Translations under genes and position numbers: made by a program | In this document: in pieces, positions 1 through 64,000 of the stretch | Layout: each line of letters starts with the position of its first letter | Position numbering within the stretch: the stretch's first letter is position 1 | Notes under the pieces: generated by a model | Database searches by the model: none | The model's input: only the letters and a program-made list of their open reading frames with translations | Told to the model about the DNA's origin: nothing | Origin: Desulfobacterales bacterium | GTDB lineage: Bacteria; Desulfobacterota; Desulfobacteria; Desulfobacterales; SpSt-501 | Direction of reading: 5' to 3' | Assembly (NCBI GenBank): GCA_030834695.1 | Contig: JAUQXK010000051.1 | Location: forward strand, 1 to 64,000 | Length of the DNA: 64,000 nucleotides

Positions 1-1198
1 CCCGAGCGTCATGTTCATGCTGGTGTCGCGGGTCTTCGACATGAGCATGAACTACACTCTGATGTCGGTGCCGCTGTTCGTGCTCATGGCCGGGCTTCTG
101 CAGCGGGCGGGCATCGCCGACCAGCTCTTTCGGGCCGTGAATGTATGGGCGGGCGGGCTGCGCGGCGGGATCGCCATCGGCACCATCATCGCCAACGCCA
201 TCATGGCCTCGATGGTGGGCATTATCGGCGCCGAGATCGTGACCTTCGGCTTGATAGCGCTGCCCGAGATGCTCAGCAAAAAGTATGACCAAAAGCTGGC
301 CCTCGGCAGCGTTGCCGCGGGCGGCGGCTTGGCGACTCTGATCCCGCCGAGCGTGGTGTTCATCGTATACGGCATGACAGCGGGTGTATCGGTGGGTGAA
401 CTCTTTCTGGCGGGGGTGCTGCCCGGGTGCATGCTGGCGGCGATGTTCATCGCTTACGTGACCTGGCGTGTCTGGCGGCACCCGGAGGCCGCTCCCCTGG
501 TGGCTGTGGAGTTGCGCGACATGCCGGTCAAGCAGAAGCTCGCAACCCTCAAGGAACTGATTCTGCCGCTGCTTATTACCGCCGGTGTGCTGGGGTCGAT
601 TTACACCGGGGTTGCCACGCCATCCGAAGCGGCCGGCGTGGGCGTGATCCTGGCGCTCGTGTCCGCCGCCTTCAACCGCAGGCTCGACTGGCTCATGGTG
701 CGCGACTCGATGTATGAGACCTTGCGCATCTCCTGCATGCTGGCCTGGCTCTTCTTCGGCGCCCAGACTATCATCGGCGCCTACACGCTCGCGGGCGGGA
801 CCACATTTGTCACCAATTCCCTCAAGGCTCTCGATCTGGGGCCCTGGGGCACCGTGGTGCTGATGAATCTGATCTGGGTCTTTCTGGGGTGCTTCCTGGA
901 CTGGATCGGGATCCTGTTCCTGACCGTGCCGATCTTCCTGCCGCTCATCTTGGAGTGGGGGTTCGACCCGGTGTGGTTCGGCGTGGTCTATTGCATGAAC
1001 ATGCACATCGCCTACCTCACGCCACCGTTTGCGCCGTCGGCTTTTTACCTGAAAAGCATCACGCCGCCGGAGATCACCATGACCCAGATATACAAAGCCA
1101 CCATGCCTTACCTGTGGTGGACATTCGTGGCGACGACCGTGGTGACGGCCTGGCCGGGATTGTCCCTCTGGCTGCCCAGGCTGATGCTGAGGCATTGA
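1..1198 (+). CDS. dctM: TRAP transporter large permease (DctM family), 5' end cut by window
   Basis: Large membrane subunit of a tripartite ATP-independent periplasmic (TRAP) transporter, which moves organic acids or similar solutes using an ion gradient. The frame is open to the first bases of the window and 395 residues are visible from the first ATG at base 11; family members are about 425-430 residues, so the true start is almost certainly upstream. The protein is nearly all hydrophobic helices, with glycine-rich re-entrant stretches (IIANAIMASMVG, AAGGGLATLIPPSV) and the C-terminal HIAYLTPPFAPSAFYLK block typical of DctM. The small permease and binding protein should lie just upstream, outside the window. 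It leads directly into the LarA-like gene 10-22 bases later, so it probably imports the substrate of the downstream methyltransferase operon. Family certain, substrate unknown. Confidence 0.93.
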   Translation, partial: PSVMFMLVSRVFDMSMNYTLMSVPLFVLMAGLLQRAGIADQLFRAVNVWAGGLRGGIAIGTIIANAIMASMVGIIGAEIVTFGLIALPEMLSKKYDQKLALGSVAAGGGLATLIPPSVVFIVYGMTAGVSVGELFLAGVLPGCMLAAMFIAYVTWRVWRHPEAAPLVAVELRDMPVKQKLATLKELILPLLITAGVLGSIYTGVATPSEAAGVGVILALVSAAFNRRLDWLMVRDSMYETLRISCMLAWLFFGAQTIIGAYTLAGGTTFVTNSLKALDLGPWGTVVLMNLIWVFLGCFLDWIGILFLTVPIFLPLILEWGFDPVWFGVVYCMNMHIAYLTPPFAPSAFYLKSITPPEITMTQIYKATMPYLWWTFVATTVVTAWPGLSLWLPRLMLRH

Positions 1199-1220
1199 TC
1201 GGCGGGAGATGAGACAGTCG

Positions 1221-2498
1221 ATGAATTATCCTGAGCTTCATATTCTGGAACAGGGTTTCAAGCCGAGGCCGCCGATCGATGTCCCGGCCAGCGTCCAGGT
1301 GGAACTGGAGCGCACGGGCCTGCTCGCGGCGGTCCGGTCCGGGCAGACCGTACTGATCACGGCCGGCAGCCGCGGTGTGGGATGCATGGCAGCGGTGCTG
1401 GCAGCGGTAGCGGCGGCCGTCAAGGCCAAGGGCGGCCGGCTGCTCATCCTGCCGGCCATGGGCAGCCACGGCGGCGGCACGGCCGAGGGGCAGATCGAGG
1501 TTCTCAAGCACCTCGGGCAGACCCCTAAGACCCTCGCAGCGCCCATCCACGACCGCATCGATCCGATAAAGATCGGCGAAGCGGCGGGGTGCCCGGTGTA
1601 TGCCGACCGCGCGGCGGTCGAAGCTGACCACATCCTCATCGTCAACCGCGTCAAGGAGCACACGGAGTTCATCGGCGAGATCGAGTCGGGCCTGCTCAAA
1701 ATGGCGGTCGTTGGCCTGGGACGTGTCGCCGGAGCCGAGGTCATGCACCAGCTCGCGGTGCGGATCAGCTACGTCAAGGCTATCCAGGCGATGGCCCGGG
1801 TCCTGTTCCAGAAGCTGCCCATCCTCGGCGGCGTCGCCATCCTGGAGGATAAGACCAACACCGTGCGCCGACTCGAGGCCGTGCCGGCCGCGGCCGTGTT
1901 CGAGCGCGAGCCGCAGCTGCTTGCGGAAGCCCGGCAGCACCACGCCTCGCTGCCCTTCGACCAGCTGGACGTCCTGCTGGTGGACGAGATCGGCAAAGAC
2001 ATCTCCGGCGCCGGCTTCGACACCAAGGTGATCGGCCGGATCATGAACATCTACGAGAAGGAATGCGAGCGGCCGCGCATCACGCGCATCGTGCTGCGGG
2101 ACCTTTCCAAGCGGACGGGCGGAAACGCTATCGGTCTGGGGTTGGCCGACTATGTGCACCGCCGGGTGGTGGGCCGGATGGACGCCGGAATGACCGCGCT
2201 CAACTGCATTACGGCCGTCGCCCCGGAAAAAGCCCGCATCCCGATCGTGCAGGACAGCGACCGCCAAGCACTCGAGGCGGCCCTTCGGTCGATCGGCTTG
2301 TGGAACGCGCAAAGCGTGCGCCTGGCCTGGATCATCAACACCTCGGATTTGAGGCGGCTGGCGGTCTCGCCCACCCTGGCCGCCGAGGCGCGGGGAAAAG
2401 GGTTGACCGTTTCGGCAGAAAGCTTTGCGCTGCCCTTCGGCAACGACGGCGAACTCAAGGGCCTGCGGCCGGTGCTGGAGGCGATGACCGCCGCGTAG
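1221..2498 (+). CDS. LarA-like (DUF2088 / lactate racemase domain) protein
   Basis: About 425 residues. The block LLILPAMGSHGGGTAEGQ near residue 85 is the glycine/histidine-rich signature of the DUF2088 / nickel-pincer lactate racemase (LarA) superfamily; later blocks (VNRVKEHTEF, GLGLADYVHRR) are also typical of the divergent LarA-like branch. LarA itself isomerises 2-hydroxyacids; members of this branch are mostly uncharacterised. It sits between a TRAP permease and a GntR regulator and in the same operon as a 2-hydroxyacid dehydrogenase, so a step on an imported hydroxyacid is a reasonable inference. ATG codons occur at 1209 and 1221; GGGAG at 1204-1208 abuts the first and lies 12 bases before the second, so 1221 is preferred. 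Catalytic competence cannot be judged from sequence alone, and the Lar cofactor genes (larB, larC, larE) are not in the window. Confidence 0.72.
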   Translation: MNYPELHILEQGFKPRPPIDVPASVQVELERTGLLAAVRSGQTVLITAGSRGVGCMAAVLAAVAAAVKAKGGRLLILPAMGSHGGGTAEGQIEVLKHLGQTPKTLAAPIHDRIDPIKIGEAAGCPVYADRAAVEADHILIVNRVKEHTEFIGEIESGLLKMAVVGLGRVAGAEVMHQLAVRISYVKAIQAMARVLFQKLPILGGVAILEDKTNTVRRLEAVPAAAVFEREPQLLAEARQHHASLPFDQLDVLLVDEIGKDISGAGFDTKVIGRIMNIYEKECERPRITRIVLRDLSKRTGGNAIGLGLADYVHRRVVGRMDAGMTALNCITAVAPEKARIPIVQDSDRQALEAALRSIGLWNAQSVRLAWIINTSDLRRLAVSPTLAAEARGKGLTVSAESFALPFGNDGELKGLRPVLEAMTAA

Positions 2499-2517
2499 AG
2501 AAAAAGGTGTTCTTCCC

Positions 2518-3297
2518 ATGGACGTGAGTCCTATCCAGAAAGCTTCGGCGACCGCCAAGGTATTCGAGGCGCTTTACGAAATGATCGCCACCGGCCGCTA
2601 CAAGCGCGGCCAGAAGCTGCCCCCACAGGAGGAACTGGCGCGCCAGCTCGGCGTCAGCCGAAATACGCTGCGCGAGGCCGTCAACAAGCTTTCCACGATG
2701 GGCCTGCTGGTTTCCCGGCAGGGGGTTGGGACGGTGGTGGAGCCTCCCACCCCCGCCGGCTATATGAGCGCCCTGGGCGGGCAGTTCCTGCTGGATCCGT
2801 TGAGTGTCAGGGAGTTTATCGAGGCGCGCATCTGCATCGAGCGCAATGTCGTCCGGCTGGCCGTTGCGCGTGCGACGCCCGAGGACATCGTAGAGGCCGG
2901 GAAAATCCTGGAGCGGCAGCGCAAAGCCGTTCTGCACGGGGACGGGGCCGAGTTCACGCGGCAGGACCTGGCGTTTCATCTGCGGCTGGCCGAAATGAGC
3001 GGCAACCGCGTGCTCCAGAAGTTTTTAGAAACCACGCACGACATGCTGCAGCGCTTTATCGGCGAAGTGTCCGTGCTGCCGGGCGCCATCGAAGACGCCC
3101 TGGGGTTTCACGGCCGGGTGACCGAAGCGATCGCGGCCCGCGATGCGGACCGGGCCGAGCGCGAGATGATCCTGCATCTGTTCGATGTCGTGCGGCGCAT
3201 CGAGGCTAATCTGAATATCGATCTTCAGCCGAACGCCCTGTGCGGGTTCAATTTCATCCATCGGAAAGCCAACACGCGGAGGCCCAAACGCAAATGA
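2518..3297 (+). CDS. GntR/FadR-family transcriptional regulator (FCD domain)
   Basis: 259 residues. An N-terminal winged helix (about 12-75) has the GntR signature: MIATGRYKRGQKLPPQEELA, then LGVSRNTLREAVNKL as recognition helix and GVGTVV as wing. An all-helical FCD effector domain (about 90-240) follows, with metal/ligand-binding histidines such as DLAFHLRLAEMSGN. FCD regulators usually respond to organic acids made or consumed by adjacent enzymes. The gene lies inside the TRAP/methyltransferase operon, 19 bases after the LarA-like gene, and overlaps the next gene by the ATGA motif at 3294-3297. Local control of this operon is therefore likely; no operator was identified. Confidence 0.92.
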   Translation: MDVSPIQKASATAKVFEALYEMIATGRYKRGQKLPPQEELARQLGVSRNTLREAVNKLSTMGLLVSRQGVGTVVEPPTPAGYMSALGGQFLLDPLSVREFIEARICIERNVVRLAVARATPEDIVEAGKILERQRKAVLHGDGAEFTRQDLAFHLRLAEMSGNRVLQKFLETTHDMLQRFIGEVSVLPGAIEDALGFHGRVTEAIAARDADRAEREMILHLFDVVRRIEANLNIDLQPNALCGFNFIHRKANTRRPKRK

Positions 3298-4304
3298 AGA
3301 TTAATTCCCGTAATCTCGTTATGTCCGCCATGTTCGGCGGTCGGCGCGGACCGCGTCCGGCGGCGGGCAACCCCACCTCCATTGCCTGTCACGGGCTGAT
3401 GGACAAGGTCGGCGTGTCCTTCCCCGAAGCGCATCTTAACGCGAACGCCATGGCCGAGCTGGCTCTCGCAGGGCACGAGGTGGTCGGATTCGACACGGTC
3501 ATGCCTGAGTATTCCGTGGTCCAGGAGGCCGCCGCGCTGGGAGCGCGGGTCGATTGGGGCGATCGCGACAAGATGCCCGATGTGAAGGAGTTTCCCAACG
3601 CGGATTTCTCCGACATCCAAATCCCCGCCGACGTTCTTGAAAAACCATCCTGCCGGGTGGTGCTGGATGCCATCGCCATCCTGCGCCGGCATGTGGGCGG
3701 TCGCGCCGCCATCATCGGCAAGGTCATGGGCCCCTGGACCATGTCCTACCACATGGCCGGCACCCAGAACTTTTTGCTTGCAGTGGGAATGGGCGAGGGC
3801 GCCAAGGTGAGCAGGATGCTGCGGCAGTTGATGCCGGTCACCGTCGCCTTCATCAACGCCCAATTTCAGGCCGGGGCGGACATCGTGGTTCTGGCCGACC
3901 ACGCCACCCGCAACCTAGTGGGGCCTTATCATTACGAGCAGCACCTGCTTCCCATCCACCAGGAGATTACCGCCCAGGTGGGCGGGCCGATTATTCTGCA
4001 CGTCTGCGGCAACTGCTCGGACCGGCTGGAGCTCTTCGCCCGCTCCGGCGTCGACGCCTATCACTTCGAGTGGCAGGTGGACTCGCGGGAGGCCGTGCGC
4101 CGCATCGGGAACCAGGTCTCACTGGCCGGCAACGTCAACAACCCCCAGGCGCTTCTGCAGGGAACGCCGGAGGACGTTTACAAACAAGCACGCTACGCCA
4201 TCGAGGCCGGTGTGCACCTTATCGGCCCGGAATGCGCCATACCGCTCTCAACGCCGCTGGAGAACCTCAGAGCCATTGTGGCAGCGGTCCGGGAGGGATA
4301 CTGA
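3294..4304 (+). CDS. UroD-family methyltransferase of MtaA/CmuA type (methylcobamide methyltransferase)
   Basis: 336 residues from the ATG at 3294, which overlaps the upstream stop (ATGA) and has GGAGG at 3278-3282; a longer in-frame start inside the regulator gene is less likely. The uroporphyrinogen-decarboxylase fold of this family (MtaA, MtbA, CmuA) transfers methyl groups between a corrinoid protein and a thiol acceptor held on zinc. The zinc ligands expected for MtaA are visible: H236 and C238 in HVCGN, and C314 in GPECAIPL. The N-terminal block (FGGRRGPRPAAGNPTS...GVSFPEAHLN) also matches MtaA-like proteins. A second UroD-like protein and a corrinoid protein follow, so this is probably one of the two half-reaction enzymes of a methyl-transfer system. 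The acceptor is unknown: a bacterium without coenzyme M would use another thiol or tetrahydrofolate. Confidence 0.85.
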   Translation: MKINSRNLVMSAMFGGRRGPRPAAGNPTSIACHGLMDKVGVSFPEAHLNANAMAELALAGHEVVGFDTVMPEYSVVQEAAALGARVDWGDRDKMPDVKEFPNADFSDIQIPADVLEKPSCRVVLDAIAILRRHVGGRAAIIGKVMGPWTMSYHMAGTQNFLLAVGMGEGAKVSRMLRQLMPVTVAFINAQFQAGADIVVLADHATRNLVGPYHYEQHLLPIHQEITAQVGGPIILHVCGNCSDRLELFARSGVDAYHFEWQVDSREAVRRIGNQVSLAGNVNNPQALLQGTPEDVYKQARYAIEAGVHLIGPECAIPLSTPLENLRAIVAAVREGY

Positions 4305-4316
4305 AGGAGGTTAGGG

Positions 4317-5393
4317 ATGGACTTGAAACCCGATTTCAACCGCTTCCTCGCGGCCGTCCGGCACCAGGAGACCGACCGGGTGCCGTTGGGCGAGATCTTG
4401 ATCGATTATTCCATTCAAGGCAAATTTCTCGGCCGGCCGGTAACGGCCGACGACCTTGCGGCCCAGGTGGAGTTCTGGTGCAAGGCGGGCTACGACTTCA
4501 TTCCGATCACCGTCAGCATGATGTCGCCGGGCAAGGTCACCGAGGAGTCCAAGATCACCCGGGTGCTCAAGGAAATGGTGTTGCGGGAAAAACCCGGAAC
4601 CACCGACTCCAAGGCCTGGAACCTCGAAATGACCAGCTTCATCCACGAGCGGCCCGACCTGGACCGGTTCCCCTGGGAGGCTGCGGCCGACATCGATTTC
4701 AGCAAGCTGCACGCCGTGAAGGAACTCCTTCCCGAGGGCATGAAAGTGATCGCCATCTCCGGCAAGATCTTCACCCTGACCTGGATGCTGATGGGTTTCA
4801 ACAACTTCGCGCTCAAGCTGGTGCTGGACGAGTCGTTTGTGGCCGAGGTGTTCGAGCGTGTAGCGACCATCCAGTTCAAGGCGCTCGAAACCATTTTCGG
4901 CATGGACCACGTGGCCGGGGTTTGGGTGGTGGACGACATCGCCTTCGGTACGGGCCCGATGATCTCGCCGGCGGCCCTCAAGAAACACGTCTTCAGCTGG
5001 TACAAAAAAGTGGGCGACCGGTGCCACGAGAACAACCGCATATTTCTGATGCACTCGGACGGCGATCTGAGCGTGCTGATGGACGATCTCATCGCCATGG
5101 GACTGGACGTGGTCCAGCCGATCGATCCGTCCTGCATGGACATGGTCAAGGTCAAGCGGCAGTGGGGCGATCGCATCTGCCTGATCGGCAACGTGTCGAA
5201 CGAGCTGCTGCGCAGCGGCAGCCCCTCTGACGTCGCGGCGCGCGTCCGGGAGCTGTTGCGCGATGCGGCGCCCGGAGGCGGATTCGCGCTGGGCTCGGGC
5301 AATTCGGTGCCGAACTGGGCGAAGTATGAAAACTATCTGGCGATGCGAGAGACCTGCCTGAAGCACGGCAGCTATCCCATCTCGATCAAATAA
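4317..5393 (+). CDS. UroD-family corrinoid-dependent methyltransferase, second type
   Basis: 358 residues with AAGGAGG just before the start at 4317. It shares the UroD/MtaA fold (VRHQETDRVPLGE at the N-terminus, a central DD pair at 206-207, QPIDPSCMD near 268) but the zinc motif is altered: the position of HxCG reads H246-S-D-G, with no cysteine. It is therefore not a simple duplicate of the upstream enzyme. UroD-like proteins of this kind accompany corrinoid proteins in O-demethylase and other methyl-transfer clusters and may act as the substrate-side methyltransferase; that role is inferred. It is followed by a palindromic repeat and then the corrinoid gene. Substrate not determinable. 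Confidence 0.8.
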   Translation: MDLKPDFNRFLAAVRHQETDRVPLGEILIDYSIQGKFLGRPVTADDLAAQVEFWCKAGYDFIPITVSMMSPGKVTEESKITRVLKEMVLREKPGTTDSKAWNLEMTSFIHERPDLDRFPWEAAADIDFSKLHAVKELLPEGMKVIAISGKIFTLTWMLMGFNNFALKLVLDESFVAEVFERVATIQFKALETIFGMDHVAGVWVVDDIAFGTGPMISPAALKKHVFSWYKKVGDRCHENNRIFLMHSDGDLSVLMDDLIAMGLDVVQPIDPSCMDMVKVKRQWGDRICLIGNVSNELLRSGSPSDVAARVRELLRDAAPGGGFALGSGNSVPNWAKYENYLAMRETCLKHGSYPISIK

Positions 5394-5526
5394 GATGGAC
5401 TCGTAAAAAGTCGTCACTCCGGCGAAAGCCGGAGTCTAGAAGATTTCTAACTGCTTGTAAATGCTTGATTCCGGCTTTCGCCGGAATGACAAAAAACAGG
5501 ATTATTAGATTTTTTGCGAGTTCATC
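5394..5526. repeat. MITE-like palindromic repeat (GTCATTCCGGC family, copy 1)
   Basis: A 133-base element between the second methyltransferase and the corrinoid gene. Its ends are imperfect inverted repeats: GATGGACTCGTAAAAAGTC at 5394-5412 against the complement of 5508-5526, 16 of 19 matching. Inside are two hairpins with 8-base stems: ACTCCGGC-GAAA-GCCGGAGT (5416-5435) and ATTCCGGC-TTTC-GCCGGAAT (5468-5487), which are also inverted copies of each other. Related copies lie at 37589-37653, 46182-46244 and 57414-57514. Confidence 0.85.
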
Positions 5527-5547
5527 AAATAAGGAGGATTGAAATCG

Positions 5548-6192
5548 ATGGCCGATCATCTGAACACGATCAAGGACGCCGTCATCGGCGGCAAACATGC
5601 AGAGATCAAGGAGCTCGTTCAGAAGGCGCTGGACGGAGGACTCGACCCCGGCGGAATCATCAACGATGCCCTCATCGCGGCCATGGATGTGGTGGGCAAA
5701 GATTTCGGTTCGGGCAAGATCTTCGTCCCGGAGATGCTCGTTGCGGCCATGACCATGAAGGCCGGACTCGAAATTGTCAAGCCGCGGCTGGCCGGCGGCG
5801 CGAGCCAGCCGCGGGGCACGATCATCATGGCGACGGTCAAGGGCGACCTGCACGACATCGGCAAGAATCTCGTCACCATGATGCTCGAAGGGGCCGGCTT
5901 CAAAGTGTTCGACCTCGGGGTGGACCTCGGCGTCGACAAGCTCATCGAGCAAGTCAAGGCGCTCAACCCGGATATCTTGGGCCTTTCGGCCCTGCTCACG
6001 ACCACCATGTCCGAAATGCAGAAGGTCATCGGCGAACTCCGGGCTCAGGGCTTGCGCGACCGGATCAAAGTCCTGGTGGGCGGAGCGCCGGTTGATCAGG
6101 TTTTTGCCGATAAGATCGGAGCCGACGGGTACGGAGCGAACGCCGCCGACGCCGTCGAACTCGCGCGCCGCTTTACCGGTACCCACGCCTGA
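5548..6192 (+). CDS. Corrinoid (B12-binding) protein of a methyltransferase system, MtaC/MttC type
   Basis: 214 residues from the ATG at 5548, with AAGGAGG at 5531-5537; a TTG nine bases earlier is not needed. Residues 1-88 form the helical cap domain of cobalamin-binding methyltransferase partners; residues 89-210 are the Rossmann-like B12 domain. The signature DLHDIGKNLV puts the lower axial ligand at H102, and the S/G positions that hold the nucleotide tail follow (GLSALLTTTM, VLVGGAP). This is the methyl carrier shuttling between the two UroD-type enzymes upstream. The ATP-dependent reductive activase (RamA/RACE type) normally needed to rescue oxidised cobalt is not in the window and may lie upstream of base 1. 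Function as corrinoid carrier is secure; substrate is not. Confidence 0.92.
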   Translation: MADHLNTIKDAVIGGKHAEIKELVQKALDGGLDPGGIINDALIAAMDVVGKDFGSGKIFVPEMLVAAMTMKAGLEIVKPRLAGGASQPRGTIIMATVKGDLHDIGKNLVTMMLEGAGFKVFDLGVDLGVDKLIEQVKALNPDILGLSALLTTTMSEMQKVIGELRAQGLRDRIKVLVGGAPVDQVFADKIGADGYGANAADAVELARRFTGTHA

Positions 6193-6215
6193 TCATCATC
6201 GATGGAGCTTCGCGC

Positions 6216-7187
6216 ATGAAGATGGTGGTGTTGGACGGTTATACCTTGAACCCCGGCGACCTGTCCTGGGAACCCCTGAAAGAGGTCGGGGATCTGGAGA
6301 TTTACGACCGAACCGCAGCGGCCGAGATCGTCCAGCGGGCCCGCGCGGCCGAGATTTTGCTTACGAACAAGGTGCCGCTATCGCAAGCGACCTTGAATCA
6401 ACTGCCTGCCCTTCGATTCATAGCGGTCACGGCAACCGGCTACGACATGGTCGATGTGGCGGCAGCCGGGCAGCGCGGGATTGCGGTATCGAATGTTCCG
6501 GAATACGGCACGGATTCGGTCGCCCAGTTTGTCCTTGCCCTGGTCTTGGCACGCTGCCACCAGGTGGAAGCTCATGGCATGGCCGTGAAATCGGGGCAGT
6601 GGCAAACGTCTCCGGATTGGTGCTTCTGGAACTCGCCACAGATCCTGCTGAGCGGCAAGAAAATGGGAATTGTGGGGTTCGGCCGCATCGGCCGGCGGGT
6701 GGGGGCGCTGGCGCATGCTTTCGGGATGGGCGTGCTGGCATTCGACCCCGCTACCCAATCGCCTGCCGAGTTCTCGAATTTCAAGTACACATCCCTAAGA
6801 GAGCTATTCAGCCAGTCCGATGTGGTGACTTTGCATTGTCTGATGAACGATCAGAACAGGGGCTTCGTGGACCGCAGCCTTATTGGCCTGATGAAGAAAA
6901 GCGCCTTTCTGATCAACGCGTCCCGCGGCGGGCTGGTCAATGAACAGGACCTGGCCGAAGCGTTGAACAGCGGCCGAATTGCCGGAGCGGCCGTCGACGT
7001 GGTTTCGGCCGAACCGGTCCGGCCGGAGAATCCCCTGCTGAAGGCCGACAACTGCCTGATCACCCCCCATATTGCCTGGGCGACCGCGACCGCGCGCCAG
7101 AACCTGATGAATACGACCGTGACGAACATCAAATCTTTTATGGCCGGTCGCCCCGTCCATGTCGTCAACAGCGGCTGCCTTCGATAG
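6216..7187 (+). CDS. D-2-hydroxyacid dehydrogenase, NAD-binding (glycerate/hydroxypyruvate type)
   Basis: 323 residues, the usual length. The nucleotide fold carries G154-F-G-R-I-G159, followed by the acidic D177 after the second strand, which favours NAD. The catalytic triad is intact: R237 (SRGG), E266 (SAEP) and H285 (TPHIAWA). Closest in feel to glycerate/hydroxypyruvate reductases (HprA-like). It begins 23 bases after the corrinoid gene and ends the operon before the terminator at 7255. Together with the LarA-like protein it suggests that the imported substrate, or the product after demethylation, is a 2-hydroxy or 2-oxo acid. Confidence 0.9.
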   Translation: MKMVVLDGYTLNPGDLSWEPLKEVGDLEIYDRTAAAEIVQRARAAEILLTNKVPLSQATLNQLPALRFIAVTATGYDMVDVAAAGQRGIAVSNVPEYGTDSVAQFVLALVLARCHQVEAHGMAVKSGQWQTSPDWCFWNSPQILLSGKKMGIVGFGRIGRRVGALAHAFGMGVLAFDPATQSPAEFSNFKYTSLRELFSQSDVVTLHCLMNDQNRGFVDRSLIGLMKKSAFLINASRGGLVNEQDLAEALNSGRIAGAAVDVVSAEPVRPENPLLKADNCLITPHIAWATATARQNLMNTTVTNIKSFMAGRPVHVVNSGCLR

Positions 7188-7254
7188 AGACCGATGCATC
7201 CGTCGGTGATTGGATCGGCTCCGACCTGAAAAGCGATTTTTCCGGATGTCCGCG

Positions 7255-7291
7255 GCCCGGCCGGGAATACTTTCCCCGTCGGGCTTTTTTT
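7255..7291 (+). terminator. Rho-independent terminator of the TRAP/methyltransferase operon
   Basis: Stem starting GCCCGGC at 7255 pairs with GTCGGGC ending at 7284 (one G-T pair, then further C-G pairs around one mismatch), followed by seven T residues (7285-7291). It lies 68 bases after the dehydrogenase stop. Confidence 0.8.
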
Positions 7292-7374
7292 GTCTCTTGG
7301 AATCGCTCCAGAGAGGCATATCTTTCCACTTTAAGGTGTCCAATCCAGCAAGCTATCGCAGGAAAGCGAAGGCC

Positions 7375-8559
7375 ATGCCGTATTCGAATCTTAAATTCAA
7401 ATGGCTGGAAGGTCTTTCGGAAATCGGCCGGGAGCGCTGGAACGCGCTGGCAGAGCCGCTGCAAACCCCTTTTCTGGAGTGGGACTGGCTGCAGCTGATG
7501 GAGGCATCGGGAAGCACCAGCCCGGAAACCGGCTGGATTCCCCGCCATCTCACCGTATGGTCCGGCCGCGAGCTGGTGGCTGCCGCGCCGCTTTATGTCA
7601 AGACGCACAGCGCGGGCGAATTCGTGTTCGATCACGCCTGGGCGGATGTCGCCGGCCGACTGAACCGGCCCTATTATCCCAAGCTGGTCGGCATGAGCCC
7701 TTTCACCCCGATGATCGGCTACCGGTTTTTGATGGCCCCCGACATGGATCCGGCCGAGCTGACCACCCGCATGCTGGAGGAAACCGAGCGCTTTTGCCGG
7801 CATCACGGGTTGGCCGGATGCAGCTATCATTTTGCGGATCCGCAGTGGGCCGACGACATCGCCGCCCGCGGCTTCTGCCCCTGGGCTCACCAGAGCTTCG
7901 TCTGGGAAAACGACGGATTCCTCAGCTTCGAGGACTACCTGTCGCGCTTCAACGCCAACCAGCGCCGCAACATCCGCCGGGAACGCCGGCGTCTGGCCCA
8001 GCGAGGCATCCGCGTGGACATGGTCAGCGGGGATGGGTTGCCGCGAGAGCTCTACGAACGCATGCACGTGTTTTACACCCGAACCAACGACCAGTTCGGC
8101 CCGTGGGGCTGCAAGTATCTGACCGGGGATTTTTTTTCCTTGCTTCCGGACCGCTTTCGAAAACGCCTCGTATTCGCCGTGGCCTCGGATGGCGTCCGCC
8201 GGGATCCCATCGGCATGGCGCTGCTGGTGACCAAGGGGGGGCATCTTTACGGCCGCTATTGGGGATGCGCGCGCGAGGTCGAATTCCTGCACTTCGAGGC
8301 GTGTTACTACCGGCCGATCGAATGGGCCGTTGCCAGCGGCATCCGGCAGTTCGATCCGGGCATGGGCGGCGGCCATAAGCTGCGCCGCGGCTTTAAAGCC
8401 GCGGCGAACTACAGCCTGCACCGATTCATGGACCCCGTGCTGCGTCAGATCATGGATAGGCACATCGGCGCCATCAACCGCCTGGAGTACGAGGAGATCG
8501 CGGCACTGAACCGAAACCTTCCGCTACGGGACTTCACGGCGTCAGCCGCCGGGAAATGA
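7375..8559 (+). CDS. FemAB-like / DUF482 GNAT-fold acyltransferase (peptidogalycan biosynthesis type)
   Basis: 394 residues from the ATG at 7375 (MPYSNLKFKW), close to the usual DUF482 length. An in-frame ATG at 7210 would overlap the upstream terminator and add a non-conserved leader, so it is rejected. Family features are FLEWDWLQLMEASGSTSPETGW near residue 34, the basic stretch SRFNANQRRNIRRERRR, and the C-terminal GMGGGHKLRRGF. DUF482 proteins have a doubled GNAT fold related to FemAB aminoacyl transferases and probably acylate a small amine or cell-wall precursor; no activity is proven for most. The last 26 bases overlap the convergent lipoprotein gene. Confidence 0.82.
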   Translation: MPYSNLKFKWLEGLSEIGRERWNALAEPLQTPFLEWDWLQLMEASGSTSPETGWIPRHLTVWSGRELVAAAPLYVKTHSAGEFVFDHAWADVAGRLNRPYYPKLVGMSPFTPMIGYRFLMAPDMDPAELTTRMLEETERFCRHHGLAGCSYHFADPQWADDIAARGFCPWAHQSFVWENDGFLSFEDYLSRFNANQRRNIRRERRRLAQRGIRVDMVSGDGLPRELYERMHVFYTRTNDQFGPWGCKYLTGDFFSLLPDRFRKRLVFAVASDGVRRDPIGMALLVTKGGHLYGRYWGCAREVEFLHFEACYYRPIEWAVASGIRQFDPGMGGGHKLRRGFKAAANYSLHRFMDPVLRQIMDRHIGAINRLEYEEIAALNRNLPLRDFTASAAGK

Positions 8560-8929
8560 ACTCGTGGAACTGCTGGGAGAGATCCCTGTTCCAATAGCCG
8601 ACCACTCCGGTCCGCACGGACACCTCGGTTACGTCCAGGCCGACGATGGCAATCTTGAGCGTCATGGGAGTTCCGTCTTTACGCTCGGTGGCGATGGTGG
8701 TTCGAACGCCGTCCGAGGTTTGCTCCCGGACGGGCATGTTCAGATCGTTCAGCACCTGGGTGCACACTTCCATGGTTCGGGTGTAAGTGGCCGGATAGGA
8801 CCGCACCAGCTCTCCGTTGACGTACGTGTAGGCCCCGGTTCCCGCGCCCGCGCCGATCACCAGCGCCGCACAGCCTGAAATCAGCCCCCAGCAAACCAAC
8901 CCAATCCCAACCAGCAACTTGTTTGCCAT
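8534..8929 (-). CDS. DUF3568 family lipoprotein
   Basis: 131 residues from the ATG at 8929; the open frame extends further upstream but without a lipoprotein signal. The N-terminus has a short basic start, a hydrophobic run and a lipobox LISGC with the acylated cysteine at C20. The mature part (TYVNGELVRSYPATYTRTM, then GTPMTLKIAIVG and GVVGYWNRDLSQQFHEFI) matches the DUF3568 pattern of small membrane-attached lipoproteins. Function unknown. It converges on and slightly overlaps the FemAB-like gene. Confidence 0.82.
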   Translation of the reverse strand: MANKLLVGIGLVCWGLISGCAALVIGAGAGTGAYTYVNGELVRSYPATYTRTMEVCTQVLNDLNMPVREQTSDGVRTTIATERKDGTPMTLKIAIVGLDVTEVSVRTGVVGYWNRDLSQQFHEFISRRLTP

Positions 8930-9056
8930 GTTCAGCGTCTCGCTTCCATTCGATTTGACCCGTTTCAGCCTACCATGCCCCGCCGGCATGTCAAGAACCG
9001 CGCATGGTTCAACTCTTACGACGATCGAAGCACTACCGCGGGCGGGCCGGGCCGGG

Positions 9057-9085
9057 TTGACATTGGAAGCCGCTATGCGTAGAGT
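9057..9085 (+). promoter_or_regulatory. Candidate sigma70 promoter for the DUF2333 gene
   Basis: TTGACA at 9057-9062, a 17-base spacer and TAGAGT at 9080-9085, 45 bases before the start codon at 9131. The spacing and perfect -35 are good; the -10 is weak. Confidence 0.45.
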
Positions 9086-9130
9086 TGCCGGAAACTTGAT
9101 CGCAACCGGTTCCTTCCCGAGGAAGATGAA

Positions 9131-10096
9131 ATGAATCCCCCCATCGAGGTGCCAAAATCCCGCACTGCGTTGAAGTTTCTGGTAATCCTTCTGCTGTCCC
9201 TGCTGCTGCTCTGGCCCCTGACATTCGGACTGGTTTGGCTGGTGGATCAGGGATACACTTGGCTGGACCCCACCCGCTTCCCCTTTTCCGAGTCCCGGAT
9301 CCATGCGGTCCTGAAAGGCGTGCCACCGGATGCTGCCGAAACGCAAAAAGGTGCAGCGCTGAGCCATGCCCTGACCAACCGCCTGGAGGAGGAGCTGGAT
9401 TCGACGTTCGGCTGGTCCGTTAATGACCTGTGGGTATCTCCGACCCGCTGGCTTGACAATCGCGCCAACCGGCAGCGCGGGGTGATCTTCATAACGCGTA
9501 TGCTGGTCACGTTCTATGCGACCAACCTGGCCAAATACGGCAGCGTCGACGCTGAAAACGAATGGTTGAAGGAAGCCCGCGAAAAGCGTTTTGCCTTTTC
9601 GGAGGACAGTTGGTGGCTGCCTTCGAGCGAAAGCGAATACCGCAAGGGCATCGAGCTGCAGCGCAAGTATGAGGCGGCGGTCAAAGACGGCAAGGCTGTC
9701 TTCAACATGCGTTCGGACGACCTTTACAACTTGTTTACCTTTATTTTGAGCAACCAGGTGCTCGATCAGCCTCTGGGCCTTCTGGTTCAGGCTACCGAAG
9801 ATGTTGATTATACCGATCTGGATGACCGAATTTACTACACCCAGGGAGTGATCCTGGTGTTGCGTGATTTTTTAGGAGCCATCGTCCAACTGTATCCCGT
9901 GGTCAGGGAAAAGGGCGGCGATGAAAATATCAGAATCGCTTTCAGAGAAATGGAGCGCGTCTGTACATTCGACCCGCTGGTGGTTCTGCGCGGCCGGCAC
10001 GATTCCATCATGGCCGACCACCGTGGAAAGATGGCAAGTTATGTTATTTCCATTCGCGAACGGCTAAATGATGTGGCTCAATCCATCCGGCGTTAG
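9131..10096 (+). CDS. DUF2333 family membrane-anchored protein
   Basis: 321 residues with GAGGAAG just before the ATG. One N-terminal transmembrane helix (about 13-38, leucine-rich) is followed by a soluble, mostly helical domain. The blocks FGWSVNDLWVSPTRWLDNRANRQ (around residue 95) and SEDSWWLPSSESEYRKG are what I associate with DUF2333. The N-in, C-out topology would put the bulk of the protein in the periplasm. Function unknown; it is alone, with its own candidate promoter. Confidence 0.72.
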   Translation: MNPPIEVPKSRTALKFLVILLLSLLLLWPLTFGLVWLVDQGYTWLDPTRFPFSESRIHAVLKGVPPDAAETQKGAALSHALTNRLEEELDSTFGWSVNDLWVSPTRWLDNRANRQRGVIFITRMLVTFYATNLAKYGSVDAENEWLKEAREKRFAFSEDSWWLPSSESEYRKGIELQRKYEAAVKDGKAVFNMRSDDLYNLFTFILSNQVLDQPLGLLVQATEDVDYTDLDDRIYYTQGVILVLRDFLGAIVQLYPVVREKGGDENIRIAFREMERVCTFDPLVVLRGRHDSIMADHRGKMASYVISIRERLNDVAQSIRR

Positions 10097-10210
10097 CCGG
10101 TTGCGACGGAAGCCTTCAATCGAACGAACCATCTCTTCGAGAGGTTTGGGGCAGGCCGGTGGTAATCGCTGGGCGGGCTTGGAGCGAAACGAATCGATCC
10201 AGCCGGTGCG

Positions 10211-10528
10211 TCAACAGTATTTCACCCCGACGCCGTAGGCGTAGTAGGAATCCTTCAGGGACCGTTCTTGTATCCACACCACCTTGGCTCGAAACACATC
10301 ATGGTGAGACGAGTAGGGTGAGTTTTCAATACCAATAAACAGCTCCGCCCCGACGTCGGGGGCCACGTCCGCCTCAAAACACATGCCGCCTCGGCTGTAG
10401 TTGACCATGCGACCGTCGTTATAGTTGCCGGTCAGGTAATTTTCGAACATGACGGGAGATGTAAATTGAAAGCGCTGGCTTTCTCGATGTTCATTCTTTG
10501 ACACAACGATCTGGGGTTCCATGTGCAT
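10211..10528 (-). CDS. PilZ-domain protein (putative c-di-GMP receptor)
   Basis: About 105 residues from the ATG at 10528 (a second ATG is at 10522; a longer start at 10582 has no usable ribosome site). The single domain matches PilZ: an arginine-rich start (RESQRFQF), the NYSRGGMCFE block equal to the (D/N)xSxxG motif, and a final VGVKYC strand. PilZ proteins bind cyclic di-GMP and alter motility or surface functions. No partner gene is adjacent, so the output is unknown. Confidence 0.82.
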   Translation of the reverse strand: MHMEPQIVVSKNEHRESQRFQFTSPVMFENYLTGNYNDGRMVNYSRGGMCFEADVAPDVGAELFIGIENSPYSSHHDVFRAKVVWIQERSLKDSYYAYGVGVKYC

Positions 10529-10858
10529 AGGATCTTTCTGTGGGTAACGAAATCGTTGCTTCTGCAACCAGCCTGTGCGCATCTCCGGGTCTCAAAGAAG
10601 AATAAAGATTTCAAACAGCATGACCAAGGTCAGGGTTCCGATCAGCGTTTTTGATAGCAAAATTAGGGAGTCTTCCACGCTTTCCTCTGTGGCAGGGATA
10701 CGGGCCTAGGCCAAAGCATAAAACATGCCTGTCTTCAAAAATTGAAATTATCTATATGATTTATAAGCTAAAAATAACCGACAAATAGGTTGCCCCGAAC
10801 ATCAATGAAAATAATTACATGGAAGTATGAAATTTAATCAACAAGGGGTCGTATATTT
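10529..10858. other. Intergenic region between the PilZ and YdcZ-like genes
   Basis: 330 bases between divergent genes, noticeably AT-rich from about 10730 on. It should hold both promoters, but I see no convincing -35/-10 pair, hairpin or small ORF. Confidence 0.4.
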
Positions 10859-11296
10859 ATGAATTTGCAGTTACTGGCAGCCATAGCTGCGATAGGTGGG
10901 GTGGCGACCGCTCTTCAAGCCCATTTCATGGGTCTGATCGACAAGCGCATGGGCACGCTCGAAAGCGTTTTCATTACTTATTTCAGCGGCGGGGCCCTGA
11001 TCGGAATATTGATGTTGATCCAGCGCGGCGGCAATTTAACCGCCAGCGCGGGGGTGCCGTGGTACGCCTATTCCTCCGGCGCATTGGGGCTTGTCATCGT
11101 CGGGACGTTGGCATACAGCGCCCCCCGCCTGGGACTGGTGGCTGTTTTCACCATCTTCGTTTTTGCCCAGTTTGCCATGGGCGCCCTGATCGATCATTTC
11201 GGATGGATGGGTTCCGCGGTGCGCCCATTGACCGTATCTCGTCTGCTTGGTATGGCGGTGGTGCTGGCGGGGGTCTGGCTGACCATCCGAGAATAA
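10859..11296 (+). CDS. DMT-superfamily membrane protein, YdcZ/DUF606 type
   Basis: 145 residues, the usual size, almost entirely hydrophobic with four to five predicted helices. The order matches YdcZ/DUF606: an AAIGGVATALQAHFMGLI start with a helix-breaking G, a central SGALGLVIVGTLAYSAPRLG and a final SRLLGMAVVLAGVWLTIRE. These half-length drug/metabolite transporters probably work as dimers; the substrate is unknown. AAGGGG lies 11 bases before the ATG. Confidence 0.85.
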   Translation: MNLQLLAAIAAIGGVATALQAHFMGLIDKRMGTLESVFITYFSGGALIGILMLIQRGGNLTASAGVPWYAYSSGALGLVIVGTLAYSAPRLGLVAVFTIFVFAQFAMGALIDHFGWMGSAVRPLTVSRLLGMAVVLAGVWLTIRE

Positions 11297-11481
11297 CCCA
11301 TGACAGTCATGTAAACAGACCCAAGATGGTTGAAGATTCGCATCGGCCGACTTACGTTTGTGCCAACCTTTAAAACCCGCCTGGGAGCAGCCGACACAGT
11401 GCGGAGCAATCCCGAACAAATCGAAAAATAGAAAGAACAACCCTCATCGAAAGTACTCCGCCAAGGGAGGAATCAGATAAC

Positions 11482-11973
11482 ATGGCCTCATGCATGAAAA
11501 TGATGATTAAGCCCCAGATCGTGCTGGTCCTGCTGTTCTGTTTGAATTTCGCCTTCGCGGCAGATTCACCTGAAAAAAAAGGCTGGGGAGTCGACGATCC
11601 GTACAACAAGCTATACAACCCCAAGGACTTCGAAAAGATCAAAGCCAAGGTAGTTAAGGTGATGGAGGTAGTGCCCATGGCCGGCATGTCGCCGGCGACA
11701 GCCATGGAGGTGCGCGAGGGCAGCAATACATTCATGGTGCACCTTTGCCCCACGTGGTTCGCCAAACCCAATGAGATCGGGGTGAAACCCGGAGACCAGG
11801 TTGTTATGAAGGGCTGCTGGGCTGAAATCAACGGCAAGGATGTGTTTATAGCCTCCAAGATTAAGAAAGGGGATTCTCATGAGTTCAAATGCCGCCTTAC
11901 AAAAGACGGGACCCCTTTCTGGACGATGACTCCTGATCAGTTGGCAAAAGAGCAGGCCGAAAAAGACGACTGA
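11482..11973 (+). CDS. Exported protein of unknown function
   Basis: 163 residues. GGGAGG lies 12 bases before the ATG. The N-terminus has a signal peptide ending near AFAA (residues 24-27). The mature part is small and beta-rich (KAKVVKVMEVVPMAG..., MVHLCPTWFAKP..., GVKPGDQVVMKGCWAEING), which resembles an OB-fold-like periplasmic domain with two cysteines that could form a disulfide. I do not recognise a named family. It is not clearly in an operon; a methyltransferase starts 61 bases downstream. Confidence 0.75.
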   Translation: MASCMKMMIKPQIVLVLLFCLNFAFAADSPEKKGWGVDDPYNKLYNPKDFEKIKAKVVKVMEVVPMAGMSPATAMEVREGSNTFMVHLCPTWFAKPNEIGVKPGDQVVMKGCWAEINGKDVFIASKIKKGDSHEFKCRLTKDGTPFWTMTPDQLAKEQAEKDD

Positions 11974-12034
11974 AGATGACCGGCGTCGGCGGGTTGATGT
12001 TGAAGCGCATGCGACGGGGGCTGGAGGGAAGCAT

Positions 12035-13033
12035 ATGAGCGCACGCGAATGGCACCCTGGAGAGTTGCTGGAGCTGTCCGGATATTATTGGAAGACCTGC
12101 GCCCTGCACGCAGGCGTCAAACTGGACCTGTTCACGACCATCGGCACGACGCCGATGACCGCCGAAGAAGCGTCCGATAAGGTGAGAGGGTCAAGGGACG
12201 GGATCGAGCGTTTGCTCAACGCCCTTGCGGCCATGGGGCTCCTGGTGAAGAACGACGGCCGTTTCGCATGTCCCCCTTCTGTGCACCGCCTGCTTGCAAA
12301 AGGCTCTCCGAAATACATCGGCCACATTATCCTGCATCATCATCACCTCATGGAGTCCTGGGCCCGGCTGGACCAATCGGTGCGCACCGGCCGGGCGACT
12401 CGCGGCCAGGCATCCGTGAACCGTGAGGAATGGCGTGAAAGCTTTCTCATGGGAATGTTCAACCTGGCCATGGCGATCGCCCCGCGGATGGCCGATGCCA
12501 TCGACCTTTCGTCCCGGCGGCGGCTGCTCGACCTGGGCGGAGGCCCGGGCACTTACGCGATCCATTTCTGCTTGAAGAATCCAGCTTTGGTTGCATCGGT
12601 TTACGACCTGCCGACCTCCCGGCCGTTTGCCGAAAAAACGATCGCGGGGTTCGATATGGAAAGCCGGGTCTCCTTCACGCCCGGAGACTACCATTCGGAC
12701 GACATCCCCGGGCGTCATGACGTTGCCTGGCTTTCCCATATCCTGCACGCCGAGGGCCCGGAAGCCTGCCTGAACATCCTCCGTAAGACGGTGGCGGCTT
12801 TGGAGCCCGGTGGAATGATCCTCATTCATGAGTTCATTCTCAACAACCAGCTGGACGGTCCGTTGTTCCCTGCATTGTTCTCGCTCAATATGCTGCTGGG
12901 CACCGACTCCGGCCGGGCTTATTCCGAGGCGGAGCTTTCGGCCATGCTGGCGGCGGCCGGCGCGAAGGATATCCGGCGCCTCCCGTTGCAGACCCCGAAC
13001 GATTCGGGAGTCCTCCTCGGAACCGTCCCTTAG
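12035..13033 (+). CDS. SAM-dependent methyltransferase, plant-OMT / acetylserotonin OMT-like
   Basis: 332 residues with GGAGGGAA before the start. The architecture is that of small-molecule O-methyltransferases: an N-terminal winged-helix dimerisation domain (about 10-100; LDLFTTIGTTPMTAEEAS, then IERLLNALAAMGLL) and a C-terminal Rossmann domain with the SAM motif LLDLGGGPGTYAIHF near residue 168. SHILHAEG and EPGGMILIHEF mark the later motifs. Relatives methylate isoprenoids, quinones and other secondary compounds. The substrate is unknown and the neighbours do not define it. Confidence 0.85.
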   Translation: MSAREWHPGELLELSGYYWKTCALHAGVKLDLFTTIGTTPMTAEEASDKVRGSRDGIERLLNALAAMGLLVKNDGRFACPPSVHRLLAKGSPKYIGHIILHHHHLMESWARLDQSVRTGRATRGQASVNREEWRESFLMGMFNLAMAIAPRMADAIDLSSRRRLLDLGGGPGTYAIHFCLKNPALVASVYDLPTSRPFAEKTIAGFDMESRVSFTPGDYHSDDIPGRHDVAWLSHILHAEGPEACLNILRKTVAALEPGGMILIHEFILNNQLDGPLFPALFSLNMLLGTDSGRAYSEAELSAMLAAAGAKDIRRLPLQTPNDSGVLLGTVP

Positions 13034-13106
13034 CCCGCTTGACATCGATGGCCGCGGGAGTTAGGGTTCCGCTTCGTTTCATTTCGAATCAAAACCTAAA
13101 ACAAAC

Positions 13107-13616
13107 ATGATGATATCCACTATGCCGCCCGTTGTGTCTATCGTCGGCCGGTCCGAATCCGGTAAGACCACACTGATCGAGATCCTGATCCCCGAGCTTA
13201 AGCGACGAGGCTACCGGATCGGCACGATCAAACACACCCACCATGCGCTTGAAATCGACCAGACCGGCAAGGACAGCTCTCGGCACCGGGCCGCCGGCGC
13301 GCACACGGTTATTCTGGCCTCATCCGGACAGATCGCCATGATCAAGTCCACTCCTTCGGATTCCGTGACCGATCTGATCGGGTATTTCAATGATGTTGAT
13401 CTTCTCATCACCGAAGGCTATAAGCGTGAAAATACGCCTAAAATAGAGGTCTTGCGGACCGAGGTGCACACCGAACTCCTATGCCGCAACGATCCCGGCT
13501 TGATCGCTGTGGCCACCGATGCGGACATCGCGGTTCACGTGCCGGTCTTTCGTCTGGACGATCCTGTGGCGATTGCGGTTTTCATTGAGCAGAGATTCCT
13601 GCGGCCGCCGGGCTGA
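13107..13616 (+). CDS. mobB: Molybdopterin-guanine dinucleotide biosynthesis protein B (MobB)
   Basis: 169 residues, normal length. The Walker A motif GRSESGKTT (14-22) is followed by the MobB hallmarks GTIKHTHHALEIDQTGKDSSRHRAAGA and DLLITEGYK. MobB is a small P-loop GTP-binding adaptor that helps MobA attach GMP to molybdopterin, supplying MGD cofactor to anaerobic oxidoreductases. ATGs occur at 13107, 13110 and 13122 with no clear ribosome site, so the exact start is uncertain. The other Mo-cofactor genes are not adjacent. Confidence 0.95.
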   Translation: MMISTMPPVVSIVGRSESGKTTLIEILIPELKRRGYRIGTIKHTHHALEIDQTGKDSSRHRAAGAHTVILASSGQIAMIKSTPSDSVTDLIGYFNDVDLLITEGYKRENTPKIEVLRTEVHTELLCRNDPGLIAVATDADIAVHVPVFRLDDPVAIAVFIEQRFLRPPG

Positions 13617-13764
13617 AGGGAGCTGCAGGTGAGCACCAGCCCCAGCAGGGCGGTTTGACTTTGTTATTCAAAATTAATAGGGCCGACACAAACAATCGTT
13701 CGCCGGAAGCAACGGCCGACCGGTATTCGTATTGTTGTGCACCCCCCCAGCGCGGTAAATCGGA

Positions 13765-15105
13765 ATGACGTCCTTTCCCATCGAATCCCTGATGTGCCAC
13801 CGGGATAATCTGGAACACGTCCTGGACAACCTGAAAGAAGGCATCATTGCCCACGATCCGCAGCGCCGCATCTTTTTCTTCAACCGTGAGGCTGAGCGCA
13901 TCACCGGTTACGATCGCAATGACGTGGTGGGGAGAGACTGCCACGAGGCTTTCGGAGCGCCTTTTTGCGGCGGCCGCTGTGCGTTCTGCGACCACCCCGC
14001 GGAGGTGGCGGATACCGCCGAGTATCCCTTGAACATTACCACCAAGTCGGGCGAGTCCCGGCGCATCGAAATGACGGTCACTCGCATGCAAGACGGGGAT
14101 GGCGGGCTGGCCGGCGTTCTGACCTCCTTCCGCGACATGACCGACCTGCTGCGTCTGCAGCTTCAGGTCGGTGAAATGACACGTTTCAGCGGTATCATCG
14201 GCCGCGACAGCAAGATGCTGGCGATTTTCAAACAGATTCGGGATGTCGCCGGGTACGATTTTCCGGTACACCTGTCCGGGGAGACGGGGACGGGGAAAGA
14301 GCTTGTGGCCAACGCCATTCATGCCGAAAGCCGGCGCGCCGGGGCCCCGTTCGTTCCCATCAACTGCGGTGCACTCCCTGAAGGCCTGATCGAAACCGAA
14401 CTCTTCGGCCATGTCAAAGGGGCGTTTTCCGGGGCCATCCGCGACAAGAAGGGCAGGTTCGAGCTGGCCGACGGAGGGACCGTTTTTTTGGACGAGGTGG
14501 CGGAGCTTTCAAACACCATGCAGGTTAAGCTGTTGCGTTTCCTGCAAGAGGGACGATTCGAACGCGTGGGGGGCGAGCGCACCCTGGCGGTGAACACCCG
14601 CGTCATCAGCGCCACCAACAAGAACCTGAAGAAGGAGGTGGAACGCAACCGCTTCCGCGAGGATTTGTTTTACCGGCTCAACGTCATCCCGATCCGCCTG
14701 CCACCGCTGCGGGACCGAAAAACCGATATTCCCTTGATGATCGACCATTTTCTCAGAGATGCCGCCGAGCGTTACGGGCGCGAAACGCTCGCGGTTTCCA
14801 ACCCGGCCCTGTCCCTGATGTTGGACTACCGGTGGCCTGGAAATGTCCGCGAGCTGCAGAACGCCGTTCAGTTCGCTTTCGTCAAATGTGCCGGCAACCT
14901 CATCGAAATCGATCATCTCCCGCTGGAATTGCGCGAGGCGGCCGACGTGTGCGGCCGACGGGGCCCCACGCGCAAGCTCGACTTGGACGCCGTACGCAAA
15001 GCGCTTGTCCGCACGGGAGGCAACAAGGTGAAAGCGGCTAAGCTCATGGGGGTGGGGCGCGCTACGCTTTACCGCTTTTTGAACGACCACCCGGAGCTGG
15101 CGTGA
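13765..15105 (+). CDS. PAS-domain sigma54-dependent transcriptional activator
   Basis: 446 residues: a PAS sensor (about 10-130), AAA+ domain (about 140-370) and C-terminal Fis helix-turn-helix (about 405-443). Walker A is GETGTGKE at 172-179, Walker B FLDEV at 241-245, and the sigma54-contact loop reads GAFSGA (219-224) instead of the common GAFTGA, a tolerated change. The PAS domain has four clustered cysteines, C59, C68, C72 and C75 (the last two in RCAFCDH), which could bind a metal or sense redox state. No receiver domain is present, so it senses directly in the cytoplasm. No target promoter was found beside it; cooS and the DVU0772-like gene are the nearest candidates. Confidence 0.93.
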   Translation: MTSFPIESLMCHRDNLEHVLDNLKEGIIAHDPQRRIFFFNREAERITGYDRNDVVGRDCHEAFGAPFCGGRCAFCDHPAEVADTAEYPLNITTKSGESRRIEMTVTRMQDGDGGLAGVLTSFRDMTDLLRLQLQVGEMTRFSGIIGRDSKMLAIFKQIRDVAGYDFPVHLSGETGTGKELVANAIHAESRRAGAPFVPINCGALPEGLIETELFGHVKGAFSGAIRDKKGRFELADGGTVFLDEVAELSNTMQVKLLRFLQEGRFERVGGERTLAVNTRVISATNKNLKKEVERNRFREDLFYRLNVIPIRLPPLRDRKTDIPLMIDHFLRDAAERYGRETLAVSNPALSLMLDYRWPGNVRELQNAVQFAFVKCAGNLIEIDHLPLELREAADVCGRRGPTRKLDLDAVRKALVRTGGNKVKAAKLMGVGRATLYRFLNDHPELA

Positions 15106-15112
15106 GCGGAGG

Positions 15113-15139
15113 GAGAACCGCGGCAACCAGGCGGTTTTC
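15113..15139 (+). terminator. Possible weak terminator hairpin after the PAS-sigma54 gene
   Basis: GAGAACCGC pairs with GCGGTTTTC across a 9-base loop (one G-T pair). There is no proper T-run after the stem, so termination would be weak or factor-dependent. Confidence 0.35.
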
Positions 15140-15216
15140 AGATTGAACCAAAAGGAGATCCGTTGTCCGGAGGTCTCTCCCGCTCAACCGAACGACGGTT
15201 GCATGAATACCGCCGA

Positions 15217-15570
15217 TCAGTGCGGCACGCCGAGCTCTTTCTGCAGCCACTGTTTCACGTCCGCATCCAGCGCATACACCCCTTTCAGTTCGCATACATC
15301 CTTTTCGAACCGCTGAGGCAGCTCGAACTTTGCTATTTCCTGGGCCTCGTCGGAATTGCGCCGGATGAGGTAGATGAAATACGGCCGCGCCCAGCAGTTA
15401 ACCACGAAATAGGTGGTGTAATCGCCCTTCGAGCGGATCACGTACCCGTCGCCCCGCGCCCAGTTATTGCCCCACTCCAGGTAAAGCCGAACGGCTTCTT
15501 CGGGCGTCATGTCCCAGTTGATCTCGTCGATCAAGTCCGATTTCTTCTTCAGCTCTTCAAGTGACAACAT
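15217..15570 (-). CDS. DVU0772 family protein
   Basis: 117 residues; AAGGAGGG lies before the start. The sequence (start MLSLEELKKKSDLIDEINWD, then MTPEEAVRLYLEWGNNWARG and VYLIRRNSDEA-like strands) matches the small cytoplasmic family I know as DVU0772 from Desulfovibrio, widespread in sulfate reducers and of unknown function. The conserved aromatic-rich core (YLEWGNNWARGDGYVIRSKGD, shortened here) suggests a compact alpha/beta fold. It is separated from upstream cooS by a strong terminator, so it is transcribed on its own. Confidence 0.8.
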   Translation of the reverse strand: MLSLEELKKKSDLIDEINWDMTPEEAVRLYLEWGNNWARGDGYVIRSKGDYTTYFVVNCWARPYFIYLIRRNSDEAQEIAKFELPQRFEKDVCELKGVYALDADVKQWLQKELGVPH

Positions 15571-15624
15571 TGAGCGACCCTCCTTAATCGGCCGGATGCG
15601 CGAAAGCAGCCCTCGGCCTGCAAC

Positions 15625-15660
15625 AAAAAACGGGGTGCCCCGCAGGGCGCCCCGTTTTTT
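15625..15660 (-). terminator. Terminator of cooS (symmetrical, may act both ways)
   Basis: AAAAAACGGGG at 15625-15635 pairs with CCCCGTTTTTT at 15650-15660 around a GC-rich centre. On the minus strand it ends in six T residues, 23 bases past the cooS stop. Confidence 0.85.
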
Positions 15661-15682
15661 GAGAACTCAGGATTTTCCCGCT

Positions 15683-17668
15683 TTACGCTGCAGCGTCCAG
15701 CGACCGGCGGTCCGCCATGGACATCAGCTGCCGTTCGCGGGCCTTGTCGATGCCGAGCGCTTTGCGCTTCTTGTCGATGTGCTCGATGATCAGTCGCGCC
15801 ATTTCGTAGGGGTCGTTGGCAAAGCCCCATTTGCCCATGCCCATCGTCTCGAGTTCTTCGAAGATGTGCTTATGGAACTTGGTGCCTTCCACGGTGGGGA
15901 AGGTGACCCCGAAGACCGTGAACACGCCGGAGGCAACGAAATACTGGCCGATGGAGATGGCCTTCTCGCTCATGTACTCCGGCGCGGCGCCCGCCACCGG
16001 CAGGTCGGCGATGCTGTTGCCGAGGCCTCCAGTCTTGACCATTTCGGAGGCGGCGATCAGGATGCGGCTGTTGTCGACGCAGGAGCCGATGCCGAGCACC
16101 GGCGGCATGCCGACGGTTTCGCAGACCTCTTTGAGGCCCGGTCCGGCCAGGTGTGCCGCTTCGGGCGTGGTCAGCCCGGCCTTGGCCAGGGCGATTTGGG
16201 AGCAGCCGGTCTGAAGGACCAGCACGTCGTTCTTGATCAGTTCCTTAACCAGCTCGACATGGAGCCAATCCTGTTTGACGCGCGGGTTGGTGCAGCCGAC
16301 CACACCGGCCACGCCGCGGATGCGGCCGTTGATGATGTTGTCGTTAAGCGGGACGTAGGATCCGCGGAAGCTGCCGCCCAGCATGTAGTTGATGTACTCG
16401 TGGGAGAAGCCGTGCACGCCTGAGTTTCTAATTTTGGGGATCTCGATTTTGGCGGTGCGGTTCTTGAAGCGGCCGATGGCCTGAATGACCACCTCGTCGG
16501 TGCACTCCTTGGGGGTGTTTTCGTGGAATTCAAGGTGGGTCACCCCTTCGATGTGGCAGCGCGGGTTGGTGGTGATCAGCTTGGTGCCGTAGCAGTCGGC
16601 CACTTTGGCCAAGCCCTGCTTGATGCACTGCACATCCACGCACATGGCGTCCACCGCGCCGGTGACGAGGATGGTCTCAGTGGACATGAAGTTGCCGGCG
16701 TGCGGAATGCCGTGGCGCACCAGCACCTCGGCCCCCGAGCAGCACATGCCGCAGAGATTGATGCCCTTGGCGCCTGCGGCCTTGGCGGCCTGTACCAGGC
16801 TGGGCTCGCTCACGGACTCGATCATGGACTCGAAGAGGTTGGGCTCGTGGCCGTGTACGATGATGTTGACGTGATCCTCTTTCAACACCCCCATATTAAC
16901 CTCGATTGAAACCGGAGAAGGGGTGCCGAAGAGGATGTCGGAAATCTCGGTGGCCACCATGGAGCCGCCCCAGCCGTCGGCCAGCGCCGTGCGGCTGAAC
17001 TGCTTGGTGATGTTGACGTAGTCCTGATCGACCCCCATGTGGGTGCGGTGCATCATTTCCATGATCTCGCGCATGGCTCCGCGGGGAACGATTCCCTGCT
17101 TGCGCCAGGTTTCCAGAGTTTTCGCGGGCACGCGGCTCATAAAAGGAATTTCGCCCTCTACTTGGGTGTAGGTGCGCTCAAGCTCGCTGTAGAGGTCCTT
17201 GGCGATATCCATCATGTCCCGGCCCTCGGTCTCGATGCCGATGGACTGGGCGACTGCTTCGAGCTTCTGGGTGTCCTTGATGCGGTAGTCTTTGATGTGC
17301 CCGTTGACCACTTCCCGAAAAACGTCCAGCATGCTCATGCCGTGGTCGGTGTGGGCGGCGCAGCCGGACGCCACGAATCTTGCAAAGTTGCGGGCCTGAA
17401 TGGTGTCGATGGTGGCGCCACACACGCCCACCTTGGAGTAGGGATCGCGTGCATTCAGACGGCAGGGACCCATGAAGCAGTGCTTGCAGCAGGCCGACTC
17501 CGAGCCGATGGGGCAGGCCTTCATTGTATGCGCACGTTCAAACGCGGTTTCCACCCCGTCTCGACGAGCTTTGTTAAGCATCTGGATGGTAGCGTCGCAG
17601 GTGGTGAAATCTTTGGGGTCGGGCATGTCTTTTTCTTTTTTCTTAAGGAGTTCCTTTTTTTCTTCCAT
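15683..17668 (-). CDS. cooS: Anaerobic carbon-monoxide dehydrogenase catalytic subunit
   Basis: 661 residues, GGGAGG before the ATG. Nickel-iron enzyme that interconverts CO and CO2. The N-terminal cysteines fit the D- and B-cluster pattern exactly: C52 and C60 (D), then C61, C64, C69 and C83 (B), the same spacing as in Carboxydothermus CODH-II with a shift of 13. Further blocks carry C-cluster ligands: HGHEPNLFE (His), NLCGMCCSG, DVQCIKQG, VVGCTNPR, LQTGCSQIA and GIGSCVDNSR. An extended lysine-rich N-terminus (KKELLKKKEKD) is unusual. No CooF, CooC or acetyl-CoA synthase gene adjoins it, so it is a stand-alone CODH, perhaps feeding ferredoxin or detoxifying CO. Confidence 0.97.
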   Translation of the reverse strand: MEEKKELLKKKEKDMPDPKDFTTCDATIQMLNKARRDGVETAFERAHTMKACPIGSESACCKHCFMGPCRLNARDPYSKVGVCGATIDTIQARNFARFVASGCAAHTDHGMSMLDVFREVVNGHIKDYRIKDTQKLEAVAQSIGIETEGRDMMDIAKDLYSELERTYTQVEGEIPFMSRVPAKTLETWRKQGIVPRGAMREIMEMMHRTHMGVDQDYVNITKQFSRTALADGWGGSMVATEISDILFGTPSPVSIEVNMGVLKEDHVNIIVHGHEPNLFESMIESVSEPSLVQAAKAAGAKGINLCGMCCSGAEVLVRHGIPHAGNFMSTETILVTGAVDAMCVDVQCIKQGLAKVADCYGTKLITTNPRCHIEGVTHLEFHENTPKECTDEVVIQAIGRFKNRTAKIEIPKIRNSGVHGFSHEYINYMLGGSFRGSYVPLNDNIINGRIRGVAGVVGCTNPRVKQDWLHVELVKELIKNDVLVLQTGCSQIALAKAGLTTPEAAHLAGPGLKEVCETVGMPPVLGIGSCVDNSRILIAASEMVKTGGLGNSIADLPVAGAAPEYMSEKAISIGQYFVASGVFTVFGVTFPTVEGTKFHKHIFEELETMGMGKWGFANDPYEMARLIIEHIDKKRKALGIDKARERQLMSMADRRSLDAAA

Positions 17669-17718
17669 CTAAAAATCCTCCCTTCGTGGAAAGGTTTCAA
17701 AAAGCAAAAAATCCGCGT

Positions 17719-17739
17719 TTGAACCGGTGAACCGTTCAA
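17719..17739. promoter_or_regulatory. Palindromic operator-like site upstream of cooS
   Basis: TTGAAC at one end and GTTCAA at the other form a 21-base palindrome with 8 of 10 pairs matching, about 50 bases before the cooS start codon and downstream of the candidate promoter. That position suits a repressor. The regulator is unknown. Confidence 0.45.
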
Positions 17740-17780
17740 AAGGCTGGGGCAGGGTCTTGCTCTGGGAATTATTTTTGTTT

Positions 17781-17809
17781 TGCCTACGGGAAAAAAGCAG
17801 GTTTGTCAA
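17781..17809 (-). promoter_or_regulatory. Candidate sigma70 promoter of cooS
   Basis: On the minus strand, TTGACA (17804-17809) is followed after 17 bases by TAGGCA (17781-17786). The -35 is perfect and the -10 poor. Confidence 0.35.
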
Positions 17810-18047
17810 GGGTCAGAGCCCATTACGCGTTCCCGGGGAGCTTGTCATCGACCGGTCCGCCGGATCGAAAGGCGCCGAAAGCCTGCACTTCATCATTTTT
17901 ACGGTTGAAACCGTTCTTGTTTTGTAATAATTTTAAATCCGACTGGCTGCTCAACGTTCAGCCAGCCAAACCGAATCCTCCATCATCTTCCCCCCCGGCG
18001 AAGCGATTGTGTTGCCGGCGGGCGTCACGCCAGGAAGGGGAACAGGA

Positions 18048-18341
18048 ATGTCTGATACGAGCAGCAACGGACCCGAAGAAGGGAAAACTCAGCCGGATGT
18101 CAAGATATACTCGCTGAGCACCTGCAGCCACTGCAGGGCGGCCAAGAAATTTTTGGGAGAGTGCACCATTAAATATGAGTTCGTGGACGTGGACATGCTC
18201 GAGGGTGACGAGCGCAGGGCCATCATCGAAGACGTCAAGAAATTCAACCCGCGTTGCTCGTTTCCGACGGTCATTATCGGAGACAAGGTCATCGTGGGAT
18301 ACAAGGAAAAAGAAATCAAGGAGGCCCTGGGGCTGGAATGA
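18048..18341 (+). CDS. Glutaredoxin family protein
   Basis: 97 residues from the ATG at 18048 (GGAAGGGG ends 7 bases before it; an upstream GTG at 18009 is less likely). Thioredoxin fold with an intact dithiol active site C26-S-H-C29 after the first strand (VKIYSLSTCSHC), the cis-proline block SFPTVIIG near residue 73 and a GYKEKEIKEALG C-terminal helix. The next gene, an FTR catalytic chain, overlaps its stop by ATGA, so the two are translationally coupled and probably form an electron-transfer pair. The acidic, non-conserved first 15 residues are an add-on. Confidence 0.9.
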   Translation: MSDTSSNGPEEGKTQPDVKIYSLSTCSHCRAAKKFLGECTIKYEFVDVDMLEGDERRAIIEDVKKFNPRCSFPTVIIGDKVIVGYKEKEIKEALGLE

Positions 18342-18670
18342 ATGCGCAGCAGCTCTACGACATGATGAAAAAGGTTCAGGAGCCCAAAGGCTATTATTTC
18401 AACCGGGACCGTGAACGCGTGGACGAACTGCTTGAGTCGCTGTTGGTGAACAAGCAGCGTTACGGGTATATGGGATGCCCCTGCCGTCTGCTCGTCGGCG
18501 ATCGGGAGAAGGACCGGGATATCATCTGTCCGTGCGTTTACAGTGTTCCGGACATTGCCGAGTTCGGCAGTTGCTACTGCAACCTTTACGTTTCCAAGGA
18601 CTGGAACGAAGGCAAGATCCCGCGCGACTATGTGCCCGAACGGCGTCCCCCCGAAAAAATGCCTTTCTAA
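18338..18670 (+). CDS. Ferredoxin-thioredoxin reductase catalytic chain
   Basis: 110 residues from ATG 18338, overlapping the glutaredoxin stop (ATGA). All six diagnostic cysteines are present as three CxC pairs: C47-P-C49, C64-P-C66 and C79-Y-C81, which bind a 4Fe-4S cluster and a redox-active disulfide. It reduces a thioredoxin-like partner with electrons from ferredoxin. The plant-type variable chain is absent, as usual in anaerobes. Its tight coupling to a glutaredoxin suggests that this protein is its acceptor. Confidence 0.93.
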   Translation: MNAQQLYDMMKKVQEPKGYYFNRDRERVDELLESLLVNKQRYGYMGCPCRLLVGDREKDRDIICPCVYSVPDIAEFGSCYCNLYVSKDWNEGKIPRDYVPERRPPEKMPF

Positions 18671-18782
18671 GCGTTCTTGTCGGTTCAGGGTCGGCAGACC
18701 AGCTTTAATGCAGCAGACGGTGCCGACGGCTGATAGGCGACGGTGAGGGGTGCAACCCCAATCAAGGAATGAGAGGTGCCTG

Positions 18783-19970
18783 ATGGAAGAAGAGTGCAAA
18801 ATTACACTCAACACCGGGTTGCGGGGCGTCACCATCGCCAATACCCGGATTTGCGAGGTCGACGGGAAGAACGGACGTCTGATCTACCGCGGATACAAGA
18901 TTCAGGACCTGGCTCATGCGAGCTATGAAGAGGTCGTTCACCTGCTGTTGTATGAATATCTGCCAATGGCGGAAGAGCTCAAGTCATATCGTAAGCGGCT
19001 GGCCGCCGAACGCGGGCTTCCCGCTTCTTTGATGGCGGCCCTCCGAACTTGCCCTTCCAAGGCGCATCCGATGGACGTTTTGCAGGCGGCGGTACCCATG
19101 CTCGCCAGCCATGACCCCGACATTGCAGAATACTCGAAGGAAGCCGCCCTGCGTGTGGCCCATCGACTGGTTGCCAAGTTTCCGACCATTATCGCCGCGT
19201 GGCACCGTATCCGCAGCGGATTGGATCCGGTCGCCCCTTCGCCCGAGCTCGACCATGCCGCGAACTTTATCTATATGCTGAACGGCCAGGTGCCGGAGGA
19301 GACTGCGATTCGGGCGATCGAAACCGCACTCGTCCTGCACGCCGAGCATGCTTTCAACGCCTCTACGTTTGCCGCCCGCGAGGTGGCTTCCACCCAGGCG
19401 CACATGTACGCGGCGGTCGCTGCCGGCGTGGGTTCGCTGTCCGGGGCGCTGCACGGCGGGGCGAACGCCAAGGTCATGCAGATGTTGCTCAAGCTCGGCA
19501 GCCCCGACAAAGTGGCGGATTTCGTCAATGTCGAGCTCGACGCCGGCCGCAAGCTTTTTGGGCTCGGCCATGCGGTCTACGACGTGGACGACCCTCGTGC
19601 CCACATCCTGGCGCCCATGTCGAAAGCCTTGGGCGATCGAACCGGCAACCCACGCTGGTACGAAATGTCCACGCTGATCGAGAAGACGGCCAAGGAGATC
19701 TTCCGTGAGCGTAAAAACGCCGATATCCCTGTAAACGTTGATTTTTACAGCGCCTCGCTGTACTACTATCTGGGCATTCCGGTGGACTTGTTCACGCCGG
19801 TGTTCGCCATTGCGCGTGTGGCCGGATGGGCCGCTCATGTTATCGAAGAGCAGTTTGGCGGCGCAGCGGCCAAGCCCGTGCTTTACCGGCCGGAGTCCGA
19901 ATACATCGGCGATTACTGCGGCCCGGAAGTGTGCGAATTCGTCCCGATTGAAAAGCGCAAAAAGGGATAG
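18783..19970 (+). CDS. Citrate synthase (citrate/2-methylcitrate synthase family)
   Basis: 395 residues from ATG 18783 with GAGAGG six bases upstream; the in-frame extension to 18750 is rejected. The short citrate-synthase form shows the N-terminal GLRGVTIANTRICEVDG and RGYKIQDLA blocks. The catalytic triad is visible as GALHGGAN (first His), GLGHAVYDVDDPRA (second His) and VNVDFYSA (Asp). Arginines that bind citrate and CoA lie nearby. It condenses acetyl-CoA (or propionyl-CoA) with oxaloacetate; the two activities cannot be separated by eye. It is followed by a Fur-type regulator. Confidence 0.93.
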   Translation: MEEECKITLNTGLRGVTIANTRICEVDGKNGRLIYRGYKIQDLAHASYEEVVHLLLYEYLPMAEELKSYRKRLAAERGLPASLMAALRTCPSKAHPMDVLQAAVPMLASHDPDIAEYSKEAALRVAHRLVAKFPTIIAAWHRIRSGLDPVAPSPELDHAANFIYMLNGQVPEETAIRAIETALVLHAEHAFNASTFAAREVASTQAHMYAAVAAGVGSLSGALHGGANAKVMQMLLKLGSPDKVADFVNVELDAGRKLFGLGHAVYDVDDPRAHILAPMSKALGDRTGNPRWYEMSTLIEKTAKEIFRERKNADIPVNVDFYSASLYYYLGIPVDLFTPVFAIARVAGWAAHVIEEQFGGAAAKPVLYRPESEYIGDYCGPEVCEFVPIEKRKKG

Positions 19971-20036
19971 CCGGGTCTTTTGATCGTACGCCCTGATCCG
20001 TCTTATTCGGTCCCGATACCAGAAAGGCAAGAAGCT

Positions 20037-20474
20037 GTGCTGAATCCGTCCAGGCTGCGGATGACACGACAACGGATGGTGATTCTTGAGGAATTGCGCA
20101 AGGTCAACACCCATCCGAGCGCCGATGAAATTTATGAAATGGTGCGCAAGCGCCTGCCCCGAGTCAGCCTCGGGACGATCTATCGCAATCTTGAAATTCT
20201 TTCCGGGTCCGGTGAAATCCAAAAGCTGGATTCAGGCAGCAGCCTGAAACGCTTTGATGGCCGGGCGGACTGCCATCACCACATCCGCTGCGAACGGTGC
20301 GACCGGCTGGCAGACATTTTCTTTGATCCGGGAGTGGACCTGAACTCCCGCGTCAGGGATTTTACCGACTTCTCCGTTATCGGCCACAAACTGGAGTTCG
20401 TGGGTGTCTGCCCGGATTGCCGGCGCTCTTCGGAAGCCGGCTTACACGCAGCCAGGAATCTTCCCACAGACTGA
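20037..20474 (+). CDS. Fur-family transcriptional repressor (PerR-like)
   Basis: About 145 residues from the GTG at 20037, with AAAGG nine bases upstream; a TTG at 19980 would add a poorly conserved leader. The winged helix (MTRQRMVILEELRK, HPSADEIYEMV, VSLGTIYRNLEIL) is followed by the metal/dimerisation domain with CHHHIRCERC and a final CPDC zinc pair. It is shorter at the N-terminus than classical Fur and resembles PerR. Its place just after citrate synthase and the redox pair fits peroxide- or iron-responsive control, but the metal cannot be told from sequence. Confidence 0.9.
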   Translation: MLNPSRLRMTRQRMVILEELRKVNTHPSADEIYEMVRKRLPRVSLGTIYRNLEILSGSGEIQKLDSGSSLKRFDGRADCHHHIRCERCDRLADIFFDPGVDLNSRVRDFTDFSVIGHKLEFVGVCPDCRRSSEAGLHAARNLPTD

Positions 20475-20513
20475 TCTCCTATCGTTTTCAGGGCGTTCAA
20501 TTTCAGCCTGCCG

Positions 20514-20542
20514 TTGACAAACTCTAGCGTGCGACCTAGGGT
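20514..20542 (+). promoter_or_regulatory. Candidate sigma70 promoter of the epimerase gene
   Basis: TTGACA at 20514-20519, 17-base spacer, TAGGGT at 20537-20542, 33 bases before the ATG at 20575. Confidence 0.45.
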
Positions 20543-20574
20543 GACGGTAATCCACATCCGGGGGTAGGGAATCC

Positions 20575-21486
20575 ATGAAAATCCTGGTCACCGGGGCGTC
20601 CGGCTTCATCGGTACGCACCTGTGCCGATCATTGCTGAGCCGCAACCATCGGGTGATCGGCATGGGCCGCTCGGCAGCGAAAAGCCGGATCGCGCATGAA
20701 GGGTATCGATTCATCGCAGCCGACACAACCCGTCCGGGTCCGTGGCAGGAGAACTTATCCGCGATCGACGCCGTGATCAATCTGGCCGGAAGATCGATTT
20801 TCGGGCGCTGGACCGAGGCCGTCAAAAACGAAATCCGTGAAAGCCGCATCCTGACCACCCGCCATTTGGTCCAGGGCTTGGCGGCGGGGAGAGGAACGAC
20901 GTTCATCAGCGCATCCGGCGTAGGATTCTACGGCAGCCGCGGCGACGACATCCTCACGGAGAATGAGCCGGCCGGTGAGGACTTCCTGGCCCGGCTGTCG
21001 GTGGATTGGGAAGGCGAAGCGCTCATCGCCGCGGAAAAGGGCGCGCGGGTGGTTTTGACGCGTTTGGGGGTCGTTTTGGGCGCCGGGGGCGGTGCCCTGG
21101 CCCAGATGATCCCCGCTTTTAAGCGTTTTGTCGGCGGGCCGATCGGCAACGGCCGCCAGTGGTTTCCCTGGATCCACCTGGAGGACCTCATCGCGGCGGT
21201 GCATTTTCTGCTCGAACATCCGGACATCAGCGGGGCGGTCAATTTCTGCGCACCGGCCCCGGTCTTGAACCGCGATCTGGCAGCGGCGCTCGGCAAGGCC
21301 CTGAACCGTCCGGCCTTCATGCCCGCGCCCGCCTTCGTGATCCGCATGGTCCTCGGTGAATTTGCCGAGGTGCTGCTCGGCAGCCAGCGGGCGATTCCGC
21401 AGAAACTGCAGGAACATCGATTCGCGTTTCATTACCCGGACATCGAGGCCGCCCTGCAGGCGGCGGTTCGTGCGGCTGCGGCATGA
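20575..21486 (+). CDS. TIGR01777 family SDR-type epimerase
   Basis: 303 residues, family length. NAD(P)-binding extended SDR fold with GASGFIG at 7-13, INLAGRSIFGRWTE (typical of TIGR01777), an FISASGVGFYGSRGDD block holding the active-site Tyr region, and the C-terminal DUF1731 tail (VLLGSQRAIPQKLQEHRFAFHYP). Relatives include YfcH and SulA-like plant proteins; the substrate is unknown. It has its own candidate promoter. Confidence 0.92.
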   Translation: MKILVTGASGFIGTHLCRSLLSRNHRVIGMGRSAAKSRIAHEGYRFIAADTTRPGPWQENLSAIDAVINLAGRSIFGRWTEAVKNEIRESRILTTRHLVQGLAAGRGTTFISASGVGFYGSRGDDILTENEPAGEDFLARLSVDWEGEALIAAEKGARVVLTRLGVVLGAGGGALAQMIPAFKRFVGGPIGNGRQWFPWIHLEDLIAAVHFLLEHPDISGAVNFCAPAPVLNRDLAAALGKALNRPAFMPAPAFVIRMVLGEFAEVLLGSQRAIPQKLQEHRFAFHYPDIEAALQAAVRAAAA

Positions 21487-21520
21487 CTCCGCAGGGGCAT
21501 CGACCCGACAGAGGCTCGGA

Positions 21521-22069
21521 ATGACGACATTCGACGACCTGAAGGGGTCCGCACGGGAATTTCTGACGCGATTGTACGAACAAACCGGCGGAGAGACCTC
21601 GCGGCAGCATTCGATGTATGATATCGGAAAAAATTTGGGCTGGGAGCGGGAGGCGGCCTCGCAGGCCGCTCAAGACCTCATGGCGGACGGCCTGGTGGAA
21701 ATCCGTACTTTGTCCGGAGGAATCGGTTTGAGCGCAGCCGGGGCCGAGGCCATACGCGCAGCCCTCGGCCCTATGAACCCGGCTTCCGCCCTGCCGCGGC
21801 TGGGAACCGGCCGCATCCTGGATCCACCCGTCTGTCAGGCCGTCGCCCAGGTCTGCGACGGCATCAAGGCCCAGGCCGGCAGCTTAGGGCTGGATTTCGA
21901 CAGCCTCGCCGAGTTGGTGGCCGATCTCAAGACCGTTGCCGACCAGTTGGGTTCCCCCAAACCGAAAACCGCTGTCGTTCGCGAAAGCCTGCGCTCGATC
22001 GAAGGCGTGTTGAAACGCTTCGCAGGAAATAAACGCCTGGCCGACATCCGCGTTCTGATCGGAGAGTAA
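21521..22069 (+). CDS. Hypothetical protein with winged-helix N-terminus
   Basis: 182 residues from ATG 21521. Residues 1-70 look like a winged helix (FLTRLYEQTGGE, AASQAAQDLMADGLVEI, GGIGLSAAGAEAI). The remainder (about 85-182) is helical and ends in a leucine/arginine-rich segment (RESLRSIEGVLKRFAGNKRL) that may mediate dimerisation. I do not recognise a named family. It follows the epimerase by 34 bases and precedes exonuclease III by 25, so co-transcription is likely. Confidence 0.8.
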   Translation: MTTFDDLKGSAREFLTRLYEQTGGETSRQHSMYDIGKNLGWEREAASQAAQDLMADGLVEIRTLSGGIGLSAAGAEAIRAALGPMNPASALPRLGTGRILDPPVCQAVAQVCDGIKAQAGSLGLDFDSLAELVADLKTVADQLGSPKPKTAVVRESLRSIEGVLKRFAGNKRLADIRVLIGE

Positions 22070-22094
22070 AAAACGCTGCCCCAACGGAGGAGGC

Positions 22095-22889
22095 ATGCCC
22101 CAACCGAAAAAACATCTCAAGCTCATATCCTGGAATGTCAACGGCCTGCGGGCGGCGATGAAAAAGGATTTTTTGGGTACGCTCCAAAAGCTGGACGCCG
22201 ACGTGGTCGCCATCCAAGAGACCAAGCTCCAGGATGCCCAGCTGGACGCCGACATGAGCCGCATCGCAGCCTATGAGTCCTACTGGTCCCACTGCGCGGT
22301 CAAGAAGGGTTACAGCGGGGTGGGGACTTACAGCCGGGTGGCGCCGGCCGGGGTAAGCTACGGGGTCGGCGAAACGCGCTTCGATGCCGAGGGCCGGATC
22401 ATCGAAATGGATTTCGGCAGTTTCCTGTTCTTCAACGTTTACTTTCCCAACGGCCAGATGAGCGCGGAGCGGCTGCAGTACAAGCTCGATTTTTACGAGA
22501 CCTTTTTCGATTACGCCGACGACCGCCGGAAAGGCGGAAAAAGCCTCGTCATCTGCGGAGATTACAACACGGCCCACAACGAAATCGACCTCGCCAACCC
22601 CAAGGCCAACGAGGACAGCTCCGGATTCCTGAGAATCGAACGGGACTGGCTGGATCGCATGGTAGCCCGGGGCTACGTCGACACCTTTCGCCACTTCCAT
22701 CCCGACGCGGTGAAATACTCATGGTGGACCTACCGCTTCAAGGCGCGCGAGCGGAACATCGGATGGCGGATCGACTACTTTTTCGTGACCAAAGACCTGA
22801 TCGAGACCGGCCGGGCCAAAGAAGCCTTCATCGACAACGACGTCCATGGGTCGGACCACTGCCCCATCGGGCTGGTGGTGGAGCTTTAA
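22095..22889 (+). CDS. xth: Exodeoxyribonuclease III / AP endonuclease
   Basis: 264 residues. The endonuclease/exonuclease/phosphatase fold has all family blocks: ISWNVNGLRAA, AIQETKLQ (metal Glu), YSGVGTYSR, GDYNTAHNEIDLANPK (catalytic Asp/Asn), RIDYFFV and the final GSDHCPI (Asp-His). It cleaves DNA at abasic sites and trims 3' ends in base-excision repair. GGAGGAGG lies just before the start. It is followed without a gap by a flavoprotein gene. Confidence 0.96.
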   Translation: MPQPKKHLKLISWNVNGLRAAMKKDFLGTLQKLDADVVAIQETKLQDAQLDADMSRIAAYESYWSHCAVKKGYSGVGTYSRVAPAGVSYGVGETRFDAEGRIIEMDFGSFLFFNVYFPNGQMSAERLQYKLDFYETFFDYADDRRKGGKSLVICGDYNTAHNEIDLANPKANEDSSGFLRIERDWLDRMVARGYVDTFRHFHPDAVKYSWWTYRFKARERNIGWRIDYFFVTKDLIETGRAKEAFIDNDVHGSDHCPIGLVVEL

Positions 22890-23534
22890 ATGGAACATCC
22901 GCGGATCGTGGCGTTGTACGGAAGCCCCCGGCGGCAAGGCAATACGGCGACGCTTCTGAAACAGGCGGTGGCCGGCGCGCGCGACGCCGGCGCCCAGGTG
23001 GAAGAGTTCGTGCTGCGGGACCTCCGGCTGTCCGCCTGCCTGGAAATCTACAGTTGTCGGCAGGACGGCGAGTGCCGCATCCGGGACGATTTCCAGAAGG
23101 TTCGCGACCAGGTCCTGGCCAGTGCCGGTCTGATGCTCGCCTCACCGATCTTCTATTATGCGGTGAGCGCCCACACCAAAATCCTTATGGACCGGTTTCA
23201 TTCGCTCTGGGTCAAAAAGTACTGGGTGGATGCGCAGCGGAACCCGGCGCCGGGCGCGCGCCGCAAGGGCCTTTTTATTTCGGCGGGGGCCACCCGCGGC
23301 AGGCGGTTGTTCGACGGAACGCTGCTCAGCGTGCGGTATTTTTTCGATACCCTGGACATGGATCTCTGGAAAGCGCTGCTCTACCGGGGGCTGGAACATG
23401 AGGGCGAGGCTCAGGCGCACTCCGACTATCTGAACGAAACTTACCGCGCCGGCCGGGACCTTGCCGAAGCCCTTCGGGCGATGCCCCCGCCGGCGCCGTC
23501 AACCGATAACCCCGAAGGAAGATATGCCACTTAA
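22890..23534 (+). CDS. NADPH-dependent FMN reductase / flavodoxin-family protein
   Basis: 214 residues; the ATG abuts the exonuclease stop (TAAATG) and uses a GGTGGAG ribosome site inside the upstream gene. The flavodoxin-like fold has the FMN phosphate loop GSPRRQGNT at 12-20, a cysteine-rich loop (ACLEIYSCRQDGEC), then ASPIFYYAVSAHTKILMDR, which is standard for this family. It probably reduces a quinone, metal or cluster-bearing partner. The partner is unknown. Confidence 0.88.
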   Translation: MEHPRIVALYGSPRRQGNTATLLKQAVAGARDAGAQVEEFVLRDLRLSACLEIYSCRQDGECRIRDDFQKVRDQVLASAGLMLASPIFYYAVSAHTKILMDRFHSLWVKKYWVDAQRNPAPGARRKGLFISAGATRGRRLFDGTLLSVRYFFDTLDMDLWKALLYRGLEHEGEAQAHSDYLNETYRAGRDLAEALRAMPPPAPSTDNPEGRYAT

Positions 23535-24408
23535 CTTTGAAGCGATTTCACTCGACCGGCAGAAAGACTATCTGGAATTGCTGGGCCGTTGCCCCCAGGT
23601 CGCCTCGGACTACAGCTTTCTCAACATCTGGGCCTGGGCTGAGGAATACGGCCTGCTCTGGGCCTGGGACGGGCCGTTGGTTTGGCTCAAACAGACCCGG
23701 CCGCGCGAAGTCCTCTGGGCCCCGATCGGCCCATGGGAGCGCATCGAATGGGGTCCGCATTGGGTTTCAACGGTTTTCCGCGGAAGCGTGTTCATCCGGG
23801 TCCCCGAGAAACTGGCAGACATCTGGCAATCCCATTTTGGGCAGCGGATCACCGTAGAGCCGGAACGGGGCCAATGGGACTATCTCTACGCCGCCCGAGA
23901 CCTGATCGAACTGCCGGGCAACCGCTTCCATAAGAAGAAAAATCTTTTAAACCAGTTCCTGAAGTCTTACAGCTACACGTATGTCGACTTCGGGTCCAAA
24001 CTCATCGAACAAGCCATGGCCATGCAGGAAGATTGGTGCACCTGGCGCGACTGCGAATCATCCGACCTCCTGGCCGCCGAAAACCGCGCCATTCTGCGGG
24101 TGCTGGACAACTGGAATCGATTCGAATCCATCATGGGGGGGGCGCTTTTCGTCGAGAACATCATCGTGGCCTACACCCTGGCTGAGCCTCTGACCGCGGA
24201 CACCCTGGTCATCCACTTCGAGAAGGGCTGCCCCGCCTACAAGGGCGGATATCAGGCGATCAACCAGATGTTCCTCGCGCATGCCGCCGACGGCTATCAA
24301 TTCGTCAACCGTGAACAGGACCTCGACAGCGATGGGCTGCGCAAGGCCAAGCTCTCGTACAATCCGTTCGACTTTCTGCGTAAGTCGAAAGTGACCTTTT
24401 CCGGATGA
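23524..24408 (+). CDS. DUF2156 domain protein (phosphatidylglycerol lysyltransferase-like C-domain)
   Basis: 294 residues from ATG 23524, overlapping the previous gene by 11 bases, with GGAAG upstream. The doubled GNAT-like fold of DUF2156 is indicated by ASDYSFLNIWAWAEEYG near residue 24, NRFHKKKNLLNQFLKSY near 136, and the C-terminal YKGGYQAINQMFLAH and FVNREQDLDSDGLRKAKLSY. It resembles the soluble lysyl-transferase domain of MprF, but without the membrane part. Cytoplasmic enzyme of unknown acceptor. Confidence 0.88.
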   Translation: MPLNFEAISLDRQKDYLELLGRCPQVASDYSFLNIWAWAEEYGLLWAWDGPLVWLKQTRPREVLWAPIGPWERIEWGPHWVSTVFRGSVFIRVPEKLADIWQSHFGQRITVEPERGQWDYLYAARDLIELPGNRFHKKKNLLNQFLKSYSYTYVDFGSKLIEQAMAMQEDWCTWRDCESSDLLAAENRAILRVLDNWNRFESIMGGALFVENIIVAYTLAEPLTADTLVIHFEKGCPAYKGGYQAINQMFLAHAADGYQFVNREQDLDSDGLRKAKLSYNPFDFLRKSKVTFSG

Positions 24409-24495
24409 GGGTGACCGCGGTGCTGGCCGCATAAAAATTCCCCGCACCGGATGAAAATTGATCGCCAGCGCATGGCCGATAGAGGGAGGGACGCC

Positions 24496-25485
24496 ATGAG
24501 CACGGACCCTGTCAAACGGACCACATGCAAATTAGAGGTCGAGGCGGTGTCGAACTACCGCACGAGGCTTCCCGAGGTGGTCGAGGCCATCATCGAAAGC
24601 TGCGCCGAGCACGAATGCCCCACGCACATCGACTACGACCCGATCCCCTCCCGCCAGGTGGTGGTGGAGATCATCGACCGGTTGCGGGAGCTGCTCTTTC
24701 CAGGCTACTTCAGCCGGGAAAAGATCGATCCGGTCACCCTGCGCTACAGCCTGGGGCAGGCCACCACGGGGACCTTCGACCTTCTCTCCGAGCAGATCTG
24801 CCGCAGCATCCGCCATGACTGCCTGCGCTACGACCAGCCCTGCACGGACTGCGAAAACCGCGGGCACACCTTGGCGTTGAGGCTGTTGGAAGACATCCCT
24901 GCCATCCGCCGGGTCCTGGCGACCGACGTTCGGGCGACCTTTGAAGGGGACCCCGCCGCCCGCAGCCACGACGAGATCATCTTCAGCTACCCCGGCGTTT
25001 ACGCGATGGCGGTCTACCGCGTGGCGCACCGCCTCTGGGAGCTGGACGTGCCGCTGCTGCCGCGGATCATGACCGAGCATGCCCACAGCGTTACCGGCAT
25101 CGACATCCATCCCGGCGCGCAGATCGACGAGAGCTTCGTCATCGACCATGGAACCGGCGTCGTCGTCGGCGAAACCACCCGGATCGGCCGAAACGTGCGG
25201 ATCTACCAGGGGGTGACGCTGGGGGCGCTGTCTCTTCCCAAGGACGCCGGCCATCAGTACCGGGGCAAGAAACGGCATCCCACCATCGAAGACGATGTCA
25301 TCATCTACTCCGGCGCCACCATCCTGGGCGGCGACACCGTCATCGGCGCGCGCTCGGTGATCGGCGGCAATGTCTGGATCACCGAATCCGTCCCGCCGGA
25401 CACCCGGGTCGTCATGGAAGCCCCCCGCCTGATCTACAAGGCCCGCAACGGGGAAACACCGGGCAAAGGAGAGTTCAAACCATGA
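24496..25485 (+). CDS. cysE: Serine O-acetyltransferase, EpsC/CysE type
   Basis: 329 residues from ATG 24496 with GGGAGGG upstream; the in-frame ATG at 24451 lacks this site. A long helical N-terminal domain (1-170) precedes a left-handed beta-helix with hexapeptide repeats: [40 protein letters not shown] and [16 protein letters not shown]. The catalytic His is in DHGTG. Makes O-acetylserine from serine and acetyl-CoA for cysteine synthesis. The stop overlaps the cysK start (ATGA at 25482), so the two are translationally coupled. Confidence 0.95.
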
Positions 25486-26405
25486 AATACTATGTATCCA
25501 TCGGCAGCACCATCGGGTCGACCCCCATGGTTAAATTGAACCGCATCGCCGGCGGTCTGCCCGTTCAGATGTTCGCCAAGCTGGAGTTTTTCAATCCGCT
25601 GGGCAGCGTCAAAGACCGTATCGCCGCCTCCATGATTGCGGCGGCGGAGCTCGAGGGCCGGATTACACCCGAAACGCTGATCGTCGAACCGACGAGCGGC
25701 AACACCGGCATCGCACTCGCCTTCATCTGCGCGGCGAAGGGCTACCGCTTGTGTCTGACCATGCCCGAGACCATGAGCGTCGAGCGCCGCAAGCTCTTAG
25801 CCCATTTGGGTGCGCAGCTCGTCTTGACCCCCGGGCCGCAGGGTATGCCGGGCGCCATCGACAAGGCGCGCGAGATCCTGGCCGCCGAAAAAAACGCCTA
25901 CATGCCGGACCAGTTCGCCAACCCGGCCAACCCGCGCGTGCACCGTGAGACCACGGCCGAAGAGATCTGGCAGGATACAGAGGGCCGGGCGGACATCCTC
26001 GTCGCCGGGGTGGGCACTGGCGGCACCATCACCGGCGTCTCCCAGACGATCAAGGCGCGCCGGCCGTCGTTCCGCGCCATCGCCGTCGAGCCGGCCGACT
26101 CGCCCGTGCTTTCGGGCGGCAAGAAGGGGCCGCACAAGATTCAGGGCATCGGGGCGGGCTTCGTCCCCGACGTGCTGGACCGATCGATCATCGACGAGGT
26201 TCTCACCGTGAGCAATGAGGCCGCGTTTGAAACGGCGCGCGACCTGGCCCGTCAGGAAGGCATTCTCTGCGGCATTTCCTCCGGTGCCGCTACCTGGGCG
26301 GCCCTGCAGGTCGCCAAGCGGCCCGAATCCGCCGGCAAGATCATCGTGGTCATCCTCGCCAGCACGGGCGAGCGCTATATTTCAACGGAGCTCTTCAGAT
26401 CCTGA
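25482..26405 (+). CDS. cysK: Cysteine synthase (O-acetylserine sulfhydrylase)
   Basis: 307 residues, a fold-type II PLP enzyme. The PLP lysine is in [21 protein letters not shown] binds the substrate carboxylate; [12 protein letters not shown] binds the PLP phosphate; ISSGAA near the C-terminus holds the pyridine nitrogen ligand. The C-terminus ends [17 protein letters not shown]... and then YISTELF, a CysK-type end. Condenses O-acetylserine with sulfide; probably forms the cysteine synthase complex with the upstream acetyltransferase. Confidence 0.96.
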
Positions 26406-26442
26406 GAGCGACTCGCTCAACCTGATTGGTGGAGGTTCCCCG

Positions 26443-27240
26443 GTGACGCTGCATCCGTCCGTCCGCGCTCGAAAACTCCTTGGCCTGATAGGCGCTTTGA
26501 TCTTCGTTGTCTTCTTCGGTTCGGTGCTGGACAGCTGTGTCGCACGGTTTCGGGAGCCGCTCTTTACCGTGCATCTGCTGCCGGGCGGAAGCGACTTGGT
26601 CGAGGGGCAGGTGGACCATGCTCTGAAAGACCTGTCGCTCCTGCGCGTCGAGACTTCAAATGAAAGCGTTCAACTGACGATCGATCGGTTTCAATCCGGA
26701 TTGTGGCTCGGCGGAAACATGTGGATCGGCACGATCTCCGTTGCAGCCGATGCCGTCGCCGGCATTTACGATCTGCGGGTGTTCGTTTCCAATCAACCGC
26801 CCGAAAAACCAGTGGCCGCGTTTCAAGCGGTCGTGTACCCGGAATACGCGGCGCTGAGGAGAAACTCGTTCTCCGTCATCCGCCGCGCTTTCGACGTTGC
26901 CCCGGGGACGATGGCGCTGGCATGCATCCCAGCGCTGGGGTTGATCATGGGTCTGGCCTACCTGCTGGGCCGTCGGGTGGATCGCTTGCTGGCCAGCCAG
27001 GGACGGGCCGAGGTTTTTCTAACGAAAAAGGCCGCTGGCGGGGTCGAAGTTTATTTCGGGCTGGGCCGACGCCACGGGATCGAACCCGGGATGAGTGTGA
27101 GCATCCGCTCGGAGAAGGGCCAAGCGATCTGCGGCGCCGTGATCCAGTGCGTGGATGCGGACAACGCCATGGCGCTTGCAGACTTGCCGGCCGAGCGTTT
27201 GCCGCACGGTGCGGTGGTCGTGCTTCCGGAAGGACGTTAG
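26443..27240 (+). CDS. Membrane protein of unknown function with C-terminal HGxxPGM beta domain
   Basis: 265 residues from a GTG at 26443 with GGTGGAGG seven bases upstream. Layout: N-terminal transmembrane helix (about 12-30), periplasmic beta-rich domain (about 33-150), second transmembrane helix (about 157-177, ALACIPALGLIMGLAYLLG), then a cytoplasmic domain (about 190-265). The cytoplasmic domain aligns by eye over its whole length with the stand-alone protein at 36934-37191: VFLTKKAAGG/IYMIKKSAAG, RRHGIEPGM/TDHGVRPGM and HGAVVVLPEG/LGCLISIPQG. I do not recognise a named family. A 30-residue membrane microprotein follows 9 bases downstream. Confidence 0.8.
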   Translation: MTLHPSVRARKLLGLIGALIFVVFFGSVLDSCVARFREPLFTVHLLPGGSDLVEGQVDHALKDLSLLRVETSNESVQLTIDRFQSGLWLGGNMWIGTISVAADAVAGIYDLRVFVSNQPPEKPVAAFQAVVYPEYAALRRNSFSVIRRAFDVAPGTMALACIPALGLIMGLAYLLGRRVDRLLASQGRAEVFLTKKAAGGVEVYFGLGRRHGIEPGMSVSIRSEKGQAICGAVIQCVDADNAMALADLPAERLPHGAVVVLPEGR

Positions 27241-27249
27241 GGAATATCG

Positions 27250-27342
27250 ATGGAATACCTTACGATAATTGTCCTTGTATTCGGCTCGATCATCATCGGG
27301 CTGGTCATCGGCGCCCGGCTTCGGAACCGACGCAAGCCATAG
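27250..27342 (+). CDS. Predicted 30-residue membrane microprotein
   Basis: ATG at 27250, stop TAG at 27340-27342, with AGGGA six bases upstream at the end of the preceding gene. The peptide starts MEYLTIIVLVFGSIIIG, forms one hydrophobic helix of about 20 residues and ends in a basic tail (RLRNRRKP), giving a clear inside-positive topology. No similarity recognised. Close coupling to the membrane protein above suggests a small subunit of it. Too short for routine gene callers. Confidence 0.55.
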   Translation: MEYLTIIVLVFGSIIIGLVIGARLRNRRKP

Positions 27343-27383
27343 GTCCTGCTTGTGCCGAAAACGCCGCGTCGACTGATCAATCG

Positions 27384-28856
27384 TCACCAGGCCGACATGA
27401 TGTAACGATCGACGGGGGCGTAATCATCGGTCAGAGCCGGATATGCCGCAGGCTCGGGAACCTCCAACCGCCTGGCCAGCATGGCTGAAATATCGGGGTC
27501 CGGGCTGGTGAGCCGGGCTTCTTCTGAAGCGGCGAATGCAGCCAGAATGATGTTTTGCCAGCATGACGGGTCTTGGGGGTTTCCCACGGCGAAGGCCAGC
27601 ACCCGGGGAAACACCGCCGTGTAGGTGCCGACCATTGCATGGAAAAAGCGGCTGCACTCGCCGTCCGGGCTCGACAGCAGGTTGACCAGAACCACTCCGT
27701 TCGGAGACAGGGCGGTCTTCATGCGTTGCGCTGCCTCCACGGTGGCCAGATGAAACGGGATCGCATAGTGCGAGTTGAACGTATCGCAGAGGATCGCATC
27801 GTATGCCTTCCGATTCCGGTTGAGAAAGGTGCGCGCGTCCTCGGCGATGATGACTTGGCGCGGGTGGTCCTTTAGCTCGAAATAGTCCCGCGCCAGAGCG
27901 GTGATGCCGGAATCCAGCTCCACCACATCCACGCTGGCATTCGGATAGTTCGCCAGGGCGTATTTCGGGAAGGAAAACCCGCCGCCCCCCAAAACCAGCA
28001 AACGTCTCAGCTCCGGAACGAAGTGCTCGACCAGCCGGAAATAACGCGTGTACGGCAAGGCCAGGGCCGAGGGGTCGTCCAGGTACATGGCCGACTGCTT
28101 CGCGTGCGGGCCGGTGGCCATGACGCGCATGAGCCGGCCCGTGTGGCTCTCGGCACCCTTGAAAACCATGACCCGGTTGTAGGCGGTGTCCGTGTCGACG
28201 AATCCCGCCGACCTCAGCTGAGCATCGTAGCCCCAGGCCAGCAAAAGCAGGATGAGGAACAGGGCGCCTGCTGCCGATTTGATGGCTGCGCCGCTGCGCG
28301 CCGCCAGGAAGGAAGCGATGGCGAGGACCGCTGCCATGAGCAATAGGATATTTGTGCTCCCCAGCCAGGCAATCAGCACGAACCCGGCCAGGAATGTACC
28401 GACGATGCTGCCGATGGTCGAGACGGCATAGAGGTTGCCTGCCGTCCGTCCGCCGGTCCGGGTGCCGGCCAGTTTGAGCCGAACGGCAAACGGCGCCACC
28501 ATGCCCAACAGCACCGATGGCGGCGCGAACAGCAACAGGGTGGACCATACGGCCGCCGTGTGCAACCCGGCGCCCGGCGACTGGAGCAAACCAAGCACGA
28601 AAGACTTGGTCGCGGCGATAGCGGCAGTGGCCAGGGCCGCCAGCAAGATGATCCGTCCGAGCAGCCGCGCCTCGGGGCGGCGATCCGCCAGGCGGCCGCC
28701 CCACCAATACCCCAGGCTCAGCGAAGCCAGGATGATCCCGATCAGGCTGGTCCAGACCACCAGCGAGGTGCCGAGATAGGGCGCCAAAACCCGCGATCCC
28801 GTCAACTCAAGGACCATGATCACCGCACCGCACAGAAAAACAGCTATCTCGAGCAT
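27384..28856 (-). CDS. Fused-membrane spermidine synthase-like protein
   Basis: 490 residues. About seven transmembrane helices (1-215) resemble an MFS-like half; the motif ELTGSRVLAPYLGTSLVVWTS is typical of membrane-fused spermidine synthases. The C-terminal domain (about 235-490) has the spermidine-synthase Rossmann fold with LLVLGGGGFSFPK as nucleotide motif, VDVVELDSGI, and IIAEDARTFL; the usual catalytic DSSDP is replaced by CDTFNS. Aminopropyl transfer is therefore uncertain; it could be another SAM-type enzyme. Converges on the microprotein gene. Confidence 0.87.
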   Translation of the reverse strand: MLEIAVFLCGAVIMVLELTGSRVLAPYLGTSLVVWTSLIGIILASLSLGYWWGGRLADRRPEARLLGRIILLAALATAAIAATKSFVLGLLQSPGAGLHTAAVWSTLLLFAPPSVLLGMVAPFAVRLKLAGTRTGGRTAGNLYAVSTIGSIVGTFLAGFVLIAWLGSTNILLLMAAVLAIASFLAARSGAAIKSAAGALFLILLLLAWGYDAQLRSAGFVDTDTAYNRVMVFKGAESHTGRLMRVMATGPHAKQSAMYLDDPSALALPYTRYFRLVEHFVPELRRLLVLGGGGFSFPKYALANYPNASVDVVELDSGITALARDYFELKDHPRQVIIAEDARTFLNRNRKAYDAILCDTFNSHYAIPFHLATVEAAQRMKTALSPNGVVLVNLLSSPDGECSRFFHAMVGTYTAVFPRVLAFAVGNPQDPSCWQNIILAAFAASEEARLTSPDPDISAMLARRLEVPEPAAYPALTDDYAPVDRYIMSAW

Positions 28857-29180
28857 ACAGCACCCTTACATTGATGGCATTGTAAAAAGCAATTTATGGC
28901 CCGCAGCGCCATCCTAATCGCAAAGGAAATCTAATCGGCTCCATTCCCTCCGTTTCCCCCTTTGGGAAATGGGGCGAGGGGGATTTTTAAATCGATTTCC
29001 TCATCAAACTGTTGGGAAAGGTAGCGAAGGAACGTGCGGCATGTCAATCGGTTTGATCGGTTAGAATTGGTTCGCCTTTGTCTGCCTTTAGCGTCACCAT
29101 CTATAACGTTGACTCGGCCTCCCATTCGGTACCAAAGAGAGCACTTTGAATTGAACCTATGAAAACAGCAGGGAGGCAAA
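28857..29180. other. Intergenic region before the TupA-like gene
   Basis: 324 bases between divergent genes, holding one copy of the AAATCCCCC-type palindromic repeat (28939-28989). No ORF or clear promoter is seen. Confidence 0.4.
28939..28989. repeat. Palindromic repeat, AAATCCCCC family, copy 1
   Basis: Imperfect palindrome with TTTCCCCCTTTGGGAAATGGGG at its core and GGGGGATTTTT at one end. It resembles 49270-49314 and, in opposite orientation, 50291-50332. Confidence 0.7.
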
Positions 29181-30047
29181 ATGGAGTCTCTGAGGACCAA
29201 CCGAAGGAAGCGAGGCATGCGCCTGAGCATCATTCTAACCGTGGCATTTGGGATTGCGTGCGGTCTGCTCACACCGGGATACGCCCAGGAATACAAACAG
29301 ATCGTGATTGCAACGGGAAGCCCCTTTGAGCTCGGCCTCATCGATGAGTTGGCCAAGGCGTTTCAGAAAAGCCACGGCGGCATCGTGCGCTGCATAAAGA
29401 CCCCCACCGGACCGGGGCTTGAGTTGGGTCGATACGGCCTGACGCACATCACCATGGGTCATGAGCGCGAGGCCACCGCCAGGTTCGCCGCGGACGGTTT
29501 TGCCGCCAGGCGGACGGACCTCATGCACAACTTCACGATTGTGGTGGGACCCGAGAGCGATCCGGCCAAGGTTTCCGGCCTCAGCGACCTAAAGGATGTC
29601 CACAAGAGGATTTTCCAGGCGAAGTCGCCCTATCTTTCGAGAGGCGACGGGGGCGGTATGGACATCCTGGAAAAGAAGATCTGGAAGGATCTGAAAGCTG
29701 ATCTGCAGGGAGAGAGCTGGTACGAGGTCAGCAACAAGTTCATGCTGGCCTCCTTGCTGGATGCCGACAAGAAGGGCCAGTACCACATGCTCGATTCATC
29801 GACCTGGGCACTGCACAAATCCAAGACCAAAGGCCTCAAGCTTCTCGTCAAGGGCCCGCCCAACGAATACGAGATGTGCCTGGTGAGTACGACCAAACAC
29901 CCCAACCTGAAATACAACCAGGCCCTGGCCGAGACATTCTACGATTTCCTGGTGGGAAACGACGGCCAGAAGGTCATTGCCGGTTTCGGCGTGAAGGAAT
30001 ACGGAGAGCCGATTTATTATCCGACGGTGATCCGAAACCCCCAATGA
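29181..30047 (+). CDS. TupA-like oxyanion/solute-binding protein, orphan
   Basis: 288 residues; GGGAGG upstream of the ATG. Signal peptide to about residue 36 (...LLTPGYAQ). The mature part follows the PBP type-2 order of tungstate-binding TupA: IVIATGSPFELGLIDELAKAF at the start, then FAADGFAARRTDLMHNFTIVVGPESDP and YLSRGDGGGMDILEKKIW. The TupA position that usually reads LLVHAP is ITMGHER here, so ligand specificity is not safe to assign. Permease and ATPase genes of a Tup transporter are not adjacent; a terminator follows. It could serve a remote transporter or act as a sensor. Confidence 0.82.
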   Translation: MESLRTNRRKRGMRLSIILTVAFGIACGLLTPGYAQEYKQIVIATGSPFELGLIDELAKAFQKSHGGIVRCIKTPTGPGLELGRYGLTHITMGHEREATARFAADGFAARRTDLMHNFTIVVGPESDPAKVSGLSDLKDVHKRIFQAKSPYLSRGDGGGMDILEKKIWKDLKADLQGESWYEVSNKFMLASLLDADKKGQYHMLDSSTWALHKSKTKGLKLLVKGPPNEYEMCLVSTTKHPNLKYNQALAETFYDFLVGNDGQKVIAGFGVKEYGEPIYYPTVIRNPQ

Positions 30048-30176
30048 AGGAGGAACCCGTATCCAGCCGCATTCCATGGTTCGGGCATTGAACCGTGTTT
30101 GGAAAAAGCTGTGGACGGCAGGATGGCAGCGGGCATTATCGAGTTAAATGGACCGGGAATGCCCGGTCGGCGACTG

Positions 30177-30208
30177 GCCTCGGTGAATACCGGGGCTTTT
30201 CGCTTTTT
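30177..30208 (+). terminator. Terminator after the TupA-like gene
   Basis: GCCTCGGT-GAAT-ACCGGGGC (8-base stem with one G-T pair) followed by TTTTCGCTTTTT. A smaller hairpin ACCGGGAATGCCCGGT precedes it at about 30152-30167. Confidence 0.75.
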
Positions 30209-30346
30209 AAAGGGAGCCTTTTAGCCTGCATGCCTTTGTGTTAGTGTTCGCAAAAAAGGTGTCGAACGACAACCAAGCCGTCTGTTCAGCGATCCAATCT
30301 CGGCGGCAGCAAGGACTTTGAAATCGAAAGAAAAAGGGGGATGATC

Positions 30347-30874
30347 ATGAAGCATCTTCTGCTGTGTACGGTTATGTTTGTCCTGTTCGTGATGCCGCAG
30401 ATGGCCCAGGCCATTGAACTGGGCCAGGTTCCGATGAAGGTTGAACTGCAGGAAAATCTGGGCGGCCGCCTGGACGGAACCGCCTGGCGCAGCGATGAAC
30501 TCAAAGGCAAAGTCCATGTGCTGTTCTATGTGGACCCGGATGAAAAAGACACCAACAACGACGCCAGCGAGGCGCTGGACAAAGAGAAGTTTCCGGCGGA
30601 AAAGTTCCAATCCGTGGCGATCATCAACATGGCCGCCACCTGGATGCCCAACTTCGCCATTTCCATGTCGGTCGAGGACAAGCAGAAACGCTATCCCAGG
30701 ACCATTTACGTGAGGGATTACAAGAAGGTGCTCGTCGATGCCTGGAAGATCGCCGACGACAGCAGCGACATCCTTGCCTTCGACAAGCAGGGAAGGCTGA
30801 TCTTCCGAAAAGACGGCAAGCTCAGCCCTGAGGATATCCAGAAGCTGATCAGGGCGATCAAGGACAATCTCTAG
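30347..30874 (+). CDS. YtfJ family exported protein
   Basis: 175 residues from ATG 30347, six bases after AAAAAGGGGG; an ATG at 30341 is too close to that site. Signal peptide ending at AQA (about residue 22), then a thioredoxin-like fold of the YtfJ type: KVHVLFYVDPDEKDTN, a central AIINMAATWMPNFAIS, YPRTIYVRDYKKVL and ILAFDKQGRLIFRKDGKLS. There is no CxxC pair, as is typical of YtfJ, so disulfide chemistry is unlikely. Periplasmic, function unknown. Confidence 0.88.
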   Translation: MKHLLLCTVMFVLFVMPQMAQAIELGQVPMKVELQENLGGRLDGTAWRSDELKGKVHVLFYVDPDEKDTNNDASEALDKEKFPAEKFQSVAIINMAATWMPNFAISMSVEDKQKRYPRTIYVRDYKKVLVDAWKIADDSSDILAFDKQGRLIFRKDGKLSPEDIQKLIRAIKDNL

Positions 30875-31046
30875 GTGCCGGAGCTGCCTCCCGGAGCACC
30901 ACAGAGACGCAAAACAGTTTCGCTAATCGCAATTTGGCAGCCATATATCGGTTGGCCGATCAGAACGCCATGCTTGAAAAACCGCGAGCCCTTTCGACCG
31001 GAAAGGGCTCGATTGAAATATCTAATGCTGAAACTGTTTACACGGC

Positions 31047-32249
31047 TCAGTCGCTCTCGATAAACCGCTTGATTGCATCGCCGGCCTTGGCGATTGCAAA
31101 CACCCCGTCCAGATGGCCGCCGTCGCCCTCGATTACGAACAGGTCGGCGCTTCCGCCCTGCGCCCGGAAGCGTTCCAGCGCCCGCTTGGACAGCTCCGGC
31201 GGGAAGATCACGTCGCTCGATGCGGGCACGAAAAGGATCTTGGCTTTGATGCCTTTTACTTCGGCGTCGGACAGCCGATAGAGCTGATTCGCCTTCGACA
31301 TGTAGATCATATGGTTTGCATCCGTGGTCTTGGCGCGCGCCATGCCGGCGCTGTTGAGCACGGACTCGATCTGGAACTGATTGGCCACCGCCGCTGCCGG
31401 GTCCTTCTTTTCGTCGGCCGGCTTGTAACCGAAGCTCTTTTCGGCCCAGCCCCAGTGGCGCGCGGTGAGGGTGACGATCTTCAGCGCCTGCGCCACGCCG
31501 TCGACCGGCTCCTCCTTGCCGTAGTAGTCCCCGTTGTTCCAGCGCGGGTCCAGCCGGATCGGCGTGACCCACACATCCAGCAGGCCGACCACGTATGGAT
31601 GGATGTCGAAGCCGGGTCCGATCACATGGATCACGCGCGCGACAAAATCCGGGTACAGCGCGGCCCACTCCATCGCCTGGACGGAGCCCCCGGAAGCCCC
31701 GGCAACGGCAGCCAATTTTTTCACGCCGAGCGAATCGAGCAGGGCCTTGTGCACTCGCACGGAATCGCGCATGGCCACGACCGGAAAGCTCAGCCCGAAT
31801 GGCTTGCCGGTGGCCGGATCGACGGACGCCGGCCCGGTGGTGATGACGTTCGGGTCCTTGCTGTTGAGGTTGGCGAAGGTGTCGGCGCTGACGACAAAGT
31901 ATTTATCGGTGTCGATCGCCTTGCCGGGTCCGATAATGGGGTTCCAGTAGCCCGGCGCCACATCGCTTTCCTTGTACTTGCCGGCCGCATGGGAGGTGCC
32001 GGAGTAGAAATGCGCTATAAAAACCGCGTTGTCTCCGCGCGCGTTCAGTTTGCCGTAGGTTTCGTATCCCAGGCGCACGTTGTTGATCGCCTGGCCGCCG
32101 ACGGTGGTATAAGCCGCCAGCGTGAAGGTTTTCTTCTCCACGAGACCGACATCTTGGGCCCTTGCAGGCGATGCAACCAACAGCATGAACAGCAGCGTAA
32201 ACGAGAAAACGGACCGAGTGCAGGTGTTCGCTTGCAGGCGATGCAACAT
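31047..32249 (-). CDS. Exported MetX-like alpha/beta hydrolase (homoserine O-acetyltransferase family)
   Basis: 400 residues from ATG 32249 with AAGGAGG upstream; the open frame runs further but the site favours this start. A hydrophobic segment (14-30) ending SPARA is a typical cleaved signal peptide, unusual for the MetX family. The body has the MetX fold: NAVFIAHFYSGTSHAAGKY, the nucleophile elbow G184-A-S186-G-G188 in VAGASGGSVQAMEWA, the acid in VPASSDVIFPPE and a final GDGGHLDG histidine. An acyltransferase would need acetyl-CoA, which is absent from the periplasm, so hydrolase activity is more likely. MetY is encoded upstream on the same strand, 316 bases away and behind its own terminator. 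Confidence 0.85.
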   Translation of the reverse strand: MLHRLQANTCTRSVFSFTLLFMLLVASPARAQDVGLVEKKTFTLAAYTTVGGQAINNVRLGYETYGKLNARGDNAVFIAHFYSGTSHAAGKYKESDVAPGYWNPIIGPGKAIDTDKYFVVSADTFANLNSKDPNVITTGPASVDPATGKPFGLSFPVVAMRDSVRVHKALLDSLGVKKLAAVAGASGGSVQAMEWAALYPDFVARVIHVIGPGFDIHPYVVGLLDVWVTPIRLDPRWNNGDYYGKEEPVDGVAQALKIVTLTARHWGWAEKSFGYKPADEKKDPAAAVANQFQIESVLNSAGMARAKTTDANHMIYMSKANQLYRLSDAEVKGIKAKILFVPASSDVIFPPELSKRALERFRAQGGSADLFVIEGDGGHLDGVFAIAKAGDAIKRFIESD

Positions 32250-32496
32250 GGTGGCCTCCTTATCGGCAAGAAAGTTTTTATTGGTGGGCGGGGTTTCCAG
32301 CCTCGATCGTCGCCGCTGGAAAGCCGCTCCCACAGAAAGAGACCTAACTTGCTTGAAAGATGTAGAGAGAGTGATTGAAGGACAACCGTGGGGACGCATA
32401 TAGCACCGGACGCAGAAAAGAGTCAAGGCAGGCCCGTTGTGATGGCGCATCGCTACGTGGGCTCACTGGACCGGCCGCCATGCCCAAAATTCGAAT

Positions 32497-32536
32497 CAAA
32501 AAAATAGAGCCTTTCCGAGAGAGCTCGAAAAGGCTC
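32497..32536 (-). terminator. Terminator of metY
   Basis: On the minus strand, GAGCCTTTTCGAG pairs with CTCGGAAAGGCTC (12 of 13 pairs; 32507-32536) and is followed by TATTTTTTT. It separates metY from the downstream MetX-like gene. Confidence 0.85.
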
Positions 32537-32564
32537 AGCTGGACAACGTTTATAGAAGTTCAGG

Positions 32565-33875
32565 TTATTGGTGGGCGGCTTTCAGGGCCTGGCCCAAGTC
32601 GGCGATGATGTCGTCGGCGTGCTCGATGCCGACCGAGATCCTGACCATTTCGGGCTCCACCCCCGCCTTGAGCTGCTCCGCGGGCGGGAGCTGCGAGTGG
32701 GTCGTGGTGGCCGGGTGGATGACCAGCGTACGGGCATCCAGGATGTTCGCGAGATGCGAGCACAGCTTGACGGATTCGATGAACTTCTTGCCGGCCTCAA
32801 GCCCTCCCCTGAGGCCGAAGCCGAACACGGCGCTGGGGCCCATGGGGAAGTACTTCTGCGAGCGGGCGTAGTCCGGATGACTCGTCAAGCCGGCGAAGTT
32901 CACCCATTTCACGAAGGGGTGCTTTTCCAGAAAGGCGGCGACCTTCCGGGCGTTTTCGCAGTGGGCCGTGGCCCGCAGCGGCAGGGTCTCCAATCCCTGC
33001 AGGATCAGGAAGCTGTTCATGGGCCCGAGCGCCGCGCCGATGTCGCGCATCAGGCCGGTGCGCAGCTTGACGCAGAAGGCCGTGCACGGCGTTCCTTCGA
33101 GCGTGCACAGCGCCTCCCAGAAGTTGAGGCCGTGGTAGCTCGGATCGGGTGCCGTGATCTCGGGAAATTTTCCGGCCTTGGCCCAGTCGAAGCCGCCGGC
33201 CTCGACCACGGCTCCGCCGATGCTGTTGCCATGGCCGCCGATGATCTTGGTGAGCGAATAGACCGCGATGTCGGCGCCGTGGTCGAAGGGGTTGAAAATC
33301 GGCGGCGGCGAGACGGTGTTGTCAACGACGAAGGGGATCTGGTGCCGGTGGGCGGCATCGGCAAGGGCCTTGATGTCGTCCACGTTGCACTTGGGGTTGC
33401 CGATGCTCTCCGTGAACACCATGCGGGTTTTGGCGTCGATAGCGGCTTCGACCTTGGCCGGATTCGAGGAATCGACGAAGCGCACCTCGATGCCGAAGCG
33501 TTTCAGGGTGTTCTCGAAAAGCACGTGAGTGCCGCCGTAGAGGTTCGAGCCGGAAACGATGTTCTGACCGGCGCCGGTGATGGCGGCCACCGTGTAAAAG
33601 ATCGCCGACATGCCCGAGGCCGTGCAGATGGCGGCCGTGCCGCCGTGGATCGCGGCCAGGCGGCGTTCCAGCACGTCGGTGGTGGGATTGCCGATACGGG
33701 TGTAGATGAAGCCGCTCGTGTCGCGCAGGGCGAAGAGGTCGGCCGCGTGCTGGGTGTCTTTGAAGACGTAGCTCGAGGTCTGGTAGATGGGGACCGCGCG
33801 GGAGAGGGTTTGCGAATCGGGCGTGTGCCCGGAGTGAAGCACCATGGATTCGATGTGCAACTTGGGGTTTGACAT
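32565..33875 (-). CDS. metY: O-acetylhomoserine aminocarboxypropyltransferase (MetY)
   Basis: 436 residues from ATG 33875 with AAAAGGAGG upstream; the frame continues to 34040 but without a better start. Cys/Met-metabolism PLP enzyme: QTSSYVFKDTQHAADLFAL, YTRIGNPTTDVLERRLAAIHGG, the PLP lysine in YSLTKIIGGHGN, and a C-terminal HPATTTHSQLPPAEQ with MVRISVGIEHADDII. Length and the TSSYVF region fit MetY, which makes homocysteine from O-acetylhomoserine and sulfide, rather than MetB. It has its own terminator. A cytoplasmic acetyltransferase to supply its substrate is not seen in the window unless the exported MetX-like protein does so. Confidence 0.95.
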   Translation of the reverse strand: MSNPKLHIESMVLHSGHTPDSQTLSRAVPIYQTSSYVFKDTQHAADLFALRDTSGFIYTRIGNPTTDVLERRLAAIHGGTAAICTASGMSAIFYTVAAITGAGQNIVSGSNLYGGTHVLFENTLKRFGIEVRFVDSSNPAKVEAAIDAKTRMVFTESIGNPKCNVDDIKALADAAHRHQIPFVVDNTVSPPPIFNPFDHGADIAVYSLTKIIGGHGNSIGGAVVEAGGFDWAKAGKFPEITAPDPSYHGLNFWEALCTLEGTPCTAFCVKLRTGLMRDIGAALGPMNSFLILQGLETLPLRATAHCENARKVAAFLEKHPFVKWVNFAGLTSHPDYARSQKYFPMGPSAVFGFGLRGGLEAGKKFIESVKLCSHLANILDARTLVIHPATTTHSQLPPAEQLKAGVEPEMVRISVGIEHADDIIADLGQALKAAHQ

Positions 33876-34074
33876 GCGCCTGCCTCCTTTTATGGTCTGC
33901 AAAACAAATTTTGGGTAAAGTAATCCCGCGGTTCGGCATTTACAAGTCAGCGAAAAACGCTCGCATTTTTTTGCGGCTTTTAGTATGGTGGCCACCGGGG
34001 AGCAGGCAGGCGCCGTCCGACGCATCTCGGACATTTGCATTCACCGCGGATGAGCGGACGTCTACAGGTGCGGA

Positions 34075-36732
34075 ATGAAATTGAGCGATCTGCCGATCTT
34101 CAACATTTTTCGATCCCGCAAGAGCCACTCGCGCCAGGAGCTGATGGCCGGCTTCACGGTCAAGTACGACAACTTCAAGCTGCTCCTGGAATCCAACACC
34201 GAACTGCTCAAGATCATCTCCGACATCGAGCAGAAATTGCGCGGCCAGTCCGCCTTCGGTCTGCCCTACATCGAGGCTCAGACCATGCGGGCCTTCTTCC
34301 ACTGCAGCCGGATGATCCATTGCATCGAGCAGATGTCCGGCCGGCCCTATCCCCTGCTGAAAAAAGCCCTGGAGGACATCCAACATGTCATCAAGGGGGA
34401 GGGCGGTCCCGCCCGGCTTACCACCTGCAAGGACTTCATCCTGAAATACCCTCAGATCACCTCGCGCGACCTGACGGAGGCCGTCGGTGAAAAGAACGCC
34501 AACGTGGCCGAAGTGCGCAACCGGGTCGACCTGGCCGTGCCGCGCGGCTTTGCCATCACAACGACTGCCTTCGAACACTTCATGGCCGCCAACCGGCTGG
34601 TGGAGGTCGTGCAGCGGTTGAAGGCCAAGGCCGACATAATCGAGACCGAAACCATTCTGCAGGTGAGCGAGCAGATCCAGATGCTCATGGCCGAATCCGA
34701 GGTGCCGGAGGATCTCGGCCGGATGATCGTCGCAAGCTACGACGAACTGGACGCCGAGACGCCGGCCGCCCGCAAGCCCCTCAAGATCTCCATGCGCAGC
34801 AGCGCCATCGGCGAAGACAGTACGCTGTCCTTTGCCGGTCAGTACCTCACGGTGTTGAACGTCCCGCGGGAGAAGCTCCTGGAGGAATACAAGAACATTC
34901 TATCCAGCCTGTTCACGCCGCGGGCCATCGCCTACCGTCTGCACATGGGCATCCCGTTCACCGAGGCGTCCATGGCGGTCGCCTGCATGGAGATGATCCC
35001 GGCACGGGCGAGCGGGGTCATGTACACGCGTAACCCCGTCAACGCCGTCGACAACCGGGTGCTCATCAATGCCGTATGGGGGCTTGGCCCCTATGCGGTG
35101 GACGGCATCGTGCCGCCGGACAGCTATTTCCTGAGCAAAGACTGCCCGCCGGTGCTGCTGAAGTCGCGAATCCAGGAGAAAACGGCCCGTTTGGTCGGGC
35201 GTGCCGACGGCTATGTCATCGAGGAGGCGGTTTCCGAAGAGCAGAGCAAACAGGCTTGTCTGTCCGAAAGCCAGACGTGCGAGCTCGCCGCCGCCGGCCT
35301 CAAGCTCGAAGCGCATTTCGGGGTTCCGCAGGATATAGAATGGGCCTTGGATGACGCCGGCCGGTTCATTATTCTTCAGACCCGACCGCTGCGGCTCGAA
35401 GGCCGGGAGTCGGACGGCAAATCACTCGATCCCGGGGTGCCCGAGGGCGCAACGCTGCTGTTGGACGAAGCCGACGTAGCCTGCCCGGGGGTCGGGTTCG
35501 GCCCGGCCGTGCACGTCCGGACCGAGGCCGATCTATCTGCTTTTCCCGACGGAGGGGTGCTCATCGCCGTGCATGCCTCGCCGCAGTATGTCATGGCCAT
35601 GAACAAGGCTCAAGCCATCATTACCGACTTCGGCAGCATTGTAAGCCACATGGCGTCACTCGCCCGCGAGTACATGGTGCCGACCCTCATGAACCTGCGG
35701 CAGGCCACTTCGCGGATTGCGCCGGGAACCGAGATAACGGTCGACGCTTACAATGGCCGCGTGTATTTGGGCCGGGTGCCGGAGGTCCTGAACTCCGGGC
35801 TGCAGCACGGCGGCTTCGTGGTGAAGGGGCCCGCCTACCAGGCGCTGCGCCGGCGCGCAGACCTGATTGTGCCGCTCAACCTCACCGACCCCAGATCCCA
35901 CCAGTTCGCCGAGCAGAACTGCCGCACCATCCACGATATCATGCGCTTCATCCACGAGAAATCCTATGCCGTGGTCTTCCAGCTCGGCGACCTAATCACC
36001 GACCGCGCCAGCATATCGGCACGGCTTAAGGCGGCCATCCCCATCGACCTATACGTGATCGACCTGTTCGGCGGGCTGAGCGTGGACGCCACCCGGGTGG
36101 TGTCCGTCACGCCGGAGGATGTCGCCTCCGTACCCTTCCGGGCGCTTCTCAACGGCATGCTGCTCAAGGATCTCTCCACGTCCCAAACCCGGCCCGTGAA
36201 CCTGAGCGGCTTTCTCTCCGTAATGGGTGAACAGATGGTCTCCCAGCCGGGAGCGGGTAACGAACGTTTCGGTGACCGCAGCTACGCCATCATCTCGGAC
36301 AAATACCTCAACTTCAGCTCGCGGGTCGGATATCATTACAGCGTGCTCGACTGTTACTGCGGCAAAACCCCGGCCAAGAACTACATCAACTTCCAGTTCA
36401 AGGGCGGCGCCGCTGACGATGTCAGACGATCGCGACGGGCGCGAATGATCGAAAAGGTGCTGGGTAGCCTGGGGTTTTTGGTGGAAACTACCGGTGACCG
36501 GGTAAGGGCGCGCATGGCGAAGCAGGAACAGTCCTACATCGAGGAGAAGCTGGATCTCTTGGGAAGGCTCTTGATCTACACGCGCCAGATGGACATGATG
36601 ATGCACTCGGAAGCGCACGTCACCCAGCTCACGGAATGCTTCCTGCAGGGCAATTACAGCCTCGATCCCGTCGGTTCAGGAAATCGAGAAGGAGGCTGCC
36701 CCCTGCCCGAAGATGACCGGCCTCGGCCTTGA
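34075..36732 (+). CDS. PEP synthase-related protein lacking the PEP-binding barrel
   Basis: 885 residues. Residues 1-130: helical domain of unknown type. About 135-440: ATP-grasp-like PEP/pyruvate-binding domain (VGEKNANVAEV, KISMRSSAIGEDS at 237-249, ASGVMYTRNP, DIEWALD...FIILQTRP). About 455-560: swivelling phosphohistidine domain with the usual SHA motif as S524-H525 in FGSIVSHMASLARE. From about 570 to 885, where PEP synthase or PPDK has its PEP-utilising TIM barrel, there is an unrelated sequence with DVRRSRRARMIEKVLGSLG and a helical end. It resembles the phosphoenolpyruvate synthase-related protein I recall near the DVU0150 cluster of Desulfovibrio. A phosphotransfer role is likely; the acceptor is unknown. 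Divergent from metY. Confidence 0.85.
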   Translation: MKLSDLPIFNIFRSRKSHSRQELMAGFTVKYDNFKLLLESNTELLKIISDIEQKLRGQSAFGLPYIEAQTMRAFFHCSRMIHCIEQMSGRPYPLLKKALEDIQHVIKGEGGPARLTTCKDFILKYPQITSRDLTEAVGEKNANVAEVRNRVDLAVPRGFAITTTAFEHFMAANRLVEVVQRLKAKADIIETETILQVSEQIQMLMAESEVPEDLGRMIVASYDELDAETPAARKPLKISMRSSAIGEDSTLSFAGQYLTVLNVPREKLLEEYKNILSSLFTPRAIAYRLHMGIPFTEASMAVACMEMIPARASGVMYTRNPVNAVDNRVLINAVWGLGPYAVDGIVPPDSYFLSKDCPPVLLKSRIQEKTARLVGRADGYVIEEAVSEEQSKQACLSESQTCELAAAGLKLEAHFGVPQDIEWALDDAGRFIILQTRPLRLEGRESDGKSLDPGVPEGATLLLDEADVACPGVGFGPAVHVRTEADLSAFPDGGVLIAVHASPQYVMAMNKAQAIITDFGSIVSHMASLAREYMVPTLMNLRQATSRIAPGTEITVDAYNGRVYLGRVPEVLNSGLQHGGFVVKGPAYQALRRRADLIVPLNLTDPRSHQFAEQNCRTIHDIMRFIHEKSYAVVFQLGDLITDRASISARLKAAIPIDLYVIDLFGGLSVDATRVVSVTPEDVASVPFRALLNGMLLKDLSTSQTRPVNLSGFLSVMGEQMVSQPGAGNERFGDRSYAIISDKYLNFSSRVGYHYSVLDCYCGKTPAKNYINFQFKGGAADDVRRSRRARMIEKVLGSLGFLVETTGDRVRARMAKQEQSYIEEKLDLLGRLLIYTRQMDMMMHSEAHVTQLTECFLQGNYSLDPVGSGNREGGCPLPEDDRPRP

Positions 36733-36933
36733 GCAGAAATGAGGCCGGGCCGTCTTTATACAAGGGGGATCGTTTCGGGCGCGCCCGGATGGGCGCAAGA
36801 TGAGAAGTATTCGTCGAAGACGTTTGGAGGCTTTCAGCCTCTATCAACGCGGCTGGATCCCGGCTTTCGCCAAAGGCAGGCGGCGCTCCCACAATAAAAA
36901 GGTAAACTCCCCCACAGCGGCAACACCTCGCTC

Positions 36934-37191
36934 TCAGCCGGACGCAACCCCTTGAGGGATGCTGATCAGACAGCCCAGCTTGATGCCGCTTTCACCCGAG
37001 ACCAGCGCTTCGCTTTCGGTTTCGGTGCTCCCTATCACTTCCACGACACCCACCCGGAACCCATCCTCGTTAAGGACCGCCAATTGCATCCCCGGCCGAA
37101 CCCCGTGGTCGGTTCCGCGCCGGAAGGAAACGATAAACCCCGCGGCGGACTTCTTGATCATATAGATCTCGGTGGTGTCGCGCTGGGACAT
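36934..37191 (-). CDS. Small protein with HGxxPGM beta domain
   Basis: 85 residues if started at ATG 37191, which has GGAG seven bases upstream; ATGs at 37203 and 37266 are alternatives. The whole protein is one domain that aligns by eye with the cytoplasmic end of the membrane protein at 26443-27240 (IYMIKKSAAG, TDHGVRPGM, VGVVEVIGS, LGCLISIPQG). The GV-x-PGM strand pattern recalls small beta-barrels such as those in MreC, but this is only a resemblance. Last gene of the leftward TauE/SafE operon. Function unknown. Confidence 0.7.
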   Translation of the reverse strand: MSQRDTTEIYMIKKSAAGFIVSFRRGTDHGVRPGMQLAVLNEDGFRVGVVEVIGSTETESEALVSGESGIKLGCLISIPQGVASG

Positions 37192-37305
37192 GAACCGCTC
37201 CATCTTGCTGGGGCCCCAACCCGCCGGCGCCCGCGGCTGCGCCGGCAAACCCTGGCGGTGGTGCATCCGCCGGAGGAGGCCGTGAAAAAGCCACCCAAGA
37301 GGGCC

Positions 37306-37539
37306 TCAAGCCTTGACCGTTGCCGGGCGCAGGCGACGCTTGGCCAGTGCGCCGACCACCAGGGTCGGGATGAGCATGCCGAAAAAGGCCTTGATGAAGG
37401 TCGCCGTAAAGTCCTCAGCGCTGGCGACGGCCAGGTACATGGCCACGCAAAGCTCGGACAGCACCAGCACATCCATGACGATAACGAACAGCCACTGCCG
37501 GGGGCTTTGCGTCACGTCGACTTCGTTTACGGGATCCAT
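37306..37539 (-). CDS. Small two-helix membrane protein
   Basis: 77 residues from ATG 37539 (GGAGAG upstream); the longer frame runs into the repeat at 37589 and is rejected. Two transmembrane helices (about 13-35, LFVIVMDVLVLSELCVAMYLAV, shortened in meaning; and 46-66, AFFGMLIPTLVVGALA) and a basic tail (KRRLRPATVKA). No named family recognised. It lies between the lipoprotein and the HGxxPGM protein in the same direction. Confidence 0.75.
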   Translation of the reverse strand: MDPVNEVDVTQSPRQWLFVIVMDVLVLSELCVAMYLAVASAEDFTATFIKAFFGMLIPTLVVGALAKRRLRPATVKA

Positions 37540-37588
37540 GAAAACTCTCCACACGTTATTACTTCGGCAATTAAATATGCCAAGATTT

Positions 37589-37653
37589 GTCATTCCGGCG
37601 AAAGCCGGAATCCGTGCGCCTGGGAGTGGATGCCGGATCAAGGCCGGCATGAC
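37589..37653. repeat. Palindromic repeat, GTCATTCCGGC family, copy 2
   Basis: GTCATTCCGGC-GAAA-GCCGGAATCC at 37589-37613 and GATGCCGGATCAAGGCCGGCATGAC up to 37653 form two hairpins, with outer ends inverted (GTCAT...ATGAC). It splits the TauE/SafE operon. Confidence 0.8.
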
Positions 37654-37730
37654 GGTATTTGCGTATTTCGCTGCCGGTCTAGTAATTCAATTTTGCGGCC
37701 GGTTTTCAGCCGGCCGCAAATTAAGTTCGT

Positions 37731-38324
37731 CTACTTTTTGAAGATGTCGGTCTGAGTGATGTTCATGAAACGCAGGGACTTGCCCTCTTCCTTGTAATAA
37801 ATGCGCACTTCATCGCCGGCATCCCAAGTGGAATCCGGCAGCGTGAAGTACTCCTCGGGCAGGCCGATGGTCTCGAGGATCTTTTGCCGGCTCGAGTAGA
37901 TGGTAACGGTCTTCTTGGCCTTGTCGACCACCGGGAATTTCTTGCCCTTGACGAGCAGGTCGCCACGTTCCACGCCAGTTTTCTTATCGACCGGTTTGAA
38001 ATCGATGGTCTTGAAGTTCTGGGTTTTGGAGTCGAAGATGACGATCTGGTTCTTTTCCACGTCCAGCTTCATGCGGCCGCCGGCTTTAGGCAGCGGCCCG
38101 ATTTCTTGCGGGTCGACCGGCAGCGCATAGGTCAAGGGCGGCAGGTACGAGTAGTCCGGGTTGAGCGTGTCGATCTTCTTGTCCCGGATGAGAGTCACCA
38201 GCTTCTTGTCTGTGTCGAATGCAACCACCCTGCCCTGGTCCACTTTGCCGGATTCCGCACAACCGAACAGGAAAACGAGCGGCAAAGCGACGAGCAGGTT
38301 CAACCAAAAACCTTTTTTCAACAT
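37731..38324 (-). CDS. Lipoprotein, probably DUF4881 family
   Basis: 197 residues, AAGGAGG upstream. Signal with lipobox LFGC and acylated C22. The mature part is beta-rich and lysine-rich (GRVVAFDTDKKLVTLIRDKK, PVDPQEIGPLPKAGGRMKLD, GDEVRIYYKEEGKSLRFMNI). It matches my memory of DUF4881 lipoproteins, found beside TauE/SafE transporters in sulfate reducers; the family label is less sure than the lipoprotein call. It may sit at the outer face of the membrane as partner of the exporter encoded 37 bases upstream. Confidence 0.78.
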   Translation of the reverse strand: MLKKGFWLNLLVALPLVFLFGCAESGKVDQGRVVAFDTDKKLVTLIRDKKIDTLNPDYSYLPPLTYALPVDPQEIGPLPKAGGRMKLDVEKNQIVIFDSKTQNFKTIDFKPVDKKTGVERGDLLVKGKKFPVVDKAKKTVTIYSSRQKILETIGLPEEYFTLPDSTWDAGDEVRIYYKEEGKSLRFMNITQTDIFKK

Positions 38325-38361
38325 GTTATCCTCCTTGACGCGTGGATTTCCAATCCGGTGG

Positions 38362-39417
38362 TTAGGCCTTGCCCTTCTTCATGGCCACTTCTTTCGCGGC
38401 CCCCTGGACCATTTTGACCGTTATGTAGACCGACATCGCGGCCACCAGGCCGAGAATCAGGACCGTGGCGGTCACGTCGCAGATCGTGTAGAGTTCAGGC
38501 ACGTAGTTGGGGATCAACTTCAAGAGCACCGAGATAAAGCAGCCGACCACGGCCAGCCCGAAGGCGATACGGATGCCATAGCCTTTGATGTACTTGGTCG
38601 CGACCGAACCGACCTGTGCGCCCATGGCGGCGCCAATCAGCATGATGATGGCGGCCACGAGTTCGGTGCGGCCCTTGTAAGTATAAGAGGCAGCTCCATA
38701 GAGTCCGGAGATCATGACTTCGAAGAGGTCGGTTCCGACGGCCACGTGAGTCGGGCATCCGATGAGATAGATCAGGGCCGGCATGCGAATCAAGCCGCCG
38801 CCGATGCCCAGGATGCCGGCCAGCCACCCGGTGAAGAAGGACACCAAAATCGGCAGCCACGCTGAGCAGGTGATTCCGGCCGCTTGCAGGGTCACCATCG
38901 GGGGGATCTTGATCTTGTGCAGCGTCTTATGCCATTCGATGCCGGTGGCCAGTTTGTCCACTTCCTTGCCCGCGGCAATAGCCTCGCGCTCTTTTTTTCG
39001 CTTTTTTGAAACGTCGGCAAACACCATCCAGGCAATCAACGCCAGCAGCACAAGGTACATCCAGCGCACCACCGGGCCGACCTGACCGATGCGCTCCAAC
39101 CACATGATCATCTGGGCGCCGATCTCGAAGCCCACAACAGTTCCGATGAGCATGATCATGCCGAGCTTGTAGTCCACGTTGCCGAACTTCCCGTGGCGCA
39201 TGGTGGAGATCAGTGATTTGCCTGCCATGTGGGCGATGTCGGTGCCGATGGCGAAAGCCATGGGGAAGCCCAGGATGTTCAACCCTGGGGTCACCATCCA
39301 CGCGCCGCCCATGCCGAAAAATCCGCCGATGACGCCCACGCCGATGCCAAGGATGATGAGTCCCGGCCAGAAGATTTTCACGCCCGCGATGGGCATGAGA
39401 ACATACAACCAATCCAT
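38362..39417 (-). CDS. Sulfite exporter TauE/SafE family membrane protein
   Basis: 351 residues, AAAGGAGA upstream. Eight to nine transmembrane helices in two homologous halves, each with the TauE/SafE glycine motif: GVIGGFFGMGGAWMVTPGLN near residue 30 and GWLAGILGIGGGLIRMPALI near 200. A charged cytoplasmic loop (KKRKKEREAIAAGKEVDK) separates the halves. The family exports sulfite, sulfoacetate or other small anions. In a sulfur-metabolising anaerobe sulfite or a related sulfonate is plausible, but not shown. Second gene of the operon behind the sigma54-type promoter. Confidence 0.93.
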   Translation of the reverse strand: MDWLYVLMPIAGVKIFWPGLIILGIGVGVIGGFFGMGGAWMVTPGLNILGFPMAFAIGTDIAHMAGKSLISTMRHGKFGNVDYKLGMIMLIGTVVGFEIGAQMIMWLERIGQVGPVVRWMYLVLLALIAWMVFADVSKKRKKEREAIAAGKEVDKLATGIEWHKTLHKIKIPPMVTLQAAGITCSAWLPILVSFFTGWLAGILGIGGGLIRMPALIYLIGCPTHVAVGTDLFEVMISGLYGAASYTYKGRTELVAAIIMLIGAAMGAQVGSVATKYIKGYGIRIAFGLAVVGCFISVLLKLIPNYVPELYTICDVTATVLILGLVAAMSVYITVKMVQGAAKEVAMKKGKA

Positions 39418-39481
39418 GCCGACTCTCCTTTCTTAAATAATGAGGTATGGCCTGATGAGGGTGAGTTCGCCGGACCCCGCG

Positions 39482-39772
39482 TCAATGCTCTGCCAGATCG
39501 CGCGACGAGAGATCGATGCCGATGAAGTGCATGATGAAATCGGCCAGCACACCGAAAATGACCCCGATTAAGGGGATCAGGACGACGGTCAAGGCAGTAA
39601 AGTACAGATGGCTCTCATTGTAGAGATTCGCCCACCAGGCCATTATCCCTGTGAGTTTTCGGGAGTCGGCCACGATGACGATGAATTCCCCGCCTCCGCC
39701 TGCCGCAAGAGCCGTCTGCGCGGTGAGCCAGAGAGTGGCCAGGATCAGTGCAAGTCTTTTTACCGCTGGCAT
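39482..39772 (-). CDS. DVU0150 family small membrane protein
   Basis: 96 residues from ATG 39772 (AAAGGAGG upstream), rather than the longer frame to 39814. Signal peptide ending ALA (about residue 23), then GGGGEFIVIVADSRKLTG, a short loop with the conserved MAWWANLYNESHLYFT, one transmembrane helix (about 58-85) and an SSRDLAEH tail. This order matches what I know as the DVU0150 family, found next to TauE/SafE genes. Function unknown. First gene of the operon; a consensus -24/-12 promoter lies 70-90 bases upstream. Confidence 0.85.
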   Translation of the reverse strand: MPAVKRLALILATLWLTAQTALAAGGGGEFIVIVADSRKLTGIMAWWANLYNESHLYFTALTVVLIPLIGVIFGVLADFIMHFIGIDLSSRDLAEH

Positions 39773-39843
39773 TTGTTGATTCCTCCTTTCCCAGTTTACG
39801 TTTGTTTGGTCCAAACAGCGCTCATATTGGTCAATGCGTTCTC

Positions 39844-39859
39844 AGCAATGCTCATGCCA
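39844..39859 (-). promoter_or_regulatory. Sigma54 (-24/-12) promoter of the DVU0150-TauE/SafE operon
   Basis: The minus strand reads TGGCATGAGCATTGCT, a full match to TGGCAYRNNNNTTGCW. The predicted transcript start is near 39833, giving a leader of about 60 bases to the ATG at 39772. A divergent sigma54-type activator begins about 115 bases away. Confidence 0.82.
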
Positions 39860-39973
39860 TATCATCTGGCAAATCGTTAAAATCATTTTTTACAATAATT
39901 TCATTTGATTTTTAAAATTGGGTGTGGCAGAAAAAAATCTTGCAAACATAGATTTAAGTTTTTTGCACAAAAA

Positions 39974-42457
39974 ATGGATATTGCCATGCGCTGGTTGCGC
40001 GGTGAAATTCCCGATTCAAGCTTCGAACGACTCCGGACTGCCATTCAGACCAGCAGTCTGAAAACCCGTTTGATGCTCGGTCTGATACCACCCGTAGTTA
40101 TAATCATGATGTTCACCGGATATGTAACCTACCTGATATCCAGGCAATCCATCGGAAATGCCATCCAGCGAACCAGCCAGCTTCAGACAGTCGCGGTCCG
40201 CAATGAGATTGAAGGCTACCTTGAACGCTGCCGTCAGGACATTGCCCACCTTGCACAGGAAAACATTACGCCTCAGGTAATGCACCGATTTATTGCAAAA
40301 CAAAGGACTTCAGGTGGAATTGAGTACCTTGAGGTCGCCTATATTGCGCAAAAAAGTGCAGACCACCTTGTTTATATCGCAAAAGACGACCGAATCGTGC
40401 AGATCCCGGCTGATTCGATCAAGCCTAGTCCTCTATCTTATTACGAGCAACTTAAACAGGTTGGTTTCGGGCAGGTCTGGCTCTCACCGATCTTGGAAAT
40501 GGATTTCCCTTTCCCGGAGCCGAACAACCCAAATCAGAGGTTGATTCGTAAGGTTATCCAGATGGCAACCCCCTGCTGTGTCGAGGGGGATGCGCCCGGC
40601 TATTTGATGGTTTCGGTGGACATCCGTGACTTGCGGAACATCCTTTCGCTTTACAACTCGAGCCAATCGCCGATCTGGGCCTACCAGCGCACGGCGGAGG
40701 AGCGCTATTTCTACCTTTTCGACACGGACGGATGGATATTATTTCAGTCTGACTCCGTGGAGCGACCCCTGTCCGAGCCATCCACCCATCTGGCGCGTTC
40801 GGGCTACACCGGGACTCTGGGCCGGCAAGGACTGGAGTTCGCATTCCGGCCAGATAGCATTTACGACGACTACTGGAAAATGGTCGCGGATGTGCGCGAC
40901 GGGCGTCAGGACGTCGTATCGCTGACGGCCTACCAGCCCAATGCCTACGGCCGGAGCTATTACCTTGCCTATGCGCCCGTGCGCTTCAAAACATCCATCG
41001 AATCCGCTCCACACGTCATCGCCGGCGTCGCCTATCTGGACATCAGCCGCCTGACATTGGCGGCCGGCTATAAGCACGTCGACACCATGTTTTACATCAC
41101 CGTTGCCACGGCCCTCGTGGTCGGCGCCCTGATTTACGTCCTGGGCGGAATCCTCACGCGGCCGATCCTGAAGCTCGCCGAAGCGGTGACCGAACTGCCC
41201 CAGCACGCGGGCCTCACGCCCATCGAGTTGCCCTACTACGGCAGGGAGATCACTGTGCTTCAGAAGTCCATCAATGCCTTGATCGCCACCTTGACGAGTC
41301 AGCTGGAAGAGATCCGGCAGAAGGACAAGACCATCCGCAGCGCGAACCTCAAGGAACAAGCGTTTCTGGACCAGGTTATCGCCGAGCCCGCCTCCGACGG
41401 ATCAGTCGACCACGTGCCGTCCATCGTCGGCCAGGGCTCCAGGATCGAAAAGTTCAAGAGCGAGATCCTCAAGGCGGCCCAGGTGGGCGTCGATGTCTTG
41501 ATCATCGGTGAAACCGGGACGGGCAAACAGCTGGCAGCCGAGGCCGTCCACCGGCTGAGCGCCCGCTCCGAAAAGCCTTTTATCTCCATCAACTGCGGGG
41601 CGTTGGACGAAAACCTGCTGCTCGACACTCTCTTCGGGCATGTGCGCGGGGCCTTCACCGAGGCCAAGAACGACCGCAAGGGCGCGTTTCTTGAAGCCGA
41701 CCAGGGGACGCTGTTTTTGGATGAAATCCAGGTGGCATCCGCTCGCGTTCAACAGGCCATGCTTCGGGCGATCGCCGTGCGCAAGATCAAACCGCTGGGG
41801 AGCGACCGCGAGACGGATGTGGACGTGCGCCTGATCGTCGCCAGCAATATCGACTTGCGGGAAGCGATTCAGAGAGGGCAGTTCCGGGAAGACCTGTATT
41901 TCCGCCTCAAGGTCATCACTATTCATACCTTGCCGCTGCGCGAACAGAAGGAGAACATCCCGGTGCTGGCCCGACACTTCCTCAATTTTCAGGAGCGCCT
42001 GGCCGGGCGGACCGGCATGGGGTTGAGCAAGGGCGCGCTCTCCAAACTGATGCGATATGACTGGCCGGGCAACGTGCGCGAACTCCAGAATTGCATTACC
42101 CGCGCAGTGGTTATGGCTGAGCGCCCGGTCATCCAGGCGGAGGACATCCCGTTGGACGTCGGCGATTGGGATGCGGATTCCGGCAGCGCCAGTCTGCCGG
42201 CGGTCGTTGATCCGGCCAAACCCGAAAAGCCTGCCATCGATCTCAACCACCGCCAACGCAAGGCCTGGGCGACGATCCTGGCTCAGGGTCGGATCACCCG
42301 CAGCCAGTACCAGGAGATCATCGGCGGCAACATGCCCACTCGAACGGCGATTTACGATCTTCAGGACTTGGTGAATAAGGGGGCTCTGAAAAAGACCGGT
42401 AAAGGACCGGCCACGCACTATGTTTTATCAGAAAGGCCGGAACCTGGTCAGAGTTGA
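39974..42457 (+). CDS. Membrane-bound sigma54-type activator with Cache sensor, HAMP and winged helix
   Basis: About 827 residues from ATG 39974; a TTG at 39905 and ATG 39986 are alternatives and none has a clear ribosome site. Order: transmembrane helix (about 30-55), periplasmic Cache-like sensor (to about 370; YFYLFDTDGWILFQSD), second helix, HAMP linker, AAA+ domain with GETGTGKQ and FLDEI. The sigma54-contact loop reads GAFTEA instead of GAFTGA. The C-terminal DNA-binding part is not a Fis helix but a winged helix (GRITRSQYQEIIGG, TAIYDLQDLVNKGAL, ATHYVLS) like that ending many Fic proteins. It most likely senses an external ligand and drives the divergent operon. It resembles a HAMP/sigma54 protein I recall beside DVU0150. 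Confidence 0.88.
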   Translation: MDIAMRWLRGEIPDSSFERLRTAIQTSSLKTRLMLGLIPPVVIIMMFTGYVTYLISRQSIGNAIQRTSQLQTVAVRNEIEGYLERCRQDIAHLAQENITPQVMHRFIAKQRTSGGIEYLEVAYIAQKSADHLVYIAKDDRIVQIPADSIKPSPLSYYEQLKQVGFGQVWLSPILEMDFPFPEPNNPNQRLIRKVIQMATPCCVEGDAPGYLMVSVDIRDLRNILSLYNSSQSPIWAYQRTAEERYFYLFDTDGWILFQSDSVERPLSEPSTHLARSGYTGTLGRQGLEFAFRPDSIYDDYWKMVADVRDGRQDVVSLTAYQPNAYGRSYYLAYAPVRFKTSIESAPHVIAGVAYLDISRLTLAAGYKHVDTMFYITVATALVVGALIYVLGGILTRPILKLAEAVTELPQHAGLTPIELPYYGREITVLQKSINALIATLTSQLEEIRQKDKTIRSANLKEQAFLDQVIAEPASDGSVDHVPSIVGQGSRIEKFKSEILKAAQVGVDVLIIGETGTGKQLAAEAVHRLSARSEKPFISINCGALDENLLLDTLFGHVRGAFTEAKNDRKGAFLEADQGTLFLDEIQVASARVQQAMLRAIAVRKIKPLGSDRETDVDVRLIVASNIDLREAIQRGQFREDLYFRLKVITIHTLPLREQKENIPVLARHFLNFQERLAGRTGMGLSKGALSKLMRYDWPGNVRELQNCITRAVVMAERPVIQAEDIPLDVGDWDADSGSASLPAVVDPAKPEKPAIDLNHRQRKAWATILAQGRITRSQYQEIIGGNMPTRTAIYDLQDLVNKGALKKTGKGPATHYVLSERPEPGQS

Positions 42458-42497
42458 CTTTCATCCATCGGCGGCAAACGCGCCCAAAAAGGGTTCC

Positions 42498-42580
42498 AGG
42501 ATTCAAGGGGTCGAGGGGTCAAGTGAAAAGACACATCCATCCTTTACTCGAACCCTTGACCCCTGGACCCCTTGAATCCT
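42498..42580. terminator. Large inverted repeat, probable bidirectional terminator
   Basis: Arms 42498-42523 (AGGATTCAAGGGGTC...) and 42555-42580 (...GACCCCTTGAATCCT) match at 25 of 26 positions around a 31-base loop. It lies between the convergent activator and cydC stops. GGGGTCNAGGGGTCAAG motifs occur twice in direct order within each arm. Confidence 0.65.
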
Positions 42581-42584
42581 CTCT

Positions 42585-44339
42585 TCACCGCATCCGTGCA
42601 CACCAAGAAGCGTAGCGTAGGTTGCGCGCGCGCAGGTCGGCATGCGCTCCCCGATCAATCACTCGACCGTTTTCCATCACAACCACCTCATCCAAGCGTT
42701 CCATTCCGATCAACCGATGGGTGATCCAGAGGACGGTACGGCCAGTCGTGGCGTCCAGCAGCGACTCGACCAGCTCTGACTCGGTCCTGCGGTCGAGTCC
42801 CTCGGTCGGTTCGTCCAGGACCCAGATCGGCGCATCTCTCAAAACAGCCCGGGCCACGGCCAGCCGGCGTGCCTGGCCGGCCGATAGGAGCCGACCGGCT
42901 TCCCCGACCCAGGTATCGAGCCCATCCGGCAAACGGTCCACGAAATCGGCGAGGCGTGCGGCGGATAGCGCCCTTCGCAGCTCGGCATCGTCGGCATTCG
43001 GCCGGGCCATGAGCAGGTTCTCCCGAACGGTTGCGGAAAACAGATGGGACTGCTGGGAGACGACAACGACCGTCCGGCGCAAATCCGGCTCGCTCAGATT
43101 CCGGATGTCCGCACCGCCGATGCGGATGTGGCCGGTTGCCGGGTCGAAAAACCGCACCAGCAGGTTAACCAGGGTAGACTTGCCGGCACCGCTTTCCCCG
43201 ACGACGGCCATGCGCCGGCCCGCGGAAATGGTCAGGCTGACGTTCTCAAGCGCCCATGGAAGCTCCGGACCGTAGCGAAAGCTCACGCCGTCGAAATCGA
43301 CACCGCAGCGTTCGGGGAGGACCGTGCCGGAGGCAGCGTCAAAACGGACCGCGGGCTCGCATTCAACGATTTCGACCAGCCTGCCGCCCGCGGCCCGGGT
43401 GCGGCTTAGAAACTGATAAGCCGTCGGCAGGCCAAAGACACTTTCAAAGGCCGCCGCAATCGCCAGGGCCATGAATGCCAGGGTGTCGCCGGGCTGCTTC
43501 CCGGAAGCGACGAGCCCGCCGCCGAGGTAAAGTGCGGCCAGCACGGCGGCCCCGGAGAGCAGGTGCATTGTCGCCGCCGACATGCCGCGGATGCGTGCCA
43601 TGCGACCCTGACCGGCGATTAAGGCCGATTGGGCTCTTTGGACCCCCTCCCGATGCGGTTCGGCCGCTTCGAATAAGAGGATTTCCGCCAGTCCTTGAAA
43701 CTGCTCCACTGCGCGGATGCGCAGCTCAGCGGTTCGAATGGCGATCAGGCGGCCGGTCGGGCCGGCAATTTTAGCAGCACCGACGGAAACGCCGCCGCCG
43801 GCGAGCGCGAACAGGATCCAAAACGTCGCGGCGATCCAAACGTCAAAGGCGGCGAGCAAAAGATACGCAAGGATCGAAATCAGCAGGGCGACCGCGGCCG
43901 GAGAGAAGGCCCGTAGATACAGATTGTCCAGGGCTTCGATGTCGGCGACAATGCGGTTTAATAGGTCGCCGCTGCGGAAGCGCCACAGGCCCGAAGGGGC
44001 CAGCGGCTCAATCTGCCCGTAAAACCACACCCGCAGATCCGCCAGAACCCGCAGCGTGGCCTCGTGAGTGAGAACCCGCTCAGCGTAGCGCCCCGCCGTA
44101 CGCAGTATGGCGAAGATGCGAACCCCGATGCTCGGCATGAAGAAATTGAAAAGAACCGCCGTGGCCGGTGCCAGCCCGGCCGCCGCCGCAGCCGAAATAA
44201 ACCAGCCCGAAACGGACATGAGGCCGATGGCCGCCGCGGCCGCTGCCAATCCGGCCAGGGTGCCCAGGGCCAGTCGCGGAAGGTGCCGAGCGAAGACTCT
44301 CGCGAACGGCCGGAAGTCTCTTAGCGGCCCGGCCGTCAT
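42585..44339 (-). CDS. cydC: Heterodimeric thiol-exporting ABC transporter subunit CydC
   Basis: 584 residues. Six-helix exporter domain (about 15-310; SVSGWFISAAAAAGLAPATAVLFN and GVRIFAILRTAGRYAERVLTH are CydC signatures), then an ATPase domain with Walker A GESGAGKST, signature LSAGQARRLAVARA and Walker B IWVLDEPTEG. With CydD it exports cysteine/glutathione to the periplasm, needed to assemble cytochrome bd. Its start overlaps the cydD stop (ATGA at 44336-44339). The cydABX genes lie divergently, so one locus holds oxidase and maturation. Confidence 0.95.
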   Translation of the reverse strand: MTAGPLRDFRPFARVFARHLPRLALGTLAGLAAAAAAIGLMSVSGWFISAAAAAGLAPATAVLFNFFMPSIGVRIFAILRTAGRYAERVLTHEATLRVLADLRVWFYGQIEPLAPSGLWRFRSGDLLNRIVADIEALDNLYLRAFSPAAVALLISILAYLLLAAFDVWIAATFWILFALAGGGVSVGAAKIAGPTGRLIAIRTAELRIRAVEQFQGLAEILLFEAAEPHREGVQRAQSALIAGQGRMARIRGMSAATMHLLSGAAVLAALYLGGGLVASGKQPGDTLAFMALAIAAAFESVFGLPTAYQFLSRTRAAGGRLVEIVECEPAVRFDAASGTVLPERCGVDFDGVSFRYGPELPWALENVSLTISAGRRMAVVGESGAGKSTLVNLLVRFFDPATGHIRIGGADIRNLSEPDLRRTVVVVSQQSHLFSATVRENLLMARPNADDAELRRALSAARLADFVDRLPDGLDTWVGEAGRLLSAGQARRLAVARAVLRDAPIWVLDEPTEGLDRRTESELVESLLDATTGRTVLWITHRLIGMERLDEVVVMENGRVIDRGAHADLRARNLRYASWCARMR

Positions 44340-46141
44340 GAGTCGGCACCTCCAGGGTGAGGGCCTGCCAGCCTTTGGAACGGACCGCCGGCAGCCAGGA
44401 GTTCATCCGGACCTCCCGATTCGATGATCCGCCCATCCTCCAGCACCTCGATGCGATCGGCTCGGTGGATGTCGGCCAGGCGATGGGTTACCATCAGAAC
44501 GGTGCGGCCGCGGCGATAGGACTCGATCGCGCCAAGTACCAGGCGCTCGGTGTCCGCATCCAACCCGGAGAAGGGCTCATCCAGAAGGAGCACCGGCGCA
44601 TTTTTGAGAAACACGCGTCCCACGGCCACGCGCTGGGCTTCTCCGCGCGAAAGCCCCAGCCCCTGTTCTCCGACGAGGGTATCCAGCCCAAGGGGGAGCC
44701 GGTCCGCAAAGCTCAGCACGCCGGCCGCCCGGGCAGCAGCGATGATTTCAGCGTCACCGGCATCGGGCCGCCCCATGCGCAGATTGTCGCGAAGGGTCCC
44801 GTGAAATAGAACCGGGTCCTGGCCGATCCAGCCAATCTGCCGCTGCCACCAGGCCGGGTCGATTTCGTTCAGGGGAGCGCTGTTGACGAGGATTTCCCCC
44901 TGATCCGGCCGGACGAATCCCAACAGAAGAAAGAGGAGCGTTGATTTGCCGGCGCCGCTGCCGCCGACCAGGGCGGTATGGCGGCCGGGGAATAGATCTA
45001 AACCGACCCCCTTGAGCGCGGGCCGTCGGCCGTCGTCGTAGCTGAAATGCAGGCCCTGGCATTGAATGTGGATCCCGCGGGCGCCCGTCGGACGCAACGC
45101 ACCTCCGGATATGCCCGGAAGCGGCGCTTCCAGAAGCATCCGGATGGAGTCGGCCGCTGCCAGGGCCTGGGCACGCACGTGGTAGTGCGCGCCGAGATCG
45201 CGCAGGGGCAGAAAAAATTCCGGTGCCAGCAGTAGGATGAACAGGCCGTCGGCCAGGATCAGCGGCCGGCCGTAGGTGCCGAAACTGAAATACCCGAGGT
45301 AGCTCATGCCCAGATAGACGGCCGCCAGTGCGATGGACAGGGAGGCGAAAAATTCAAGCACCGCGGAAGAAACGAAGGCAACCCGCAGGACGCTCATGGT
45401 GCGTCGGCGGAAGTCGTCGGAGCGATGGGCGATGCGTTCAGCCTCCTCGCGGCTGCGGCCGAATAGCTTGAGGGTCGCCAATCCCTGCAGCACATCGAGG
45501 AAATGGGCGCTCATGCGGGCCAGGGCCTGAAAATGGCGCTGGCTGATGTTCTCCGCTCCCATCCCCACCAAGATCGTAAAAATCGGGATCAGGGGTGCAG
45601 TCGCGAGCAGCAGCCCCGCGGCCGCCCAACTCAGGGGAAAGACCGCAGCTGCTATGGTCAGCGGAAGCAGGACGACCAGCGCCAACTGCGGGAGATACAG
45701 GGCATAGAAATCCTGCAGCGCCTCGATCTGCTCCACCCAGACACTGGTCAGGGCACCGGTGCGCTCCCCGCGGGTAAATGCCGGCCCCCGTGCGGTGATC
45801 CGCTCCAGCAGCCGCAGGCGCACCTGGGCCCGGACCCTTTCGCCGGCCGAAAAAGCACTGATCTCCTTGAGCCAGGCCAGGGCCGCACGCAGCAGGACGG
45901 CGGCCGCAAAAGATGCGAAGGCGTCGGCCAGGGACTCGCGCGGCCGGGCATCGATGAAAAGCGCATGAATGATTTGAGACAAAAAGAAAGCTTGGGCGAT
46001 GACGGCAAGCCCCCCCAGCCAGCCCAGGGCCACGGTGCGGATCATGGCACCGCGCGCCAGACGGGTTTGGGCATATAGCCAACGTCGAGATGGAAGGGTA
46101 TCGACCGCCATGTCAAAATCGTTGACAATTCCGATAGGCAT
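44336..46141 (-). CDS. cydD: Heterodimeric thiol-exporting ABC transporter subunit CydD
   Basis: 601 residues. Exporter domain with CydD features (LPQLALVVLLPLTIAAAVFPLSW, then GRSREEAERIAHRSDDFRRRTMSVLRVAF) and ATPase domain with GGSGAGKST, signature LSRGEAQRVAVGRV and LLLDEPFSGLD. Partner of CydC. ATG 46141 or 46111 may be the start; neither has a clear ribosome site. Confidence 0.95.
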   Translation of the reverse strand: MPIGIVNDFDMAVDTLPSRRWLYAQTRLARGAMIRTVALGWLGGLAVIAQAFFLSQIIHALFIDARPRESLADAFASFAAAVLLRAALAWLKEISAFSAGERVRAQVRLRLLERITARGPAFTRGERTGALTSVWVEQIEALQDFYALYLPQLALVVLLPLTIAAAVFPLSWAAAGLLLATAPLIPIFTILVGMGAENISQRHFQALARMSAHFLDVLQGLATLKLFGRSREEAERIAHRSDDFRRRTMSVLRVAFVSSAVLEFFASLSIALAAVYLGMSYLGYFSFGTYGRPLILADGLFILLLAPEFFLPLRDLGAHYHVRAQALAAADSIRMLLEAPLPGISGGALRPTGARGIHIQCQGLHFSYDDGRRPALKGVGLDLFPGRHTALVGGSGAGKSTLLFLLLGFVRPDQGEILVNSAPLNEIDPAWWQRQIGWIGQDPVLFHGTLRDNLRMGRPDAGDAEIIAAARAAGVLSFADRLPLGLDTLVGEQGLGLSRGEAQRVAVGRVFLKNAPVLLLDEPFSGLDADTERLVLGAIESYRRGRTVLMVTHRLADIHRADRIEVLEDGRIIESGGPDELLAAGGPFQRLAGPHPGGADS

Positions 46142-46181
46142 CAGCTATCGAAAGCTATTACCTGTCCCGAAATAGTACCCC

Positions 46182-46244
46182 GTCATGCCGGGCTTGACCC
46201 GGCATCCAGAAAGCAACTGGATTCCGGCCTCCGCCGGGATGACA
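46182..46244. repeat. Palindromic repeat, GTCATTCCGGC family, copy 3
   Basis: Begins GTCATGCCGGGCTTGACCC and ends CCGCCGGGATGAC, with two inner hairpins. Its flanks (AATAGTACC before it, GAGACGATTAATAA after it) resemble those after copy 4, so the element is longer than the core. Confidence 0.75.
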
Positions 46245-46357
46245 GACTTGGGGCTATTATGAGACGATTAATAAGAAAATCGTAACACAAAGCGGCTGGG
46301 GCAACCGGCCCGGCCGGGCTGATTCTGATAAACGCTGTTTTCGGCGCATTTGCAAGC

Positions 46358-46385
46358 AAAAAGCCCGTTGCCCGAGGGGCTTTTT
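46358..46385 (+). terminator. Terminator-like hairpin in the cydA leader
   Basis: AAAAAGCCC pairs perfectly with GGGCTTTTT around a short loop, 91 bases before the cydA start, with no + strand gene upstream. It may be an attenuator or may end a short RNA. Confidence 0.55.
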
Positions 46386-46476
46386 AATCCTTACTCTTTT
46401 TGCGGGAGCGGCGCCTGTATCCGGCGATAGCCGGGGACTCCAGCCGCGAAACCAGAAGCCACCAAGGAGCCTGTCC

Positions 46477-48045
46477 ATGTTCGCTCTGCCCACCGAAACC
46501 CTCGTCGAATTGTCCCGCTGGCAGTTTGCGTTGACCGCCATGTATCATTTCATCATGGTGCCGCTCACGCTGGGCCTGTCCTGGATCCTGTTCATCATGG
46601 AGTCGGTCTACGTGATGACCGGCAAAGAAATCTACAAGGACATGACCCGGTTCTGGGGCAAGCTCTTCGGCATCAACTTCGCTCTGGGAGTGACCACCGG
46701 CATCACCATGGAGTTCCAGTTCGGCACCAACTGGGCCTATTACTCGCACTACGTCGGCGACATTTTCGGGGCGCCGCTGGCCATCGAAGGCCTCATGGCC
46801 TTTTTCCTGGAATCCACCTTCGTCGGGTTGTTCTTCTTCGGCTGGAACCGGTTGAGCAAGCAGGCCCATCTGCTGACGACCTTCCTGGTGGCGCTGGGCT
46901 CCAACCTCTCGGCTCTGTGGATCCTGGTGGCCAATGCCTGGATGCAGAACCCGGTGGGCGCGGAGTTCAACCCCGCCACGATGCGCATGGAACTCACGAG
47001 CTTCGCCGACCTGTTCTTCAATCCGGTGGCCCAGGTCAAGTTCGTGCACACCGTTGGCGCCGGCTACGTGACCGCCTCGATGTTCGTGCTGGGGGTGAGT
47101 TCGCTCTACCTCCTGAAGGGACGGGACCCGGCCTTTGCGCGGCGATCGTTTGCGGTGGCCGTTGGGTTCGGCCTAGCCTCGGTCTGCTCGGTCATCGTGC
47201 TGGGCGACGAGAGCGGTTACGAGGTGGGGCAGGTGCAGAAGGTCAAGCTCGCCACCATGGAGGCTGCCTGGGAAACCGAGCCGCCGCCGGCATCTTTCAC
47301 GATTTTCGGTTTGCCGGACCAGGAGGCCCAAACCACGCGCGCCGAGATCAAGGTCCCCTGGGCCGGCGGCCTCATCGTGACGCGCTCGTTGGACAAGCCC
47401 ATCAAAGGGGTCAAAGAGCTGATTCAGGAAAGCGAAGTTCGCATTGAGAAGGGCATGCAGGCCTACGGGCTGCTCCAGAAGCTTCGCGCGGGCGAGAGCT
47501 CGCCGGAGCTGCTCAAGGAGTTCAGCCGCCTCAAACCGCATCTGGGCTACGGCCTGCTCTTGAAGGGCTACACTCCCCACGTCACCGACGCCACCCCCGA
47601 GCAGATCCATCGTGCGGCCATGGACACCATCCCGAATGTGGGGGTCATGTTTTGGAGCTTTCGCATCATGGTGGGCCTGGGTTTCTACATGCTGGCACTG
47701 GTCGCGGTCTCCTTTTATTTCTGCGCCAAGCGAGTGTTTCACCAGAAGCGCTGGCTGCTGAAGACGATCGTGTTCAGCATGCCGGCCCCCTGGATTGCGG
47801 CGGAACTGGGCTGGATCGTGGCTGAGTACGGGCGCCAGCCCTGGACCATCGGCGAAGTCCTGCCGACCGCCCTCTCGACCTCCACCTTGTCAACGGGAGA
47901 CCTGATCGGCAGCATTGCCGCAGTGGTGCTGCTCTACACGGCGTTTATGATTGCCGCGGCGTATCTCATGGTGAAGTTCGTGCGTTTAGGTCCCAGCAGC
48001 CTGCACACCGGGCGTTACCACTTTGAACACGGCCACGCGGCCTGA
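46477..48045 (+). CDS. cydA: Cytochrome bd oxidase subunit I
   Basis: 522 residues, AAGGAG upstream. Nine-helix quinol oxidase subunit. Family blocks: [20 protein letters not shown] with heme ligand H24, [21 protein letters not shown] and [12 protein letters not shown] with conserved glutamates, the Q-loop (about 250-370, long type) and [21 protein letters not shown]. Reduces oxygen to water with quinol; in an anaerobe its main job is probably oxygen removal. Followed by cydB after 27 bases. Confidence 0.98.
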
Positions 48046-48072
48046 TCCGCCTTTTGGAGGAGGACCCATCCG

Positions 48073-49221
48073 ATGCCCATACTGTTCGACTATTTCACGC
48101 TTAAAATCATCTGGTGGCTGCTCGTGGGGGTGTTGCTCATCGGGTTTGCCGTCATGGACGGCTTTGATCTGGGGGTGGGAACGCTCCTGCCTTTCGTGGC
48201 CCGTACGGACGACGAGCGGCGTGTGCTGATCAACAGCATCGGCCCCACCTGGGAAGGCAACCAGGTCTGGTTCATCACCGGCGGGGGGGCGCTGTTCGCG
48301 GCCTGGCCCCTGGTCTACTCGGCAGCCTTCTCGGGCTTTTACTGGGCGCTTTTGCTCGTGCTCTTCGCGCTGTTCTTCCGCCCGGTGGGCTTCGAGTACC
48401 GCAGCAAGCTCAGCGACCCGCGCTGGCGCAGCGCCTGGGACTGGGGGCTTTTCGTAGGCGGCGCCGTGCCGTCTCTGGTCTTCGGGGTGGCCTTCGGGAA
48501 CCTGCTGCAGGGGGTGCCGTTCGCGTTTGACGACATGCTGCGCCCGTATTACAGCGGCGGCTTCTTCGGCCTGCTCAACCCCTTCGGGCTGCTTACGGGC
48601 GTGGTGAGCTTGGCGATGCTCGTCATGCACGGAGCGGTCTACCTGCAGATGCGCACCGAGGGTGCGATCGCCCAACGGGCGCGGGGCGCTGTGCGCATCT
48701 TCGCCATCGTCTTCATTCTGGCTTTTGTTCTGGCCGGGATCTGGCAGGCATACGGGATCGAGGGCTTCCGCATCGTGACCAGCCCCGACCCCGGCACCTC
48801 CTTCAGCCCGCTCGCCAAGAAGGTGGAAAGGGCGGCCGGCGCGTGGATGGCCACCTATGCCGGCCATCCCTGGATGTGGCTGGCGCCGGTGCTGGCGGTG
48901 GGCGGCGGGCTGCTGGCGCTGCTGCTGTCGTCCGCCGGCCGCGGCGGGGCGGCCTTCGTCTTCAGCGCGGCGGCCCTGGCCGGCACGATCCTGACGGCCG
49001 GGTTCGCCATGTTCCCGTTCGTCATGCCGTCTAGCGCGCTTCCCAACGCGAGCCTGACCGTTTACGACGCCGTCTCGAGCCACCGCACGCTGAACATCAT
49101 GTTCGTCGCCGTGGCGCTCTTCCTGCCGATCGTCCTGCTCTACACGAGCTGGGTCTACCGTGTGCTGCGGGGGAAAGTGACCGAGAAGCGGATCCAGGAG
49201 GAAACGCACTCGGTGTATTAG
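48073..49221 (+). CDS. cydB: Cytochrome bd oxidase subunit II
   Basis: 382 residues, GGAGGAGG upstream. Eight to nine helices; signature blocks are FAVMDGFDLGVGTLLPF near residue 25, GPTWEGNQVWFITGGGALFAAWP, FRPVGFEYRSK and SLTVYDAVSSHRTL (as ASLTVYDAVSS). Partner of CydA. CydX follows after 210 bases that contain a repeat. Confidence 0.98.
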   Translation: MPILFDYFTLKIIWWLLVGVLLIGFAVMDGFDLGVGTLLPFVARTDDERRVLINSIGPTWEGNQVWFITGGGALFAAWPLVYSAAFSGFYWALLLVLFALFFRPVGFEYRSKLSDPRWRSAWDWGLFVGGAVPSLVFGVAFGNLLQGVPFAFDDMLRPYYSGGFFGLLNPFGLLTGVVSLAMLVMHGAVYLQMRTEGAIAQRARGAVRIFAIVFILAFVLAGIWQAYGIEGFRIVTSPDPGTSFSPLAKKVERAAGAWMATYAGHPWMWLAPVLAVGGGLLALLLSSAGRGGAAFVFSAAALAGTILTAGFAMFPFVMPSSALPNASLTVYDAVSSHRTLNIMFVAVALFLPIVLLYTSWVYRVLRGKVTEKRIQEETHSVY

Positions 49222-49269
49222 ATTGAAGGCAAGTTATGACTCGCCGGACCAATGCCCCATGGGGGAACG

Positions 49270-49314
49270 AAATCCTCTTTCGCCCCCTTTAGCAAAGGGG
49301 CATGGGGGGATTTT
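49270..49314. repeat. Palindromic repeat, AAATCCCCC family, copy 2
   Basis: CGCCCCCTTTAGCAAAGGGGC core with AAATCCT at the left end and GGGGGGATTTT at the right. Separates cydB from cydX. Confidence 0.7.
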
Positions 49315-49431
49315 GGATTGGACCGAAAAATTTTACAAGTCCGACATCCTGGGCCGCAAGCAGATGCTTTATCGGGAGCCGGGCTACGACCCACTTCAAT
49401 AAGAAAGCATTATCGATACGGGAGGCTCTAT

Positions 49432-49539
49432 ATGTGGTACTTCACCTGGATTTTAGGCGTGCTGCTCGCCTGCGCCTTCGGCATTATCAACGTCATGTGG
49501 ATGGAGTCGGAGGAAATGCTAGGCAAGGATAAAGACTAA
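49432..49539 (+). CDS. cydX: Cytochrome bd oxidase small subunit CydX (YbgT)
   Basis: 35 residues from ATG 49432 with GGGAGG six bases upstream. The peptide begins MWYFTWILGVLLACAFGIIN and ends with the acidic ESEEMLGKDKD tail, the standard CydX pattern: one transmembrane helix starting with aromatic residues and a charged tail. Needed for stability of the CydAB oxidase. The longer frame running back to 49252 crosses a repeat and is not coding. Confidence 0.93.
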   Translation: MWYFTWILGVLLACAFGIINVMWMESEEMLGKDKD

Positions 49540-49650
49540 TTGGGCCAAGACCCTCGAAAGGGGAAAGTTCCATCTGGATTGTGATGGAATTACCTGTCCA
49601 TCCTCCTTTGGGCTGACAGCATATTCTTCAGCCCCCTTCCCAATTCAACT

Positions 49651-49806
49651 TCAGTCCATTCCGCCACCGATGCTTCCCGTATCGACGAACGCGTCATGGC
49701 CGGCGAGGCGCAAGGCATATCCGAGCGCATGCGCGACGAACAGCGTGTCGGCGCGCTGGTAGGAGACGAAGACGTTGGAGCGTTTCACAAGACGTGTGTT
49801 TTTCAC
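49651..49806 (-). pseudogene. Truncated TIR-domain remnant
   Basis: An ORF of 51 residues starting at a GTG (49806) that overlaps the stop of the preceding ORF (TAGTG). It reads SNVFVSYQRADTLFVAHAL, then GYALRLAGHDAFVDTGSIG before the stop. This is the first strand, helix and BB-loop of a TIR domain (VFVSY..D and F.D..SI), but a full TIR domain needs about 130 residues. No continuation was found in other frames by eye. Probably a degraded immune or signalling gene. Too short for the usual gene length cut-off. Confidence 0.55.
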
Positions 49807-50129
49807 TACAACTTCCGCTTCGGCAGACGAATTACGTTGGGGTTGGATGTGGCTTCCTGTTTCGGCTCCGACGCGTGGCGCAAGAGCTGCGGGGAAACGG
49901 TCCAGCGCTGGCCGGAATCGGTAATCACCGTCACCGTCTTCTGGTTGTGCCGGGTGACCACGCCCATCTGGAGTGGATGGCCGGCGGGCTCAAATTCGAC
50001 CCGCTCTCCGATCCTGAACTCGAGCATCTCAACGTGAACTACCAAAGGGACGCCCGTGCATTCATGCAATTTACGATTTTTCAAAAACCAGTCCATCAGT
50101 GGCGGCGACTCGTTCTCCCCGTTGCACAC
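49806..50129 (-). CDS. Hypothetical protein with SH3-like domain, possibly a gene fragment
   Basis: 107 residues from a GTG; ATGs at residues 12 and 35 are alternative starts. The second half (RIGERVEFEPAGHPLQMGVV, then TRHNQKTVTVITDSGQRWTVSPQLLR) looks like a small SH3-like barrel often found as a tail on other proteins. No ribosome site is obvious and an in-frame stop lies just upstream, so it could be the 3' end of a decayed gene. The TIR remnant follows directly. Confidence 0.5.
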   Translation of the reverse strand: MCNGENESPPLMDWFLKNRKLHECTGVPLVVHVEMLEFRIGERVEFEPAGHPLQMGVVTRHNQKTVTVITDSGQRWTVSPQLLRHASEPKQEATSNPNVIRLPKRKL

Positions 50130-50413
50130 ACCGGCTCGCCGCCGATGGACTCAAGCTCATCTTTTCACCGGCCTCGGTATTAGAAAGTACCTTCCGAATT
50201 GCCTATTCGGCTCTCTAACCCAAATGACCACTTTTCTTTTGCTCATGAAGTCTATGAATTTATCGTCATAGTTTCAAGGAAGTCGATTTTAAAATCCCCC
50301 CGTCCCCTTTGGCAAAGGGGGACACCGAGGGAAGTATGCTTGTGGATTTCGTTGCCGAGCAGGATGGCGCTGCGCGTCATAACCCGCTTCTTACGAGGTC
50401 ATCAATCTTCCGG
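50130..50413. other. Non-coding stretch with a palindromic repeat
   Basis: 284 bases between the SH3-like ORF and the TIGR04076 gene. Holds the third AAATCCCCC-type repeat; otherwise nothing recognised. Confidence 0.4.
50291..50332. repeat. Palindromic repeat, AAATCCCCC family, copy 3
   Basis: AAAATCCCCCCGTCCCCTTT, then GGCAAAGGGGGACACCGAGGG. Matches the reverse complement of copy 1 well. Confidence 0.7.
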
Positions 50414-50692
50414 CTACCCGCGCGGAAAGCGTTTCAGCCACATGGTCACCTGATTGTGGGGGTCCGGACACTTGAGCTCGATGGCGTCTCCTTCCCACCA
50501 GGGGAGATTCCCCCCGAACTGGAAGGTGCTCAGGCTGGGGAAGATGTCATGGTAGAACCAGCCGCACAATCCGCCGGTGTTGTAACAGCTGATTTCGAAC
50601 GTTTCGCCCACCCGGTGCCCCGATCCGCATTCGCCCTTGACGCCCGTGATGGTCGCCTGTACCCGGTAGCCGATTCCAGGATCTTGCGCCAT
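50414..50692 (-). CDS. TIGR04076 family protein
   Basis: 92 residues from ATG 50692 with AAAGGAGA upstream; the longer frame overlaps the methyltransferase. The pattern VQATITGVKGECGSGHRVGE, FEIS, GLCGWFYHDIFPSL, FGGNLPWW and KCPDPHNQVTMWLKR matches TIGR04076, a small family with conserved cysteines common in anaerobes. Function unknown. Ends the ABC/methyltransferase gene run. Confidence 0.87.
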   Translation of the reverse strand: MAQDPGIGYRVQATITGVKGECGSGHRVGETFEISCYNTGGLCGWFYHDIFPSLSTFQFGGNLPWWEGDAIELKCPDPHNQVTMWLKRFPRG

Positions 50693-50711
50693 GATGTCTC
50701 CTTTCGTTCCG

Positions 50712-51443
50712 TCAAAGAAAACCCTTCTTCCCGCCGAAAGCTGCAAAACAGGAATTCTTGTGCAGCAAATCCACCTCGACAAAACCGACCCGGCGCAGGA
50801 GGTCCATTTGATAGGTCACCGGCCGCGGCGAGTCCTCCCGGTCGATGTAGTCGAATACCTTGCGCCGGTATTCCTCACCTTGCAGGGATTCCAGGTAAGC
50901 CCCGTAGCGCGCCCACATCAGATCCTGAACCCCGCTTATTTCGTGAGCCACCAGATCGGTGATCCAGACGCTGCCGCCGGGAGCGGTGAGGTTGAAGATT
51001 TTGCGGAAGGCCGCCTCCCAGTCGCAGTCGTCCCGCAGGTGGTGCAGCACCGCCGCCGCCACGATTACGTCATAGCGGCCTGCGGGCAGATCGAGCGTTC
51101 GAAAATCTCCCTGGAGGATCGCAGTCCGGCCGTGGTTGACTGCACCGACCCGTTCGCGGGCGCGCTCGAGCATGGGGCCGCTCAGGTCCACCAGGCAGCA
51201 GTCCAGTGGATTCACATGCTGCAGGAGCTTGAGGGTGTTATTGCCGGCGCCGCAGCCGATGTCGAGAACGCTGCGGATCGGGTGGGTTACGGCAAGCGCC
51301 GCCCGCGTGATTAGCTCCATCGCCAACGGCGCGTCCACCGTGGCCTGCTGGCCCGTTTCGAGATTGGAGAACCGCTCGACGTCGGCATCGAAGCGCAGAC
51401 GGATGTCCTCGATGGAAGACTTGTGCTCAGTCGGGGTCGTCAT
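50712..51443 (-). CDS. Class I SAM-dependent methyltransferase
   Basis: 243 residues. SAM motif I is SVLDIGCGAGNNTLKLL near residue 60; motif II VDLSGPMLERARER; DVIVAAAVLHHLRDD and APGGSVWITDLVAHE complete the class I fold. The substrate is unknown. The start lies directly after a hairpin (51452-51477), with no visible ribosome site. Confidence 0.9.
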   Translation of the reverse strand: MTTPTEHKSSIEDIRLRFDADVERFSNLETGQQATVDAPLAMELITRAALAVTHPIRSVLDIGCGAGNNTLKLLQHVNPLDCCLVDLSGPMLERARERVGAVNHGRTAILQGDFRTLDLPAGRYDVIVAAAVLHHLRDDCDWEAAFRKIFNLTAPGGSVWITDLVAHEISGVQDLMWARYGAYLESLQGEEYRRKVFDYIDREDSPRPVTYQMDLLRRVGFVEVDLLHKNSCFAAFGGKKGFL

Positions 51444-51451
51444 TGAAAACC

Positions 51452-51477
51452 GCGGCCGGCGGTGCGTCGCCGGCCGC
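51452..51477 (-). terminator. Perfect hairpin between the sugar ABC operon and the methyltransferase
   Basis: GCGGCCGGCG pairs with CGCCGGCCGC around a six-base loop, followed on the minus strand by GGTTTTC. May end or dampen transcription after the binding-protein gene. Confidence 0.6.
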
Positions 51478-51500
51478 TCCTGGGTTCGAGTTGCTCGACC

Positions 51501-52790
51501 TTATTGTCCGGCCTTGCCGGCATAGATGGCCTTGATCTCCGTTTCGGCCCATTCGACAGCCTCTTTGGGGCTCTTCTTGCCGGTGGCCGCGTAGGCGAAC
51601 ATGTCGTTGATGATGAACATGTCCCACACCACCTGGCTCTGGGCCGTCACCGGGCCGGGGAAGCCGATGGTGTGCTCATACTTGCCAATCTCGCCGATGA
51701 AACGAATCTTGGGGTCGGAGGTGAACACCGCATGTGAACGGTAGCCCTGCAGGAAGGGGACGTTGTAGCCCACGGCCACCTCGAGGAACTCGTCGAACTG
51801 TTTCTTGGCGAAATGGTATTTCAGGAACTCCTTGGCCAGGGCCTTGTTCTTTGAAAATTCCCAGATCCCGAGCGTCAGGCAGTCCGCGAAGGCGAAGCGG
51901 CCCTTGGGTCCGGCCGGAGGCAGAATGTGGTCGATCGCGTCCGCAAGCGGTTTGTCGGTCTCGGTTACGCGGATGTCCTTGCTCTTGGCAGCCTTGTAAA
52001 TGCTGGGGCTGTTGAAAGCCATCGAGCAGGTGCCGGCCAGGACGGCGCGGTTGTTGGCGGCGTCGTCCCAGGAGATGACCTCGGGGTCCATGGCATCGGT
52101 GTAAAGGGCTTTCACAAACTCCACGGCCTTGATCGTCTCCGGGGAGTTGATCGTGACGGTTTTGCCGTCCTTGGCAGTGATGGCCGCGCCGTAGCCCCAC
52201 ATCAGGGCCAGCATGGCCCCGTTGCCGTCGCGCGAGTGGCCGAGCTGGATGCCCACGGGTTTGCCGATTTTCTTAAGCTTCGCGCCGATCCGCAGCACAT
52301 CGTCCCATGTGTCCGGCGCCTTTTCTCCGACCTGGGCGACCAGGTCGGTGCGGATGACCAGCGGGTAGGGGTAATAATACCATGGCACGGATTTCCAGTG
52401 CTCCCCGACTTTGCAGGTCTCGGCGGCCAGAGGAATCAAGCCGCCGTAAGCCTTGCCCAGGTCGCCGACCAAATCGTCCACGTCGGCCAGTAGCTTGTCG
52501 TAGAGCATGGGATCGGCGCCGTAGTTCATGATGATGTCATGGCCGGATTTGGCCTGGGCTTCGGCCGCCTTCTTGGAGGCGAACTGCTTGAGGTCGATGG
52601 TGTCGATGCGAACCGTGACGCCCTTGGCGGCGCCGAACTCCTCGGCGTGTTTTTTGAGCACCTTGTCCACGTCCGGTATGAAATGCGACCAGACGAGAAC
52701 CGTGATTTCCTGCTTCTGGGCCGCCGCCGGCAGACTCAAGGCAAGCGCCATCACCAAAACCACAGCCAGTCGAAGAATCCATCTGTTCAT
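51501..52790 (-). CDS. ABC transporter sugar-binding protein (extracellular family 1)
   Basis: 429 residues, AGGAGGT upstream. Signal peptide to about residue 25 (...LSLPAAAQ). Mature fold of family-1 solute-binding proteins: EITVLVWSHFIPDVDKVLKKHAEEF, VPWYYYPYPLVIRTDLVAQ, PDTWDDVLRIGAKLKK, and ACSMAFNSPSIYKAA. Similar to UgpB/MalE-type proteins that bind sugars or glycerol-phosphates. Last of the four ABC genes, probably expressed with them. Ligand not determinable. Confidence 0.93.
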   Translation of the reverse strand: MNRWILRLAVVLVMALALSLPAAAQKQEITVLVWSHFIPDVDKVLKKHAEEFGAAKGVTVRIDTIDLKQFASKKAAEAQAKSGHDIIMNYGADPMLYDKLLADVDDLVGDLGKAYGGLIPLAAETCKVGEHWKSVPWYYYPYPLVIRTDLVAQVGEKAPDTWDDVLRIGAKLKKIGKPVGIQLGHSRDGNGAMLALMWGYGAAITAKDGKTVTINSPETIKAVEFVKALYTDAMDPEVISWDDAANNRAVLAGTCSMAFNSPSIYKAAKSKDIRVTETDKPLADAIDHILPPAGPKGRFAFADCLTLGIWEFSKNKALAKEFLKYHFAKKQFDEFLEVAVGYNVPFLQGYRSHAVFTSDPKIRFIGEIGKYEHTIGFPGPVTAQSQVVWDMFIINDMFAYAATGKKSPKEAVEWAETEIKAIYAGKAGQ

Positions 52791-52827
52791 TCAATACCTC
52801 CTACGATTTCTGGGGTTGGGGTTTCTC

Positions 52828-53949
52828 TTAAGCAGCCGGGGCCGCGTCGATCCGCCGCTGCGGTTCACGCTTCTCGAACAGGTGCATCGAATCCATGTTG
52901 AAAACGACGGGTATCCGGTCACCCGCCTTCACCGGCAATGCCGGGTCGGCCAGAGCGATCAGCCGCTCGGGGCCGCACGTCAGCGTGAGCTGGACGTGTG
53001 ACCCGAGCATTTCCACGAGATCGACTTCAAGGCGCGTGACCGTCGCCGCGTCGACCGCGATATCGCCCTCCCGGGTGCCGCGCAGATGCTCCGGCCGAAT
53101 CCCGAAAATCACTTCCTTGCTCTTTAACCTCTCGTACGCCTGCCGCCATCGGGCGGGGATCGGCAGGCGGAAGCCGTCGGTGGCTACCATCATCTTCCCG
53201 TTCTCCGCCTGGATCCGCGCCGGCACGAGATTCATGGGCGGGGTACCGATGAAGCCGGCCGTAAACGTGTTGACCGGACGGGTGTAGAGCTCCAGCGGCC
53301 GGCCGATTTGCTGGCATATCCCGTCTTTGAGCAGCACGATGCGGGTCGCCATGGTCATGGCCTCGATCTGATCATGGGTGACATAGACGATCGTGGTGTT
53401 CAATCGCTGATGCAGCTTGGAGAGCTCGGCACGCATCTGCACCCGCAGCTTTGCGTCCAGGTTGGAGAGCGGTTCGTCGAAAAGAAAGACCGCCGGCTTC
53501 CGAACGATAGCCCGTCCCACAGCCACGCGCTGACGCTGGCCGCCGGAAAGCGCCCGGGGTTTGCGTTGGAGCAGGTTTTTGATGCCGAGGATCTCGGCCG
53601 CTTCTTGGATGCGCCGGCCGATCTCCGCTTTGGAGTAACCGCGCATGCTCAAGCCGAAGGCCATGTTGGCATAGACGTCCATGTGCGGATAAAGAGCGTA
53701 ATTCTGAAAAACCATGGCGATGTCGCGGTCCTTCGGATGCAGATGGGTGACCTGCCGGTCGCCGATGCTGATTCGTCCCGCGCTCGCCTCCTCGAGGCCT
53801 GCAATCAGGTTGAGGGTCGTGCTTTTGCCGCAACCGGAGGGCCCGATGAGTACCAGAAATTCGCGATCCTCGGCCGTGAAGCTCAAGCGGTCGACCGCCG
53901 TCACACTCCCGAATCGCTTGGTCAGGTTTTCGACGACCAGCTTGGCCAT
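52828..53949 (-). CDS. Sugar ABC transporter ATP-binding protein, MalK/UgpC type
   Basis: 373 residues. Walker A GPSGCGKST, Q-loop VFQNYALYPHM, signature LSGGQRQRVAVGRA, Walker B VFLFDEPLSNLD and switch THDQ. A C-terminal TOBE/regulatory domain (about 240-373; VPARIQAENG, IFGIRPEHLRG) is typical of MalK/UgpC. Energises the two permeases encoded upstream. Confidence 0.95.
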   Translation of the reverse strand: MAKLVVENLTKRFGSVTAVDRLSFTAEDREFLVLIGPSGCGKSTTLNLIAGLEEASAGRISIGDRQVTHLHPKDRDIAMVFQNYALYPHMDVYANMAFGLSMRGYSKAEIGRRIQEAAEILGIKNLLQRKPRALSGGQRQRVAVGRAIVRKPAVFLFDEPLSNLDAKLRVQMRAELSKLHQRLNTTIVYVTHDQIEAMTMATRIVLLKDGICQQIGRPLELYTRPVNTFTAGFIGTPPMNLVPARIQAENGKMMVATDGFRLPIPARWRQAYERLKSKEVIFGIRPEHLRGTREGDIAVDAATVTRLEVDLVEMLGSHVQLTLTCGPERLIALADPALPVKAGDRIPVVFNMDSMHLFEKREPQRRIDAAPAA

Positions 53950-53988
53950 GCCGATGTGTCCTTAACAAATGATGCGGTGCGGTCTCCC

Positions 53989-54840
53989 TTACTTGATCGC
54001 ACCGACCGTCATACCTGAAACATAGTAGTCCATGAACATCACATAAAACACCACGACCGGCACGGAGCCGATCAGGGCACCCCCCATCAGCGAGCCCCAG
54101 AAATAGACATCCCCTCGGATCAGTTCGGTCAACACTCCGACCGTCAGTGTTTTTTTCTCGGTCGGCGATATGAAAACCAGTGAATACAGCAGATCGTTCC
54201 AGGCCAGGCTGAAAGCGAAAAGCGTGGCGCAGACGATCCCCGGCACGGCCAGAGGGATGATGATTCGCGTCAGGATCTGCAGGCGGTTGCAGCCGTCGAT
54301 CATGGCCGATTTCTCGATCTCCTCCGGAATGGTCTTCATATAGCCCATTAAAAGCCAGGTGGAAAACGGCACCAGAAAAGTCGGGTAGGTGACGATCAGC
54401 GCCCACAGGCTGTCCGCAAGGTTCAGCCAGGTGACGACGCGCGTCAGGGGCAAAAACAACAGCGAGTAAGGCACGAGATAGGTGATGAAAATCGCGATGC
54501 CGAAGGTGGCCGCCCCCCTGAAACGGATCCGCGTCAGCCCGTAGGCAGCCAGAATGCTGATCACCATGGCGATCGCCGTGCTGGAGAGACTGACGATCAG
54601 GCTGTTCATCAGCCAGGAAGCAAACAGGGTGTCGGTGAAAAGCAGGCGATAGTGCTCGGCCGTCAACGCTCCCAGAGAGACCAACAAGGGATTCAGGTTC
54701 AGGTTGTAAAGCGCCCGGTCGGTCTTAATGGAGGTGAGGAACATGTGGTAGATCGGGAAAAGTGCGAACGCCACGAACAGCAGCAGGGGCGCATAAATGC
54801 CTATCGTACGCCGGGCCGAACCATGAAGGCGGTCAGTCAT
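53989..54840 (-). CDS. Sugar ABC transporter permease, MalG/UgpE type
   Basis: 283 residues, GGAGGAG upstream. Six transmembrane helices and the EAA loop EEIEKSAMIDGCNRLQILTRIIIPLAVPG. Start overlaps the upstream permease stop by 8 bases. Confidence 0.95.
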   Translation of the reverse strand: MTDRLHGSARRTIGIYAPLLLFVAFALFPIYHMFLTSIKTDRALYNLNLNPLLVSLGALTAEHYRLLFTDTLFASWLMNSLIVSLSSTAIAMVISILAAYGLTRIRFRGAATFGIAIFITYLVPYSLLFLPLTRVVTWLNLADSLWALIVTYPTFLVPFSTWLLMGYMKTIPEEIEKSAMIDGCNRLQILTRIIIPLAVPGIVCATLFAFSLAWNDLLYSLVFISPTEKKTLTVGVLTELIRGDVYFWGSLMGGALIGSVPVVVFYVMFMDYYVSGMTVGAIK

Positions 54841-55768
54841 AGGTGGCTCCTCCGCGGATCGTCTTCAGCTGGAAATAAACGACGACGCACAGCACCGGAA
54901 ACATGAAAAGCGAGACCGCTGCCCCCAGCCCCAGCCGGCCGCCGGAAAGTCCCATCTGAAAGGAGAGCGTTGCCAGCAGGTGAGTCAGGTTCATGGGCCC
55001 GCCGCGCGTCAGGATGTATACGATGTTGAAATCGCTGATGGTGGAAATGGTCGAAAACAGGATCACGATCAAGAGCAGCGGCTTGAGCAACGGCAGCGTA
55101 ATGCGGAAGAAGCAACGGACTGCGCCGGCGCCGTCGATATGAGCAGCCTTGTAAAGTTCGGGAGGGATGGACACCAGGCCGGCCAGGAGCGTGATGGCGA
55201 AAAACGGCAGCCCCCGCCAGACATTGACCGTGACGATGGAGACCATCGCCCAGTATGGGTTCGACAGCCAGGATACGTTGGTTTGAATGAGGCCGGCATG
55301 CTTGAGCACCCAGTTGAGCACGCTGAAAAGCGGATCGAACATCCACAACCAGCCGAGGGTGCTCATGGTGTTGGGAATGACCCAAGGCAGCAGGATGGCG
55401 CCCCGGAAGATCCGCTGGAAACGGATCCTGGCGTTCAGTAGCAAAGCGAGCGCCATCCCAAGAATGGTCTTGACCGTAACCGCGAAGAACGTGAAAACGA
55501 GCGAGTTCTGAAGCGTCTGCCGGAAGATGTCGTTTTGCACCAGGTCGATATAGTTGCGGAAGCCGACGAATTTTCCCTCCGTGCCTACCCATGCGTCGCT
55601 CATGCTGAGGTAGATCGCCATCACGAAGGGATAGGCGACCAGGCAGAGAATCACCAGCAGGGCCGGCAGTATGAAAGCGTACCCCGAGACGTTATGGCGG
55701 TGCCATGCGGTCTTGATACGCGGCAGGATCCCCATGGAGGCGGTACTGGATGTCGAGCAGATGTTCAT
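54833..55768 (-). CDS. Sugar ABC transporter permease, MalF/UgpA type
   Basis: 311 residues. Six helices with the EAA loop PPELYKAAHIDGAGAVRCFFRITLPLLKP. First gene of the four-gene ABC operon, which runs permease, permease, ATPase, binding protein. No sugar-metabolic gene adjoins, so the substrate is open. Confidence 0.95.
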   Translation of the reverse strand: MNICSTSSTASMGILPRIKTAWHRHNVSGYAFILPALLVILCLVAYPFVMAIYLSMSDAWVGTEGKFVGFRNYIDLVQNDIFRQTLQNSLVFTFFAVTVKTILGMALALLLNARIRFQRIFRGAILLPWVIPNTMSTLGWLWMFDPLFSVLNWVLKHAGLIQTNVSWLSNPYWAMVSIVTVNVWRGLPFFAITLLAGLVSIPPELYKAAHIDGAGAVRCFFRITLPLLKPLLLIVILFSTISTISDFNIVYILTRGGPMNLTHLLATLSFQMGLSGGRLGLGAAVSLFMFPVLCVVVYFQLKTIRGGATYD

Positions 55769-55878
55769 TCAAATTACAGCTCTCTTGGGCGGAAATTGAA
55801 AGCCAACGCCCAACTACCCGAGCTTGAGGGCCTTTAGCACAAAACCATAAGCTAAAAAAGCGAATTCCTGGCAGGTTC

Positions 55879-57132
55879 TCAGGGCGTTGCTTTGCGGTCG
55901 GAGGGGCGGCAGACCACAACCTGCGGCAGTCTCCAGAGGGCCAACAAGGCGGCAGCGAGATACAGCACGGCAATGGCCCCGAACACTGCCCGCAGGCCCA
56001 GCCACATGGCGATGGACACTCCGATCATCGGCGCCAATGCCCGCGCTCCGGAATTAATGGAATTGTCAAGCCCGTAGACGGCGCCCTCCTCGCCGCAGCG
56101 TGTGTGTCTGGCCAGCAACGCGCTGACGCCTGTGACAATGCCGCCGTGGGCGATACCCGCCAAAAGCTGCAGCGACAGAAACTGCCAACTGCGATTCACC
56201 CAGACCTGCAGGAAGAAAGAAGAAAAACCAGCCAGGGAGCAGGCAATGACGACCCAGCGGTGGCCGGTGCGGTCCCCCAGGCGGCCAAAGAATACCGAAA
56301 AAACCGCAGCGGCCGCTGCCGCCGTCCCGATCACCAGGCCGGTGAAGCTGTTCACGCGCGACGCCTCGGCCATGAGCTCCAGGGCAAACAACGGCAATAT
56401 GGGGATGAACGCCATCCGGGACAGCGAGTCCATGAAGCGCAGCGCGTAGGTCGCCACGATCCCGGGGGTAGAGAGAATTTGGCGCCATTCGCTCCAGAAT
56501 CCTGTCCGGCGGCAATCGGTTTTAGCCGGAGGGACGAAATGCTCCTGCACACAAACGGCGACGATCATTCCGGCAGCCGCCAGCAGAGCTCCGGTGACGT
56601 AAAACGCCGCGCGGTAACCGTAGGCGTCGGCCACCGCGCCCCCGATGATGGGGCCGAGGCCGACGCCGGCGCCCAACCCGACCTGCAGCAGCCCCATTGC
56701 AAAACCGCACCGTTCGCGCGGTACGATCGAAGCCACCAGTGCGTTGGCGGCGCCGATCGTGCCGGTGATCATCCCCTGAATGGTTCGCAGCAAAACCAAT
56801 TCTTCGGCGGAGCGGGCAAACGCCATCAAAAGCAGGATCACGGCACCGCCGAACATGGCCCGTTCCACCATGAGCTTGCGCCCCCAGCGGTCCGCCACCG
56901 CTCCCCAGATCGGCGAGGCGATCATCATGGTCAGTGCCTGGCTGGAGAACACAAGCCCTGAGAGTATCTCCGTGCCGAGAGAGGTCACGGATCCCAGGGA
57001 TTTCACATAAAGGGGCAGGAAGGGAAAAATGCTTGAAAACCCGATGGAGGTGATCACCTGGCAGAATACCATGATGTAAAGCGTTTTGCGCCAGGAGGGC
57101 GTTGCGTGCATATCGGCGTTCGGCAGCGTCAT
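55879..57132 (-). CDS. MFS transporter (drug efflux type)
   Basis: 417 residues, twelve helices. Motif A is visible as SPIWGAVADRWGRKLM near residue 74, repeated in the second half as FFGRLGDRTGHRWV. PRERCGFAMGLLQVGLGAGVGLGPIIGG is motif C, typical of antiporters. Likely drug:proton efflux; no regulator adjacent. Confidence 0.92.
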   Translation of the reverse strand: MTLPNADMHATPSWRKTLYIMVFCQVITSIGFSSIFPFLPLYVKSLGSVTSLGTEILSGLVFSSQALTMMIASPIWGAVADRWGRKLMVERAMFGGAVILLLMAFARSAEELVLLRTIQGMITGTIGAANALVASIVPRERCGFAMGLLQVGLGAGVGLGPIIGGAVADAYGYRAAFYVTGALLAAAGMIVAVCVQEHFVPPAKTDCRRTGFWSEWRQILSTPGIVATYALRFMDSLSRMAFIPILPLFALELMAEASRVNSFTGLVIGTAAAAAAVFSVFFGRLGDRTGHRWVVIACSLAGFSSFFLQVWVNRSWQFLSLQLLAGIAHGGIVTGVSALLARHTRCGEEGAVYGLDNSINSGARALAPMIGVSIAMWLGLRAVFGAIAVLYLAAALLALWRLPQVVVCRPSDRKATP

Positions 57133-57562
57133 AACGTAATCGAACCTGAATCGGCTTTATATGGCCCGCGCCGAGTCATGGGTGTGATTCGAGCGAAGAT
57201 CGGCCGGGGATAGGTCGAGCCGCCCAACACTCCACACAGATAAAAAAACGAGCGACCTGCTTCTTGAAACGCGGATTATATCGGGTTGGGAAGCCCCCCC
57301 ACCAATAACGCCACGATCCAAGCGGCAGGTCATGGCAACACGTACCACATTCCGTGCGATTTGGATACATGCAACAGCCTCATTATTAAGAGCCTCATAA
57401 TTGTCTTTACGTCGTCAGTCCGGCATGCTTTTAGCCGGAATCCGGTGGATTCAATCCGTTCTGGATGCCGGACAAGCCTGCCCCGGAAGTCATTGATCCG
57501 GGGTCCGGCATGACAGTACTATTTCGAGACGATTGATAAAAGCAGGGATTTTCAAATCGACT
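57133..57562. other. Intergenic region with repeat copy 4
   Basis: 430 bases between the MFS gene and the metallophosphoesterase gene. Apart from the repeat at 57414-57514 no ORF, hairpin-terminator or promoter is convincing. Confidence 0.4.
57414..57514. repeat. Palindromic repeat, GTCATTCCGGC family, copy 4
   Basis: Starts GTCAGTCCGGCATG and ends GGGTCCGGCATGAC, with inner hairpins. The flank GTACTATTTCGAGACGATT after it is shared, partly inverted, with the flanks of copy 3. Confidence 0.75.
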
Positions 57563-58765
57563 TCATCGAGCGGACAGATGAAAGAGCGTAACCTCCGGCG
57601 GTGCGTTCAGCCGCACCGGAGTGAACGTGGTTCCGATCCCGCGGCTGACGTATAGGTGCGAGGACCCGATCCGGTAGAGCCCTTCGGGGTAGGGGGTTCT
57701 GAGGTGAGCCAAGCTGAACTCGCCTCCCGGCAGGCTCAGCTTGACCTGGCCGCCATGGTAATGGCCGGCGAGGGTCAGCGGGATGCGGTGGCCGGCGGCA
57801 TCGGGAAAGATCTCGGGCCGGTGGGAAAGGAGCAGCGTCGGGACGGCGGGATCGATGCCGTGGAGGGCCGCTTCCAGGTCCGGCTGCCCCCAGCGCAAGT
57901 CGTCGATTCCGGCGACCGCCAGAGCGCCCCCTTCCGTTTGGATCACCCGATGTTCGTTCTGCAGCAAGTGGATCCCGTTTGCCTCGAAAATGTGCCGGTA
58001 GTAGCCGATCTGCCCGTACCAGTGTTCGTGGTTTCCCATGGTGGCGAAGGTACCGTAAGGAGCGCGAACCCGTGCCATTTCCTCCACAAAATCCGGAAAA
58101 AACACCGTTGAGTTCGAGATGTAGTCTCCGGTCAGGACGAACAGCTCGGGCTTCAGAGCAATGACTTGATCGACGTAACGCCGCATCCGGTCGCGGGTCA
58201 TGAAAATGCCGGCATGGATGTCGGTGAGCTGGGCCACCCGCAAGCGGCAGCCGAAAGGCAAGGCCAGCTCTTCGACCACATGGTTCCGGCCGGCATAGGC
58301 CGCACCATACCCGGAAAACAGGAAGGGTGCGGCGGCAAGCCCTCCCATTCCGGCTTTGAGAAACATTCGCCGGCCGGGGTTTGCGGGTGCAACCTTCGCC
58401 GGTCCGGCCAAACGCCGATAGATCCGAACCGCCGTTCGTGCCACTCCTCCTATAATCTGGGCGATGAGCAGCAGCAAAGCTGAAAAAATCGAACCGAAGC
58501 TCCACACCGCCGGCGCATAAAAAAAGACAACCTGCACCAAGGTCGGCGGATCGATCCAGGGAATCGGCGTGTACATGATATGCCAGTTCAAGGCAAACAA
58601 GACACCGATCAGGATGCCGGCAAAGGCAACGCCCAAGGCCGCCCGGCGGCCGGATCCCGGCGCGGACCGAACGGCCTGACGGATGCGCCAGAACAGATAA
58701 AACTGTGCAAACCCGGCCAAACCGACGATGATCAGACGAAATGTTCCGAAGGACACGGGAACCAT
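57563..58765 (-). CDS. Membrane-anchored metallophosphoesterase, YkuE/YaeI-like
   Basis: 400 residues, AAGGTG upstream. Residues 1-110 hold about four transmembrane helices; a twin-arginine-like motif R132-R-M-F-L-K and a hydrophobic stretch follow (132-158); the phosphoesterase domain is 170-400. Metal motifs: D182-I-H184, G213-D-Y, G244-N-H-E-H and a late GHYHGGQ. Relatives hydrolyse UDP-sugars or lipid phosphates at the membrane. The internal Tat-like segment suggests the catalytic domain is outside. Confidence 0.9.
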   Translation of the reverse strand: MVPVSFGTFRLIIVGLAGFAQFYLFWRIRQAVRSAPGSGRRAALGVAFAGILIGVLFALNWHIMYTPIPWIDPPTLVQVVFFYAPAVWSFGSIFSALLLLIAQIIGGVARTAVRIYRRLAGPAKVAPANPGRRMFLKAGMGGLAAAPFLFSGYGAAYAGRNHVVEELALPFGCRLRVAQLTDIHAGIFMTRDRMRRYVDQVIALKPELFVLTGDYISNSTVFFPDFVEEMARVRAPYGTFATMGNHEHWYGQIGYYRHIFEANGIHLLQNEHRVIQTEGGALAVAGIDDLRWGQPDLEAALHGIDPAVPTLLLSHRPEIFPDAAGHRIPLTLAGHYHGGQVKLSLPGGEFSLAHLRTPYPEGLYRIGSSHLYVSRGIGTTFTPVRLNAPPEVTLFHLSAR

Positions 58766-58932
58766 AAAAATTACACCTTTTCGAAGTTCATGGCATCCTC
58801 CTCCCGGCAGTCCTGGAGTTTAAAATGTTCGCCACCGTCCACTTGGGGCTGCCGGACAGGCGTCTGCGCATGATGGCAAGCTAATGCAGCTCATTCGGCA
58901 GGCCAAGGTGCGGCCGGGAAAAGCGGGGAACT

Positions 58933-59466
58933 TCAATAAGGATAGCCGGGATAGTGCCACCAGCGCCAGTAGACGGGGTAGCCGAAGGAGTAGGGATATG
59001 GGTATGCCTGCGGAGCTGACGGTCTTCTCCAGAGATATAACTCCAGAGCGGAAATGACGGGATAGCGGTAGTCGATTTCACCCAGGCGGCGCACCTCGGA
59101 ACCTCGAACTTCCCCCGCTACGGTTATATCCCGTCCGGATCGGTAAATGGCAGGATCCAGGAAGCGATCGACCACAACCAGGAATCTTCCTTCGGATTTA
59201 TCCGTCAGGTGGGGTTCGCCTGAAGCGTTTGCTGGTTTCTGGACGACTTCGATCTCGGTTTCGTTTGGTTTGGGCACCGTCTGCACGATGGTGCCGCCCA
59301 GGAGGACAACCTTGCCCTTGAACTCGTCCGACCGGGCGGCCAGCGAGGCATAGGTCACATCTCGGTCGACCTGGTCCATGAGCTGGGGGGAGATGACGGG
59401 CGTACAGGCGCCGAGCATCAGCGACAAGATGCCTATCACCCAGAAGTTGCGGTCTGGTTGCAGCAT
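58933..59466 (-). CDS. Slp family outer-membrane lipoprotein
   Basis: 177 residues. Lipobox LGAC with C21. Mature part matches Slp: TYASLAARSDEFKGKVVLLGG, GRFLVVVDRFLDPAIYRSGRDITVAGEV and YRYPVISALELYLW. The last 25 residues are a Tyr/Pro/Trp-rich tail (PQAYPYPYSFGYPVY...). Slp is a starvation-induced outer-membrane lipoprotein of unclear function. Confidence 0.9.
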   Translation of the reverse strand: MLQPDRNFWVIGILSLMLGACTPVISPQLMDQVDRDVTYASLAARSDEFKGKVVLLGGTIVQTVPKPNETEIEVVQKPANASGEPHLTDKSEGRFLVVVDRFLDPAIYRSGRDITVAGEVRGSEVRRLGEIDYRYPVISALELYLWRRPSAPQAYPYPYSFGYPVYWRWWHYPGYPY

Positions 59467-59533
59467 AACGCCCCGTAATTTTTAAAGCGGGATCGTCATC
59501 GACAACGCTCCGCTTCCTTTAAGAAGCAAACCC

Positions 59534-60478
59534 CTATCCGGCGGATTTGGCCAGGCGAAAACCCAGCCCGGCGCCGAAATAATCCTCGGGGAACCCGAAG
59601 CGCCGGCTGCAGCGCGCACTCCAGGCGTCGAGGTTCCAGCTGCCGCCGCGGATGACACGATCCGATCCCTTCCGTTGAGCCGGTCGGTCCAGGCCGCGCC
59701 CGACGATGGCCCCGGGAACGTAGACGTCCTGGCACCACTCCCAGACGTTGCCGCTCATGTCGAACAGCCCCAGGCCGTTGGGCGCCTTGAGCCCGACCGG
59801 CCGGGTGGATCCTCCGCTGTTCTCGGAGTACCAGGCCAGGCCGTCGATGTGGTCTCCGCCGGCATAAAGCTCTTTCCGGCCGCCGCTGCGGGCGGCGAAT
59901 TCCCACTCGGCTTCGGTCGGCAGCCGAAACGGGGTTGCGCCGGGCGCTAGCTCATTCAACCGCTGGATGAATCCGGCCGCGTCCAGCCAGCTGACCTGCT
60001 CCACCGGGTGCGAATCCCCCTTGCGGAACATGGACGGGTTCTCCTCCATCACCTTCTCCCAGGCTCCCTGGGTCACGGGATGCCTGGCAAGATAGAAGCT
60101 TTCGATGCACACCTCCCGCAGCGGAGTTTCGTTGTCCCAGCCGTCGCCGTAGAGATCCCCCATTTGAAAAGTGCCGGCCGGAACCAGAACGAATTCCATG
60201 CCGGTGACCGGTTCGACGAATGCAACCGGTGTTTCCGTTTTCTCCGGCTCCGTTTTCCGACAGGCCGGGCATTCGGCTTGGCCGGGCGGCAGGCGCCGGC
60301 CGCAAACCGGGCACTTGAGGCGTTTTTCGCATTCCGGGCAGATTTTCCAGTTTTCTCTGACGTCGATCCCGCAGCCCGGACACGTCAGCCGACCGAGCGG
60401 CGCCTCGCAGGCCGGGCACACGTTCCATATCGTTTTCACGGCCTCACCGCAGACCGGGCAACTTGATCCTGTGTTCAC
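59534..60478 (-). CDS. Zinc-ribbon formylglycine-generating-enzyme-like (SUMF1) protein
   Basis: 314 residues from a GTG with AAGGG upstream. N-terminus (1-75): six CxxC knuckles (C7/C10, C21/C24, C33/C36, C47/C50, C56/C59, C70/C73), enough for three zinc ribbons. C-terminus (about 88-314): FGE-sulfatase domain (FVLVPAGTFQMGD, PVTQGAWEKVMEENPS, FRLPTEAEWEFAARSGG, GNVWEWCQDVY, RVIRGGSWN). The two active-site cysteines of true FGE are not both present (GGSWN...ARCSRR), so sulfatase activation is unlikely. Such proteins often serve as ligand-binding or kinase-associated modules. Confidence 0.9.
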   Translation of the reverse strand: MNTGSSCPVCGEAVKTIWNVCPACEAPLGRLTCPGCGIDVRENWKICPECEKRLKCPVCGRRLPPGQAECPACRKTEPEKTETPVAFVEPVTGMEFVLVPAGTFQMGDLYGDGWDNETPLREVCIESFYLARHPVTQGAWEKVMEENPSMFRKGDSHPVEQVSWLDAAGFIQRLNELAPGATPFRLPTEAEWEFAARSGGRKELYAGGDHIDGLAWYSENSGGSTRPVGLKAPNGLGLFDMSGNVWEWCQDVYVPGAIVGRGLDRPAQRKGSDRVIRGGSWNLDAWSARCSRRFGFPEDYFGAGLGFRLAKSAG

Positions 60479-60563
60479 GGCAACCCTTCACACCTCCACG
60501 GAAATTGGAATCGGCTTCCTTTCAACCAAGTCATGGCGCCGGTCACCGCTTTTTCGGTGAAGT

Positions 60564-61223
60564 TCAGCGCACCCGCAACCCGGCGATCTTGACCGCCCCG
60601 CGGTGATACCCGTCCGGAAACAAGGCCTCGAGCTCCCCGATCTCCAGGTCGTTGGCCTCACATGCCTCGGCCGCGGTCGGGACCTTGCCCGTCTTGTAGA
60701 AGGTGCTGCGCAGATAGCGGATGATCTGCCAGTGCATCTTGGTCAGCTTGCCACCCGGGATTTTCATTTCGAAGGCCCGATGGCCGGCGTAGTGCTCGTC
60801 CCATTCATCCGGGTCCACCAGGAATCCGCGCACGTCCACCCGATATTCCTGGCGCTGGGCAATGGCGTGCAGATCGACGGCGCTGTGCTCCAGGTAATCG
60901 GCCCCCAGGTAGGCCTCCTTGTAGCTGATGCCGGCCAGCTTGCAGGCCCCACGCATGTAGCCCTTGGGAAAGAGGCGCTTCAATTCGGCCCGGCGCAGGT
61001 TGATTTCACGGCAGGCCTCGAACACGTTGGGGCATTTCCCGGTTTTTTCGTATGCCTTGCGGATGTAGTTGATCACGTCCCAGTGCTCTTTGGTCAGCCC
61101 GTTCGGAATCCCAAGCTGGGGCGCTATCTGCTCGGCCAGCGCGGGCTCCCACTTCTTCGGGTCCACCAAAAAACCGTCCACATCGAGATCGAACTTTTTC
61201 TTGGGTTGCGTAGAAGTGCTCAT
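60564..61223 (-). CDS. Tandem DsrC/TusE-domain protein, copy 1
   Basis: 219 residues from ATG 61223 with AAAGGAGA upstream. Two DsrC/TusE folds in one chain: about 9-100 and 126-219, joined by YKEAYLGADYLEHSAVDLHA. Each has the family order (GFLVDP..W, LT..HW..I.Y.R..., GK.P....AC, LFP.GY.RGA.K.AG). DsrC uses two C-terminal cysteines for sulfur relay. Here domain 1 keeps the first (C94 in GACKLAG) but not the terminal one, and domain 2 has neither (GAVKIAGLRVR end). Normal DsrC is about 105-115 residues. A paralogue lies at 63354 on, with a CobW-type GTPase gene between. Confidence 0.93.
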   Translation of the reverse strand: MSTSTQPKKKFDLDVDGFLVDPKKWEPALAEQIAPQLGIPNGLTKEHWDVINYIRKAYEKTGKCPNVFEACREINLRRAELKRLFPKGYMRGACKLAGISYKEAYLGADYLEHSAVDLHAIAQRQEYRVDVRGFLVDPDEWDEHYAGHRAFEMKIPGGKLTKMHWQIIRYLRSTFYKTGKVPTAAEACEANDLEIGELEALFPDGYHRGAVKIAGLRVR

Positions 61224-61462
61224 GGGATCGTCTCCTTTCATCGCCGTTAGGAGTAACGTGATGCTGCATCTCCATATCCGTGAACATGCGCATCGAGCGT
61301 TGGCTTAAGTCGTTTCAGGACCATACAACCCCCGATGTAAAAAGACGCGCACCAATGCTTCTTGATGAAGAAAAAAAAGATTGGGATCCTCGAAATATCG
61401 CTCATCCCGGCCTTAAAAGTCCAGCGAAAAGTCGGACGGGAGGGCGCCGGTCCGGATAGCGC

Positions 61463-63337
61463 TTAGATCTCCGCAGATCGCAGGAGGCCCTCGACGCGCT
61501 GGAAGGTTTCCAGATCGGCGGTCTTGCCAATGATCGTCAGGAAACGCTCCGGGATCCGGGCTCCGGAAAAGCTGGAAAGCTCATAGCGGCCGGCGACGTA
61601 CTGGAAAAGTATGGTCTGCGGCGGGTCGGACACATCGACGATGCCCTTAATCCGGAAAATCGGTGCGGGAAAGCGGTCGACAACCTCGATAAACCGGCTA
61701 CGGTCCAGGGTGTGCGGAAGCCTGATGGTCCGAGCGCACAAACCATCCTGTGCATGGGTGGGGTGTACCTGTACCGGCATGGCCGCTGCGCCGGGCAATT
61801 CCTGCCGATCTCTCGAACTCGAACCGGTCTCAGCATCGAAGATCATGGCGGGATTCACGTCTCCCTGGCGGGCTACGCATACTGGGGCATTCGGGTTGAG
61901 CCGGGTCAATTGCCTCTGGACGTCATCCAGCTGGACTTCGTCGACCAGATCGCTCTTGTTTAGGATCAGGACGTCCGCAGCGGCGACCTGGTCGGCCGCG
62001 ATGGCGCAATCGGCCAGGCTCGACTGGAAATTAAGCGCATCCACCACGGTGACCGTGGCATCGAACCGGATCATCTCGGCCAGCTCGGCCATATCATCCA
62101 GCAGGTTTTTGGGGTTGGCCATCCCGGAGGTCTCCAGAATGACATAATCCGGCGAGAAGCTTTCCAGAATGCCCTGAATGGCGCGTTTGAGGTTGCCGAC
62201 CAGGCTGCAGCAGACGCAGCCCTCGTCGATTTCCGTGACCTTGTAGTCCAGCAGCTTGCCGTCGAGGCCGATCGCGCCGATCTCGTTCTGGATCACCGCT
62301 ACGAAGCGGCTGCGCTGGGTCTGGTACTCGATGAAGTGCTGCAGGAAGCTCGTTTTGCCGGAACCGAGAAAGCCCGTCAGAATGATGAGCGGCGGGCGGT
62401 CGTCCATGCCCAAGAGTTTCTTGTCGACGCTTTTGAAGTCCCGGAGCTGGTGGGCGCGCCACCAGAGCCTGTCCTGGTAGCTCCGGGGGGCGCTGTCCGA
62501 CCCGGAGGCGGTTCGCGCCGCCAGCGGCGCGCATTCCGTTGCCGTAACCGTTGAGCATAGAGCATCGAAGTCCCCAGCCCCGTAGCCCAGCGCCACGAGC
62601 CCGCTCCAGAGGTCCGGCGCCTCCTGGGTGGATATTGCGCCTGACCCGTCGTACACCGCTTGGGTCGCCGGGTATCTGCGTTCGACCAGACAAACCGGAG
62701 CCTGCTCGAGATTGAATGTCACGGAGGCGGCCAGCACGTCGAAGAAGCCGAGGGCGGTCTCGAAGGCGGGCAGATCCTGGTCGCAGCCGCCGGGAGCGAC
62801 CAGTTCCACCATCTGTCCGTCCCGCAGCATGCGCACGCCTTCGCGGGCCAGCGTGCGTTGGGAGGATACGCTTTGCATGACCAGCGCCAGCGCGTGCCGG
62901 TCCGGCCGGACGCAGAGCAGCAGGCTGCCGATTCCGAAAAGCTCGCACATTTCGGGGTGCTGCAAGAAATCGCGGACGCAGGGCCAATAATCCGCACTCT
63001 GGGTGAAGGCCGCCGCACGCAAGGAATACCGTTCAACAAGGGCCTCCGCCGGGTCGGGGAAATAGCACAGGCCGAAGAGGCCCGCGATCCATCCCGGCAG
63101 CGGTTCGACCCCCATGAAAAACAGGCCGAACACCCCGGAATTGCCCCTGATCTTGGCCGTCCAGCCTTCCACCGCCGCCGCGGACTGCTTCAGGCCGCGC
63201 CACCCGATGACATGGCGGACCGCAGGCAGAAACTGGGTGCGGATCAGGATCGACCGCATGATGGCCTGGAGCCCAGCGCCCGGATCCTGGTCAAAGTCGC
63301 CCTTGAAAAATGAGTTCAGGTTCACGTCCGGCGCCAC
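61463..63337 (-). CDS. CobW-type G3E GTPase fused to an unrecognised N-terminal domain
   Basis: 624 residues from a GTG at 63337 with GAGG upstream, 16 bases after the tandem DsrC stop. Residues 1-310: no family I recognise; soluble, with several cysteines (C91, C120, C131, C142, C185, C216) and FLQHPEMCELFGIGSLLLCVRP. Residues 316-624: G3E GTPase with Walker A GFLGSGKT (322-329), metal motif GCVCC (373-377), ETSG (402-405), base-recognition NKSD (460-463) and a C-terminal CobW domain. G3E proteins deliver metals to cofactors or enzymes. The fusion is twice the usual length. Sits between two tandem DsrC genes. Confidence 0.9.
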   Translation of the reverse strand: MAPDVNLNSFFKGDFDQDPGAGLQAIMRSILIRTQFLPAVRHVIGWRGLKQSAAAVEGWTAKIRGNSGVFGLFFMGVEPLPGWIAGLFGLCYFPDPAEALVERYSLRAAAFTQSADYWPCVRDFLQHPEMCELFGIGSLLLCVRPDRHALALVMQSVSSQRTLAREGVRMLRDGQMVELVAPGGCDQDLPAFETALGFFDVLAASVTFNLEQAPVCLVERRYPATQAVYDGSGAISTQEAPDLWSGLVALGYGAGDFDALCSTVTATECAPLAARTASGSDSAPRSYQDRLWWRAHQLRDFKSVDKKLLGMDDRPPLIILTGFLGSGKTSFLQHFIEYQTQRSRFVAVIQNEIGAIGLDGKLLDYKVTEIDEGCVCCSLVGNLKRAIQGILESFSPDYVILETSGMANPKNLLDDMAELAEMIRFDATVTVVDALNFQSSLADCAIAADQVAAADVLILNKSDLVDEVQLDDVQRQLTRLNPNAPVCVARQGDVNPAMIFDAETGSSSRDRQELPGAAAMPVQVHPTHAQDGLCARTIRLPHTLDRSRFIEVVDRFPAPIFRIKGIVDVSDPPQTILFQYVAGRYELSSFSGARIPERFLTIIGKTADLETFQRVEGLLRSAEI

Positions 63338-63353
63338 CGCTGCAAGGACCTCA

Positions 63354-64000
63354 TCAGCGCAACCGCAAACCGGCGATTTTTACGGCCCCGCGGTGGTAGC
63401 CGTCCGGAAACAGCGCTTCAAGCTCGTCGATTTCGATGGCATTCGCTTCACACGTTTCCGCGATGGTGGGAATCCGGCCCGCCTTGTAGTAACTGCTGCG
63501 CAAATAGCGGATGATCTTCCAATGCTGTACGGTCAGTTTTCCGCCCCGGATTTTCATGTCGTAGGCGCGGTGGGCGGCATAATGTTCGTCCCATTCATCG
63601 GGATCAACAAGGAAGCCCCTGACGTCCACCCGATACTCCTGGCGCTGGGTGACAGCGTGTAGATCCTTGGCGCTGTGTTCCATGTAGTCGGCGCCCATAT
63701 ACGCTTCCTTGTAGCTCATCCCCGCCATCTTGCAGGCGCCCCGCATATAGCCGGTCGGAAACAGCCGCTTGAGCACCTGACGGCCCAGCCGGCACTCCCG
63801 GCAGGTTTCGAAGATGGTGGGGCACTTGCCGCGCTCCCCGTAAAAGCGCCGGATGAAGCGAATCACATCCCAGTGTTCCTCGGTCAGCCCGGAGGAAATT
63901 TCGCACTCGCCCGCGAGGCCTTCGGCCAGATCGCGGTCCCATTTCGCCGGATTCAGCAGGAACCCGTCGGCGTCCAGCTCGAAAACTTTCCCCTTGTATT
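63354..64000 (-). CDS. Tandem DsrC/TusE-domain protein, copy 2, 5' end beyond window
   Basis: The frame continues to the window edge: upstream of the first ATG it reads FELDADGFLLNPAKWDRDL, then GLTEEHWDVIRFIRRFYG, which is the start of a DsrC domain. The visible part is 215 residues. Domain 1 ends with GYMRGACKMAG, linker YKEAYMGADYMEHSAKDLHA, and domain 2 ends GYHRGAVKIAGLRLR. It is a close paralogue of copy 1, with the same cysteine loss, plus extra cysteines in the first domain (KCPTIFETCRECRL). Probably the first gene of the operon, or preceded by more genes beyond base 64000. Confidence 0.92.
   Translation of the reverse strand, partial: YKGKVFELDADGFLLNPAKWDRDLAEGLAGECEISSGLTEEHWDVIRFIRRFYGERGKCPTIFETCRECRLGRQVLKRLFPTGYMRGACKMAGMSYKEAYMGADYMEHSAKDLHAVTQRQEYRVDVRGFLVDPDEWDEHYAAHRAYDMKIRGGKLTVQHWKIIRYLRSSYYKAGRIPTIAETCEANAIEIDELEALFPDGYHRGAVKIAGLRLR

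Follow-up and report, generated by a model that had tools for sequence, protein, structure and literature searches.

Tandem DsrC proteins alongside a widespread, apparently undescribed cassette of membrane protein, MBL and CobW fusion in a Desulfobacterales bacterium

The window analyzed here, the whole stretch of 64,000 nucleotides (C128:1-64000), belongs to a contig of 69,924 bases in a genome of 5.65 Mb. Its far end carries three genes (Table 1), coding for two proteins with two DsrC domains each (tDsrC1 and tDsrC2) and, between them, for a CobW GTPase fused to a long N-terminal domain (N-domain), which form the 3' end of a putative operon reaching past base 64000. In the direction of transcription, the operon at this locus (L007) reads p94, a 470-aa membrane protein, a metallo-beta-lactamase-fold protein (MBL), p131, tDsrC1, the CobW fusion and tDsrC2, with p145, the product of which matches a NifX type weakly, and, in divergent orientation, a PAS/sigma-54 activator ahead of p94. 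Pfam and NCBIfam searches with p94 and p131 returned no family above cut-off. The gene for a double zinc-ribbon and formylglycine-enzyme-like protein is placed directly after CobW in loci L217 and L218, and is also found after CobW in L193.

Table 1. Features at the end of the window that holds the tandem DsrC and CobW fusion genes.
Feature	Position	Strand	Remarks
tDsrC2, two DsrC domains, last gene of the putative operon	60564-61241	-	225 aa; 219 aa from internal ATG
N-domain::CobW GTPase fusion	61463-63337	-	624 aa, GTG start
N-terminal domain, residues 1-307	62417..63337	-	no Pfam or PDB match
CobW/G3E GTPase domain PF02492, residues 316-486	61880..62392	-	Pfam, E 1.8e-43
CobW_C domain PF07683, residues 536-613	61499..61732	-	Pfam
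tDsrC1, two DsrC domains, 219 aa	63354-64013 (63354..64000 in window)	-	first 13 bases beyond the window, read in L007
Double zinc-ribbon + formylglycine-enzyme-like domain protein	59534..60478	-	adjoins the cassette in the genus; operon membership uncertain

A perfect -24/-12 element (TGGCAC-N5-TTGC) is located at L007:12591-12605, some 80 bases ahead of p94. When the 1.1 kb preceding the membrane-protein gene was surveyed in 80 loci, sites with at most one mismatch were found in all 10 loci that have an orthologous activator, versus 9 of the 70 that do not, and a broader pattern allowing two mismatches showed no enrichment over the locus as a whole. The operon is thus predicted from its sequence to be sigma-54-controlled, and the placement of the putative promoter is informative.

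Each of the tandem proteins matches PF04358 twice (E 4.2e-41 and 9.5e-43), in agreement with a sequence-only reading of this locus that had described two paralogues with two DsrC domains apiece. The same reading had allowed for an assembly error, which can be rejected: the tandem layout is present in 28 proteins, the two copies at this locus differ by 28% (72% identity), and the layout of the CobW fusion recurs in 62 aligned proteins. Like the DsrC/TusE/DsvC relay family (PF04358, TIGR03342; solved relatives 1ji8, 1sau and 2v4j), both domains match the DsrC profile and domain 1 keeps the upstream relay cysteine within RGAC. Unlike the members of that family, however, the tandem proteins carry two domains per chain with a penultimate cysteine in neither, lack the RGAC cysteine in domain 2, form a branch apart from single DsrC and have no dsrAB adjacent. 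The relay cysteines of DsrC lie in the C-terminal arm, in the motif CxxxxxxxxxxC (PMC8190135); of the four such positions in the tandem proteins a single one, upstream in domain 1, still holds a cysteine (C94), whereas the upstream position of domain 2 and both terminal positions have lost theirs. The sequence-only reading had correctly counted one of the four, leaving out C188, C64 and C71. Alignment of 28 tandem DsrC identifies C94 and C188, the latter in domain 2, as the only invariant cysteines, with C64 and C71 present in 24 and 23 of the 28, respectively. None of the 28 C-termini presents a penultimate Cys, which is where TusE has its single one, and the tandem DsrC score far below the cut-off of the TusE equivalog PRK11508. 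Single DsrC-family genes of this genome lie on C50, this one being of the two-cysteine type, and on C109.

The central gene also proved to be as first described, a fused CobW protein with an intact GCVCC motif and an unrecognized N-terminal domain of about 310 residues. GFLGSGKT at 322, GCVCC at 373 and NKSD at 460 provide the Walker A, CxCC and NKxD motifs that, together with CobW_C, the fusion shares with COG0523-type CobW/G3E GTPases such as E. coli YjiA, and GCxCC is kept in all 62 homologues of the fusion. Its difference from these GTPases resides in the N-domain, which is found almost only with the cassette described below, and the scores of the fusion fall well short of the equivalog cut-offs for CobW, ZigA and PRK11537. 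Residues 1-310 yielded neither a Pfam or NCBIfam family above cut-off nor a PDB sequence match. In the AlphaFold2 model of the fusion (mean pLDDT 88) the blocks of the N-domain are mostly above 90, and the best fold match in the PDB is YjiA (4ixm, E 7.9e-17). Tetrahymena Shulin, ranked fourth by Foldseek over 569 columns, was set aside at an rmsd of 20 angstroms.

The membrane protein, with about 10 TM segments, has no Pfam or NCBIfam match and no sequence-level relative in the PDB, and its AlphaFold2 model, at 83.5, gave no significant PDB match; matches to alternative complex III (E 0.05-0.15) are not significant. An NrfD/DsrP identity was considered and rejected, with an hhalign probability of 0.4 against the NrfD proteins of the same genome. 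The protein does align with a distant paralogue family (alignment A9; hhalign probability 99.8 over 397 columns), itself without a Pfam or NCBIfam family, and this profile match comes with an identity of only 22-25%. In 7 of 7 loci the A9 paralogues adjoin genes for acyl-CoA ligase, thiolase, acyl-CoA dehydrogenase or methylmalonyl-CoA mutase and, unlike the cassette, show no MBL or CobW match within flanks of about 1.5 kb. Transport of an organic anion by the 470-aa protein may, by analogy with these gene neighbors, be put forward as a reasonable guess, no more. The adjacent MBL, of 391 aa, bears a twin-arginine leader in which R10 is invariant and R11 is conserved in over 90%, and the residues of its HxHxDH motif (H194, H196, D198 and H199) are invariant in 24 sequences. 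Its nearest solved relatives, 7dck and 2p4z, which we take to be of the COG1237/Tflp group, belong with hydrolases that share the HxHxDH, GC(C)H and GCNHCTG motifs with the MBL; it departs from them in its Tat leader, in the orphan membrane protein next to it and, in the main group, in an insert after the N-terminus.

A scan of the genome collection with the membrane protein yielded 146 loci. Among the best 80 of these 146, an MBL is present in 76, a CobW fusion in 70 and both in 68, and only one (L093, in genome G276) includes a tandem DsrC. The hosts span several phyla and comprise Desulfobacterota, Rhodospirillales and other Alphaproteobacteria, Sutterella/Parasutterella, Malonomonas, Bilophila and others. 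The conserved unit is therefore membrane protein-MBL-CobW fusion, linked across phyla, and not DsrC-CobW. Within the phylum, the N-domain was detected in 21 of 395 genomes. All 19 genomes that match the membrane protein strongly are among these 21 (Fisher p 2e-30, with the relatedness of the genomes not corrected for); the remaining two are G157, which is truncated by a contig end, and G235, in which no match to the membrane protein was obtained. Distant cassettes encode the N-domain as a stand-alone protein of about 300-335 aa without GTPase, so that the N-domain, and not the GTPase, is what stays constant and must have some role besides metal insertion. Some cassettes (L142, L146, L153, L160 and L171) have an MBL and no linked CobW fusion, so that the fusion either is not always needed or is encoded elsewhere.

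These results bear directly on the interpretation first given to the locus, according to which the CobW GTPase would deliver metal to, or regulate, a sulfur-metabolism complex by way of the tandem DsrC. Such a role could be read from the tandem DsrC genes flanking CobW, from the tDsrC-CobW adjacency in G531, G552, G568 and G276 and from the DsrAB encoded in the genome. The fusion, however, turns out to be the regular third gene of a cassette with a membrane protein and a Tat-exported MBL that mostly lacks tandem DsrC. In 20 other cassette genomes, moreover, a DsrC-family protein above cut-off is absent from 12 and DsrA is likewise absent from 12 (an E. coli control gave a positive in the DsrC search), which argues against the GTPase generally serving sulfur metabolism. 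G420 and G473, two further members of the genus, carry the cassette and no tandem DsrC, many genomes have tandem DsrC without the cassette, and the dsrAB or dsrMKJOP genes sought beyond base 64000 are absent from the rest of the contig, where no dsr genes were found, dsrAB sitting on contig C21. We consequently regard this interpretation as very unlikely.

The proximity of tandem DsrC to the cassette is narrowly distributed. Tandem DsrC adjoins the CobW fusion in G000, G568, G531 and G552, which belong to one genus, and in another genome, G276; hence, tandem DsrC has joined the cassette in this genus and in one other genome. The common operon noted at first thus recurs in the genus (G531, G568 and G552) and in G276; as a three-gene set it largely fails to recur, being rare and mostly made of genes that are not neighbors, and what does recur is the CobW fusion itself. 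The G531 and G568 loci are on short contigs, and CobW is split into two ORFs in G552 and G531, by true fission or sequencing error. The G552 locus has tandem DsrC and the split CobW without membrane protein or MBL, and no membrane-protein match was obtained in that genome, which is 87% complete. That the tandem DsrC are passengers, duplicated or transferred genes that landed there by chance and are functionally unrelated to the cassette, is congruent with the finding that just 2 of 395 genomes combine the two (Fisher p 0.05) and with the occurrence of tDsrC2 after CobW at this locus only (it is absent there in L192, L193, L217 and L218). This possibility has nonetheless to contend with a position between p131 and CobW that is kept in G000, G531 and G568, with the placement ahead of CobW in G276, whose DsrC and CobW identities fall to 56-68%, and with the 16 bp gap between tDsrC1 and CobW, which is consistent with co-transcription; on balance, we consider it unlikely, though worth retaining.

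Full-length tandem DsrC were found in 8 of 395 genomes of the phylum (the window's own included) and in 17 of 292 genomes of the order, and 0 of 13 tandem-DsrC genomes from the other genera of the order contain the membrane protein. In a tree of the 28 tandem proteins, split into domains, and 15 single DsrC, built on only 109 columns, all first domains, all second domains and all single DsrC are each set apart from the remaining sequences by a single branch (support 62, 96 and 99, respectively). Tandem DsrC hence appear to be an old offshoot of DsrC, the tree being consistent with one origin. The cassette-linked copies cluster (support 98 and 96), and those of G531 and G552 are 78-80% identical to tDsrC2 and 72-73% identical to tDsrC1; since tDsrC2 is closer to them than tDsrC1 is, the pair at this locus does not seem to stem from a simple recent duplication.

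Elsewhere, tandem DsrC genes lie near NiFe-hydrogenase, complex-I-like, Fe-S, NADH-dehydrogenase-type or APS-kinase genes, with hydrogenase, Fe-S or NADH-dehydrogenase-type neighbors in L046, L047, L196, L197, L203 and L205. Neighborhood and cysteine conservation, on which the idea rests, are suggestive only and hint at a redox role. A rival reading makes the tandem DsrC a sulfur or electron carrier much like the canonical one, which would use C188 of domain 2 in place of the C-terminal tail for its second thiol and feed an HdrB/DsrK-like enzyme. Invariance of C94 and C188 alone among the cysteines of the 28 homologues and the redox genes just mentioned would fit such a carrier, as would the interaction of canonical DsrC with FlxABCD-HdrABC reported in Desulfovibrio vulgaris (PMC10504309). 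Many single DsrC in which both relay cysteines are present, however, likewise have a Cys at the position equivalent to C188, so that C188 may be structural, and no Hdr gene adjoins the operon, all of which makes the carrier a rather improbable candidate. Alternatively, the tandem DsrC might bind DNA through a winged-helix-like region and regulate the operon, with their cysteines as sensors of sulfane sulfur or of the redox state. Domain 1 of tDsrC2 does match PF01726 (LexA_DNA_bind; 27.5 bits against a cut-off of 23.7), the cysteines are invariant and the genes are solitary or paired in many contexts; tDsrC1, though, remains under the LexA cut-off, and a sigma-54 activator with a promoter to match is already available to the operon. 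Regulation by DNA binding would therefore be a minority option, unlikely but deserving attention.

The explanation that we favor, albeit tentatively and as a possibility somewhat short of even, is that of a sigma-54 operon in which the fusion would mature the Tat-exported MBL and the tandem DsrC would be a thiol/redox accessory. The Tat system exports folded proteins, and an MBL that depends on metal normally receives it in the cytoplasm; the fusion can be read on these grounds as a dedicated maturation factor, a role that suits a GTPase of a metal-chaperone family joined to a cassette-specific domain. The N-domain would recognize the MBL (or membrane) partner and the G3E GTPase of the cytoplasmic fusion would load the MBL with metal prior to Tat export, after which membrane protein and MBL might act jointly at the membrane or in the periplasm, perhaps to take up or release an organic anion. 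Both tandem DsrC would act as thiol/redox adaptors or sensors, a lineage-specific accessory: the missing terminal Cys, the invariance of C94 and C188 and the hydrogenase or Fe-S redox genes near several homologues speak for such a role rather than for that of trisulfide carriers of DsrAB. A further claim, that of an undescribed and widely transferred periplasmic system in which an orphan membrane protein and a fusion-matured, Tat-exported MBL are combined, in one lineage, with a tandem DsrC redox switch bearing a relocated second cysteine, is conceivable and somewhat doubtful.

In the open-access literature we found no paper dealing with both DsrC and CobW, although an earlier description elsewhere is possible; for tandem or fused DsrC, only a review merely mentioning DsrC-like proteins was retrieved, and for RspA only off-topic matches. 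Neither the cassette nor the tandem DsrC family was found described in the literature searched, and both are apparently undescribed, the cassette being widespread and mostly without tandem DsrC. The tandem DsrC could reveal roles of DsrC-fold proteins beyond sulfite reduction. To our knowledge, the client proteins of CobW GTPases are in general poorly known, and the cassette ties a CobW GTPase to one candidate client, an exported MBL-fold protein, rendering the client-chaperone hypothesis directly testable.

Genes for ExbB, ExbD and/or TonB lie 3' of the gene for the N-domain::CobW GTPase fusion in about 10 of the 80 loci examined, these being the best 80 of the 146 matched by the cassette membrane protein; such loci (L144, L145, L157, L159 and L165 among them) are chiefly Desulfovibrio-like, Sutterella-like and from Rhodospirillales. 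At L087, in genome G272, a distant cassette is adjoined by larB-, larC- and larE-like genes (nickel-pincer cofactor), as judged by reading its neighbours by eye.

Within the genus of the window's genome, the reduced locus of G552 (L193) keeps the small proteins p145 and p131, a tandem DsrC and CobW as two ORFs, and lacks p94, the membrane protein and the MBL-fold protein, a loss attributable to either deletion or misassembly. In G568 (L192), a CGGC-domain-like protein and then a further MBL-fold protein, both read by eye, replace tDsrC2 after CobW. On contig C109 of the window's own genome (L009), a single DsrC-like gene, whose product has just a terminal cysteine, is flanked by molybdenum-hydroxylase-like and cysteine-desulfurase-like genes, again read by eye.

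A distant paralogue of the membrane protein, matching no family in Pfam or NCBIfam, occurs in seven genomes (L071-L077; approximately 70% identity to one another), immediately adjoined by acyl-CoA ligase, thiolase, acyl-CoA dehydrogenase or methylmalonyl-CoA mutase genes.
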